Source: Rugalucina vietnamica (taxonomy: Eukaryota > Mollusca > Bivalvia > Lucinida > Lucinidae). Taken from it: a stretch of 64,000 nucleotides of DNA. The stretch covers positions 45,936,997 through 46,000,996 of the forward strand of contig OZ024883.1 of assembly GCA_964017185.1 (NCBI GenBank), written 5' to 3'. Under the pieces are notes generated by a model. It was not told where the DNA came from. It made no database searches and saw only the letters and a list, made by a program, of their open reading frames with translations. Below are positions 1 through 64,000 of the stretch, piece after piece (positions within the stretch are counted from its first letter, which is position 1; each line of letters begins with the position of its first letter). The position numbers and the translations under genes were made by a program.

Positions 1-1196
1 ACAAAATATTGATTTTTCAAACAATAAAGGGCAGCTAACTCCGCAGTCAGAGGTCAGATCTGGCCGAAATTCGAACTCATCCAAGATATTGTAGTTATTC
101 TTGTTACCTGCAAGAATGAAGAAGATCCACAGAAAAACGAAGATGCTAGAGTGGCCACAACTCAAAATATTGATTTTTCAAACACTCAAGGGCAGATAAC
201 TCCGCAGTCAGAGGTCGGATCTGGTTGAAATTCGAATTCATACGAGATATTGTAGTTATCCTTGTTACCTGCAAGAATGAAGAAGATCCACTGAAAAACA
301 AAGATGCTAGAGTGGCCACAACACAAAATATGGATTTTTCAAACACTCAAGGGCAGATAACTCCGCAGTCAGAGGTCGGATCTGGTCGAAATTCGAACTC
401 CTCCAAGATGTTATGGATGTCCTTGTTACTTCCAAGAATAAAGAAGATCCAAATAAAAATGGAGGCGCAAGAGTGGCCACAACACTAAATATTGATTTTT
501 CACACAGTCAAGGGCAGATAACTCTGCAGTCAAGCGTCGGATCTGGCTGAAATTCGAACTCATCCGAGATGTTATGGCTACCCTTGTTACTTCCAAGTAT
601 GAAGAAGATCGATCAAAATTGAAAGCGCTAGAGTGGCAACAACACTAAGTATTAATTTTTCAAACACTCAAAGGCAGATAACTCCGCGGTCAGAGGTCGG
701 ATCTGGCTGAAATTCGAACCCATTTGAGATATTATAGTTGTCCATTACCTGCAAGAATGAAGAAGATCCAATGAAAAATAAAGGCGCTAGAGTGGCCACA
801 ACATTTTTCCCATTATAAGTCTATGGGGATTTTTCCAGACGCTCAAGGGCAGCAACTCCACAATCTGAGATCAAACCTGGCCGAAATTCGAACTCATACA
901 AGATATTGTAGTTATCCTTGTGGCCACAATACAAAATATTGATTTTTCAAACACTAAAGGGCAGCTAACTCCGCAGTCAGAGGTCAGATCTGGCCGAAAT
1001 TCGAACTCATCCAAGATATTGTAGTTATTCTTGTTACCTGCAAGAATGAAGAAGATCCACAGAAAAACAAAGATGCTAGAGTGGCCACAACTCAAAATAT
1101 TGATTTTTCAAACACTCAAGGGCAGATAACTCCGCAGTCAGAGGTCGGATCTGGTTGAAATTCGAATTCATACGAGATATTGTAGTTATCCTTGTT
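1..1196. repeat. ~155 bp tandem repeat, higher-order copies 1 and 2
   Basis: Tandem array of a ~155-162 bp unit recognisable by the recurring phrases GCTAGAGTGGCCACAAC, TTTTTCAAACACTCAAGGGC and GAAGAAGATCC. Six units make a 930 bp higher-order repeat: the motif ACAAAATATTGATTTTTCAA recurs at 1, 931, 1609 and 2539. Copy 1 (1-930) and copy 3 (1609-2538) are nearly identical, so the amplification is recent. Copy 2 is cut short near 1196 by an inverted segment. The short open frames across this array (60-118 codons on both strands) follow from the repeat and show no protein-like conservation. Confidence 0.9.
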
Positions 1197-1560
1197 AACT
1201 AACAAAGATAACCATAACATCTTGAATGAGTTCGAATTTGAGCCAGATTTGAAATGTTTGAAAAATCAATTTTTAGTGTTATGGCCACTCCAGCATCTTC
1301 AATTTTGATCAGATCTTAAAAAACAAGTAGCCCAAGGGCAACGATCGCTCACCTGAGAGTCAACAAGTACAGTCACTGGACAAAGTGTTTTTTGGGTTTT
1401 TTTTTTTTAAATCTGATCAAAATTGAAGATGCTGGAGGGGCCACAACACTAAAAATAGATTTTTCAAACATTCAAGGGCAGCTAACTCTGCAGTCCAGGG
1501 TCGAATCTGGCTCAAATTCGAACTCATCCAAGATGTTATGGTTATCCTTGTTTCTTTCAA
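1197..1560. repeat. Foldback (inverted) junction inside the 155 bp array
   Basis: Positions 1197-1316 are the reverse complement of most of 1409-1550, so two arms of roughly 120-140 bp flank a 92 bp centre. The centre (1317-1408) contains the 3' terminus of a family A element in minus orientation (CAAGTAGCCCAAGGGC from 1324), meaning an element end sits exactly at the turn of the inverted repeat. The left arm lacks about 30 bp that the right arm keeps, so one arm has a deletion. Confidence 0.75.
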
Positions 1561-1608
1561 GAATGAAGAAGATCCGATCAAAGTTGAAGGCGCTAGAGTG
1601 GCCACAAT

Positions 1609-3344
1609 ACAAAATATTGATTTTTCAAACACTAAAGGGCAGCTAACTCCGCAGTCAGAGGTCAGATCTGGCCGAAATTCGAACTCATCCAAGATATTGT
1701 AGTTATTCTTGTTACCTGCAAGAATGAAGAAGATCCACAGAAAAACAAAGATGCTAGAGTGGCCACAACTCAAAATATTGATTTTTCAAACACTCAAGGG
1801 CAGATAACTCCGCAGTCAGAGGTCGGATCTGGTTGAAATTCGAATTCATACGAGATATTGTAGTTATCCTTGTTACCTGCAAGAATGAAGAAGATCCACT
1901 GAAAAACAAAGATGCTAGAGTGGCCACAACACAAAATATGGATTTTTCAAACACTCAAGGGCAGATAACTCCGCAGTCAGAGGTCGGATCTGGTCGAAAT
2001 TCGAACTCCTCCAAGATGTTATGGATGTCCTTGTTACTTCCAAGAATAAAGAAGATCCAAATAAAAATGGAGGCGCAAGAGTGGCCAGAACACTAAATAT
2101 TGATTTTTCACACAGTCAAGGGCAGATAACTCTGCAGTCAAGCGTCGGATCTGGCTGAAATTCGAACTCATCCGAGATGTTATGGCTACCCTTGTTACTT
2201 CCAAGTATGAAGAAGATCGATCAAAATTGAAAGCGCTAGAGTGGCAACAACACTAAGTATTAATTTTTCAAACACTCAAAGGCAGATAACTCCGCGGTCA
2301 GAGGTCGGATCTGGCTGAAATTCGAACCCATTTGAGATATTATAGTTGTCCATTACCTGCAAGAATGAAGAAGATCCAATGAAAAATAAAGGCGCTAGAG
2401 TGGCCACAACATTTTTCCCATTATAAGTCTATGGGGATTTTTCCAGACGCTCAAGGGCAGCAACTCCACAATCTGAGATCAAACCTGGCCGAAATTCGAA
2501 CTCATACAAGATATTGTAGTTATCCTTGTGGCCACAATACAAAATATTGATTTTTCAAACACTAAAGGGCAGCTAACTCCGCAGTCAGAGGTCAGATCTG
2601 GCCGAAATTCGAACTCATCCAAGATATTGTAGTTATTCTTGTTACCTGCAAGAATGAAGAAGATCCACAGAAAAACAAAGATGCTAGAGTGGCCACAACT
2701 CAAAATATTGATTTTTCAAACACTCAAGGGCAGATAACTCCACAGTCAGAGGTCGGATCTGGTTGAAATTCGAATTCATACGAGATATTGTAGTTATCCT
2801 TGTTACCTGCAAGAATGAAGAAGATCCACTGAAAAACAAAGATGCTAGAGTGGCCACAACACAAAATATGGATTTTTCAAACACTCAAGGGCAGATAGCT
2901 CCGCGGTCAGAGGTCGGATCTGGTCGAAATTCGAACTCATCCGAGATGTTACAAATGTCCTTGTTACTTCAAAGAATAAAGAAGATCCAAATAAAAATGA
3001 AGGCGCTAGAGTGGCCACAACACTAAATATTGATTTTTCACACAGTCAAGGGCAGATAACTCTGCAGTCAAGGGTTGAATCTGCCTGAAATTTGAACTCA
3101 TCCGAGATGTTATCCTATCCTTGTTACTTCCAAGTATGAAAAAGATCCGATCAAAATTGAAGGCGCTAGAGTGGCCACAACACAAAATAATGATTTTTCA
3201 AACACTCAAGGGCAGCTAACTCCATAGTCAGAGGTCGGATCTGGCTGAAATTTGAACCCATTTGAGATATTATAGTTGTCCATTACCTGCAAGAATGAAG
3301 AAGATCCAATGAAAAATAAAGGCGCTAGAGTGGCCATAACATTT
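1609..3344. repeat. ~155 bp tandem repeat, higher-order copies 3 and 4
   Basis: Continuation of the 155 bp array: 930 bp higher-order copies at 1609-2538 and 2539-3344 (the latter cut by element A1). Copy 3 matches copy 1 with only scattered substitutions; copy 4 is more diverged toward its 3' side. The array resumes after A1 at 6162. Confidence 0.9.
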
Positions 3345-6161
3345 TTAGCTCACCTGAGCCGAAGGCTCACAGGTGAGCTTATAGGATAGGCAGGCATCCG
3401 GCGTCCGTCGTCTTCGTCGTCCGTCCACAATTTCAAAGAAGAATATTTCTGAAGCTAGTAGGCGGATCTTGATCAAATTTAATGTGAACCATAATTGGGT
3501 TGGGGGATTGATGGCATTAGGTTTTGGAGCAGATTGTATCAAAATTGTGGTTTCCATGGCAACAGATAGGTCCCATAGACTTACAATGGGAAAAACTAAA
3601 AAAATCTTCTTCTCTGAAACGACTAGGCCCACAGCTTTGATATTTGGTATGTAGCAATGGCTAATGGTCTTCTACGTAAATTGTGCCATTCATGCCCCTG
3701 GGGTCAAATTTGGCCACGCCCCGGGGGGGTCGATAGTCTCCATAGACTTACTATGGGAAAAAAATTAAAAAATCTTCTTCTCTGAAACCACAGGGCCCAC
3801 AGCTTTGATATTTGGTATGTGGCAATGGCTAATGGTCCTCTACATAAATTGTGCCAGCCATGCCCCTGGGGTCAAATTTGGCCACACCCCGGGGGTGGAT
3901 AGTTTCCATAGACTTACAATTGGAAAAACTAAAAAAATCTTCTTCTCTGAAACCACTAGGCCCACAGCTTTGATATTTGGTATGTAGCAATGGCTAATGG
4001 TCCTCTACATAAATTGTGCCATTCATGGCCCTGGGGTCAAATTTGGCCACGCCCCGGGGGTTGGTAGTCTCCATAGACTTACTATGGGAAAAAAATAAAA
4101 AAATCTTCTTCTCTGAAACCACAGGGCCCACAGGTTTGATATTTTGTATGTGGCAATGGCTAATGGTCCTCTACATAAATTGTGCCAATCATGCCCCTGG
4201 GGTCAAATTTGGCCACGCCCCGGGGGTCGATAGTCTCCATAGACCTACAATAGGAAAAAACTAAAAATATCTTCTTCTCTGAAACCACAGGGCCCTCAGC
4301 TTTGATATTTGGTATGTGGCAATGGCTAATGGTCCTCTACATAAATTGTGCCAGCCATGCCCCTGGGGTCAAATTTGGCCACGCCCCGGGGGTGGATAGT
4401 TTCCATAGACTTACAATTGGAAAAACTAAAAAAATCTTCTTCTCTGAAACCACTAGGCCCACAGCTTTGTTATTTGGTATGTAGCAATGGCTAATGGTCC
4501 TCTACATAAATCGTGCCATTCATGGCCCTGGGGTCAAATTTGGCCACGCCCCAGGGGTTGATAGTCTCCATAGACTTACTATGGGAAAAAAATTAAAAAA
4601 TCTTCTTCTCTGAAACCACAGGGCCCACAGCTTTGATATTTTGTATGTGGCAATGGCTAATGGTCCTCTACATAAATTGTGCCATTCATGCCCCTGGGGT
4701 CAAATTTGGCCACGCCCCGGGGGTCGATAGTCTCCATAGACCTACAATAGGAAAAAACTAAAAAAATCTTCTTCTCTGAAACCACTAGGCCCACAGCTTT
4801 GATATTTGGTATGTAGCAATGGCTAATGGTCCTCTACATAAATTGTGCCATTCATGCCCCTGGGGTCAAATTTGGCCACGCCCCAGGGGTTGGTAGTCTC
4901 CATAGACTTACTATGGGGAAAAAATTAAAAAATCTTCTTCTCTGAAACCACAGGGCCCACAGCTTTGATATTTTGTATGTGGCAATGGCTAATGGTCCTC
5001 TACATAAATTGTGCCAATCATGCCCCTGGGGTCAAATTTGGCCACGCCCCGGGGGTCGATAGTCTCCATAGACCTACAATAGGAAAAAACTAAAAAAATC
5101 TTCTTCTCTGAAACCACAGGGCCCACAGCTTTGATATTTTGTATGTGGCAATGGCTAATGGTCCTCTACATAAATTGTGCCAGCCATGCCCCTGGGGTCA
5201 AATTTGGCCACGCCCCGGGGGTGGATAGTTTCCATAGACTTACAATTGGAAAAACTAAAAAAATCTTCTTCTCTGAAACCACTAGGCCCACAGCTTTGTT
5301 ATTTGGTATGTAGCAATGGCTAATGGTCCTCTACATAAATCGTGCCATTCATGGCCCTGGGGTCAAATTTGGCCACGCCCCAGGGGTTGATAGTCTCCAT
5401 AGACTTACTATGGGAAAAAAATTAAAAAAATCTTCTTCTCTGAAACCACAGGGCCCACAGCTTTGATATTTTGTATGTGGCAATGGCTAATGGTCCTCTA
5501 CATAAATTGTGCCATTCATGTCCCCGGGGTCAAAATTGGCCACGCCCCGGGGGTGGATAGTCTCCATAGACCTACAATAGGAAAAACTAAAAAAATCTTC
5601 TTCTCTGAAACCACTAGGCCCACAGCTTTGTTATTTGGTATGTAGCAATGGCTAATGGTCCTCTACATAAATTGTGCCATTCATGCCCCTGGGGTCAAAT
5701 TTGGCCAGGCCCCGGAGGTTGATAAGTCTCAATAGACTTGCTATGGGAAAAAATTAAAAAATCTTCTTCTCTGAAACCACAGGGCACACAGCTTTGATAT
5801 TTTGTATGTGGCAATGGCTAATGGTCCTCTACATAAATTGTGCCAGCCATGCCCCTGGGGTCAAATTTGGCCACGCCCCGGGGGTAGATAGTCTCCATAG
5901 ACTTACAATGGGAAAAACTAAAAAAAATCTTCTTCTCTGAAACCAAAAGGCCCAGAGCTTCTATATTTTGTATGTAGCAATGTTTGGTAGTCTTCATTAT
6001 GAATTGTGCCAGTCATGCCCCTGGGTCAAATTCGGCCATGCCCCGGGGGTCGATAGTGTCCATGCATAGACTTTCATTGGTCGATTCTCAATTAATTTAA
6101 ATCTCATGAGCTTACAATGTGATAATCTCTCAGGTGAGCTACAGGACCAATGGTCCTCTAG
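3345..6161 (+). mobile_element. Family A hairpin element A1, inserted in A0
   Basis: 5' end TTAGCTCACCTGAGCC starts a stem-loop whose other arm is GGCTCACAGGTGAGCTT. The 3' end has CTCAGGTGAGC, then the hairpin AGGACCAATGGTCCT and the final CTAG at 6158-6161. The host array has intact paralogous sites at 801-820 and near 2409-2428 (ACA, five T, CCC), so the element sits between T and T with no target duplication. The interior holds a tandem unit of ~166 bp with CCACGCCCCGGGGG and CTTCTTCTCTGAAACCAC. It encodes no protein. Structure matches non-autonomous Helentron-type elements. Confidence 0.8.
3590..6060 (+). repeat. ~166 bp tandem array inside A1
   Basis: About 15 copies of a ~166 bp unit (marker TGCCCCTGGGGTCAAATTTG recurs about every 166 bp, often as alternating 331 bp dimers). 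The same unit family, diverged, forms the interior of element A4 (16480-18060). Several 60-codon open frames recur at each unit and are by-products of the repeat. Confidence 0.85.
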
Positions 6162-6535
6162 TTCCCATTATAAGTCTATGGGGATTTTTCCAGACGCTCA
6201 AGGGCAGCTAACTCCACAATCTGAGATCAAACCTGGCGGAAATTCGAACTCGTCCGAGATGTTATGGTTGTCCTTGTTATTCCCAAGAATGAAGAAGATC
6301 CATTCAAAAATGAAGTTGCTAGAGTGGCCACAACATTTTCTCCATTATAACTCAATGGGAGCTATCTGTTGCCATGGAAACCAGAGTTCTGATCTGACCT
6401 GGCCCAAAACCTAATGCAACCTTTCCCCCTCCTCAATGATGCTTCAGATAAAATTTGATTGCGATTGGACTTGTTGTCTTAGAGATATTCAAGATTGAAA
6501 GTGTGAACGCATGCACGGACGGACGCATGCACAAG
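6162..6535 (-). repeat. Distal remnant of A0: last 155 bp unit and 5' leader
   Basis: Host sequence resuming after A1 (TTCCCATTATAAG at 6162 continues the interrupted unit). From about 6362 it turns into the non-repeated 5' leader of a minus-oriented family A element (GTTGCCATGGAAACCAGAG, then GGACGGACGCATGC), homologous to 41040-41220 in reverse. The terminal hairpin is absent. Confidence 0.65.
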
Positions 6536-9500
6536 TTCTACCACACTTAGGGTGCAACCAAAGTTCCACCACACTTAGGGTGCAACCAAAGTTCCACCAC
6601 ACTTAGGGTGCAACCTAAGTTCCACCACACTCACGATGCAACCAAAGTTCCACCACACGATGCAACCAAAGTTCCACCACACTTAGGGGTTCAACCAAAG
6701 TTCCACCACACTTAGGGGTGCAACCAAAGTTCCACCACACTAAGGATGCAACCAAAGTTCCACCACACATAGGGTGCAACCAAAGTTCCACCACACTTAG
6801 GATGCAACCAAAGTTCCACCACACATAGGGTGCAACCAAAGTTTCACCACACTCACGATGCAACCAAAGTTCCACCACACTCACGATGCAACCAAAGTTC
6901 CACCACACATAGGGTGCAACCAAAGTTTCACCACACTCACGATGCAACCAAAGTTCCACCACACTCACGATGCAACCAAAGTTCCACCACACTCACGATG
7001 CAACCAAAGTTCCACCACACTCACGATGCAATCAAAGTTCCACCACACTTAGGGTGCAACCAAAGTTCCACCACACTTAGGGTGCAACCTAAGTTCCACC
7101 ACACTCACGATGCAACCAAGGTTCCACCACACTCACGATGCACCCAAAGTTCCACCACACTTAGGGGTTCAACCAAAGTTCCACCACACTTAGGATGCAA
7201 CCAAAGTTCCACCACACTAAGGGTGCAACCCACCACACTAAGGGGTACAACAAAGTTCCACCACACTTAGGGGTGCAACCAAAGTTCCACCACACTTAAG
7301 GTGCAACCAAAGTTCCACCACACTCATGATGCAACCAAAGTTCCATCACACTTAAGGGTACAACCAAAGTTCCAGCATACTTAGGGTGCAACTAAACTTC
7401 CATTACACTTTGGTAGTAACCACACTTTCCACCACACATATGGTGCAACCAAAGTTCCACCACACTCATGATGCAACCAAAGTTCCATCACACTTAAGGG
7501 TACAACCAAAGTTCCAGCATACTTAGGGTGCAACTAAACTTCCATTACACTTTGGTAGCAACCACACTTTCCACCACACATACGGTGCAACCAAAGTTCC
7601 ACCACACTCATGATGCAACCAAAGTTCCATCACACTTAAGAGTACAACCAAAGTTCCAGCATACTTAGGGTGCAACTAAACTTCAATTACACTTTGGTAG
7701 CAACCACACATTCCACCACACATACGGTGCAACCTAAGTTCCACCACACTCACGATGCAACCAAAGTTCCACTACACTTAAAGTGCAACCAAAGTTCCAC
7801 CACACTTAGGGGTGCAACCAAAGTTCCACCACACTTAGGATGCAACCAAAGTTCCACCACACTTAGGGTGCAACCAAAGTTCCACCACACTCACGATACA
7901 ACCAAAGTTCCACCACACTCACGATGCAACCAAAGTTCCACCATTCTCACGATGCAACCAAAGTTCCACCACACTTACAGTGCAACCAAAGTTCCACCAC
8001 ACTTAGTGTGCAACCAAAGTTCCACCACACTTAGGGTGCAACCTAAGTTCCACCACACTCACGATGCAACCAAAGTTCCACCACACAATGCAACCAAAGT
8101 TCCATCACACTTAGGGGTTCAACCAAAGTTCCACCACACTTAGGGGTGCAACCAAAGTTCCACCACACTAAGGATGCAACCAAAGTTCCACCACACATAG
8201 GGTGCAACCAAAGTTCCACCACACTTAGGATGCAACCAAAGTTCCACCACACATAGGGTGCAACAAAAGTTCCACCACACTCACGATGCAACCAAAGTTC
8301 CACCACACTCACGATGCAACCATAGTTCCACCACACTCACAATGCACTTAGGGTGCAACCAAAGTTCCACCACACTTAGGGTACAACCTAAGTTCCACCA
8401 CACTCACGATGCAACCAAAGTTCCACCACACTCACAATGCAACCAAAGTTCCACCACACTTAGGGTGCAACCAAAGTTCCACCACACTTAGGGTGCAACC
8501 TAAGTTCCACCACACTCACGATGCAACCAAAGTTCCACCACACTCACGATGCAACCAAAGTTCCACCACACTTAGGGGTTCAACCAAAGTTCCACCACAC
8601 TTAGGATACAACCAAAGTTCCACCACACTTAGGGTGCAACCCACCACACTAAGGGGTACAACAAAGTTCCACCACACTTAGGGGTGCAACCAAAGTTCCA
8701 CCACACTTAAGATGCAACCAAAGTTCCACCACACTCATGATGCAACCAAAGTTCCATCACACTTAAGGGTACAACCAAAGTTCCAGCATACTTAGGGTGC
8801 AACTAAACTGCCATTACACTTAGGGTGCAACCAAAGTTCCATTACACTTATGGTGCAATCAACATTCCACCACACTTAGGGATGCAACCAAAGTTCCACC
8901 ACACTTAGAGTGCAACCAAAGTTCCACCACACTTAGGGGTTCAACCAAAGTTCCACCACACTTAGGATACAACCAAAGTTCCACCACACTTAGGGTGCAA
9001 CCCGCCACACTAAGGGGTACAACAAAGTTCCACCACACTTAGGGGTGCAACCAAAGTTCCACCACACTTAAGGTGCAACCAAAGTTCCACCACACTCATG
9101 ATGCAACCAAAGTTCCATCACACTTAAGGGTACAACCAAAGTTCCAGCATACTTAGGGTGCAACTAAACTGCCATTACACTTAGGGTGCAACCAAAGTTC
9201 CATTACACTTATGGTGCAATCAACATTCCACCACACTTAGGGATGCAACCAAAGTTCCACCACACTTAGAGTGCAACCAAAGTTCCACCACACTTAGAGT
9301 GCAACCAAAGTTCCACCACAGAGGGCAACCAAAGTTCCAGCACACTCAAAAGTGCAACCAGAGTTCCACCACACTTTAAGTGCAACCAAAGTTCCAGCAC
9401 ACTCAAAAGTGCAACCAGAGTTCCACCACACTTAGAGTGCAACCAGAGTTCCACCACACTTAGAGGGCAACCAGAGTTCCACCCCACTTAGAGTGCAACC

Positions 9501-10388
9501 AAAGTTCCACCACACTTAAAGTGCAACCAAAGTTCCACCACACTTACAGTGCAACCAGAGTTCCACCACACTTAGGGATGCAACCAAAGTTCCACCACAC
9601 TTAAAGTGCAACCAAAGTTCCACCACACTTAGAGTGCAACCAGAGTTCCACCTCACTTGGGGATGCAACCAAAGTTCCACCACACTTAAAGTGCAACCAA
9701 AGTTCCACCACACTGAAAGTGGAACCAAAGTTCCACCACAATTAGAGTGCAACCAGAGTTCCACCACACTTAGGGCTGCAACCAAAGTTCCACCACACTT
9801 TAAGTGCACTTAGAGTGCAACCAGTTCCACCACACTTAGGGATGCAACCAAAGTTCCACCACACTTAAAGTGCAACCAAAGTTCCACCACACTTAGAGTG
9901 CAACCAGAGTTCCACCACACTAAGGGATGCAACCAAAGTTCCACCACACTTGAAGTGCAACCAAAGTTCCACCACACTTAGGATGCAACCAAAGTTCCAC
10001 CACACTTAAAGTGCAACCAAAGTTCCACCACACTTAAAGTGCAACCAAAGTTCCACCACACTTAAAGTGCAACCAAAGTTCCACCACACTTAGGGATGCA
10101 ACCAAAGTTCCACCACACTTAAAGTGCAACCAAAGTTCCACCACACTTAAAGTGCAACCAAACTTCCACCACACTTAAAGTGCAACCAAAGTTCCACCAC
10201 ACTTAGGGATGCAACCAAAGTTCCACCACACTTAAAGTGCAACCAAAGTTCCACCACACTTAAAGTGCAACCAAAGTTCCACCACACTTAAAGTGCAACC
10301 AAAGTTCCACCACACTTAAAGTGCAACCAAAGTTCCACCACACTTAGGGATGCAACCAAAGTTCCACCACACTTAAAGTGCAACCAAA
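6536..10388. repeat. 28 bp minisatellite array (~3.85 kb)
   Basis: About 135 copies of a 28-29 bp unit, consensus CTTAGGGTGCAACC followed by AAAGTTCCACCACA. Variants occupy zones: GGG and CTCACGATG types at the left, TTAGAGTGCAACCAGAG types around 9290-9830, and a very homogeneous CTTAAAGTGCAACC type from about 9840 to the end. Larger duplications are visible: a 142 bp five-unit block at 7321, 7463 and 7605; a 361 bp shift between 8641 and 9002. Because 28 is not a multiple of three, long open frames (up to 157 codons) arise in several frames on both strands; these are not genes. It lies in an intron or upstream flank of the + strand gene, ending 72 bp before the exon at 10461. Confidence 0.95.
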
Positions 10389-10460
10389 AAGAAGGTTGTT
10401 GTAACAATAGACTCTAAAGTAAAGACATGTTGGTTTATAATTCTGTTCCCTCTATTCCAG

Positions 10461-10578
10461 GCCTCAACTAGAGCTCGAGACGAATGAGCCCAGTATTGGA
10501 GACTTTGAGAGCCCACAACAACAGTACACTAGACAACGGGGATACGACGACAGTTCTCAGAATATTGATGACGCATCG
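10461..10578 (+). CDS. Exon of unrecognised gene (acidic, Gln-rich)
   Basis: Acceptor TTCCCTCTATTCCAG ends at 10460; donor GTAAGA starts at 10579. Of the three frames only the one with a leading single base is open, giving 39 codons that begin PQLELETNEPSIGDFESPQQ and end SQNIDDAS. The exon ends on a codon boundary, matching the next exon. Composition is unlike the repeats around it and codon use is balanced. Confidence 0.75.
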
Positions 10579-13500
10579 GTAAGAATAGCTCCTTTGTCTT
10601 GTCTTAACAATCAGGGGCCTAAATAAGGAGAATATCTGGCATTAATTAATGGGATAATTAATGTACATTCAGAAATTTTCACATAACTTTTATTTCGAGA
10701 ATTTTGTATTTCTAAATTATTAGCAAGCTCCTGAATTTGCGAGTGTGTACTCATGCAGTCTATGAAGTTAATACTAAATAGTAAGTCTTTATTACTGAAA
10801 ACTCAATATTTTAGGCAATAAATTTGATAATGTTCGCAAAAAATTAAGTTCTTGCAAACATTTTCATAAAACTGAAGTTGTTGCAATGTGGCACATCATT
10901 AAGAGTATGCAATCTAAAAACTGTATGGAAAGGAAAGGGAATCTGAGTGGAGACCTGCATAAAATCTGTGCGCCCAGGTCAGCCTACGATAATTAGAGCA
11001 TCATTCTAATATATAGGTCCTGTGTGCAGTATTTAGAACATCATGCGTATCAGTCATGTTTTTGAAAGAATTTCCAGATGACATTAGCACTTAATGTACA
11101 GTCTCTTTACCTTGCACAATCAGCGTTTCTGCTGAAGTTATCTCATTTAAATTGTAATTTTATAGGTCAGTTTGTGTTTAACCTGGTCACAAACAGCAAA
11201 GATTGATTCGATGGTATTCATTGGGATCAAAATGTCAAAACTTAAGTACTTGTTGAAAAATGAACACTTTACAATTTGTCAATGTATTTTCCTGCTGTGC
11301 AGCACTCTAGGATGATCCAGTCCCCTGGGCAGCACCCTCCCCCTGCCCTCACGCCCCACCCCCCTGGTCCACTCACACCTCACCCTCCTGGGCACATGAC
11401 ACCACATCACCAACCACCCATGACACCAGGGCCACTAACCCCTCACCCTCCAGCCCCACTTACCCCACACCCCCCTACACCACTTACACCCCATCCACCA
11501 GCCCCACTAACCCCTCACCCACCCCATACTCCCCTGACAATCCACCAGCCCCACACCCCTATGGCACCCCACACCCCAATGACGCCCCACACCCCTATGG
11601 CCCCACACCCTATGATGCAGCCCAACCTGGGTCACGGACATGGGGTAAGTATGTGCATGATGGGTGAAGTCTGGAAACTGCTTTGATAAAAAGGTGTACA
11701 TGTACAGGAACCATACAATTGGCCAAAATAATTTTATCTTCACTTCCTCTGGAGAAGAAAGCTTATTTTCAAAAGAAAAATGTGTGGTTGACACTGGGTT
11801 TAAGGATGTTTGCTGCTAACATTTGATATTTCAGAACTTCAGGTTTTTACTTTTTAGCTCACCTGAGCTGAAGGTCTTAGGTGATCTTATAGTATACCCA
11901 TGCTCCGTCGTCATCTGTCATCCGTCCGTCGTTCACAATTTCAAAGATCTTCTCCTCTGTAACCGCTGGACCAATCAAAGTCAAACTTCATGTGGAGCAT
12001 CCTTAGGAAGGGGGAACGAAAGTTTATATAAATGGTCCAGGTCACATGACCAAGATGGCCACCATGGCTATAAATAGTAAAAGCCTTTAAAAATCTTCTT
12101 CTGCAGAACCAGAAGGCCTATGATTTTAACTTGGCATGAAGCATCAGGCAAAGGAGCTCTACAAAGTTTGTATAAATCATGACCCCGGGATGACCTTGAC
12201 CTTTTTTTTACGGCAAGGTCAACTTAGGTCGCCCATGCATTTGAATGTGAGAAAATAGGAAAATGCCATTTAATGGTGAAATCTTGCTAAGAATGAGCAA
12301 ATGGACAGAAGATTTATTTTATGAGCCAAGGGGGTTGTCTGCCCCTGCCTCGGGGCTATATACATGTATATGACCATAATATTCAAACATCTTATCTGAA
12401 ACCGCTTGGCCAATCAAAGCCAAACTTTATGTGGAGCATCCTTAGGAAAAGGAAATGAAAGTTTATATAAATGGTCAAGGTCACATGACCAAGATGGCCG
12501 CCATGGCTATAAAATAGCAAAAACCTTTAAAAATCTTCTTCTTCAGAACCAGAAGGCCTATGATTTTGAAATTTGGCATGAAGCATCTGGGAATGGAGCT
12601 CTACAAAGTTTATATAAATCATGACCCTTAGATGACCTTGACCTATTTTATGGCAAGGTCAACTTAGGTCCCCCATGCATTTGAATGGAGGAAAATAGGA
12701 AAATGTCATTTAATGGCAGACAACTTGCTAGGAATGAGCAAATGGACAGAAGAGTAATGCTTATGAAAATATTTTGGGCCCAGGGGGTTGTCTGCCCCTG
12801 CCCCGGGGCTATTTACATGTATATGACCATAATATTCAAACAGCTTCTTCTCTGAAACTGCTTGGCCAATCAAAGCTAAACTTAATGTTTAGCATCCTTA
12901 GGAAGATGGAATGAAAGTTTGTATAAATGGTCAAGGTCACATGACCAAGATGGCTGCCATGGCTATTAAATAGCAAAAACCTTTAAAAATCTTCTTTTTC
13001 AGAACCAGAAGGCCTATGATTTTGAAACTTGGCATGAAGCATCTGGGAATAAAGTTCTACAAAGTTTATATAAATCATGAACCTGGGATGACCTTGACCT
13101 ATTTTACGGCAAGGTCAACTTAGGTGGCCCATGTATTTGAATGGGGAAAATTGTTAAAATGTCATTTGAAGGGCAAAACTTGCAGTAAATTGGCAAATGG
13201 ACTGATTTTTTATGATTTGAACAAAAAAAGGCATTGACTCCAGGGGTTATTCTGACCCTGTCCTGGGGTTGTATACATATTACCATTCTAGTCAAACAAG
13301 TTTATTGGTATCTCAGGTCGCAGGTGAGCGTTTACAGGACCATTGGTCCTCTGGTTTGAATAAATCGTAAACGGTTGCAGATATTTTCCTAATATTTTAT
13401 ATTTGAATACATATTGATGATGTGCATTAAATGAGTCATCTAAGGAACTTCATTTTTTCACCCCATTTTCTGCAATTTTTCAGAAAAGCTTATGTGTGAG

Positions 13501-16500
13501 CAAAATTTAGGGGGTAGGGTAGATTAAACTTGAATACTTTGATGTGCTAGTTTTAAAATTTTGGATGGTTTTATGAAATGGGTTGTAAGAAATAAAACAG
13601 CCGAAAATGGTGCATCATAAGTTTTTCTGAAGCTATGATAACATTTCCTGAATAGCTTGACATTTTCTGAATAGCTTGGCACATAAAAAATGTCTCCCTT
13701 TACTGTGAAATTACACATGTTGTAGGAAATATGTTCAGCTAGGTTTCTATACATGTACACTGTTACCATATTTTGTGGATCATGAAATCGCTTTTATCAT
13801 TCAAGTGAATTTGTGGCTGCAAATATGCTTTGGGTGTTCTTATTTTGTTGATTTGTCTGAACATGGATGTATGTATTTTATTATAAATAAAAAAAAAAAA
13901 AATATATGTGGGGTGATCGGAAAATATTTATAAAAAAAATTGTCATTTCTTTAACATTTGTTTTTTTGAGATGAAATTTCAACACATAATGCAGCAATAT
14001 ATATGCAGTCATTCCATTGCAATAATGCATGTATAATACTCACGTTTGTTGCAGCTGTCGTTATGGAAACACTGCTAACAGTATATGGCGCAACTTAATG
14101 TTGAAGCTTTATTCTTATTTCAAAATACTTCTTAGTTCAAAGTGTCCTAGCACCGGTTTTGATTGCATTAGCCCATATTTTATTTAATACTTATTAACTA
14201 CAACGTACACAGCTGGTATTTGTTAAGTTACGAGGATTTTTAGCTCACCTGAGCCGAAGGCTCACAGGTGAGCTTATAGTAAAGTGGTCGAGCCGGCGTC
14301 CATGCGTCGTCCGTCGTCGTCAACATTTTCAAACAACTTCTCCTCTGAAGCTGCCGGGCCGAATCTTTTCATATTTCACATATAGCATCTACAGGTGGGG
14401 GAACGAATATTTGTATTTTTTATTTCGATCGGATAAGAACTCTGGTTGCTATGGCAACTTATGCTTCCCATAGACTTATAATGGAGAAAAGTGAAAATTG
14501 CCTATTTTTGCTGTCTTGTTTGAGATATTTGAATTTTGTTTTTGCAGAAATGTTTATTGAGTAGTCCTCTACGTTTCATGTGACTTTTGTCCTAATCCTT
14601 CATTATTATGTCTCCGGAGACATATTGTTTTTCCCCGTGCGTCTGTCCGTCCGTCTGTCCGTCCGTCCGTCACAAATCGTGTCCGCTCTATAACTTGAAA
14701 ACCGTTAAAGATTTTTCAATGAAACTTGGTACACTTGTGTCATGCACAAGAACCATAACTCCGGCGTGAGTATTTTTGGAGTTATTTCCCTTTGATTATT
14801 TTCGATACAATTTCGTGTCTGCTGTATAACTTGAAAACCGTTTAAGATTTTTCAATAAAACTTGGTACACTTATTGAGCATGATCAGACGATGTGTCATG
14901 CCCAAGAACCATAACTCTGGCTTGAGTATTTTATGAGTTATTTCCCTTTGATTATTTTCCATACAATTTCGTGTCCGCTTTATAACTCGAAAATCGTAAG
15001 AGTTATTTCAATGAAACTTGGTACACTTATAAAGCACGATGAGATTACGTGTCGTGCTAAAGAACCATAACTCTTGGCTTGCATATCTTTGGAGTAATTT
15101 CCCTTTGATTAATTTCAGTGAAACTTGGTACACTTATAAAGCATGATGAGACGATGTGTCATGCACAAGAATTATAACTCTTGCTTTCATATCTTTGGAG
15201 TTATTTCCCTTTGATTATTTTTCCATACAATTTCATGTCCACTCTATAACTTAAAAACCATAAGAAATATTTCAATGAAACTTGGTACACTTATAAAGCA
15301 CGATGAGATGATGTGTCATGCTAAAGAACCATAACTCTTGCTTGCATATCTTTGGAGTTATTTCCCTTTGATTATTTTTCATTCAGTTTCGTGTCTGCTC
15401 TATAACTCAAAAACCATTAGAGATTTTTCAATGAAACATGGTACACTTATAAAGCATGATGCACAAGAATCATTACTCTTGCTTTCATATCTTTGGAGTT
15501 ATTTCCCTTTGATTATTTTCCAAACACTTTCGTGCCCCCTCTATAACTTGAAAACCATAAGAGATATTTCAATGAAACTTGGTACACTTATAAAACAGAA
15601 TGACAGGATATGTGATGCACAAGAACTATAACTCTTGCTTGCATATTTTGGACATGCACGTAGAACGTAGAAAGGGGGGAGACATCAGTTTTCACATAGA
15701 AAACAAATTCTACTTTTGATTGGTTGCAGGGGCCCCATATAGGGCAAAATTATGAAAAACATTAAAAAATCTTCTTCTCAGAAACTGTCAAGGGGATGAA
15801 GCCTATACTTTGTATACATGTTCCTGACAGTGGCCTCTACATAATTTGTGTTTTTTATTCCAGGCGGATAAGAACTCTGGTTGCTATGGCAACTTAAAGT
15901 TTCCATAGACTTATAATGGGAAAAAGTGGAAATCGGCTATTTTTCCGCTAAAATTGCAGACACTTGAATTTTGTTTTTGCAGAAATGTTTATTGAGTAGT
16001 CTTTGACGTTTCTTGCGAGTTTTGTCCTAATCCTTTATTTTGATTGGTTGCTGGGGCCCCATAAAGGGCAAAATTTTGAAAAAATAAAAAATAAAAAATT
16101 TCAAAACTCTTCTCCTCAGAGACTGTTTAGTGGATGAATCCTGTACTTTGTATACATATTCCTGACAGTAGCCTCTACATAATTTGTGTTTTTTATTCCA
16201 GTCGGATAAGAACTCTGGTTGCTATGGTAACTTTAAGTTTCCATAGACTTATAATGGGAAAAGTGGAAATTAGCTATTTTTAGCTCACCTGAGCCGAAGG
16301 CTTATAGCACAGTACAGTACAGCTTATAGTACAGTAGTCGAGCCGGCGTGCGTCCGTCCGTCCGTCCTTCCGTTCACATTTTCAAACTCAAATATCTCTA
16401 AGACAACATGGCCGATCTTAATCAAATTTTATCTATAGCATCATTGAGGAGGGGGAAAGGTTGCATTAGGTTTTGGGCCAGGTAGGATTGGAACTCTGGT

Positions 16501-19500
16501 TTCCATGGCAACAGATAGCTCCCATAGACTTACAATGGGAAAAAACATCAAAAAATCTTCTTCTCCGAAACCACAAGTCCCAGACCTTTCATATTTTGTG
16601 TGTAGCAATGTATAGTGGTCCTCTTTATAAATCCTGCCAACCGTGCCCCTGGGGTCCATACAGGCCCCGCCCCGGGGGCATGATGGGGCAAAACATAAAA
16701 AAATCTTCTTCTCTGAAACCACATGGCCCAGAGCCTTCATATTTTGTATGTAGCAATGTGTAGTGGTCCTTTTTATAAATCCTGCCAATCATGCTCCTGG
16801 GGTCAAAAATGGCCCCGCCCCGGGGGTCATTAGCTCCCATAGACTTACAATGGGAAAAAGATAAAAAAAAAAAAATCTTCTTCTCCGAAACCACAAGGCC
16901 CAGAGCTTTCATATTTTGTCAGTAGCAATGTATAGTGGTCCTCTTTATAAATCCTGCCAACCGTGCCCCTGGGGTTCATACAGGCCCCGCCCTGGGGGGA
17001 GGGGGGGGGGTCATGGGTAAAACATAAAAAAATCTTCTTCTCCAAAACCACAAGGCTCAGAGCTTTCATATTTTGTTTGTAGCAATATGTAATGGTCCTC
17101 TTTATAAATCCTACCAATTGTGCCCCTGGGGTCCATACAGGCCCCGCCCCGGGGGCGTCATGGGAAAAACTTTAAAAAATCTTCTTCTCCGAAACCATAA
17201 GGCCCAGAGCTTTCATATTTTGTGTATAGCAATGTATAATGGTCCTCTTTATAAATCCTGCCTACTGTGCCCCTGGGGTCCATACAGGCCCCGCCCCGGG
17301 GGTCATTAGGAAAAACATAAAAAAATCTTCTCCAAAACCACAAGGCCCAAAGCTTTCATATTTTGTATGTAGCAGTGTAGTGGTCCTCTATATAAATCCT
17401 GCCAATCATGCCTCTGGGGTCAAAAATGGCCCCGCCCCGGGGTTCATTAGCTCCCATAGACTTACAATGGGAAAAACATCAAAAAATCTTCTTCTCCGAA
17501 ACCACAAGGCCCAGAGCTTTCATATTTTGTCAGTAGCAATGTATAGTGGTCCTCTTTATAAATCCTGCCAACCGTGCCCCTGGGGTCCATATGTGCCCCG
17601 CCCCGGGGGCGTCATGGGAAAAACATAAAAAAATCTTCTTCTCCAAAACCACAAGGCCCAGAGCTTTCATATTTTGTTTGTAGCAATGTATAGTGGTCCT
17701 CTTTATAAATCCTGCCAACCGTGCCCCTAAAGGTCCATACGGGCCCCGCCCCGGGGGCGTCATGGGAAAAACATAAAAAAATCTTCTCCGAAACCATATG
17801 GCCCAGAGCTTTCATATGTTGTGTTGACCAATGTATAATCCTCTCCTTTATAAATGCTGCCAACGGTGCCCCTGTGGTCCATACAGGCCATGCCCCAGGC
17901 ATGTCATTATCTACCATAGACTTATAATGGAAATATATGAAAAAATCTTCTCTGCAACAGCATGACACAAAGCTTGTATATTTGATATACAACATTGTCA
18001 TGTGGAGCTGTACATAAATCCTGCCAATCTTGGCCCTGGGGTCAAATATGGCCCCACCCCGGGGTCATTATAGGACCCTGACCTTGTTAGACGATTTTTT
18101 CACGTGAACCAAAATGGCAGAAAAGAGGATACACAATCCAGACAAGAGCTCTTCTGCTGATGTAAGTAGGGTTTCAAGGTCACATGACCAAGATGGCCAC
18201 CATACCCATATATGGTAAAAACCCCAATTACTTTGTCCAGTGACTGTACTTGTAGACTCTCAGGTGAGCGATCGTTGCCCCTGGGCTACTTGTTTGAAAA
18301 CTATTGCAGCCTGAGATCTTAAAAGTGGTAGATGCAAACAACTAATGGATTAGATGAAGGTATATGATTAATTTAGGTCAAGGTCATCTCTTGACCTTGG
18401 CCGGTCTGTTGTCCATACACACTTTTCAAAGATTTTTTTTCTCTGAAACCACTTGGCCAATCAAAGCCAAATTTTATATGGAGCATCTATAGGAAGTGGG
18501 AACCAATGTGTATATAAATAATCCAGGTCACATGACCAAGATGGCGGCCATCCCCATATATGGTAAAAACCATTAAAATATCTTCTCCAGAACTGGTGAA
18601 CCGATTTCAACGAAACTTTGCATGAAGTATGGATGACTCAAGTACTACAATGTATATATAAAACATGACCCTGTGGTGACATTGACCTATTTTATGGCAA
18701 GGTCAACATAGGTCGTCAATGCATTTGAATGGGAAAAACTTTTAAAATGTCATTTTAAGTGAAAGTCTTGCAGGAAATGGGCAGTAGGACTGAATATTAA
18801 TGATTCTGAAAAAAAAATGGACCCCAGGAGCCCATCTGCTTTTAAAATGTTATTTTTTGAAAACTATTGCAGCCTGAGAACTGAAAAGTGATAGATGCAA
18901 ACAGCTGATTTTGGAAACATAGGCAAACATGGAAACATGAGAAAAAGTGACAAGTAGGTCTCGGGTAAGCATTTACAGGACCAATGATCCTATGGAAACC
19001 ATTGAAGCCATAGGCCTGAAACTTGACCAAGATGACCGTCATACCCATGTACGGAAAAAAAAACAACACTTTGTCCAGTGACTGTACTTGTTGACTCTCA
19101 GGTGAGCGATCGTTGCCCTTGGGCTACTTGTAATACAATGGATTTGTCTCAAGAGTCTTGCAAATACCGACTCTGTCAAATAGACAAAACTGTTCGACAA
19201 TGTTGCATTTTCGCGAAATCACTTTTAAACGTATACATTTACTGCAAGCTCAAAACATTTTTATTCTTGACATTGACTCTACTAGTTATAGTTTATGCCA
19301 GTCTTTTTATTATTTTGTTAAACATCATCCAGAAAACAAGGTATTGACTTTAACTTCACAAAGTGAAATCGACATTCTGGCATATTTTACTCAAACCTGT
19401 TGAATTTAATTTCACCATATTAGTAGACCAGAGGACCATTGGTCCTGAGAACGCTCACCTGAAGCCTGATCTTGGAGTATTAAGTCAACATGAAATGACA

Positions 19501-22080
19501 TTGACCTTGAATACTCACACACCTTTATTGACTTCATAAGTTGTATGCATCTGCAAAGTTTCAGGTCTCAGGCTGCAATAGTTTCCAAACCCAGTGATTT
19601 CTGAGAAAAACATAATTTTAATTTTGATATTTAAATGACCTTGGGTCAAGGTAAAGAAATGACCTTGGCCTTCATTAATGACTTACCTTCATTGACTCCA
19701 TAAGTTGTCAGCATCTAGCAACTTTCAGGTCTCAGGCTGCAACAGTTTCCAAAATATTCATTGTATTCGCCTTTTCCCATGTAAAAGCCTATGTTTCCAA
19801 AATTGACCTTGCCATAAAATAGGTCAGGGTCATTCTAGGGTCATCATTTCAACAAACTATGATGGGCTGGAATCCCAAATGCTACATGCCAAGTTTCATG
19901 AAAATCGGCCAGCCGGTTCTGGAGAAGAAGATTTTTTAGTGTTTTTTACCATAGTTGGGTATGGCGGCCATCTTGGTCATGTGATCTGGATTTCGGGATC
20001 AAACTTTCGTCTCCCCTACCCATGGATGCTCCACATAAAATTTCACTTTGATTGGCCAAGCAGTTTCAGAGAAGAAGATCTTTGAAAAGGTGTAAGGACG
20101 ACAGCCTGGCCAAGGTCAAGAGATGACCTTGACCTAAATTAATCACATACCTTCATCTACTCCATTAGTTGTTTGAATCTACCACTTTTCAGGCCTCAGG
20201 CTGCAATTGTTTAAAAAAGATCCATAGTCTTCACTTTTTCCCATGTAAAAGCCTATGTTTCCAAAATTGACTTTGCCGTAAAATAGGTCAAGGTCATCCA
20301 AGGGTCATCATTTTATCAAATTGTGATGGGCAGAAGTCCCAAATGCTACATACTAAGTTTCATGAAAATCGGCCAGCCGGTTCTGGAGAAGAAGATTTTT
20401 GAGTGATTTTTACCATATATGGGCGTGGCGGCCATCTTGGTCATGTGACCTGGATTTCGCGATCAAACTTTCGTCTCCCCTACCCATGGATCCTCCACAT
20501 AAAATTTCACTTTGATTGGCCAAGCAGTTTCAGAGAAGAAGATCTTTGAAAAGGTGTAAGGACGACAGACTGGCCAAGGTCAAGAGATGACCTTGACCTA
20601 AATTAATTACATACCTTCATCTACTCCATTAGTTGTTTGAATCTACCACTTTTCAGGCCTCAGGCTGCAATTGTTTAAAAAAAATCCATATTTTTCACTT
20701 TTTCCCATGTAAAAGCCTATGTTTCCAAAATTGACCTTGCCGTAAAATAGGTCAAGGTCATCCAAGGGTCATCATTTTATCAAACTATGATGGGCTGGAG
20801 TCCCAAATGCTACATACCAAGTTTCATGAAAATCGGCCAGCCTGTTCTGGAGAAGAAGATTTTTGAGTGGTTTTTACCATATATGGGCGTGGCGGCCATC
20901 TTGGTCATGTGACCTGGATTTCGGGATCAAACTTTCGTCTCCCCTACCCATGGATGCGCCACATAAAATTTCACATTGATTGGCCAAGCAGTTTCAGAGA
21001 AGAAGATCTTTGAAAAGTGTGTATGGACGACAGACTAGCCAAGGTCAAGAGATTACCTTGACCTAAATTAATCACATACCTTCATCTACTCCATTAGTTG
21101 TTTGCATCTACCACTTTTCAGGCCTCAGGCTGCAATTGTTTTAAAAAAATCCATAGTTTTCACTTTTTGCCATGTAAAAGCCTATGTTTCCAAAATTGAC
21201 CTTGCCGTAAAATAGGTCAAGGTCATCCAAGGGTCATCATTTTATCAAACTATGATGGGCTGAAGTCCCTGATGCTACATGCCAAGTTTCGTGGAAATCG
21301 GCCCACCGGTTCTGGAGAGAAGATTTTTGAAGGGTTTTTACCATATATGGGCGTGGCGGCCATCTTGGTCATGTGACATGGATTTCAAGATCAAACTTGA
21401 AATGCCACTACCCAAGGAGGCTTCACATAAACTAGATTGGCCACGCGGTTTCAGAGAAGAAGATCTTTGAAATTGTGGACGACAACGGACGGACGCCGGA
21501 TCATGGCCATTCTATAAGCTCACCTTTGAGCCTTCGGCTCAGGTGAGCTAATAAAGCATAAGAATGATGTATGGTTTCGAAAAATGGTCAATTAATTTTA
21601 GAATCATTATTTTTCATTAAAAAATGTCGACCAACTTTCCCAAACCCCCAAATACACGTAACAAAGTCAACCCAGGGGTACAGGTGTCACCTGAAGTGAC
21701 GTCATGACGGTGTCTCGTGCATGAACATCTGACGTCATTGTTTTAAAATGACAATGGCATTTAGTTACAAAAGGATCAATGTTTATTCGTACTAAATTTC
21801 ATATCAATCGGTTGACGCAAAATTATTTTACAGCATTTTTATACATGTTTTCCGATTGCCCCTCGTACATGTACTTTCATTTATTTCCTTTAGGTGTGAA
21901 AGTATTTGTAAATTTAGGGTTTGAAAGCTGTGGTTTAAAAAGTGTCCTTGAGGAAAAAAAAAATATTTTTGGTGCTTTTTGGGAGCATTTTTTTTTACAT
22001 GCCTTCAGTTCTCAATCTTGTGTGTGTCTACGTTTTTTGTTTGTATTTTGTATCCATATCCATCTAAATGCAGACACATG

Positions 22081-22161
<81 letters not shown>

Positions 22162-23322
22162 CAGTTTTACGTCCCTTTCAAGATTATTTCAGCTCATATG
22201 AGACGGGCCAATCAGTAGGTGGGCGAAAACAGGAGAACCGGAAGAAAAACCACCTGGCACACCGGCAAGCAAAATAAAAATTAAAACAGATCCTTCAAGA
22301 GCTGTGGCCATATAAATGAGAAATGGGGTGGATCATTCCTAAGTTTCGGCTACTGAAGCCTCGTCATTGACCCTTTAGATTTGGCAACATGAAGCCAAAG
22401 AGGATTACTCTAATTTTACAACTTTCAACAGGATAGTCAATATAAAGACTAGTAAGTTGATTCAGCCAAAGTAATGCTCATATGTATTAATTTTATGATT
22501 AACCGGTTTTGATGCAAAGGTGTGATTTCTTTTTATATAAGCATCTGGGTTGATTGAGTTGGGTATTTTTAGACACTTCATGCATAAAAAATAAAATCAC
22601 ATGAAAACAAAGTGACAACAAGTCGAGTTTCAAGGAAATACGAGGTCTTTCCCGGGAAATCATAAAGATGTCTGATATATCGTGAACGGTTCGTCGAAAA
22701 TTAAAGATATGTTCATGCTTTTAAACTACATTCGTACTGAGCAATCTGTGAAAATATTAGTTCAATCGCTTACAAATTGCAAAAGTAATGGAGATTTATA
22801 TGATGGTGTATCGGCGTATACGGAGCACGTTGAAAATTATTTTGCTACGTTTTTGTAGAGGGGTGGTTAAATTTTTTGTGTGCAGTCTCTTTATTAGAGC
22901 CGTAATGGTAATGAATTTTGTCATCTAAGCATTAATTAAGTCTTCTGAGTTAAAATTATAGTCAATAATTTGAGTTATCAATGATAAGTAGAAAAATAGC
23001 ATGATCAGTTTAATTTTATATGAGGGAACTCAAATTTTATTTTAGACTGAAATAAAACAAAAAGATGTCGCTTATACAAAATGACAACAAGAAACTAGCA
23101 ATTTAAATTTTGCATTGCATAACACCCTAATGACCTTAAGTAGACTACTGATAAGAAATCACAGGTAATGCAAGGGTGGCTTTACAGGTAGGGGCCATGC
23201 AAGGGAACCTTAAGTTTATACCTGTGAAATATGTATTGTAAAACAGAGATTGTATTTTTATCTATGATCATCATTTTGGTTATTTAGATAATCTGTCCCT
23301 TTGAGTCAAGAATATTGCAAAT

Positions 23323-23353
<31 letters not shown>

Positions 23354-26300
23354 TATATTTTTTAATTTAATTTTTCAACAAAGCATTTTCATTGAATAAT
23401 TGGCATACACATGAAAAGCACTGTTCACAGTTTAGAAGGTTTTCCTGATCTTTGCCTACTTGTACCTCCTTAATCCTGTTTGTACAGTTTGCTTGTACAT
23501 GAATGAATGTTGCATGAATAATTGAAAAGGAAAACTGTCATAAAACCAATTTACATTGAAACAAGGATTATCACACGTTTTGACAGATACTAAACAAACA
23601 CAGACTTAGTGGATGGCAGTGAGTACATGAAATTATGTTGGTTTGTTGAAGGTGTGAAAAAACAGATGACCACTTCATCAATGTTAAACACTTTAATGAC
23701 ACTTCATTCATTTCAAGTTAGACCTTCAGAGTGACAAGTCCCTCTGAGATTTATGACATAAATGTTTGGATGTCATTCTAGTGATACAAAAACGGAATCT
23801 ATATGTGCAATGTGACACGACACATTTATTTTTATTTGGAATATGGATATTATTATAATAATTTATTCTGAAACTTTTCTTCATTTAAATCTTTTTTAGA
23901 AAGTATAGCAGCATTTAAATGAACTGTTGAGAATATTATCAATGGTCTAGGCCTGCTCTTTCTGACATAGAATTTAGGTTATGCTTCAGCATTGGCTCAA
24001 TTCAGAAAATTAGATGATTTTAAATGCAAATCTGAAAATCAGAATATAAACTATAAGAAAATAAAAGAGCTTCTAAAATTCCATTTTAGACACTTCTCAT
24101 TTGTATTTAAAGTTCCCTTCAAGTGGCCTCCTGAAGGCAGAGGCAGGTACGTAGAATTACCAAAACACACCAAAACACCGGAACACACTGGTAATTACCA
24201 AAACACACTTATATTTTGTATTATCTAGTACTGAAGTATATTTTATGAGACCCAGATGATAAAAAGTTATATTCTCTTTTGATGGATGTCAGTTGTAAGT
24301 GTGATAAATATTATTTATTTGGTGTGTTTTGGTCTGCCTTGCATAGAATTAATTGTTATTGATTTTCACACCCTATCATCAAATTGTTGACATTATTAAT
24401 GTACCGTGGTAATTGGCTTACCTGATCAAACAATGTATATTCAGAAAAAAATGAAAAAAAAAAAAAGTTAAAATATTAGATAAATGAAAAATAATGCGGA
24501 AAATATAGACATTCTCGACGTGCATCATCTTAAGCCTCGGATCCGAGAATGAGAGCAGGTTATAGGCATATTTTTCTTGTGATTCATTGAAATCAGTATT
24601 TTCTCTTTATGTAAATGCTTGCAATTACAACGCAGGACTAGTTTCAGATATATATTGAACTTTTACAAGTGATTTTGAGGACCCATATTTAATAGATTTG
24701 AAAAAAGTTGATGATAGGTTAAAAGGTACTGTAATATTAAATACATTTAATCAAATTATTATGTCAATCGTCAGGTCCACATACGTGTCAGTTCGTATAA
24801 CAAGGTAATTCATCTGTTTATTGTATTGGCACGTGCTTATCTATTAGAACACAGTAGCAAAAATGTCGATAACTAATACACAGCGGCCATAAAGTAAGAC
24901 TGGCGTGTGAAAGCTTTATTGGCGAAAAGCGTTCATACATATACTAGACGCCGGGATTGATAACGTTGCGGAAATAAATTTATTGTAACTTTAATAATTC
25001 GTAAAATACTATAACGTTGATTTTTTGACAATTCCATAAGTCGTGTCATTTTCAACAACAATTTTAAAAAATCGTTACCGAATCAATTTTATTCAATTAA
25101 GGTTTCTTTGATGTATAGAACTTCGTCCTAAACTAATTAAAATAAGTTCGAGTCTGATTGGGACAATTAATTACTCCTTCGTTGACGGATAATTACACCA
25201 ATTAAAAGTCTTGAGTACATCTACTCGACTCAATAGGTGTCAACTGGGTATTATTTAAGCCATTATTTCTCAAACTTTAACATAACCACGATCAGCATGG
25301 CTAGATTCTGTTTGATGGGCGACTCCTACGTCAAGAGGCTACAGAACTTCTGCGGCGGCGACCTTCATCTTCCGGGACCTACGAGATTTCTTCGACAAGG
25401 GGGGCTGCGCTGCGACGAACTCGACGATACTATGAAAACACAAATGAAACAAGCCGCCGCAAAATCCGACTACGTCTTCCTCTCCATCGGCGGCAACGAC
25501 ATCAGTCCCATCTCCGATTCAGAAGTCATCTTCAACAACATCCGTGACCTGGTAGAAAAGCTAGAAGAAACTGACGTGCGCCGAGTGTATATTTCAGAAA
25601 TTCTACCAAGAGGCGATTTTTCAAAAAGTAAACCCCGCGGTCTGACCAAAGCAAAGTTTGACAGCGACAGAAAAGCTATAAACAAGTTAATGTTCAAGGA
25701 ATACGGCACGCGGGTCATCAAATTCCATGACATACGATATCCTAGAGACTACCACAGCGACAAGGTCCATTTATCAGAACCAACACAAGACAGCAAAAAA
25801 TGTGGCCTTCGAAAATACTTCTTTAGAATAAGACTCACATTCTGCAGTTCCCGAGATTAATTGTCTCACAAACGGTCCTTTTCAGGACCACTATACATTA
25901 TGAAAGAAGCCTTATAATGTCCAAAACAATTACACATGCACTTCCAACCATTCACCCCATCCCACCTCTTCATGAAAGAAGCCTTATAATGTCAAAAATT
26001 AACAGCTTATCATCAAGTTATGACACTATGAAAGAAGCCTTATATAATGTTAACACCTCATACCTCTTCCCGTTCGCTATAGTGACACCTGTCCCATTAC
26101 ACATTTCCAATTACCAATAAAATAAGTGTGTTTTGGTAATTACCAGTGTGTTCCGGTGTTTTGGTGTGTTTTGGTAATTCTACGAACCGGGCAGAGGCCT
26201 ATGACCTCATAATCACTTAGATAAGGTAAGCCTTTGATGTGCGCTATGCCTCCTGGACTGTTTATTAGGGGTCATTAGACCAGGCCACCCCAGGTAAAGA

Positions 26301-27515
26301 AGCAGCAAACTGTGTCTTTAAAGAAAATATGTATACAGAATCATCACAGAATTATTAATAACACAATAGAAGGTTGATTTTTTAAATTAATTTTGTTAAA
26401 TATACTTAACTGGAAAGAAATCTTGGGGAAGGTAATTTTGCGCCGCAAAACTTACATTACGTCACTATTTTCCAATAAAATAATTGCAGTAGGTTTAAGA
26501 ATATTTCTATAAAATCAACATTGATGGTGGAAATTATTTCAAACTTTCAAAAACTTATCTTATATAATTATTCGTGCAACTGATAGTTAGAATTGTGTAA
26601 TATCGCCTTTACTCGCAATTACAGGAACTGTTGAATTTGATCTTGATGAATTTCAAAACAGTGATTTTGACGTGCGCCATACACACCTACCCCTCTTGGA
26701 ATAAATGCATATAAATCTGTTGTGTAAGGGGTGAATTCATCCATATTTGTACGAAATGTTTGTTAGATGTAAGCAAACAGATCATATAAATTTCATGAAA
26801 TTCTGCAGACACATTACTGTTTAATCACAAATGTCTACGTATTTCTGGGACAGACCCCGTAGGTAACATTTTTGTTGATATTATGTTGGTCACATGTACC
26901 TTGTATCTGAATTTTTCTTCTGTATATTTCAGGATTACAGTCAACCAGGATATTAAGAGGAACTGGTGCTAATTCTCTCTTAATCTGTGGAATTGTGCTG
27001 AAGGATGAAGAATATTCTCTCTATTTTGAAATATATTTTTGACATACGAGTATTCACTAAAATGTGTTTATAAGTGTTCAAAAATGCAATGTTCAGTATT
27101 TCATTGACAAATTATGAATGTAATTTATAAAAGTTAATTTGTTTGTGCCATTTTTATCAGATTTTAAGTAGAGGGTGCTGGGAAATGTTTTATCGTTTTG
27201 TTTATGACCTTTGTTATTTTTTACAAAGCTATAATACAGCAGGGGTGCCAGATCTAACAACAAATTTGGTTTTTAACTCTGAAAAATGGAGAGAAAAAAA
27301 ATGAAATTTTGCTCTTTCAAGTCTTCAAATCTTTTCACTACAAACTCTCCTGCACTTTCCTAAAAAATTCTCTGTGTTATTGATATGGTCATCCACACTT
27401 TCATAACACGAAAGATTTAATATACATACTTTCATTATTGTAAAGTACCCTCTTCAACATGTAGTTTATTGTTGTGTATGTTAATCATTGTGAAATAAAA
27501 TGGCAGTGTTGTCGT
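10461..27515 (+). CDS. Unrecognised + strand gene, C-terminal three exons (partial)
   Basis: Model from splice sites and phase: exons 10461-10578, 11303-11644 and 26933-26956 (coding) join without any frame break, and all introns between them are phase 0. The predicted C-terminal part is about 160 residues: an acidic, Gln- and Ser-rich segment, then a Pro/Thr/His repeat, then the tail DYSQPGY before TAA. The 3' UTR runs to a poly(A) signal at 27494. Upstream exons are outside the window because 1-10388 is all repeat. I do not recognise the family. The low-complexity composition and lack of membrane segment would suit a disordered tail of a nuclear or scaffold protein, but that is a guess. Direct joining of the exons at 11644 and 26933 is inferred from matching phase; an unseen exon in between is possible. 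The exons are listed separately. Confidence 0.6.
10579..11302 (+). other. Intron, 724 bp
   Basis: Unique-looking AT-rich sequence between two well-supported exons, GT-AG bounded. I see no element end, ORF or tandem repeat in it. Confidence 0.7.
11303..11644 (+). CDS. Exon of unrecognised gene: Pro/Thr/His octapeptide repeat
   Basis: Acceptor CCTGCTGTGCAG ends at 11302; donor GTAAGT at 11645. 114 codons, phase 0 at both ends. The protein has an opening HSRMIQSPGQ, then about eight copies of an octapeptide close to APLTPHPP, then a degenerate HTPMAPHTPMTPHTPM stretch, then MMQPNLGHGHG. The DNA is a 24 bp coding minisatellite, very C-rich (CCCCACTTACCCC type). Histidine every eighth residue suggests possible metal or pH sensitivity, which is speculation. 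Confidence 0.8.
11854..13354 (+). mobile_element. Family A hairpin element A2
   Basis: Starts TTAGCTCACCTGAGCTGAAG (degenerate 5' hairpin) followed by a GTCC-rich leader; ends CAGGTGAGCGTTTACAGG, hairpin AGGACCATTGGTCCT and CTGG at 13351-13354. The interior has three units of about 450 bp, each with CTTGGCCAATCAAAG, GGTCACATGACCAAGATGG and CCTTGACC. It lies in the large intron of the + strand gene in the same orientation as the gene. No protein coding capacity. Confidence 0.8.
13355..14238. other. Intronic sequence without recognisable features
   Basis: AT-rich single-copy-looking DNA with short A runs near 13890. No exon, element end or ORF of interest seen. Confidence 0.5.
14605..15687 (+). 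mobile_element. Family D hairpin element with ~150 bp tandem units
   Basis: Left end carries the perfect palindrome ATGTCTCCGGAGACAT (14608-14623) followed by a GTCC microsatellite. The right end has GGGGGGAGACATCAG (15674-15687), so ATGTCTCC is repeated inverted at the two ends. The interior has about seven units of 135-156 bp with CTATAACTTGAAAACC, TTTCAATGAAACTTGGTACA and GAACCATAACTC. Same plan as families A, C and E but different termini. Nested in A3. Confidence 0.65.
16279..18292 (+). mobile_element. Family A element A4 with ~166 bp tandem units
   Basis: 5' end TTAGCTCACCTGAGCCGAAG at 16279, partly rearranged second arm (repeated ACAGTACAGT), GTCC-rich leader, then about ten ~166 bp units related to those of A1 (CTTCTTCTCCGAAACCAC, CCCCGCCCCGGGGG). 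The 3' end is the second type: GACTCTCAGGTGAGCG, hairpin GCCCCTGGGC, TACTTG ending 18292. Thus the same interior unit is found with two different 3' ends (compare A1). Confidence 0.7.
18113..18160 (+). other. ATG-initiated 16-codon frame followed by a splice-donor match
   Basis: Inside A4, ATG at about 18113 in the context ACCAAAATGG opens MAEKRIHNPDKSSSAD and runs directly into GTAAGT at about 18161. The stretch does not match the surrounding repeat units. It resembles a captured first coding exon, or chance. No homologue recognised. Confidence 0.25.
19131..19428. other. Short spacer between two elements
   Basis: About 300 bp of non-repeated intronic DNA between the 3' end of A3 and the 3' end of A5. 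Open frames here are short and unsupported. Confidence 0.5.
19429..21551 (-). mobile_element. Family A element A5 (minus)
   Basis: Minus orientation: 3' end at 19429 (CCAGAGGACCATTGGTCCT, then CGCTCACCTGA), 5' end at 21551 (GAGCCTTCGGCTCAGGTGAG, then CTAA). About four units of ~465 bp, each with CAGGCTGCAAT, GACCTTGCCGTAAAATAGG, GGCGGCCATCTTGGTCATGT and TTGATTGGCCAAGCAG. A10 (36785-39056) belongs to the same subfamily. Confidence 0.8.
22083..22157. repeat. (TA)n microsatellite
   Basis: About 37 uninterrupted TA dinucleotides. It produces the Tyr-Ile repeats of two spurious open frames. Confidence 0.98.
22158..22290 (+). repeat. Interspersed repeat fragment abutting the (TA)n tract
   Basis: Begins TTCAGTTTTACGTCCCTTTC and includes GCTCATATGAGACGGG and ACCGGAAGAAAAACCACC. 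This resembles a short interspersed repeat that I associate with molluscan genomes, usually found beside microsatellites. Assigned by resemblance only. Confidence 0.35.
23314..23352. repeat. (ATTT)n microsatellite
   Basis: About nine ATTT repeats, grading into a T-rich stretch. Confidence 0.9.
24145..24212 (+). repeat. Left 68 bp terminal inverted repeat
   Basis: Starts AGGTACGTAGAATTACC. Pairs with 26122-26189; mismatches are at positions 1 and 5. It contains the short palindrome GGTAATTACC. Confidence 0.9.
25297..25860 (+). CDS. SGNH/GDSL-like hydrolase domain protein carried by transposon
   Basis: 187 codons, single uninterrupted ORF. I start at ATG 25297 (context AGCATGG), because an upstream extension has no ATG. 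The SGNH signature is complete: block I MGDSY with Ser10, a block II glycine near Gly35 (FLRQGG), block III SIGGND with Asn67, and block V DKVH with Asp155 and His158 (DxxH). This superfamily comprises esterases, lipases and acetyl-hydrolases with a flavodoxin-like fold. There is no signal peptide or membrane segment, so a cytosolic product is likely. Length is at the short end for the family. A TATTTAAG box lies about 40 bp upstream, and AATAAA at 26116 may serve as poly(A) signal. GC content is higher than the flanks, as expected for real coding sequence. Substrate unknown; SGNH domains are also known as accessory ORFs in some retroelements. Confidence 0.8.
   Translation: MARFCLMGDSYVKRLQNFCGGDLHLPGPTRFLRQGGLRCDELDDTMKTQMKQAAAKSDYVFLSIGGNDISPISDSEVIFNNIRDLVEKLEETDVRRVYISEILPRGDFSKSKPRGLTKAKFDSDRKAINKLMFKEYGTRVIKFHDIRYPRDYHSDKVHLSEPTQDSKKCGLRKYFFRIRLTFCSSRD
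25874..26050 (+). repeat. Hairpin and three direct repeats after the SGNH ORF
   Basis: The hairpin GGTCC-TTTTCA-GGACC lies at about 25874-25889. The 21 bp motif ATGAAAGAAGCCTTATAATG then occurs at 25900, 25972 and 26028 (the last with a 2 bp insertion), at spacings of 72 and 56 bp. Such subterminal iterations are a plausible protein-binding array near the right TIR; function is inferred only. Confidence 0.7.
26122..26189 (-). repeat. Right 68 bp terminal inverted repeat
   Basis: Inverted partner of 24145-24212, ending TTCTACGAACCG next to the right GGCAGAGGC duplication. Confidence 0.9.
26199..26932 (+). other. End of the large intron
   Basis: AT-rich unique-looking sequence leading to the acceptor at 26932. 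No element or ORF seen. Confidence 0.5.
26933..27515 (+). CDS. Terminal exon and 3' UTR of the + strand gene
   Basis: Acceptor TCTTCTGTATATTTCAG ends at 26932. The coding part is only eight codons: DYSQPGY then TAA at 26954-26956. The 3' UTR is AT-rich and holds AATAAA at 27494-27499, with cleavage likely near 27515. The next feature, element C-i, begins 58 bp later. Phase agrees with the exon ending at 11644. Confidence 0.65.
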
Positions 27516-27897
27516 ATGTTTTTCTTTTATATCCAAGAATAATTGCAATTTTCGAAATCATCTCTTTGCATAACTAGAATTGTCAGAGAATCTGACTATA
27601 GCCCCGCTTCTCAGCTTTTTTTGCAGGGTGAAAAAACAATGACAGGTAAATATCACAAGCTATCACAAGTTAGATCTCGTCAATATTGATGCTCATACAA
27701 AATTTGGTCTGATTATGTCAATTCGTTCTCCATCAAAATTTTGCGAAAAATGACGGGTAATAATCGCAAGCTAGATCTTGTCAATGGTGATGTGCATACA
27801 AAATTTGGAAGGATTCTGTCAATTCGTTCTCAAGATATTGAGCGGAAACAAAATTCTGAAGTCAACCAAGGGCTGTAACTCCGTCAAAATTTGCAAA

Positions 27898-29677
27898 CCA
27901 GAGGACCAATGGTCCTGTAAACGCTCACCTGAGTCTGCTGCATATACCAATAAACATGTTTGAATATTATGGTATTTAACCCCAGTGCAGGGGCAGATGA
28001 AGCCCTTGGGCCGTTTTCTTTTTTCAGAATAATCAATATTCTGTCCATGGATGCTTCACGCCAGGTTTCATTAAAATCAATCTATTGGTTTCAGAGAAGA
28101 AGATATTTGAAGGGTTTTTACCATATATGGGCATTAATATATACATTGGTTCCCCCATCCTATAGACGCTTCACATAAAATTTGGCTTCAATTGGCCAAG
28201 TGGTTTTAGAGGAGAAGATGTTTGAATATTATGGTAATATACATGTATATTGCCCCAGGGGTGTGGACATATGAGCCCTTAGGTCCTTTTTTTTCAGAAT
28301 CATTAATATTTAGTCCTACTACCCATTTCCTGCAAGATTTTCACCTCAAATGACTTTTTAAAAGTTTTCCCCATTCCAATGCATTGGCGACCTATGTTGA
28401 CCTTGTCGTAAAATAGGTCAAGGTCACCACAGGGTCATGATTTATATATACATTGTAGTACTTCAGCCATTGGTGCTTCATACCAAGTTTCTTTGAAATC
28501 GATCCTCAAAATTCGGAGAAGAAGATTTTTGAAGGTTTTTACCATATATGGGCATGGCAGCCATCTTGGTTATGTGAACTAGATAATTTATATATACATT
28601 AATTCCCCAATTCCATAGATGCTTCACATACAATTTGGCTTTGATTCGCCAAGCGGTTTCAGAGGAGAAGATGTTTGAATATTATGGTAATATACATGTA
28701 TATTGCCCCGGGGTGGGGGCAGATGAGCCCCTGGGGTCCAATTTTTTCGGAATCATTAATATTCAGTCCTACTGCCCATTTCCTGCAAGACTTTCACTTT
28801 AAATGACATTTTAAAAGTTTTCCCTATTCAAATGCATTGGCGACCTATGTTGACCTTGCCGTAAAAAAAGGTCAAGGTCATCACAGGGTCATGATTTATA
28901 TGCACATTGTAGTACTTCAGCCATCGATGCTTCATGCCAAGTTTCTTTGAAATCGATCCACCTGTTCTGGAGAAGAAGATTTTTGAAGGGTTTTTACCAT
29001 ATATGGGCATCGCGGCCATCTTGGTCATGTGACCTGGATTATTTATATACACATTGATTACCCCTTCCTAATGATGCTTCACATAAAATTTGGCTTTGAT
29101 TGGCCAAGCGGTTTCAGAGGAGATGATGTTTGAATATTATGGTAATATACATGTATATTGCCCCAGGGTGGGGGCATATGAGCCCCTGTGGTCCAATTTT
29201 TTCAGAATCATTAATATTCAGTCCTACTGCCCATTTCCTGCAAGACTTTCACTTTAAATGACTTTAAATGACATTTTAAAAGTTTTCCCCATTCAAATGC
29301 ATTGGCGACCTATGTTGACCTTGCCGTAAAATAAGTCAAGGTCATCACAGGGTCATGATTTATATACACATTGTAGTGCTTGAGCCATCAATGCTTCATG
29401 CCAAGTTTCATTGAAATCAGTCCACCGGTTCTGGAGAAGAAGATTTTTGAAGGGTTTTTACCATATATGGGCATGGCGGCCATCTTGGTCATGTGACCTG
29501 GATTTCTTATATAACATTGGTCCCCCCTTCCTATAGATGCTTCATATAAAATTTGGCTTTGGTTGGCCAAGCGGTTTTAGAGAAGAAGATCTTTGAAATT
29601 GCGGACGGACGGACGGACGCCGGATCATGGCCATCCTATAAGCTCACCTTGTGAGCCTAACGGCTCAGGTGAGCTAA
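27898..29677 (-). mobile_element. Family A element A6 (minus), nested in C-i
   Basis: 3' end CCAGAGGACCAATGGTCCT at 27898; 5' hairpin (GTGAGCC-TAAC-GGCTCA type) and CTAA end at 29677. About four units of ~455 bp with CTTGGCTTTGATTGGCC, GACCTTGCCGTAAAATAGG, CCATATATGGGCATGGCGG. A7 follows after one base, in the same orientation. Confidence 0.8.
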
Positions 29678-29678
29678 A

Positions 29679-30733
29679 CAAGAGGACCAATGGTCCTGTA
29701 AACGCTCACCTGAGATCTGCTGCATATACCAATAAACATGTTTGAATATTATGGTATTTAACCCCAGTGCAGGGGCAGATGAAGCCCTTGTGCCATTTTC
29801 TTCTCTTTTTTTTTTCAGAATAATCAATATTTTGTCCATTTGCCAATTTCCTGCTGGCTTTTCCCTTCAAATGACATTTTAACAATTTTCCACATTTAAA
29901 TGCATGGTCAACCCATGTTGACCTTGCCATAAACTGGGTCAAGGTCATCACAGGGTCATGATTTATGTAAACATTGTAGTACTTAAGCTATAGATGCTTC
30001 ACACCAAGTTTCTTTGAAATAGGTCCACCGGTTCCGGAGAAGAAGATTTTTGAAGGGTTTTTACCATATATGGGCATGGCGGCCATCTTGATCACGTGAC
30101 CTGGATTATTTATAAACACATTGATTCCCCCTTCCCATAGATGCTTTCTATAAAATTTGGCTTTGATTGGCCAAGTGGTTTCAGAGAAGAAGATCTTTGA
30201 ATATTTTTGTAATATACATGTATATTGCCCCGGGGTGGGGGCAGACCGACCCCTGTGGTCCAATATTTCTTTTCAGAATTACCTACCTTCAGTCCATTTG
30301 CCCATTTCCTGCAAGTTTTGCCTTTCAAATAACATTTTCACAATTTTCCCCATTCAAATGCATGGGCGACCTATGTTGACCTTGCCGTAAAATAGGTCAA
30401 GGTCATAATTTATAAACACATTGTAGTACTCCAGTCCCCGATGCTTCATGCCAAGTTTCGTTGAAATCGGTCCAGTTGTTCCGGAGAAGAAGAATTTTGA
30501 AGGGTTTTTACCATATATGGGCATGGCGGCCATCTTGGTCATGTGACCTGGATTATTTATAAACACATTGGTTCCCCCTTCCCATAGATGCTTCATATAA
30601 AATTTGGCTTTAATTGGCCAAGCGGTTTCAGAGAAGAAGATCATTGAAAATGGTGGACGACGACGACGACGGACGCTGGATCATGGCCATCCTATAAGCT
30701 CACCTTGTGAGCCTAACGGCTCAGGTGAGCTAA
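29679..30733 (-). mobile_element. Family A element A7 (minus), head-to-tail with A6
   Basis: 3' end CAAGAGGACCAATGGTCCT at 29679; 5' hairpin and CTAA end at 30733. Two units of the ~455 bp repeat. A6 and A7 together form one insertion in C-i, suggesting either insertion next to a pre-existing end or a tandem copy. Confidence 0.75.
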
Positions 30734-31820
30734 AAATGACAGGTTACAATCCCAAGCTAGATCTTGTAAATGATGATGTGCATACAAAATTTGGTTGGAT
30801 TCTGTCAATTCATTCTCAAGATATTGAGCGGAAATGAAATTCTGATGTCAATCAAGGGCCGTAACTCCATCAAAATTTTGCGAAAACTGATGTGTAACAA
30901 TCCCAAGCTAGATCTGGTCAATGTTGATGTACATACAAAATTTGGTCGGATTCTGTCAATTGGTTCTCAAGATACTGAGCGGAAATGAAATTCTGACGTC
31001 AATCAAGGGCCGTAACTCCGTCAAAATTTTGCAAAAAATGATGGGTAACAATCTGTCAATTCATTCTCAAGATATTGAGCGGAAATGAAATTCTGACATT
31101 AATCAAGGGTCGTAATTCTGTCAAAATTTTGCGAAAACTGATGTGTAACAATCCCAAGCTAGATCTTGTCAATGTTGATGTGCATACAAAATTTGGTCTG
31201 ATTCTGTCAATTCGTTATCAAGATATTGAGCGGAAATGAAATTCTGACGTCAATCAAGGGCCGTAACTCCGTCAAAATTTTGCGAAAAATGATGGGTAAC
31301 AATCCCAAGCTAGATCTTGTCAATGATGATGTGCATACAAAATTTGGTCGGATTCTGTCAATTGGTTCTCAAGATATTGAGTGGAAACGAAATTCTGACG
31401 TCAATCAAGGGCCATAACTCCGTCAAAATTTTGCGAAAAATGACAGGTAACAATCCTAAGCTAGATCTTGTCAATGTTGATGTGCATACAAAATTTGGTC
31501 GGATTCTGTCAATTTGTTCTCAAGATATTGAGCGGAAACGAAATTCCGACGTCAATCAAGGGCCATAACTCCGTCAAAATTTTGCAAAAAATGACGGGTA
31601 ACAATCCCAAGCTAGATCTTGTCAATGTTGATGTGCATACAAAATTTGGCCGGATTCTGTCAATTCGTTCTCAAGATATTGAGCGGAAACGAAATTCTTA
31701 CGTCAATCAAGGGCCAAAACTCGTCAAAATTTTGCAAAAAATGACAGGTTACAATCCCAAGCTACATCTTGTCAATGTTGATGTGCATACAAAATTTGGT
31801 TAGATTCTGTCGAGCCATTC
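30734..31820 (-). repeat. 151 bp tandem array of C-i
   Basis: About seven units with CCCAAGCTAGATCTTGTCAA, GATGTGCATACAAAATTTGG and GAGCGGAAACGAAATTCTG, period 151 bp (some truncated). The 80-111 codon open frames here recur because 151 is not a multiple of three and are not genes. Confidence 0.85.
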
Positions 31821-31927
31821 TCAAGATAATGAACGGAAACAAAAATGTCGGAAGGACGGAATAACGGAACTACGGAAGGACAGGGTGAATCCAGTATAGC
31901 CCCCACTTTTTCAAAGCGGGGCTATAA

Positions 31928-32418
31928 AAAAATGTTTATCAAGAGACTAAAATGATGTTCCATAATCTAAACTTGATGTTTGGCTAAAGAACACAATATA
32001 GATATCTAATGGATGCTCAGCTTCCTCTCTGCCATTGATACTCCATAATCAATTTAGTAAATCTTGGGAGAAAGAGCTTGTCTGTAGCTGGTACAAGAAG
32101 AACTAGAAGCCAATGAAACATTTCAATAATTTACTGTCAACTGTTCAATATCAAACACAAGTATCACAAAACATGGTAAGCACTTGTTGCATTGAGAAAA
32201 AGCCTCATAACATTCAATAATGGAACAGTAGAGCATTTTACACAGGTGTAGAACGAGGTTGAATTTACAGAAAACTGGAGCCATATCTTTAGCATGTCCA
32301 CATCTGAGTCTCAAACATATTTGCAACAAAGAAGTTGAAAAATGTTAAAATTCTCAGGCCATGCTTTGTGTTCTATGTCATAATAGAGATATGAGTGGTA
32401 TCTGAAACACACTCAGAA
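31928..32418. other. Intergenic spacer
   Basis: AT-rich sequence between two elements, no feature recognised. Confidence 0.5.
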
Positions 32419-32455
32419 CAAGTAGCCCAAGGGCAACGATCGCTCACCTGAGAGT

Positions 32456-33123
32456 AAAAAAAAAAAAGATAAATAAATAAAAGCGCTGCAGGCATGCATG
32501 ATACCCCGCCACGCAAAATTAATTTAGCAAAAATGTTTGTCAATAAATTCTCAAGATAAAGAGCAGAACAAAATTTTGTCATAAATGAAGGACCACAACT
32601 CTGTATACATTGATAAAATTTACCCATCTTCAATCCCAAACCACTACTTCCTGATTTGAACTTTTATACAAAGTTTGAAGAAAATTGGTTGATAAATGCA
32701 CAGAACAGAGGCAGGAAACAAAATTTTAATGTAAATCATGGGCCATAACTCTGTACTTATTTAATGAAATTTATCCATCTTCGATCCCAGACCACTCCTT
32801 CATGGAATGAACTCCTATACAAAGTTTGAAGAAAATCGGTCAAAAAATACTCAAGATAGAGCCCGGAAACGAAATTTTAACGTAAATCAAGGGCCATAAC
32901 TCTGTACTTATTTGATGAAATTTACCCATCTTCAATCCAAAACCACTCCTTCCTGATATGAACTCCTATACAAAGTTTGAAGAAAATCGGTGAATAAATG
33001 CTCAAGATAGAGCCCGGAAACGAAACGCTGACGGACAGACGGACGGACGGACACTTGAACGCAAATTTTTTTTGAGGGTATAACATAATACCCCGCACTT
33101 TTTTAAGTGGCGGGGTATAAAAA
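32456..33123 (-). mobile_element. Family E hairpin element
   Basis: Right side has the stem ATACCCCGC (33088) paired with GCGGGGTAT (33110-33118). The other end has ATACCCCGCC at 32501, just inside a GCATGC palindrome and an A-rich edge. About three units of ~150 bp: ACAAAGTTTGAAGAAAATCG, CCGGAAACGAAATTTTAACG, AAGGGCCATAACTCTGTAC. A GGAC microsatellite precedes the hairpin. Minus orientation. Its units align end to end with those of family C. Confidence 0.7.
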
Positions 33124-33990
33124 ATAGTCACTGGACAAAGGAAAAGTAGTTGTGATTTTTACCATATATGGGCATGGCGGCTATCTTAGTCATGTGACCT
33201 GGATATTTTATATGCACACTGGTTCAACTTTCCTATAGATGCTTTAGATAAAATTAGGCTTTGATTGGCCAAGCTATTTCAAAGGAGAAGAGGTTTGGAT
33301 ATTATAAGTAATATACATGTATATTGCCCTGGGGTGGGGGCAGATGAACCCCTGGTGTCCATTTTTTCAGAACCATTGACATTCAGTCCAACTGCTCATT
33401 TCTTGCAAGACTTTTGACGAAAGTCTTAAGTCATCAATGCTTCATACCAAGTTTCATTGAAATCGGTCCACTAGTTATTTGAAGGGTGTTTGCCATATAT
33501 GGGCATGGCAGCCACCTTGGACATGTGACCTAGATTATTGATATATACATTGATTCCCCTTCCTATAAATGCTTCAAATAAAATTTTGCTTTGATTGCCC
33601 AAGCCGTTTCAGAGAAAATGATGTTCAAATATTATGGTAATATACATGTATTTTGCCCCGGGGTGGGGGCAGATGAGCCCCTGGGGTCCAAATTTTTCAG
33701 AATCATTGACATTCAGTCCTGCAAGACTCCCTTTGAATGAAATTTTAACAGTTTTCCCCATTCAAATGCATAGGCAACCTATGTTGACCTTGACGTAAAA
33801 TAGGTCAAGATCATCCAAAGGTCATGATTTATATATACATTGTAGTACTTTAGTCACCAATGCTTCATGCCAAGTTTCGTTGAAACCGGTCCTGGAGAAG
33901 TTTACCATATGGCAGCCATCTTGGTCATGTGACCTGGATTATTTACAAATACATTGGTTATCCCAAGTGGTTTCAGAGAAGATCTTTGAA

Positions 33991-36355
33991 CCAGAGGACC
34001 AATGGTCCTGTAAACGCTCACCTGAGATCTGCTGTATAAACGAATGTTATAGAAAATAGTCCCAGTATAGGGGCAGATGAAGCCCTTGGGCCATTTTTTT
34101 TATCAGAATAATCAATATACTGTCCATACAAGTTTTTCCCTTCAAATGACATTTTAACAGTTTACCCATTCAAATACATAGGCAACCCATGTTGACCTTG
34201 TCTTAAAATAGGTCAAGGTCATCACAGGGTCATGATTTATACATACATTGTAGTACTTGAGTCATCGATGCTTCATGCCAAGTTTCTTGGAAATCGGTCC
34301 ACCGGTTCCAGAGAAGAAGATTTTTGAAGGGTTTATACCATATATGGGCATAGCGGCCATCTTGGTCATGTGACCTTGATTATTTATATACACATTGATT
34401 CCCCCATTCTATAGATGCTTCACATGAAATTTGACTTTGATTGGCCAAGCGGAAAAGATGTTTGAATATTATGGTAATATACATGTATAATGCCCCGGGG
34501 CTGGGGCAAATGAGCCCCTGGGGTCCAATTTTTTTCAGAATCATTAATATTCAGTCCTACTACCCATTTCCTGCAAGACTTTCACTTTAAATGACATTTT
34601 AAAAGTTTTCCCCATTCAAATGCATTGGCGACCTATGTTGACCTTGCTGTAAAATAGGTCAAGGTCATCCAAAGGTCATAATATATGAACACATTGTAGT
34701 ACTTTAGTCCCCAATGCTTCATGCCAAGTTTTGTTGAAATCAGTCCATTGGTTCAGGAGAAGAAGAATTTTAAAGGGTTTTTACCATATATGGGCTTGGC
34801 GGCCATCTTGGTCATGTGACCTGGATTATTTATAAGCACATTGATTCCCCCTTCACATAGATGCTTCCTATAAAATTGGGCTTTGATTGGCCAAGTGGTT
34901 TCAGAGAAGATCTTTGAATATTTTTGTAATATACATGTATATTGCCCCGGGGTGGGGGCAGACCAACCCCTGGGGTCCAATTCTTTTAAGAATTACCTAC
35001 CTTCGGTCCATTTGCCCATTTCTTGCAAGATTTGCCTTTCAAATGACATTTTAACAATTTTCCCCATTCAAATGCATGGGCGACCTATGTTGACCTTGCC
35101 GTAAAATAGGTCAAGGTCATCCAAAGGTCATAATTTATAAACATATTGTAGTACTCTAGTCCCCAATGCTTCATGCCAAGTTTCGTTGAAATTAGTCCAG
35201 CGGTTCCGGAGAAGAAGAATTTTGAAGGGTTTTTACCATATATGGGCATGGTGGCCATCTTGGTCATGTGACCTGGATTATTTATAAACACATTGGTTCC
35301 CCCATTCTATAGATGCTTCACATGAAATTTGACTTTGATTGGCCAAGCGGAAAAGATGTTTGAATATTATGGTAATATACATGTATAATGCCCCGGGGCT
35401 GGGGCAAATGAGCCCCTGGGGTCCAATTTTTTTCAGAATCATTAATATTCAGTCCTACTACCCATTTCCTGCAAGACTTTCACTTTAAATGACATTTTAA
35501 AAGTTTTCCCCATTCAAATGCATTGGCGACCTATGTTGACCTTGCTGTAAAATAGGTCAAGGTCATCCAAAGGTCATAATATATGAACACATTGTAGTAC
35601 TTTAGTCCCCAATGCTTCATGCCAAGTTTTGTTGAAATCAGTCCATTGGTTCAGGAGAAGAAGAATTTTAAAGGGTTTTTACCATATATGGGCTTGGCGG
35701 CCATCTTGGTCATGTGACCTGGATTATTTATAAGCACATTGATTCCCCCTTCACATAGATGCTTCCTATAAAATTGGGCTTTGATTGGCCAAGTGGTTTC
35801 AGAGAAGATCTTTGAATATTTTTGTAATATACATGTATATTGCCCCGGGGTGGGGGCAGACCAACCCCTGGGGTCCAATTCTTTTAAGAATTACCTACCT
35901 TCGGTCCATTTGCCCATTTCTTGCAAGATTTGCCTTTCAAATGACATTTTAACAATTTTCCCCATTCAAATGCATGGGCGACCTATGTTGACCTTGCCGT
36001 AAAATAGGTCAAGGTCATCCAAAGGTCATAATTTATAAACATATTGTAGTACTCTAGTCCCCAATGCTTCATGCCAAGTTTCGTTGAAATTAGTCCAGCG
36101 GTTCCGGAGAAGAAGAATTTTGAAGGGTTTTTACCATATATGGGCATGGTGGCCATCTTGGTCATGTGACCTGGATTATTTATAAACACATTGGTTCCCC
36201 CTTCCTATAGATGCTTCGTATAAAATTTGGCTTTGATTGGCCAAGCGGTTTCAGAGAAGAAGATCTTTGAAAATGGTGGACGACCGACGGACGGACGCCG
36301 GATCATGGCCATCCTATAAGCTCACCTTGTGAGCCTAACGGCTCAGGTGAGCTAA
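33991..36355 (-). mobile_element. Family A element A8 (minus) with a fresh internal duplication
   Basis: 3' end CCAGAGGACCAATGGTCCT at 33991, 5' hairpin and CTAA end at 36355. It contains a tandem duplication of 898 bp (about 34392-35289 and 35290-36187) whose copies look identical wherever compared. Target inside A9. Confidence 0.8.
34392..36187. repeat. 898 bp tandem duplication
   Basis: Every landmark repeats exactly 898 bp later, for example the frames at 34883 and 35781 translate to the same 73 residues. The junction falls at CCCCCATTCTATAG / CCCCCTTCCTATAG, inside the ~450 bp unit, as expected of unequal exchange between units. Confidence 0.9.
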
Positions 36356-36438
36356 AAATGTGAACGCATGGATGGACGGATGCCAGCTGGACTACCATCT
36401 TATAAGCTCCACATGAGCCTTCAGCTCAGGTGAGCTAA

Positions 36439-36784
36439 AAATCTGTGTTAACATATTTCTGGAGCTTTAAGACAACCTTAAAGGCTAATTTGTGTCTAAC
36501 CTGAGGAAAGCCCCAAACAGGTTCCTCCAAATGAGGTTTGTATGGTCATTATGAAAACTGACACTCGCTTCAGGCTTCACTATAACTGTAATACAAACTA
36601 GGTTGAAGGTATTTACAATATGGTAATTATTAGTCCTGTAACACGAGCAAACCTCCATCAGTGAAAAAGCATGCTCACCAAGGGTGGTTTACTGCATTAT
36701 GTATGCAACCAGAATGGAAATAACAGGCCTTTGAGAAATGTAATCTAGAATTTAACAAATTATTCAAAGGATTCCACATAAAAT
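36439..36784. other. Spacer with a dispersed-repeat fragment
   Basis: Includes AAAAGCATGCTCACCAAGGG and TGGTTTACTGCATTATGTAT at about 36665-36710, which reappear with small changes at 60354-60405. Otherwise featureless. Confidence 0.5.
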
Positions 36785-39056
36785 CCAGAGGACCATTCCT
36801 GAGAACGCTCACCCGAAGCCTGATCTTGGAGTATTAAGTCATCATTAAATGACCTTGACCTTGAATACTCACACACCTTTATCGACTTTTGTCTGCATCT
36901 GCAAAGTTTCAGGTCTCAGGCTGCAATAGTTTCCAAACCCAGTGATTTCTGAGAAAACTTTAAGTTTAGATATTTAAATGACCTTGGGTGAAGGTCGAGA
37001 AAGGACCTTGGCCTTCATTAATTACTTACCTTCATTGACTCCATTAGTTGTCTGCATCTAGCAACTTTCAGGTCTCAGGCTGCAAGAGTTTCCAAAATAT
37101 CCATTGTTTTCGCCTTCTTCCATGTAAAAGCCTATGTTTCCAAAATTGACCATGCCGTAAAATAGGTCAAGGTCATCCAAGAGTCATCATTTCAACAACT
37201 TATGATGGGCTGGAGTCCCAAATGCTACATACCAAGTTTCAAGAAAATTGGCCAGCCGGTTCCGGGAGAAGACAATTTCTGAGTGTTTTTTACCATAGTT
37301 GGGTATGGTGGCCATCTTGGTCATGTGACCCGAATTTCTGGAACAAACTTTCGTTCCCCCTACCCATGGATGCTCCACATAATATTTCACTTTGATTGGC
37401 CATGCAGTTTCAGAGAAGAAGTGTATGGACGACAGACTGGCCAAGGTCAAGAGATGACCTTGACCTAAATTAATCACATACCTTCATCTACTCCATTAGT
37501 TGTTTGCATCTACCACTTTTCAGGCCTCAGGCTGCAATAGTTTTCAAAAAATCCATAGTTTTCACTTTTTCCCATGTAAAAGCCTATGATTCCAAAATTG
37601 ACATTGCCGTAAAATAGGTCAAGGTCATCCTATGGTCATCATTTTATCAAACTATGATGGGCTGGAGTCCCAAATGCTACATACCAAGTTTCATGAAAAT
37701 CGGCCAGCTGGTTCTGGAGAAGATTTTTGAGTGGTTTTTACCATATATCGGCGTAACAGCCATCTTGGTCATGTGACCTGGATTTCGGGATCAACTTTCG
37801 TCTCCCCTACCCACGGATGCTCTACATAAAATTTCACTTTGATTGGCCAAGCAGTTTCAGAGAAGAAGATCTTTGAAAAGTGTGTATGGACGACAGACTG
37901 GCCAAGGTCAAGAGATGACCTTGACCTAAATTAATCACATACCTTCATTAGTTGTTTGCATCTACCACTTTTCAGGCCTCAGGCTGCAATAGTTTTCAAA
38001 AAATCCATAGTTTTCACTTTTTCCCATGTAAAAGCCTATGTTTCCAAATTTGACCTTGCCGTAAAATAGGTCAAGGTCATCCAAGGGTCATCATTTTATC
38101 AAACTATGATGGGCTGGAGTCCCGGATGCATCATACCACGTTTCGTGGAAATCAGCCCACCGGTTCTGAAGAAGAAAATTTTTGAGTGGTTTTTGACATA
38201 TATGGGCGTGGCTGCCATCTTGGTCATGTGACCTAGATTTCGCGATCAAACTTTCGTCTCCCCTACCCATGGATGCTCCACATAAAATTTCACTTTGATT
38301 GGCCAAGCAGTTTCAGAGAAGAAGATCTTTGAAAAGTGTGTATGGACGACAGACTGGCCAAGGTCAAGAGATGACCTTGACCTAAATTAATCACATACCT
38401 TCATCTACTCCATTAGTTTCCAAATTTGACCTTGCCGTAAAATAGGTCAAGGTCATCCAAGGGTCATCATTTTATCAAACTATGATGGGCTGGAGTCCCC
38501 AATGCTACATACCAAGCAGGGCTTTTTCTGACCTTTTTGGGAAATTTTTGGTACCGATGATATTGGGAAAAAATTGTGTGATTTTGGGAAAATATAAATC
38601 AATTTTGGGAAAAAATAGTGCAATTTTTAGCAAAAGTGGGAAAGTTAACCTTTTTAATTGGGATTTTTCTGCTAATTGGGAATGTTACAGGTCAATTGGG
38701 AATTTTTCCAGCCAATTGGGAAAAAATTTGGTACCGAAAACCGGACCCAGTTTTGTATAGAGAAAAAGCCCTGCCAAGTTTAGTGTAAATCGGCTCACCG
38801 GTTCTGGAGAAGAAGATTTTTGAAGGATTTTTACCATATATGGGCGTGGCGGCCATCTTGGTCATGTGACCAAGATATCAGGTACAAAATTTCAATGCCA
38901 CTACCCAAGGAAGCTCCACATAAAATTTCAACTAGATCGGCCAAGCAGTTTCAGAGAAGAAGATCTTTGAAATTGTGGACGACGATGGACGGACGGACGC
39001 CGGATCATGGCCATCCTATAAGCTCACCTTGTGAGCCTTCGGCTCAGGTGAGCTAA
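36785..39056 (-). mobile_element. Family A element A10 (minus)
   Basis: 3' end at 36785 (CCAGAGGACCATTCCTGAG, a damaged hairpin, then CGCTCACCCGA), 5' hairpin and CTAA end at 39056. Units of ~465 bp are of the A5 subfamily (CAGGCTGCAATAG, GATTGGCCAAGCAGTTTCAG). A 257 bp TIR element is inserted at 38517. Confidence 0.75.
38512..38778. mobile_element. 257 bp TIR miniature element with 5 bp target duplication
   Basis: Terminal inverted repeat of 13 bp, CAGGGCTTTTTCT at 38517-38529 and AGAAAAAGCCCTG at 38761-38773, flanked by CCAAG at 38512-38516 and 38774-38778. The host phrase TACCAAGTTT of the A10 unit is split accordingly. The interior repeats ATTGGGAA and GGTACCGA. The CAGGG start resembles hAT-type ends, but the duplication is 5 rather than 8 bp, so the superfamily is open. 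Non-coding. Confidence 0.8.
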
Positions 39057-39261
39057 TAAACATGTAAGCTTAGAACTATTGGTAAGCACTAAATACTGAA
39101 AGCACATAAATCATTTGTAATGTTAGTTTGTAACTATCACAACTGACAGGGAATGAACAGTACGGAGAAAGCCAGATAATCAAACATTAAAAAGTTATTT
39201 TTATCAGTTTCCATTATGCAGTGGGTGCTCATCAGAATAATTCTTTTTAATAGAGAAACAA

Positions 39262-39856
39262 CCAGAGGACCAATGGTCATGTAAACGCTCACCTGAGATC
39301 TGTTGTATATACAAATAATCATGTTTGCATATTATGGAAAAAAGCCCCAGTAAAGGGGCAGATGATTCCCTGGTGTCCATTATTTTTCTTCATAATAATC
39401 AATATCCTGTCCATTTGCCAATTTCCTGCAAGTCTTTCCCTTCAACCGACAAATAACAGTTATCCCCATTCAAAGGCATAGGCGACCTATGTTGACCTTG
39501 CCGTAAAATAGGTCAAGGTCATCAAAGGGACATGATTTATAAACACATTGAAGTGCTTGAGCCATCGATGCTTCACATGCCAAGTTTGGTTGAAATCGGT
39601 CCACTGGTTCTGGAGAAGAAGATTTTTGAAGGGTTTTTACCATATATGGGCATGGCGGCCATCTTGGTCATGTGACCTGGGTTTCTTATGTACACATTGG
39701 TCCCCCCTTCCTATAGATGCTTCATATAAAATTTGGCTTTGATTGGCCAAGCGGTTTCAGAGAAGAAGATCTTTGAAAATGGTGGATGACGGACGGACGC
39801 CGGGTGCCTACCTATCCTATAAGCTCACCTGTGAGCCTTCGGCTCAGGTGAGCTAA
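39262..39856 (-). mobile_element. Family A element A11 (minus), just after INTS6 stop
   Basis: 3' end CCAGAGGACCAATGGTCAT at 39262, 5' hairpin and CTAA end at 39856. One ~450 bp unit. It lies 95 bp past the INTS6 stop codon in the same orientation as the gene. If the transcript uses the ATTAAA complement at 39246-39251 as poly(A) signal, the whole element would be in the 3' UTR. Confidence 0.75.
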
Positions 39857-39951
39857 TAAAAACGTTGGGATCAATGGTGTTCATTTGTTCAGTAGGTTGC
39901 CCAGCAATCTGTTTAGATCCTCATGTAATGTGTAAATCCCTCCAGTCGTTG

Positions 39952-40163
39952 TCATCTGGTGAAGTTCTTGCCAGAGCTTGTAGAGTTGAGTTTGGAATGT
40001 TGTTTATCATTCTGTATCAGAGATTTCTCAAATTGTTCCAGTAATCCGACGAGCACTTTCTTCTTAAATCTCCCCGCCTCGTGAATGATTTCCTTGATAA
40101 AAGCCTGCTTCGTTTCTAAAGTCCCCTGTATTTTGTTCAAGTGGGAGAATAACTTCTCATACC
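39952..40163 (-). CDS. INTS6: INTS6 last coding exon (C-terminal domain)
   Basis: Acceptor TTTCCAG before 40163; TGA at 39952-39954. Encodes YEKLFSHLNKIQGTLETK, then IKEIIHEAGRFKKKVLVGLL, the conserved C-terminal helix region of INTS6/INTS6L/SAGE1 proteins, followed by a short Ser/Lys tail. The first two bases complete an Arg codon with the previous exon. Confidence 0.92.
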
Positions 40164-43100
40164 CTGGAAAATAGATGGATAGATCAGTTTACAATGAGCA
40201 TACCTATTTCAAAGAGTTGTTCAGAAATTTTAAGATTGTGTGACTTGTATCATGTTTTTTCTATAATTATATCTGAGTTATAAAAGCATATAGTAAATGT
40301 ATTACCAAGGCAAAAAAGAAAAGAAAATCTGCCATTATTTGTAAAAATTAAGTGCTTGCAAACATTTCCGAAATTACAGTAATACAGCAATATGAGTGTA
40401 AAATGTACAACATACTTCTCCCTGGTTTCTTCAACTCTCGACAGACTTGGTGTCTCAGACGGATATTACTGGCCCACGTATTTAAGTTTTGTTCTTTTTT
40501 GGCACTGTGTTTATTTCTTTGATTGGCTATCTCATTATGAGTCACTTCACTGGGCGGAGATTTTGATCCTATTGGTGGAGAACTTTGACTGAGACGCCCA
40601 TTTTTCATAGTAGGAATGTGATTGGTCAGATCATTTTCAGAAGTCTCTCCTGATTGGTTAATATCCTCTGGCTCCTCTTTTATCACAAGAATGTCTTCCT
40701 CATCACAGGTTTCTGAAAAATTAACATACGCAATATTATAAAGACAGGCTAATGTGACTAAATTGTCGACACCACATGCAATTTCGAAATGCTGAAGCTT
40801 TACATCTCAAATCATACAGATATGGTCTGATCTGAGTGGCGCAGAAAATTAAAATTGGATAGCTCAAAAACTTATAGATATATATATAGATATTACATAT
40901 CTATTACATAGATATTTGTAATGTATAGATTTAAGACAGACAAAAATATTCATTTTTAGCTCACCTGAGCCGAAGGCTCACAAGGTGAGCTTATAGTATG
41001 GTAGTCGAGCCGTCGTCCGTGCCTATGTGCGTCCGTCCACACTTTCAACAACAAATATCTCCACAACTAGTCAGTCAATTGCAATCAAATTTTATCAGAA
41101 GCATCATTGGGGTGGGGGAAAGGTTGCATAAGGTTTTGGGCCAGGTCGGATCAGAACTCTGGTTTCCATGGCAACAGATAGCTCCCATAGGGTTACAATG
41201 GGAAAAATGTGAACACTCTAGCGCCTACATTTTTGATAGGATCTTCTTCATTCTTGCAGGTAATGAGGACAGTCATAAGATCTCGGATGAATTCGAAATT
41301 CAGGTAGATTCAACCATGGACTGCAGAGTTAGCTGCCCTTGAGCGTTTGAAAAAATCCCCATTGACTTACAATGGGAAAGATGTTGTGGACACTCCAGCG
41401 CAGTTGCCTGCCCTTGAACGTTTGGAAAATGTTGTGAACACTCTAGCACCTACATTTTTGATTGGATCTTCTTCATTCTTTCATGTAACAAGGACAGCCA
41501 TAAGATCTCCGATGATTTTGAAATTCGACGAGGTTCGAACATGGACTGCGGAGTTAGCTGCCCATAAGGGTTTTGAACAAGAGGACCAATGGTCCTGTAA
41601 ACGCTCACCTGAGAACTGGGTTATGCAACCTAAGCTGACCTTGCCATAAAATAGGTCAAGGCCATCCCAGGGTCATGATTTATACAAACTTTGTAGAACT
41701 GTATTCATTGATGCTTCAGGCCAAGTTTCAAAATCAAAGGCACATTTTACTAACAATTTACTAACTTTCCCCATTCAAATGCATGGGCAACCTATGCTGG
41801 CCTTGCCATAAAATAGGTCAAGGTCATCCCAAGGTCATGATTTATATAAACTTTGTAGAGCTCTTCTCCCTGTTGCTTCATGCCAAGTTTCAAAATCATA
41901 GGCCGTCTGGTTCTGGAGAAGAAGATTTTTAAAGTTTTTTTTTTTTTTTTTTGCTATTTATAGCCATGGCGGCCATCTTGGTCATGTGACCTTGACCATT
42001 TATATAAACTTTCATTCTCCCTTCCTAAGAATACTCAACAAGACATTTGGCTTTGATTATCCAAGCAGTTTCAGAGAAAAGGATCTTTTAATATTATGGT
42101 AATATACATGTATATTGCCCCGGGGTGGGGGCAGACCTACCCCTGGGGTCCTTTTTTCAGAATCATAAAATATTCAGTCCATTAGCCCATTTCCATAAAG
42201 TTTTTCCCGTCAAATGACATTTTGACAATTTTCCACATTCAAATGCATGGACGACCTATGCTGATCTTGCCGTAAAATAGGTCAAGGTCATCCCATGGTC
42301 ATGATTTATATAAACTTTGTAGAGCTCCTCCCCCTGATGCTTCATGCCAAGTTTCAAAATCATAGGCCTTCTGGTTCTGGTTCTTTAAAGGTTTTTGCTA
42401 TTTATAGCCATGGCGGCCATCTTGCTCATGTGACCTTCACTATTTATATTAACTTTCATTCCCCCATCCTAAGGATACTACATAAAAAATTAGGCTTTGA
42501 TTAGTTGAGCAGTTACTGAGAAAATTAAGTTTAACATTTAATTTGTAAATGACCTTTGGCCAAGGTCAAGAAAAGACCTTGACCTTTAATACTCACATCA
42601 CTTCATTAGCTCAACATGTTGTCTGTATCTACCAACATTCAGGTCAATGGCTACAAAACTTCCTGAAAAATTCATTGTTTTCACTTTTGTCCATTGAAAA
42701 GCCTATGTAACCAAAATTGACCTTGCCGTAAAATAGGTCAAGGTCAACCCAAGGTCATGATTTATATAAACTATGATGGGCCAGTCCCCAATGCTACATA
42801 CCAAGTTTCATTGAAATCGGTCCACCGGTTCCAGAGAAGAAGATTTTTTTATGGTTTTTACCATATATGGGCATGGCAGCCATCTTGGTCATGTGACCTG
42901 GATCATTTATATAAACTTTCGTTCCCCCTTCCTAAGTATGCTCCACATGAAGTTTGGCTTTGATTGGCCCAGTGGTTTCAGAGAAGAAGATCTTTGAAAT
43001 TGTGGACGGACCGACGACGACGACGGACGGACGCCGGACCATGGCCATCCTATAAACTCACCTTGTGAGCCTTCGGCTCAAGTGAGCTAAAAATACCCAT

Positions 43101-46100
43101 CATAGCATGATTGTTTTAAAAGTATTTTTCAAGCAGAATCATGGGCAAGGGCGATGCATGACATTTCGTCGAATTGGTCGAAAATGTTGTAGCTTCAAAA
43201 ATATTCACCGCAAAACATTGAGATTTATTCCGTAGAAGACTAGCCTATAAGTCGTCCAGTTACTGTACTTCTTGACTCTCAGGTGAGCGATGGTTGCCCT
43301 GTTTTTTTCTCCCATAATTGTTTGCCCCAAATTTGTTGAGTACATTAAAATCACAACTCTTTATAACTGATCCAAAATAAAATACAAACTCCCTGGCTGT
43401 TTACCTATATCAACAAGTTCTTCAACCTCTGTTTTGATTGGTTGTGGTGGTGGCTCTACCTTGATAGTAACAGGCGGGGTGACGGGACGACGGATTGGAG
43501 TATCTTTAGGTAAAGGACCTGAAACACCACAATATTGATTTCCTATAAACCAGTTCAATCATAATTACCAGAGGACCAATGGTCCTGTACACGCTCACCT
43601 GAGACCTGAGATATATACCAATAACCAGACTAGAATAACTAGACCATTGACTAGAATGGTAATATACATGTAAATAACCCCAGGGCAGGGTCAGGGCAAC
43701 CTCTGGAGTCAATTTCTTTAATAAATCATAAAGATTCAGTCATTTGCAAATTTACTGCAAGTTTTGCCCTTCAAATGACATTATAACAATTTTCCCCATT
43801 CAAATGCTTAGGCAACCTAAGTTGACCTTGCCATAAAAAGGTCAAGGTCATCCCAGGGTCATGACTTATACAAACTTTGAAGAGCTCCATTGCTTGATGC
43901 TTCATGCCGTTTCAAAATCATAGGCCTTCTAGTACTGGAGAAGAAGATTTTTAAAGGTTTTTGCTATTTATAGCCATGGGGGCCATCTTGGTCATGTGAC
44001 CTTGACCATTTATACTAACTTTCATTCACTCTTCCTAAGAATGTTCCACATAAAGTTTGGCTTTGATTAGCCAAGCGGTTTCAGAGAAGATGTTTCAATA
44101 TTATGGTCATACACATGTATATAGCCCCGGGACAGGGGCAGACAACCCTCTGGGCCCAAAATATTTTCATAAACATAAATCCATTTGCTCATTCCTAGCA
44201 AGTTTTTTGCCATTAAATGACATTTTCTATTTTTTCACATTCAAGTGCATGGGCAGCCTAAGTTGACCTTGCCGTAAAAACAGTCAAGGTCATCTAATGG
44301 TCATGATTTACACAAACTTTGTAGAGCTCCTTTTTTTTTTCCCTCAGGCAGTCTAGGTGTGAAATGTAGAAAATTTTGGTTCTTGAGTTTTTGCAGGATT
44401 ATTAATTAAATAGTGGTAATACAGGAATAAAAATTGGATATTTTGAAAGAAAAACTTCAGATGCAGAATTCTGTGAAGAAAAGTTGTAAAAATATGCTGG
44501 AATAAAAAAGTTATTTGAAGAAGTTTGAAAATCCTTTGTTCTTCATAGTGAGAAAATACTGAGATATTGACCTATTTTGTGTCAAATGGACTAATCCTTG
44601 GACTAACCTGTTGAAAACATAGCAGTGGAAATTCTGATACAAAGGATTAACTGTTAACTGTTAACAAGAATGTCACTAGAGAAAGCTCAGACAGTTACTA
44701 GGACCAGCACAGCTGAAATCAAGGTCACTAGCACACCCAGCAAGGCAGGGAGTGGACCCCCAGCAAAATCTAAGAGAACGATCTCAGAGGTTTCTGAAGC
44801 TAGTGCTGAAGAAATCACAATAATGAATCAGCAGCTGGAACATCTGTCAAGTGACCTCAAGGACACAAGAGAAAGGGTTATGAACCTTATGACCAAAACA
44901 GAGGTCCAGAATTTCATTACAGAGACAGTAAATAAGGTCATGACAAGTATGGGAAACAAAATTGAGAAGATGATAGACAGTAAAATCAAAGATAAAACAA
45001 AAGAGCTTGAAGATAAAATCAATTCCTTAGAATTTGATAAGAAAAACCTAGTAGACAGGCTAACACAAGTTGAATCAACAGTAGAAAGACAGACAGTCAG
45101 ATTGACTGAATTGGAAAAAGTGGCGATTGCTTCTGCACAACGAAGCAATTATAACGAACAATACTCCCGGAAAAACAATGTAAAAATTCTGAACATTGAA
45201 GAACTCACCACAGAGACAGAGAACACACTGACAGAGACCGTCACTAGTACTCTGTTGTCCAAGGCAAACATTGACTTGGACCCTCAGGACATAATAGCTC
45301 TACACAGAATCCCGGGAAAATCAGGGGCCACTAGACCAGTCCTCCTGAAGCTGAAGAACAACTCGGTGAAGACTGCCATAATGAAACAGAGGCAGGCAAT
45401 GAAGGCAGCGGGCTACAGGCTAGTGGACGACGTCACTAAGTTAAACACTGGCCTTATTGGTAGACTAATGAAGCACGCAAGAATTGACTCTGCGTGGTAT
45501 TTCAACGGAGCAGTCTATGGTAAGACAACAGAGGGGCGGCGCCACAAGTTTGACATATACTGTAACATAAACTCTGTCATCCAAGACAACACAGCAGTTG
45601 AAGAAGAAGCAGATGAGATGCGTCCACTGATTCTAGGACGGCTTGAACCATAAAGAACAATGACAGTATGTCAGTCTTTCTCAACAGACATAATGTGATG
45701 CCGATTATATCTTAATAAAAGGACGGCTAATTGATATTAAACATTTAAGTGTGTGAATGGTAGTGTGGATGTGTTACATTCAAAAACCACTATATGGATA
45801 AAACAGTGACATTTTATAATTGAAATGGAATTTAGCATAAACATTAAAGCATAAAAAGTAAATCTGGATATTCTTAGAATGGTGAGTCAATCTTATATTC
45901 AAAATACCAGTGGTCCTGTAAACGCTCACCTGAGACCTGAGATATATACCAATAAACTTGTTTGACTAGAATGGTATTATGTATATATCCCCAGGGCAGA
46001 GTCAGAGCAGCCTCTGGAGTCAATTTCTTTTTTAAATCATAAAGATTTAGTCCATTTGCCAATTTACTGCAAGTTTTGCCCTTCAAATGACATTGTAACA

Positions 46101-49100
46101 ATTTTCCCCATTCAAATGCGTGAACAACCTAAGTTGACCATGCCGTAAAAAGATCAAGGTCATCCCAAGGTCATGATTTATACAAACTTTGTAGAGCTTC
46201 ATTGCTTGATGCTTCATGCCAAGTTTCAAAATCATAGGCCTTCTGGTTCTGGAGAAGAAGATTTTTTAAAGATTTTTGCTATTTATAGCCATGGCGGCCA
46301 TCTTAGTCATGTGACCTTGACCATAATATACAAACTTTCATTCACTCTTCCTCAGAATGCTCCACATAAAGTTTGGCTTTGATTGGCCAAGCGGTTTCAG
46401 AGAAGATGTTTGAATATCATGGTAATACACAAGTATATAGCCCCGCGACAGGGGCAGACAACCCTCTGGGCCCAAAATATTTTCATAAACATGAATATTT
46501 TGTCCATTTGCTCATTCCTAGCAAGTTTTTTGCCATTAAATGACATTTTCCTGTTTTTTCCATTCAAATGCATGGGCGGCCTAAGTTGACCTTGCTGTAA
46601 AAAAGGTCAAGGTCATCCCAAGGTCATGATTTATACAAACTTTGTAAAACTTCATTGCCTGATGCTTCATGCAAAGTATCAAAATCATAGGTCTTCTGGT
46701 TTTGGAGAAGAAGATTTTTAAAGGTTTTTGCTATTTATAGCCATGGCGGCCATCTTGGTCAAATGACCTTGACCATTTATATAAACTTTCATTCACTCTT
46801 CCTCAGAATGCTCCACATAAAGTTTGGCTTTGATTGGCCAAGGGATTTCAGAGAAGAAGATGTTTGAATATTATAATCATACACATGTATATAGCCCCGG
46901 AACAGGGGCAGACAACCCTCTGGGCCAAAAATATTTTCATAAACATGAATATTCTGTCCATTTGCTCATTCCTAGCAAGTTTTTGCCATTAAATGACATT
47001 TTCCAATTTTTTCCCATTCAAATGCATGGGGGGCCTACGTTGACCTTGCCGTAAAAAAGGTCAAGGTCATTGCATGGTCATGATTTATACAAACTTTGTA
47101 GAGCTTCATTGCCTGATGCTTCATGCCAAGTTTCAAAATCATAGGCCTTCTGGTTCTGGAGAAGAAGATTTTTAAAGGTTTTGGCTATTTATAGCCATGG
47201 CGGCCATCTTGGTCATGTGACCTGGACCATTTATACAAACTTTCGTTCCCCCTTCCTAAGGATGCTCCACACAAAGTTTGGCTTTGATTGGCCAAGTGGT
47301 TTCAGAGGAGAAGATCTTTGAAATTGTGAACGACGGACGACGGACGACGGACGACGACGGACGACGACGGACGACGGAGCATGGGTATACTATAAGCTCA
47401 CCTGTGAGCCTTCGGCTCAGGTGAGCTAAAAAAGTATTGATATGTTGAATCTATCAACACTATAGACATGAAAAAATCTATCTATGGCTTTCTGATTAGG
47501 TTAGACACAGACAAACTGGAACATTTAAACATGGTTCATGGCCAGCGCACTCAGGAAGTAGAGGGATTGTACCAACTATGTCATCATGTTTATAGTCACT
47601 GTTCATGCAGTAATTAAGCAGATGGTTCATACCTACATGTTAATAAAAAGTAGTTTTTCTCATCACATGAAAAAGTATTGATTTCATTATAGTCATGAAA
47701 AAATCTATCTATGGTTCTCTGATTAGGTTAGACACAGACAAAGCGGAACATTTAAACATGGTTCATGGCCAGCGCACTCAGGCCAGCGCACTCAGGAAGT
47801 AGAGGGATTGTACCAACTATGTCATCATGTTTATAGTCACTGTTCATGCAGTAATTAGACAAATGGTTCATGCCTTTATGTTCTTTAAAAGTAGGTTTTC
47901 TCAAGAAAAAGTATTGATTTCAATATAGACATGAAAAAATCTATCTATGGCTGTCTGATTAGGTTGGACACAAAGCAGAATATTTAAACATGGTTCATGG
48001 CCTGCGCACTGAGTAGAGGGATTGTGCCATACATCATGTCACAAAAAGTATAGCCTTTGATACAGTACTTAAGCTGATGGTTCATGTATTTGTGTTATTA
48101 AAAAGCAGTTTCTCTCATGACACGACTCTGATTAGGTTAGACACAGACATAACTGACCGTTAAAATATAGAGTCTGGCCAGTGCACTGAGGTTATAGAGG
48201 GATTGTGCCATCTATATATTTCATAAAAAGTATAGTAATTTATCAGTTATGCAGTAAATAAGCAAATTATTCATGTTGGTACAGTACTAAAAAGCATGTT
48301 TTCTCATCACATGGCTCAAAGACTTTCTCATGACATGGCTCATATTCTAAAAGTCTTGAATCAGAACTTCAAAATTGAATATACACTTTATAAATGTAGT
48401 TTTTCTCATAAAAGTATTCACATTTATCTCTCTTACAGGAATGTTTATGGTTACTACATGTAAAATAGCAAGAATATAGTATATGCTTGAAAAATGTATG
48501 TATTTAAAGCAAAAAAAGGAATTGAGTGAATGCAAGGGAGGTAATCAAAATCTATATTGCAAGATAGCAAACCTTATTAGTAATATTATTCTCCCTTTTA
48601 TTTGCACAGATTTTTGCCTGTACTCAGCTATATCAGCATAATTAATGTGATTATGATTCACACATAGAGTTTAGAAAAGTGGAAAACAGCTCAAATGCGT
48701 TTTCAGATTAGATATATGGAGATGTTTTAAGTAAGTATGTATTTGATGTCTTGCAGCTTTCGAATTTTCGGCAAGACATATGGTTGATCTATCTGGCATT
48801 AGGTTGAAATGTCTATGTAACATACAAACAGGTCAAAAGTCATTACTACATAGACATACCAGCATAATGTATATATACGTATATCGTCTTACAAAACCTG
48901 TCTTCCTATCGAAAATCCTACTCTAAGTTAGGGTAGGCTTTTATTTCCAAAATAATTGTTTCATAATGATTACGGGGAAGATCAGGAGGGTTAAGACAAG
49001 ATGCTGTTAAACAAAGCAGACCCTATAAAATAAGCTGTGTTATAATGCAAAATGTACATGTAAAACAGTTTTCATAATAAGATGATATGCCATACATTGG

Positions 49101-52100
49101 TCAAGTTATAAAATTGTTTTATTAGAAATTAAGAAATCAAGAGATGATCAAAAAGTGAAGCTGATTTGTATCAGATTGATAAAACAATACCAAAAAAAAA
49201 TGATATTTACTTTGTATAAAAATTTCAATTAGGAAGCCAATTACAAAGAAATTAAATCACTTAGCAGAAATAACAGATCCATATAGCCATGGATTATTTT
49301 TACTGTGTATTTCTGGTATGTTTGAGCTGCTGTACTCATTGCTCAAAAGCTATTTTCTATCAGTATGCTCTAATTGATTGTCAAACATTGTTTTTACTGG
49401 TCATCACATGTTTCAGCAACAACTGTCAATGTTGATAAACAAAAAACCTCTACCTCTTTAAAACACTTCTTATTATAAGACATTTTGGAAATAATATAGT
49501 TCATTGCTAGTCTCAACATACTTACTTTACTTACTATATAGCTATACAATATTATCTTACTTAAACATGATATGGAGCTAGAGTAAAGGAAAATAACAGT
49601 GTTATAAGGAGGTATCACAAACTATTTTACCCATCTTCTGGTGAATTAGTCAGTACCGTAGGTCAATTGGTAGGATAAACTGACATTAAAAACTAAATGC
49701 ATATTTCTAAAGACAATATCCAATAATCTATTTTTCTGTATTATAAGAATTATCGCAAATCTTTTGAGAACTAACATGTCTGTTATGTTTACTGTTTGTA
49801 TGCTGTATGTGTTACATTTTGTTATTTTTCTCTTGTACATGTATTCTGTTGTTAAGCATGACATCACCATCCATTTAAAAACTACTAGAGTTATAGCAAG
49901 GATAACATCTTTCAAAGAATATGGCTGATTTCACAACAATTTTTTCCCAAAACTGTCGAGGCCTCAAGAACATGCAAAAAAGGAGGGATTTATTCCATTA
50001 TATACGCTCAAAAAAGTATAATATAGCATGCCTGCAAGATGTTCACATTGACAGAAACATGTATTCATATGTAAAATCAGAATGGGGGTATAATATTATC
50101 TTAAGTGCAAAAGAAGGTATTAATGCAAGCAGGGGTGTCATGATATTAATCAACAATAACTTTTCTTGTGATACAGGTCAAATTTTAACTGACCCAGATG
50201 GAAATTATGTGATTGTAGAATTAAAAATAATGGATGAAACAATAACACTTGCCAGTATTTACGGGCCAAATGATGACAGACCCATATTTTACAAAAAACT
50301 CAGGCAAAAAATATCAGAATTTGGAAACAATAAGGTTATAATCTGTGGAGACTGGAATTTAGTGTTAAACCCTGAAGAGGACACTGAAAACTATCGCCAT
50401 GTAAATAATCCGGCAGCTCGACAAGAAGTTTTAAAATTTATTGACGAAGACAACTATATTGATATTTTTAGGTTTTGCAAAGATGAAAAAGGTTTCACTT
50501 GGAGACGGCTCAACCCAGATTACATGAATTAAGAAAAAACACCATAGAGGGAGTAATGTTAAGATCCCGATGCAGATACAAGGACTTAGGAGAAAAGCCG
50601 TCAAGCTACTTTTTCAACCTTGAAAAGGGAAATTTTACTAATAAAGTGATAACCAAAATAATAGAAACTGATGGGCATGAATCCTGTTCAACAGAAGAAA
50701 TTCTTAACAGCCAGAAAACTTATTTCAGAAATCTATATAGTGAAATTAACATTGTTGATAATGAATCAGTTGAATCATTAGTAGGAGAAAATCCGTTAAA
50801 ATTAACAGGAGAGGAAGCTGAGCTCCTAGAGGGGGATATTAAATACTCAGAACTTGCTGAGGCATTGAAAAATATGAAAAACTCAAAAACACCTGGAAGT
50901 GATGGCTTTACTGCAGAATTCTTTAAATTCTTTTGGGCTGACCTTAAATACATAATTCTGAACTCTTTAAACTATGGATATAGAACTGGCACATTCTCAA
51001 TTACTCAAAGACAAGGTATCATAACTTGCCTTCCTAAACCAAATAAATCACCTTTCTATCTAAAAAACTGGCGCCCTATCTCTCTTCTTAATGTAATTTA
51101 TAAACTAGCTTCTTCAGTTATTGCCACTCGGCTAAAATCTGTTTTGCATAAAATTATAAACCAAGATCAAAAGGGGTTTATTTCAGGCAGATTCATTGGG
51201 GAAAACATACGGCTTATTTATGATATACTTTTTGAAACAAAACAGCAAGAAATCCCAGGTCTAATTTTGTCAATAGATTTTCAGCAAGCCTTTGATTCCG
51301 TGTCATGGAAGTTTATTCACAAAACTCTAGATTATTTTAACTTTGGGCCCTCATTTAAGCGTTGGATTGAAATATTCCAGAATGGCTCTGAGTCTTGCAT
51401 CCTTCAGAATGGCCACATGACAGACTACTTCAGTTTACAAAGAGGATGCCGACAAGGGGACCCTATATCACCGTATATATTTATTCTATGTGCTGAAGTC
51501 TTAAGCCACATGCTTAGAAAAGATAAGGACATAAAAGGTATAATAATAAATAATAAAGAATATAAACTAAGTCAATATGCTGATGATACACAAATATTCT
51601 TGGATGGAACAGAAATATCCCTAAGAAAAACTCTAGAAAAATTACATACATTTTATCTAATGTCAGGTCTTAAATTAAACATTGACAAAACAAAAGCAAT
51701 ATGGATAGGTGCAGCAAGTAAGTCCAAAAATAGGCTATGTCATGAATATAATTTAGACTGGAATCAGGAACCCTTCAAAGTTTTAGGTACAATTTTTACC
51801 ACTGAGGTCTTTGACATATGGGAAAAAAATGCAACTGCAATATTTAAGAATGTGGAACAAACTATTAAATCTTGGTCAAAACGAAAATTAACATTGCTGG
51901 GCAAGATAACAGTTATCAAATCACTAGCTTTATCTAAATTTGTTCATCTATTCCTAGCATTACCCAACCCCCCTGGGGAGTTAATCAAAAACTTAAATAA
52001 ACTAGAATTGTCAGAGGATCTGACTATAGCCCCGCTTCTGAGCTTTTTGCCAGGGTGAGACAAACAATGACGTGCAACAATCCCAAGTTAGATCTTGTTA

Positions 52101-54266
52101 ATGTTGATGCACATAAAAAGATTGGTCAGATTCTGTCAATTTGTCAAAATTCTGACATCAATCAAGGGCCAAAACTCTGTTAAGATTTTGCAAAAAATGA
52201 CAGGCAACAATCCCAAGCTAGATCTTGTCAATGTTGATGTGCATACAAAATTTGGTCAGATTCTGTCAATTCATTCTCAATATATTGAGTGGAAACTATA
52301 TTCTGACGTCAATCAAGGGCTGTTACTCCGTAAAAATTTTGCGAAAAATGACGGGCAACAATGCCAAGCTAGATCATGTCAATGTTAATGTGCATATAAA
52401 ATTTGGTCAGATTCTATCAATTTGTTCTCGAGATATTGAGCGGAAACGAAATTCTGACGTCAATCAAGGACCATAACTCCTTCAAAATTTTGCGAAAAAT
52501 GACAGGCAACAATCCCAAGCTAGATCTTAACAATGTTGATGTGCATACAAATTTTGGTCAGATTCTGTCAATTTGTTCTCGAGATATTGAGCGGAAACAA
52601 AATTCTGACGTCAATCAAGGGCCGTAACTCTGTCAAAATTTTGCCTAAAATGACAGGCAACAATCCCAAGGTAGATGTTGTCAATGTGGATGTGCATATA
52701 AATTTTGGTCAGATTCTGTCAATTTGTTCTCGAGATATTGAGCGGAAACGAAATTCTGACGTCAATCAAGGGCCGTAACTCTGACAAAATTTTGAGAAAA
52801 ATGATGGGCAACAATCCCAAGCTAGATGTTGTCAATGTTAATGTACATACAAAATTTGGTCAGATTCTGTCCATTGCTTCTCAAGATATTGAGCGGAAAC
52901 GAAATTCTGAGTCAATCAAGGGCCATAACTCCGTCAAAATTTTGCGAAAAATGACGGGCAACAATCCCAAGGTAGATGTTGTCAATGTGGATGTGCATAT
53001 AAATTTTGGTCAGATTCTGTCAATTTGTTCTCGAGATATTGAGCGGAAACGAAATTCTGATGTCAATCAAGGGCCGTAACTCCGTCAAAATTTTGCGAAA
53101 AATGACGGGCAACAATCCCAAGGTAGATGTTGTCAATGTTGATGTGCATACAAAATTTGGTCAGATTCTGTCAATTTGTTCTTAAGATATTGAGCGGAAA
53201 CAAAATGTTCACGGAATGACGGAACCACGGAATCACAGAATCACGGAACCACGGAAGGACAGGGTGAATCCAGTATAGCCCCACTTTTCCAAAGCGGGGC
53301 TATAATTATTTTATAGTTTTCTGTGGAACTCAGGGCCAGACAGAATTAAGCGAAAAGTCATTGTTAAAGATATAGCAAAGGGAGGATTAAGAATGATTCA
53401 AATAGATGCTTTTATTATGGCTTTAAAAGTAACTTGGCTTAGGAGATATATTGTACAGTCTGATAGTTCTTGGAGCTCTCTCTCAAATATCAATTTTAAT
53501 GATTTATTATCTAAAGGTGAAAATTATGCAGAACTAAAGGCAAATGAATTATTAAACCCTTTCTGGAAAGATACATTAAAAAGCTGGAAAAATCTTTGTA
53601 AACTAATAGAAGTAGAAAGGCTTCAGGACATACTCAACAGCCCATTATGGTTCAATACACATTTACAACAAGGACACAATCTATATATAAGAGAATGGTA
53701 CAAAAAAGGCATTAGAAACATTTCAGATTTGATTAACTCGGATGGAAGATTTTATCAGCTGGATGAACTAAAAGTTATATACAACATTCAGGGAACGTTT
53801 CTAGAACAATTTAATGCCAAATGGTCTTGTCTAAACAATTTCTTGCAAGGCAGATGAAAACAAAATGCAAAAATTAATATAAAAAACAATGACAAAACAA
53901 AACCATACATCAAAACAAAACACATCCACATTAAATTCTTAAAAGTGCATATTACAATAACTATTGAAGTCTTATTTTAAAAGTAGGTAAAAATGGATGG
54001 GAGGTGTCATGCTGAATAGAACTGAATACATGTAAATATCTCTTCATTAAATTTGTAAATTCAAAACATGTATATATAAATAAATGGTTGTACTTATACA
54101 AATCACATTATTTAGCCATTAAAGTGTATTATACAGTGGTAGCTCGAAAAATATTCAGTAAGGTGCTAAGATGGATATGAGTGGTGCGGAAGTAATATTC
54201 ATGAAAATTGTATTTGTACTCTGTACTTGATGTTGTAATTATCTAGAATAAATATGGAGAGATGTG

Positions 54267-54302
<36 letters not shown>

Positions 54303-57300
54303 TTGTAGAGCTCCATTGCCTGATGCTTCATGCCAAGTTTCAAAATCATAGGCCTTCTGGTTCTGAAGAAGAAGATTTTTAAGGGTTTTTGCTATTTATA
54401 GCCATGGCGGCCATCTTGGTCATGTGACCTTGACCATTTATACAAACTTTCATTCACTCTTCTTAAGAATGCTCCACATTAAGTTTGGCTTTGATTGGCC
54501 AAGCGGTTTCAGAGAAGATCTTTGAATATCACTGTAATATACATGTATATTGCCCCGGAATGGGGGCAGACAGACCCCTGGGGTCCAAATTTTTTCAGAA
54601 TCATCAATCTTAAGTCCATTTGCCCATTTCCTGCAAGTTTTTCCCTACAAATGACATTTTAACACTTTTCCCCTTTCAAATGCATGAGCGGCCTATGTTG
54701 ACCTTGCCATAAAATAGGTCAAGGTCATCCCAGGGTTATGATTTATATCACCTTTGTAGAGCTCCAGTCACTGATGCTTTACACCAAGTTGACCATTTAT
54801 ATAAACTTTCTTTCCCCCTTCCAAAGGATGCTCCATAATTATGAAGTTTGGCTTTGATTGGCCAAGCGGTTTCAGGGGAGAAGACGTTTCATTATTATGA
54901 AAATATACATATATAGCCCCGGGGCAGGGGCAGACAACCCCCCAGGGGCTAAAATTTTCCATTAACATTAATCTTCTGTCCACTTGCCTATTCCCAGTAA
55001 GTTTTACCCATTAAATAGCATTTTACCATTTTTTCCCATTCAAATGCATTGGCAAACTAAGTTGACCTTGCCGTAAAATAGGTCAAGGTCATCCTAGGGT
55101 CATGATTTATATAAACTATGGTGGGCCCGCGTCCCCGATGCTAAATACCAAGTTTCGTGGAAATCGGCCCACTGGTTCTGGAGAAGAAGATTTTTCAAGG
55201 TTTTTGCTATTTATAGCCATGGCGGCCATCTTGGTCATGTGACCTGGACCATTTATATAAACTTTTGTTCCCCCTTGCTAAGGATGCTCCACATGAATTT
55301 TGGCTTTGATTGGCCAAGCAGTTTCAGATGAGAAGATCTTTGAAATTGTGGACGGAAGACGACGGACGGACGAAGGAGCATGGCCATCCTATAAGCTCAC
55401 CTTGTGAGCCTTCGGCTCAGGTGAGCTAAAAAGCACTGTACACCTAGCAAGAAAATTATGTATGAAATCATGTTTTAAATAAATACAAGACCTTTTCATT
55501 TCATGTGTTAAAGGTCAGTCAAGACAAAACCAAGCAAATTTTGAAGATCAGCAAAGTGCCTAAAATGAAGTATTCACATTAAATAAGGTACAAGAATACC
55601 CTTGATGCTCATTCCAGAAACTCTATACACTGACCTGGTTTTCTTTTCCTTGGCCAAGGTGACATAGGAGGACTATCCAGAGATCTCTTGTTTGTCTTAT
55701 TGGCCTGGCCTAACATTGAGTCTTCAGCCTCATCAACCATTATGTTCTGAAAATATAGGAGATATATATTTGAAGTTTTTAGACAAATGTTTTAAATAAA
55801 AACATATAGGACTCCATTCATCAGGTTCCACACTACAATAGCATAATGTATGTCAATGGCATTATTTTTTATCAGCCAAAGCAACATTTATTGTGAGAAA
55901 ACCTAAATATTCAGAAACAAGGATGAAAATAAGCTGATCCGCCTGTATGTTTTCATAAAGCCTTTGCTCCACTTCCTTGAAGTTCCTTCATCTCAATTCT
56001 CAGGCCTTTTAAAACAATCATAACATTTTTGATTTGTGTCACATCCTTTGAGGCTAACATCATAACCCATTTTTTTCTCTGATTTTATTTATCAAAGCTT
56101 TATATATGCCTGACTGAAATTTACGTGTTGCAAAGCATCGTTGGACTGCACTTGTAGACCAGCTTTCCTCCAGACAAATTTTCAAACTACCTGTAAATTG
56201 TCTTCCATCCAATACCTTCATTTTATTAAAAACACAGAAACTTTCCTATCAAAGTAACTACTTCAATAAGACCTTGCACAAGCCTGGTTGCCCTTCTTAA
56301 AACACAACTGTGGCTACCTTGTTGACCTTGAAGGGATTTCCAAACATGTGTACCCTAGAGGGGGTATTCTCCAACTCTCTGAGGGGTGAAGGTTGTTTCT
56401 TCAGGTGCTCCTGGTAATTACCCATCTGCTGGATAGGAACACTGTGCTGCTCATCTAGAAAACATAAAACTTTGAAAATCAGCAGATTAAGGCCAAAATG
56501 AATTTCAAAAATGCAATTTGGCATTGGCAAGGGAGGTAATCCACATCATTGATCATGAAAATGGATACTTTTCGAAAACTTTTACTTGATCATGAAGATG
56601 TCATCTCAGGTAAGTCATCTGTGATGGAGAATGTTGATGCTTAAATTTCAATTTTGAATGTGACTGCTTTTCTATTGAAGTTCTATTATTTGTGCTATGG
56701 CAATAGATACACAAGCTGATCAACTTAATTAGTTTCAGGCAAATCAGCGCCTCAATTTATTTTAGCAGTACTGACCTGTATCAAGAAGTTTAGTTGTAGT
56801 GAAAGACGTTTGTAGAAAGTTGGTTCTCATTCTAGCTATCTGATCCAGTAAATTCTTCCGAGGGACATCATAGGGATTTCTAGAAGACAACAAATTTCAT
56901 GATGGTTTATATTACATTCACCAACAACTTTCACATTAGAACAGCTTCTACTAGTAACTTGGAGTGCTGCCTTACTGTCCTAGATACTACATAATTTCAT
57001 AACCTAGGTATGTTGACTACAATCTTCACGAAAAGTGTCAGTCTGTTGGTCAAAACCAGCAAAATTTCATTCTGTCTCACAAAATATTTTATTCTGTCAG
57101 ACAAATGGATAGCAAAAATTTCTACAATTATAGTTATAATTTGATAACATATAGTACTGTCCTACAAAATTGTGTTTCATCCTGCAAGTAAAATGCAGTC
57201 TGCCAGACAGCTGTCCTGCAACTGAAACCAGAGGACCAATGGTCCTGTAAACGCTCACCTGAGACCTGAGATATATACCAATACTTTGTTTGACTAGAAT

Positions 57301-60300
57301 GGTAATATATATGTATAGGGCAGGGTCAGGGCAACCTCTGGAGTCAATTTCTTTAATAAATCATAAAGATTAATCATTTGCAAATTTACTGCACGTTTTG
57401 CCCTTCAAATAACATTACAACAATTTTCCCCATTCAAATGCTTAGGCAACCTAAGTTGACCTTGCCATAAAAAGGTCAAGGTCATCCCAGGGTCATGATT
57501 TATACAAACTTTGAAGAGCTCCATTGCTTGATGCTTCATGCCAAGTTTCAAAATCATAGGCCTTCTAGTACTGGAGAAGAAGATTTTTAAAGGTTTTTGC
57601 TATTTATAGCCATGGCGGCCATCTTGGTCATGTGACCTTGACCATTTATACAAACTTTCATTCACTCTTCCTAAGAATGTTCCACATAAAGTTTGGCTTT
57701 GATTAGCCAAGCGGTTTCAGAGAAGATGTTTCAATATTATGGTCATACACATGTATATAGCCCCGGGGCAGGGGCAGACAACCCTCTGGGCCCAAAATAT
57801 TTTCATAAACATAAATCCATTTGCTCATTCCTAGCAAGTTTTTTGCCATTAAATGACATTTTCCTATTTTTTTTTTCACATTCAAGTGCATGGGCGGCCA
57901 ACGTTGACCTTGCCGTAAAAAAGGTCAAGGTCATCCCAGAGTCATGATTTATACAAACTTTGTAGAGCTCCATTGCCTGATGCTTCATGCCAAGTTTCAA
58001 AATCATAGGCCTTCTGGTTACGAAGAAGAAGGTTTTTAATTTAAGGGTTTTTGCTATTTATAGCCATGGAGGCCATCTTGGTCATGTGACCTTTATACAA
58101 ACTTTCATTCACTCTTTCTAAGAATGCTCCACATAAAGTTTAGCTTTGATTGGCCAAGTGGTTTCAGAGAAGATCTTTGAATATCACTGTAATATACATG
58201 TATATTGCAGACAGACCCCTGGGGTCCAAATTTTTTCAGAATCATCAATCTTAAGTCCATTTGCCCATTTCCTGCAAGTTTTTCCCTACAAATGACATTT
58301 TAACACTTTTCCCCATTCAAATGCATGAGCGGCCTATGTTGACCTTGCCATAAAATAGGTCAAGGTCATCCCAGGGTCATGATTTATATAAACTTGTAGA
58401 GCTCCAGTCACTGATGCTTCACACCAAATTTCAAAATCATTGGCCATCTGGTTCTGGAGAAGAAGATTTTTAAAGGTTTTTTCTATCTATAGCCATGGCA
58501 GCCATCTTGGTCATGTGACCTTGACCATTTATATGATTTAAACATATTTTATTGCTTAACATACATACATGTACAAGCAAAAGGGTCGGGCCACAAGTTC
58601 TTCCAACCTTAGTTACGGCCCTTCCCGACCATTTATATAAACTTTCTTTCCTCCTTCCCAAGGATACTCCATATGAAGTTTGGCTTTGATTGGCCAAGCG
58701 GTTTCAGGGGAGAAGATGTTTCATTATTATGAAAAATATACATGTATATAGCCCCGCGGCAGGGGCAGACAACCCCCCAGGGGCTAAAATTTTCCATTTA
58801 CATTAATCTTCTGTCCACTTCCGCTTATCAGAAAAGATGGAGATGACGTCATCGATAACATTACCTGTGAACTCACGGGTACAGAGTCAATAAATACACA
58901 GACTTAATACACATAATTGTGTGGAAAATGTGCCTTAATTGGAAAACATATGTTGGAATCAAAGCTGAATTAGTTAAAATAAATTGAACTTAATATTAGA
59001 ACCACTGAGAAAGAATTATAAGACATCTGTCTGAAAAATTATTTTGGCAAGGTTTGTTTTAAACTCAGAAACTGAATGAGCTTCAGAGAAAGTTGCATGT
59101 AATTGGATAGCTTTATCCAATTTATTAACTTATTATTTTCAGTTCACATTTTTCTAGTTTGTTTTCCTAACGACAGCTTATATTTCACGATTTTATTTTC
59201 TAATTATGAAAAACGATAGATATGTACAATACCCGTGCCGTTGAAGTTGTTGGAGTTTTAAAATCCAAGCATGTTTGGTATGTTTTTTTTTTAAATCTTA
59301 AATATGTCTCCTCCAAAAACAGATACTAAACAAAAAACAGCATAAATACTAATGCGTAAAATTGTCATAAAATTTCAATTTAATTTGAGACTGAAGCGCC
59401 TGAAATGGAGTGCATATTAAATAACGGGAGATCAAAGCCACCCATGCTTGCAAAAAAAAACTCAAAATATTTAGCTATAAATAAACACGGAAAAATGCAC
59501 TTTTCAAGATATTTTCCTTCCAAATTCAAACCATATGCATTCAGGAAACAATCTTTCCTCATTACAAAACCAAACTTTTAAAGATTTGGGCGTTTTGGGT
59601 CATTTTTGCAAATAAACCATAACGTATATTGGCTTTTAATAAAGCCGCCATTACTGATTTGTACCCGTGAGAGTGATCCGGATGTTGGCTGATGACGTCA
59701 CGCCATCTTTTCCGATAATCGGACTTGCCTATTCCCAGTTTTACCCATTAAATAGCATTTTACCATTTTTTCCCATTCAAATGCATTGGCGACCTAAGTT
59801 GACCTTGCCGTAAAATAGGTCAAGGTCATCCTAGGGTCATGATTTATATAAACTATGATGGGCCCACGTCCCCGATGCTACATACCAAGCTTCGTGGAAA
59901 TCGGCCCACTGGTTCTGGAGAAGAAGATTTTTAAAGGTTTTTGCTATTTATAGCCATGGCGGCCATCTTGGTCATGTGACCTGGACCATTTATATAAACT
60001 TTCGTTCCCCCTTCCTAAGGATGCTCTACATGAAGTTTGGCTTTGATTGGCCAAGCGGTTTCAGAGGAGAAGATCTTTGAAGTTGTGGACGGACGACGAC
60101 GACGGACGGACGCCGGAGCATGGCCATCCTATAAGCTCACCTTGTGAGCCTTCGGCTCAGGTGAGCTAAAAAGAGACTTCACAAAGACTGTGACTAGTAC
60201 TTAATAGATGCATAATGGAATGCAAACCAAACATGCAGCAATAAGGTAATTTTGTCTACACTGATATGCTTTTAAACCTTGCAATGTAAAGTAAAATACC

Positions 60301-61616
60301 ACAAATACGGTGTAACATACAGCCGAGCCAAGCTACAGCAAACCCCGACGGTGGAAAAGCATGCTCAACCACCAAGGGTGGTTTACTGCGCTATATACCC
60401 AACACTTACTCGATTCACCTAGTCTCGAGTTTGAAATTTGCATATTTCCAAGGGAGGCTATCCCGTCACAACGGATATGTGTAAGCAGTTTGAATATGAA
60501 AGTCTAAGCTAATTATGAAGCAGTGTTCCTTTTACCTCCGAATTTCTATTATTTAATTTCTCCAATTTTACAATTTGATTGCAACTTTCATCAAAGTTCA
60601 AACGGTGAAGTAATTCTCCAACATTTTAGGGTAGACCTCATTTACATGTACTTCAAGTTTCACAATCCTGGTGAGAAAGCTTACCTAAAATACTGAGGTT
60701 TTATATCTTTATCTGGCACCGCTATGGTGAATGTGTTATAGTCTGTCAACTCTTGTTTCAAACTGGAGAGATTGCCTCCAACATTCTTCAGTAACTGACT
60801 GAAGTCCTTTCGTTGTAGAATAGATGTCTTCATTCTTAAACAAGACCAAACATTAATGCTTCAGCAATACATGTACATGTAACTCACGATTTTGAGAGCT
60901 GACATCTTATTTTTTTTCACCAAATTAAACTTACTGTTCAAAATGCTGGAAATCTTTTAACCTGTATTGACAAGACAAACCAATCTCTATCATTTATTCA
61001 TCATCATCATCATATCCATTTTATAGTCCTTGTCCTCTACTGAGGGTTGGACTTGTTTGACAAGTCTCCTTCTTAGACGACCTCTCCACTCTGAGCAATT
61101 CTGAGGATCAGCAGTATCCATTCCTAGCTTTTTTCTGTCGTCTAACAACACTTCATCCCATGATTTCCTTGGCTTGCCAGATCTTTTCTGTGCAACTATG
61201 TTTAGCTTGCATACTTGAGCAATCCAGCCTTTGCTGCGCTCTACGTGTCCATACCATCTCATTCTGCTGGAACGAAGCACCACATCTATATCCTGGAGTC
61301 CAAGCTTTGAGAGAAGGGAGTCTGAGCTTACTTCATCATTCGCCTTGACATTACAGATCCAGCAGATCATCGCACGGTCATTGCTCCATATGCGGTTAAG
61401 TGTAGCCACAGTCATGGCCCATGTTTCTGCTGCATGCAGCATAACACTTCATAACATGTAGCATATTTCAGCATGATAAACCCAGCATAAATGAATTCGT
61501 AAATAGTGGAGTGACAAGAGACTTCTAAATAATTACCTCGAGCTAACTTTAATACCCTCATGCGGTGGTACCTTGGTGCCTACTGAGGCAATGAGACGAT
61601 CCATTTCCATTTTGGC
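39952..61616 (-). CDS. INTS6: Integrator complex subunit 6, C-terminal half (partial)
   Basis: Eight exons (61537-61616, 60685-60834, 56776-56879, 56318-56454, 55635-55746, 43405-43518, 40416-40712, 39952-40163) splice with consistent phase into 1206 bp: 401 residues and TGA. INTS6 is a subunit of the nuclear Integrator complex, which cleaves snRNA and paused Pol II transcripts and recruits PP2A. Recognition rests on remembered family blocks: FRNPYDVPRKNLLDQIARMR, MGNYQEHLKK, SPLRELENTPSRVHMFGNPF, a Lys/Arg-rich PRKRKPG, and the C-terminal INTS6/SAGE1 domain VCRELKKPGRRYEKLFSHL followed by IHEAGRFKKKVLVGLLEQ. The N-terminal von Willebrand A part lies beyond 64000. Human INTS6 has about 890 residues, so this is roughly half. 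The paralogue INTS6L shares these blocks; an invertebrate usually has one gene. Introns are bloated by transposons, one reaching 12.1 kb. Confidence 0.92.
40416..40712 (-). CDS. INTS6: INTS6 exon with acidic linker and start of C-terminal domain
   Basis: Acceptor TTAATTTTTCAG, donor GTATGT. Opens with TCDEEDILVIKEEPEDINQS, continues as a Ser/Pro/Asn-rich linker, ends NIRLRHQVCRELKKPGR, the first helix of the C-terminal domain. IKEEPED resembles a SUMO-acceptor site (psi-K-x-E), an inference. Confidence 0.9.
40956..43300 (+). mobile_element. Family A element A13 (plus), host to A12
   Basis: 5' hairpin from 40956 (TTAGCTCACCTGAGCC, GGCTCACAAGGTGAGCTT), leader as in A0, and a few 155 bp-type units to 41577. 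After A12 the right end reappears at 43262: TGACTCTCAGGTGAGCG, TGGTTGCCCT, with the outer hairpin arm destroyed. In the INTS6 intron, antisense to the gene. Confidence 0.65.
41578..43090 (-). mobile_element. Family A element A12 (minus), nested in A13
   Basis: 3' end CAAGAGGACCAATGGTCCT at 41578; 5' hairpin (GTGAGCCTTCGGCTCAAGTG) and CTAA end at 43090. Three units of about 450 bp. Left of it the host reads GTTTTGAA, right of it AAATACCC. Confidence 0.75.
43405..43518 (-). CDS. INTS6: INTS6 exon, proline-rich linker
   Basis: Acceptor GTGGTGTTTCAG, donor GTAAAC. Encodes PLPKDTPIRRPVTPPVTIKV and PQPIKTEVEELVDI. It follows the basic PRKRKPG of the previous exon. Phase 2 in, phase 1 out, both matched by neighbours. 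Confidence 0.88.
44670..45653 (+). CDS. LINE ORF1 protein (nucleic-acid chaperone type), intact
   Basis: 327 codons, ATG at 44670 to TAA. Residues 1-40 are a Ser/Thr/Lys-rich basic head; about 50-155 a long heptad-patterned coiled coil (KTKELEDKINSLEFDKKNLV) that would trimerise; about 160-240 an RRM-like part beginning YSRKNNVKILNIEEL; the rest a C-terminal domain with PVLLKLKNNSVKTAIMKQ and GRRHKFDIYCNI. This order is that of L1-type ORF1 proteins, which bind LINE RNA and act as chaperones in the ribonucleoprotein particle. No frameshift seen. Confidence 0.82.
   Translation: MSLEKAQTVTRTSTAEIKVTSTPSKAGSGPPAKSKRTISEVSEASAEEITIMNQQLEHLSSDLKDTRERVMNLMTKTEVQNFITETVNKVMTSMGNKIEKMIDSKIKDKTKELEDKINSLEFDKKNLVDRLTQVESTVERQTVRLTELEKVAIASAQRSNYNEQYSRKNNVKILNIEELTTETENTLTETVTSTLLSKANIDLDPQDIIALHRIPGKSGATRPVLLKLKNNSVKTAIMKQRQAMKAAGYRLVDDVTKLNTGLIGRLMKHARIDSAWYFNGAVYGKTTEGRRHKFDIYCNINSVIQDNTAVEEEADEMRPLILGRLEP
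45907..47429 (-). mobile_element. Family A element A15 (minus), inside the LINE
   Basis: 3' end at 45907 has lost one hairpin arm (CCAGTGGTCCTGTAAACGC instead of CCAGAGGACC...); 5' hairpin and CTAA end at 47429. About three ~450 bp units, plus a run of GACGGAC/GACGACGGAC before the 5' hairpin. It inserted after the LINE did. Confidence 0.75.
47433..48400 (+). repeat. ~240 bp tandem repeat in LINE inter-ORF region
   Basis: AGTATTGAT recurs at 47433, 47674 and 47910 (periods 241 and 236), and a fourth degraded copy continues to about 48330. Landmarks: GAAAAAATCTATCTATGG, GATTAGGTTAGACACAGAC, GGTTCATGGCCAGCGCACTC. Copy 2 has an internal 15 bp duplication of GGCCAGCGCACTCA. Confidence 0.85.
49921..50532 (+). 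pseudogene. LINE ORF2, endonuclease part, truncated
   Basis: ATG at 49921 opens an APE-type endonuclease: SQNCRGL (Asn of block I), CLQDVHID (block II, where the usual catalytic Glu of LQETH is Asp), SRGVMILINN, ASIYGPND, IICGDWNLVLNP, then FTWRR near 50505. The domain's terminal Ser-Asp-His block is missing: the frame runs into TGA at 50530 and the sequence jumps to linker near the reverse transcriptase. An internal deletion of perhaps 300 codons with a frame change explains this. Confidence 0.82.
50511..52001 (+). pseudogene. LINE ORF2, reverse transcriptase part
   Basis: In the frame of 50499, from RLHELRKNTIEG on. RT fingers and palm: NSKTPGSDGFTAEFFK, KNWRPISLLNVIYKL, DQKGFISGRF, IDFQQAFDSV (first catalytic Asp), RGCRQGDPISPYIF, QYADDTQIF (catalytic Asp pair), GLKLNIDKTKAIWIG. 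Thumb and linker continue until element C-ii cuts the frame at 52002. The RT catalytic residues are intact. Confidence 0.9.
52002..53305 (-). mobile_element. Family C hairpin element C-ii, inserted in LINE ORF2
   Basis: Begins CTAGAATTGTCAGAGG, ends GCGGGGCTATAA. The LINE frame reads AATAAA up to 52001 and TTATTTTATAG from 53306; joined it continues Asn-Lys-Leu-Phe-Tyr-Ser with no base gained or lost. So the site is A^T with no target duplication, and the terminal CTAG fits the CTRR 3' end of Helitrons (minus strand). The interior has seven to eight 151 bp units. Confidence 0.88.
53306..53857 (+). pseudogene. LINE ORF2, C-terminal part
   Basis: Frame resumes after C-ii: FYSFLWNSGPDRIKRKVIVK, then DIAKGGLRMIQIDAFIMALK, VTWLRRYI, ending LNNFLQGR and TGA. 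This matches the post-RT region of L1/Tx1-type ORF2 proteins. The 3' UTR follows to the poly(A) tract. Confidence 0.85.
53858..54300 (+). other. LINE 3' UTR and poly(A) tract
   Basis: AT-rich; AATAAA at 54247-54252, and 34 A at 54267-54300. Confidence 0.85.
55635..55746 (-). CDS. INTS6: INTS6 exon with basic motif
   Basis: Acceptor CTATATTTTCAG, donor GTCAGT. Encodes NIMVDEAEDSMLGQANKTNK and then SPWPRKRKPG, a candidate nuclear localisation signal. The next intron (43519-55634) is 12.1 kb because of element A14 and the LINE. Confidence 0.88.
55747..56317 (-). other. INTS6 intron, no element seen
   Basis: Unique-looking AT-rich intron of 571 bp between two INTS6 exons. Confidence 0.7.
56318..56454 (-). 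CDS. INTS6: INTS6 exon with MGNYQE and HMFGNPF blocks
   Basis: Acceptor TTTATGTTTCTAG, donor GTAGCC. Encodes EQHSVPIQQMGNYQEHLKKQ and SPLRELENTPSRVHMFGNPF then KVNK. These blocks are the clearest INTS6 signature in the window. Confidence 0.93.
56455..56775 (-). other. INTS6 intron, no element seen
   Basis: 321 bp GT-AG intron, featureless. Confidence 0.7.
56776..56879 (-). CDS. INTS6: INTS6 exon with NPYDVPRKNLLDQ block
   Basis: Acceptor TTGTTGTCTTCTAG, donor GTCAGT. Encodes NPYDVPRKNLLDQIARMRTN and FLQTSFTTTKLLDT. The split Arg codon at its start joins YF-R-NPYD with the upstream exon. Confidence 0.93.
58523..58638 (-). mobile_element. 92 bp retroposed fragment with 12 bp target duplication
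   Basis: GACCATTTATAT is duplicated at 58523-58534 and 58627-58638 around 92 bp (58535-58626). On the minus strand the insert ends in GTTAAGCAATAAAATATG and an AT-rich tail, i.e. a poly(A) signal near its 3' end, as expected of a 5'-truncated LINE or other retroposed transcript. It contains CGTAACTAAGGTTGG and a GGCCCGACCC stretch. Confidence 0.75.
58817..59726. mobile_element. 902 bp TIR element with 4 bp target duplication and CRE palindromes
   Basis: Element 58821-59722 with imperfect inverted ends: CCGCTTATCAGAAAAGATGG on the left and CCATCTTTTCCGATAATCGG on the right, extending inward about 60 bp to CTCACGGGTAC. ACTT is duplicated at 58817-58820 and 59723-59726. The intact host phrase (CTTCTGTCCACTTGCCTATT) is present at about 54972 in A14, confirming the empty site. 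Each end contains TGACGTCA (58844-58851 and 59693-59700). No transposase ORF. Superfamily not determined. Confidence 0.85.
60170..60684 (-). other. INTS6 intron remainder with a dispersed-repeat fragment
   Basis: At 60354-60405 AAAAGCATGCTCAACCACC and AAGGGTGGTTTACTGCGCTA form a short hairpin repeat shared with 36665-36710. Otherwise unique-looking. Confidence 0.5.
60685..60834 (-). CDS. INTS6: INTS6 exon ahead of the NPYD block
   Basis: Acceptor GTCTTGTTTAAG, donor GTAAGC. Encodes MKTSILQRKDFSQLLKNVGG, then NLSSLKQELTDYNTF and the end VPDKDIKPQYF. Mostly helical by composition. Confidence 0.9.
60982..61450 (-). pseudogene. LINE 3' fragment (RTE/CR1-like ORF2 C-terminus)
   Basis: 150-codon minus frame, 5'-truncated and in an INTS6 intron. 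It reads AETWAMTVATLNRI, RAMICWICNVK, SSRMRWYGHVERSKGWIAQV, RSGKPRKSWDEVLLDDRKKL and DPQNCSEWRGRLRR, the familiar post-RT end of non-LTR retrotransposon polyproteins (AETW, RWxGHVER, GRPRKTW blocks). The 3' end is a short ATG-trinucleotide repeat followed by AATAAAT, typical of RTE-type tails. It is a dead remnant and not part of INTS6. Confidence 0.85.
61537..61616 (-). CDS. INTS6: INTS6 most upstream exon in the window
   Basis: Acceptor TTTGATCATTTCAG, donor GTAATT. Encodes AKMEMDRLIASVGTKVPPHE and GIKVSS. Starts at a codon boundary; further exons must lie beyond the element at 61751-63974. Confidence 0.85.
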
Positions 61617-61750
61617 CTGAAATGATCAAAGTTTAAGCAAATCATCAATATATTCAGTGAAACAGAAATTTTTAGTGTTATTCAACAAGAAATCTACAGT
61701 GGTTCTGAATAAGTGGTAAACTTCTGGAATATCTCACAACATGATTTGAA

Positions 61751-63974
61751 CTAGAATTGTCAGAGAATCTGACTATAGCCCCGCTTCTGAGCTTTTTTGC
61801 AGGGTGAAAAAAACAACGACAGGTAACTATCACAAGCTAGATCTCGTCAATATTGATGCGCATACAAAATTTGGTCGGATTCTGTCAATTCGTTCTCAAG
61901 ATATTGAGCGGAAACGAAATTCTGACGTCAATCAAGGGCCGTAACTCCATCAAAATTTTGCGAAAAATGACACGTAACAATCCCAAGCTAGATCTTGTCA
62001 ATGTTGATGTGCATACAAAATTTGGTCAGATTCTGTCTATTTGTTCTCAAGATATTGAGCAGAAACAAAATTCTGACGTCAATCAAGGGCCGTAACTCTG
62101 TCAAAATTTTGCGAAAAATGACAGGTAACAATCCCAAGCTAGATCTTGTCAATGATGACGTGCATACAAAATTTGGTTGGATTCTGTCAATTCATTCTCA
62201 AGATATTGAGCGGAAACGAAATTCTGACGTCAATTAAGGGCCGTAACTCCGTCAAAATTTTGCGAAAAATGACGGGTAACAATCCCAAGCTAGATCTTGT
62301 CAATGTTGATGTGCACACAAAATTTGGTCGGATTCTGTCAATTCGTTCTCAATATATTGAGCGGAAACGAAATTCTGACGTCAATCAAGGGCCGTAACTC
62401 CATCAAAATTTTGCGAAAAATGACAGGTAACAATCCCAAGCTAGATCTGGTCAATTTTGATGTGCACACAAAATTTGGTCAGATTCTGTCTATTTGTTCT
62501 CAAGATATTGAGCGGAAACAAAATTCTGACGTCAATCAAGGGCCGTAACTCCGTCAAAATTTTGCGAAAAATGACGGGTAACAATCCCAAGCTAGATCTT
62601 GTCAATGATGACGTGCATACAAAATTTGGTCGGATTCTGTCAATTCGTTCTCAAGATATTGAGCGGAAACGAAATTCTGACGTCAATCAAGGGCTGTAAC
62701 TCCATCAAAATTTTGCAAAAAATGACGGGTAACAATCCCAAGCTAGATCTTGTCAATGTTGATGTGCATACAAAATTTGGTCAGATTCTGTCTATGTGTT
62801 CTCAAGATATTGAGCAGAAACAAAATTCTGACATCAATCAAGGGCCGTAACTCTGTCAAAATTTTGCGAAAAATGACGGGTAACAATCCCAAGCTAGATC
62901 TTGTCAATGATGACGTGCATACGAAATTTGGTCGGATTCTGTCAATTCGTTCTCAAGATATTGAGTGGAAACGAAATTCTGACGTCAATCAAGGGCCGTA
63001 ACTCCATCAAAATTTTGCGAAAAATGACACGTAACAATCCCAAGCTAGATCTTGTCAATGTTGATGTGCATACAAAATTTGGTCAGATTCTGTCTATTTG
63101 TTCTCAAGATATTAAGCGGAAACAAAATTCTGACGTCAATCAAGGACCGTAACTCTGTCAAAATTTTGCGAAAAATGACGGATAACAATCCCAAGCTAGA
63201 TCTTGTCAATGATGACGTGCATACAAAATTTGGTTGGATTCTGTCAATTCATTCTCAAGATATTGAGCGGAAACGAAATTCTGACGTCAATTAAGGGCCG
63301 TAACTCCGTCAAAATTTTGCGAAAAATGACGGGTAACAATCCCAAGCTAGATCTTGTCAATGTTGATGTGCACACAAAATTTGGTCATTTTCTGTCAATT
63401 CGTTCTCAATATATTGAGCGGAAACGAAATTCTGACGTCAATCAAGGGCCGTAACTCCGTCAAAATTTTGCAAAAAATGACAGGTAACAATCCCAAGCTA
63501 GATCTGGTCAATGTTGATGTGCACACAAAATTTGGTCGGATTCTGTCAATTCGTTCTCAAGATATTGAGCGGAAACGAAATTCTGACGTCAATCAAGGGC
63601 AGTAACTCCGTCAAAATTTTGCGAAAAATGACGGGTAACAATCCCAAGCTAGATCCTGTCAATGATGATGTGCATACAAAATTTGGTTGGATTCTGTCAA
63701 TTAGTTCTCAAGATATTGAGCGGAAACGAAATTCTGACGTCAATCAAGGGCAGTTACTCTGTCAAAATTTTGCGAAAAATGACGGGAAACAATCCCAAGC
63801 TAGATCTTGTCGATGTTAATGTACATACAAAATTTGGTCAGATTCTGTAAACTGGTTCTCAAGATATTGAGTGGAAATGATATTTTGACGGAATAACGGA
63901 ATAACGGAAGGACGGAACGACGGAAGGACATGGTGAATCCAGTATAGCCCCACTTTTTCAAAGCGGGGCTATAA
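61751..63974 (-). mobile_element. Family C hairpin element C-iii with 151 bp array
   Basis: Begins CTAGAATT, with hairpin GTCAGA-GAA-TCTGAC at 61759-61773 and TATAGCCCCGCTT at 61774. Ends in the stem TATAGCCCC (63943) / GGGGCTATA (63965-63973). Host bases are A on the left and T on the right, the same A^T site as C-ii. In minus orientation it reads as a non-autonomous Helitron-like element. Lies in an INTS6 intron. Confidence 0.85.
61850..63850. repeat. 151 bp tandem array of C-iii (about 13 units)
   Basis: GATGTGCATACAAAATTTGG recurs every 151 bp from 61855 to 63820. Two unit types tend to alternate (GTTGATGTGCATAC and GATGACGTGCATAC), giving a 302 bp dimer pattern in part of the array, and the block around 62150-62400 resembles 63200-63450 closely. 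Open frames of 80-102 codons recur at each unit and are artefacts. Confidence 0.9.
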
Positions 63975-64000
63975 TAACACAGCTTTTATTAATTTGCAGT

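Follow-up and report, generated by a model that had tools for sequence, protein, structure and literature searches.

Mutator-like elements (MULEs) that carry an OTU domain are already known, and the available text of PMC6446971 describes an example, MuDR-6_HM ("Ovarian Tumour Gene"). Like the family reported here, such elements combine a MULE transposase, an OTU domain and inverted ends. Target duplications of 9 bp are common in a table of that paper, and those found here measure 9-10 bp. The difference lies in the second gene, which here codes for an SGNH hydrolase and has a 3' end of the histone type. Neither SGNH nor hydrolase gives a match when the main text of the paper is searched for these words.

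SGNH reading frames are already known from retroelements (PMC3905857 and PMC5408684, in the available portions of both). The non-LTR retrotransposon ZfL2-1 (PMC3905857) likewise has an SGNH esterase with conserved catalytic residues as an element gene. However, ZfL2-1 is a retroelement whose esterase lies within the ORF1 protein, whereas here the hydrolase is a separate gene of a cut-and-paste transposon; the available part of that paper mentions no histone 3' end. The bdelloid elements Vesta and Athena (PMC5408684) also carry a GDSL/SGNH ORF3 as an accessory gene, in unlike mobile elements. These are LTR and Athena retroelements, and the evolution of their ORF shows, according to the same partial text, no significant departure from neutrality. 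The role of the SGNH ORF is left open in the available text of the bdelloid study, as is the reason for SGNH esterases in mobile elements generally in the accessible parts of PMC3905857 and PMC5408684.

A third comparison is with replication-dependent histone genes (RF00032). These resemble the SGNH gene in having a single exon, a TATA-like box, a stem-loop and a purine box at about the H3 spacing. They differ from it in that the present gene encodes a hydrolase and is mobile and dispersed. Searches of the open-licence literature, judged by titles and the starts of abstracts, turned up neither a MULE with an SGNH partner nor a transposon gene with a histone stem-loop.

The window is the whole stretch of Rugalucina vietnamica DNA that was analysed, 64,000 nucleotides long. 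The element within it has the following features, given by coordinates and strand.

24136..24144, no strand: left target-site duplication GGCAGAGGC, read from the sequence; the identical 9 bases stand at 26190-26198
24145..24215, plus: left terminal inverted repeat, one end base and 70 nt, containing iterated ACCAAAACACA-type units (repeat analysis; 42 genome-wide end matches)
24428..24446, no strand: internal-deletion junction with short filler (element positions 293/310, compared with the long copy L020)
25252..25259, plus: TATA-like box TATTTAAG, about 40 nt upstream of the ATG, read from the sequence
25297..25860, plus: SGNH hydrolase ORF of 187 aa, a single open frame with intact catalytic residues (ORF, Pfam, alignment, structure prediction)
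25869..25915, plus: histone 3'-UTR stem-loop RF00032 (38.1 bits, E 1.4e-7, gathering score 34)
25900..25911, plus: purine box like a histone downstream element, ATGAAAGAAGCC then TTATAATGT, with GAAAGA 12 nt past the stem (compared with host H3)
25972..26054, plus: two further copies of the downstream box, at 25972-25998 and 26028-26054 (repeat family D1)
26119..26189, minus: right terminal inverted repeat (sequence and repeat analysis)
26190..26198, no strand: right target-site duplication GGCAGAGGC, read from the sequence

The transposon proper spans 24145-26189, because the target duplication GGCAGAGGC occupies 24136-24144 and 26190-26198. Its inverted ends (24146-24215 and 26119-26188) are 70 nt long and complementary at 97%, in agreement with an earlier note on this DNA, which had claimed near-perfect inverted ends of 68 bp and a 9 bp duplication. 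A 50-nt core of the ends has two exact matches in the window and none in 100 shuffles. The genome searched comprises 1.09 Gb in 47 contigs. A 54-base end core has 42 matches in it when up to 3 mismatches are allowed (35 are exact), and none in the backwards control. Twelve of these ends stand alone and the others form 15 pairs, spaced by less than 12 kb, which makes at least 27 insertions. Fourteen paired copies were measured, with lengths from 0.56 to 9.4 kb. Their target duplications, read by eye, are perfect over 9-10 bp in 11 copies, have one mismatch in two (L009 and L013) and are lacking in one (L018). The earlier note was right to call this a true TIR DNA transposon with recent activity.

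The window copy is an internally deleted derivative in which the transposase half is gone. It lacks about 7.3 kb, at element positions 293 to 310, which in L020 holds a transposase ORF and a PHD-finger ORF. The transposase lies on the strand opposite to the SGNH gene in both long copies, L020 and L024. The L024 frame is 962 aa long and includes an OTU protease domain (PF02338, E 1.5e-6), PF00872 (E 1e-5) and the MULE domain PF10551 (E 1.1e-6; E 6.1e-7 in L020). The motifs GVDKTF, GSDDERA, CTRHLLQN and NNNCESINHV follow one another in this protein, starting at 645, 715, 738 and 831. We take them, with their DDE-type catalytic residues and C-x2-H, to be a MULE-type transposase signature. The PHD-finger ORF occurs in both long copies (PF00628, E 4.3e-7 in L024; 90% identical in L020). 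CR1-like elements with an esterase plus a PHD finger, the latter also present here, were reportedly described by Kapitonov and Jurka in 2003. Transposase domain, motif order, inverted ends and 9-10 bp duplications, within the 8-11 bp typical of MULEs, together assign the lineage, by sequence, to the Mutator-like elements as an OTU-MULE.

Among the family copies found, none was seen with both ends and a whole transposase frame, because L020, which has both ends and a 9-bp duplication, has a shorter 655-aa frame without OTU, and L024, with its whole frame, has no matched right end. The transposase is kept in 1 of the 14 paired copies, and all or part of the SGNH ORF in 13. The earlier statement that the element has no transposase holds for the window copy itself and fails for the family, whose longer relatives encode one.

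The SGNH ORF matches Lipase_GDSL_2 in Pfam (PF13472, E 9e-08) at 33.3 bits, just over the cut-off of 32.9; the shorter frames that overlap the ORF or come after it measure 87 and 67 aa. In 12 aligned family members G8, D9, G66, N67, D155 and H158 are invariant and S10 nearly so, and the Ser, Gly, Asn and His blocks of SGNH hydrolases are all present. The alignment bears out the first reading of an intact 187-codon ORF with Ser10, Asn67, Asp155 and His158. An AlphaFold2 model from 12 sequences has a mean pLDDT of 82.7 and a pTM of 0.82, with lower confidence at residues 151-170, near His158 (pLDDT about 58-62). A fold search was used because direct sequence search of the PDB gave only weak SGNH matches. 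Foldseek returned SGNH acylhydrolases (best 4iyj_B, E 3.0e-6), and also PAF acetylhydrolase (PAF-AH) and TesA. The hydrolase is predicted to be catalytically competent. Scans of viral contigs with the single protein and with the alignment found no SGNH relatives.

The genome holds at least 108 matches to the SGNH protein (150 of 244 candidates scored) and at least 52 to the transposase (47 of 1586 candidates scored). After merging within 10 kb these form 96 SGNH and 40 transposase clusters. Among the matches listed, an SGNH match lies within 10 kb of 16 of the 40 transposase clusters, against about 0.07 expected under even placement. Three of the 16 belong to the window element's own family and one is a fragment of an other-lineage transposase beside an own-family SGNH gene. 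The other 12 are diverged pairs, in which transposases 34-75% identical to the own-family one each stand with diverged SGNH genes. By their coordinates the two genes may be divergent, convergent or tandem, depending on the family. Judged by these pairings, the SGNH hydrolase is a standing gene of the OTU-MULE lineage and not recent cargo; the earlier description of it as the sole cargo does not survive them.

Twenty SGNH places at least 84% identical were found among the matches listed, and 19 of them have a family end no more than 10 kb away. The remaining one, L047, is not near a family end and is split over two matches. Outside the family, the next full-length SGNH match listed is 66% identical and has a transposase 4-9 kb away; a more distant parent gene of the host may exist.

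Nei-Gojobori dN/dS between the family's own copies and this 66% sister is 0.12-0.14 (about 0.13), a rough value because dS, at about 1.7-2.0, is near saturation. Those of the more distant pairs that allowed dS to be computed give 0.19-0.29, and young copies, which have few changes, give 0.5-3.9. The alignment used for these ratios left out L053 (internal stops) and L046 (start lost) among 21 ORFs read. The ratios show purifying selection on the SGNH gene along the lineage, and drift after insertion in young copies. Because young copies drift, an uninterrupted ORF in a single copy says little. As an argument from one copy, the earlier suggestion that it indicates recent activity or selection carries little weight; selection shows only between subfamilies. 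The intact ORF may serve the element.

The main point about the gene, its 3' end, was overlooked in the earlier reading of the element. The RF00032 match is the single Rfam match over the whole window, with no second stem-loop. Bases 25874-25879 pair with 25884-25889 around a TTTC loop, and the stem begins with the 14th base after the stop codon. The histone consensus is matched in the stem, the loop, the 5' A-rich flank, the 3' ACC and the downstream GAAAGA. A histone-type 3' signal of the SGNH gene is thus a well-supported reading of these bases. To our knowledge, metazoan histone stem-loops are regarded as nearly exclusive to replication-dependent histone genes. An AATAAA at 26116-26121 counts against histone-type processing. 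Upstream, similar TATA-like boxes were seen by eye in 6 of 8 SGNH genes, including that of the window (L050 and L051 are near copies); the box is doubtful in L044 and L052.

The host genome has H3, H2A and H2B genes (labels by eye). Three host histone 3' ends were read, the third in a stretch that ends before the hairpin. The H3 gene on C10 ends in AACGGCCCTTTTTAGGGCCACACAATTTCTCAAGAAAGAAAGCTATCATAATG, nearly the same as the end of L056. The host H3 box reads CAAGAAAGAAAG..ATAATG at about the spacing of the window gene, and the purine downstream element GAAAGA is alike in the two. The hairpin recurs in an H2B-like host gene, there together with GAAAAGA. The U7 RNA model RF00066 matched nothing in the host genome and also matched no control genome. 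A U7-like pattern with an Sm site gave 5 matches, against 9 in the backwards control, and none was convincing on reading.

Other sequences of the genome also carry such ends. Among 180135 candidates from a whole-genome scan with RF00032, 75 were scored; since 74 of these belong to a single tandem array, the scan gives no genome-wide count. This array (C5:38078156-38198985) has a unit of about 1.4 kb and 74 stem-loop matches, 73 at 30.2 bits and one at 39.4. In the 2.5 kb of it that were read (L060, G000:C5:38105900-38108400), the unit is a single-frame ORF of 106 aa with an acidic tail, ending in a histone stem-loop and a GAAAGA box and matching no Pfam family over the cut-off. The promoter word AGGTGTCAACT is common to this array gene and the window SGNH gene (L029), and AGTAGGTCAATC stands near the TATA box in two host histone promoters, H2B-like and H2A-like. 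At G000:C10:43048554-43054727 four tandem diverged SGNH matches lie about 160 kb from a histone array (C10:42.87-42.89 Mb). One stretch of this cluster that was read, L116, has two hairpins by eye, one of which Rfam reports with 19.1 bits, below its gathering score. A stem-loop with a downstream box, also under the gathering score (32.2 bits), occurs at L061 (G000:C3:43574560-43574605, minus strand), and the 1 kb read there has no recognisable ORF upstream of it.

In the element's own family, RF00032 is over its gathering score in 12 of the 15 members given. The exceptions are L016 (also L037), with a mutated stem; L024, which ends before the hairpin; and L025, in which the gene goes no further than its first part. 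The stem-loop is present in L033, which lies at the same place as L024. Outside the family, 44 SGNH loci divide into 14 over the gathering score, 5 under it and 25 without a stem-loop (by batch, over/under/none: 12 loci 6/3/3; 20 loci 6/0/14; 12 loci 2/2/8). The 19 loci with a hairpin are not independent, some being near copies, and represent about 11 distinct subfamilies by eye. They are 32-43% identical to the window protein, except for the sister at 64-66% and L087 at 30%. L087 also has the weakest stem-loop (19.4 bits), with a full stem and no clear downstream box.

Among the 25 loci without a hairpin, L049, L050 and L066 are shortened relative to near-identical relatives that bear one. 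Of the other 22, 17 share a common type of C-terminus ending near SYKTV (by eye). Six ORFs, of this group and L109, were checked, and in five of the six (L106, L107, L108, L109 and L115) a pyrimidine-rich tract and CAG stand before the codon that precedes Pro-Gly. This is a predicted splice acceptor, at a point where hairpin-bearing genes stay open. The tested members of this intron-bearing branch have no hairpin. The contrast is not clean, because L055 and L104 stay open and have neither a hairpin nor an intron in the ORF. Diverged families keep the histone end, and another SGNH branch uses a predicted intron and probably poly(A).

Ten of the SGNH genes in the 12 diverged transposase pairs were tested; the stem-loop is present in five (L044 under the gathering score) and absent in five. 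With 25 of 44 loci and 5 of these 10 lacking it, the histone end is therefore dispensable for the partnership. A tree of 25 SGNH proteins requires 4 changes of the stem-loop label, against a shuffled mean of 6.9, and 2 of 500 shuffles are as low. Near copies and broken or cut frames were left out (L053 and L046, and from the 20 read L102, L103, L105, L114, L115, L116 and L118). The tree does not settle between one and several origins of the stem-loop, because its branches are long and poorly placed.

Pairing is kept among the diverged ends. The alignment has 13 ends, 12 from SGNH genes (L052 and L074 resemble each other as near copies) and one from the array. Standard pairs fill 78 of its 78 cells, and sliding the partner by 1-3 columns leaves 8-59% paired. 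Two of the six pairs are changed on both sides, a count reached by 36 of 500 shuffles. Covariation is 0.252 against 0.146 when shuffled, and 1 of 500 shuffles is as high. Three of the six pairs are invariant and therefore uninformative on covariation. The stem shows compensatory changes in diverged SGNH genes.

The model that we propose, and regard as likely, is that OTU-MULEs express their SGNH hydrolase via the host pathway for replication-dependent histone mRNA, either during S phase or in the egg and early embryo. Long members carry the OTU-MULE transposase and the PHD-finger ORF on one strand and, divergently, the SGNH gene as a single open frame. By sequence, that gene is laid out like a replication-dependent histone gene, with a TATA-like box, a single exon, a short 3' UTR, a stem-loop and a purine box. 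Given this layout, its mRNA is most likely cleaved by the SLBP/U7 machinery and not polyadenylated. The mRNA would be plentiful during S phase, or else in the egg and early embryo. The weakest step is that a catalytically competent hydrolase produced then would help the element's cycle, for instance by acting during chromosome replication. Cut-and-paste with gap repair during replication would add copies, and would leave internally deleted ones like that of the window. Our guess is that the hydrolase promotes transposition or shields the element during that time.

Another model is a capture of the Pack-MULE type. In this case the element would have picked up a host SGNH gene already equipped with a histone-type 3' end, and would carry it along as a passenger of no use to the element. 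MULEs are known to take pieces of host genes (PMC6446971, available text), and the tandem SGNH cluster on C10, about 160 kb from the histone array, has hairpins in one stretch (19.1 bits). Nevertheless this origin seems unlikely, since the transposase partnership recurs in families with transposases 34-75% identical, purifying selection acts between subfamilies, and a family end stands no more than 10 kb from 19 of the 20 SGNH places with at least 84% identity (among the matches listed, L047 being split).

A second alternative is that SGNH genes and MULE transposases are both abundant and adjoin by nesting, the histone end being a trait of a dispersed SGNH family. Gene order does differ between families; a transposase match lies within 10 kb in 16 of the 96 SGNH clusters (47 of 1586 transposase candidates scored); and the own-family SGNH copy at C1:23249383 is near an other-lineage transposase by chance or nesting. 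Yet chance gives only 0.07, and internal deletion would be expected to yield copies without a transposase. In 13 of the 14 paired copies of the own family, matched inverted ends also enclose the SGNH gene, whole or partial. This is seen again in L057, where a relative at 39% lies inside unrelated inverted ends with the 9-bp duplication GTTTAAGAC (by eye). We consider such nesting improbable.

Still less probable is a DNA or RNA structure serving another need of the element, such as transposase binding or replication, for although the hairpin stands about 230 nt before the right inverted repeat and subterminal structures occur in other transposons, it matches the histone consensus with GAAAGA at about the host H3 spacing, lies 3' of the stop codon in families with differing gene order, and is absent from the tested members of the intron-bearing branch.

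If expression through the histone pathway is the correct reading, a mobile element uses that pathway for cell-cycle timing and has kept it over deep protein divergence. Such SGNH transcripts would be missed by poly(A) RNA-seq. The hairpin branch and the intron branch of the same gene form a natural paired comparison. The transposon gene also offers a handle on the recurrence of SGNH esterases in unrelated mobile elements. The broader claim is that an animal DNA transposon lineage took over the histone mRNA pathway, with unpolyadenylated, SLBP/U7-processed SGNH transcripts tying transposition to replication; for us it is evenly balanced between true and false.

Short C-terminal SGNH fragments (residues 138-185, 63-67% identical) occur at 12 places, including G000:C12:33859283, C14:20091362 and C7:55245686, most of them in 57-aa open frames. 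They are perhaps small derivatives of the sister family. Elsewhere in the window, positions 44658-53857 hold the long frames of a non-LTR retrotransposon, with an ORF1-like frame at 44658-45653 and three ORFs among which the endonuclease and reverse-transcriptase frames are divided (labels by eye). Imperfect tandem repeats at 6773-8143 are open as KFHHTHDAT-type repeats.
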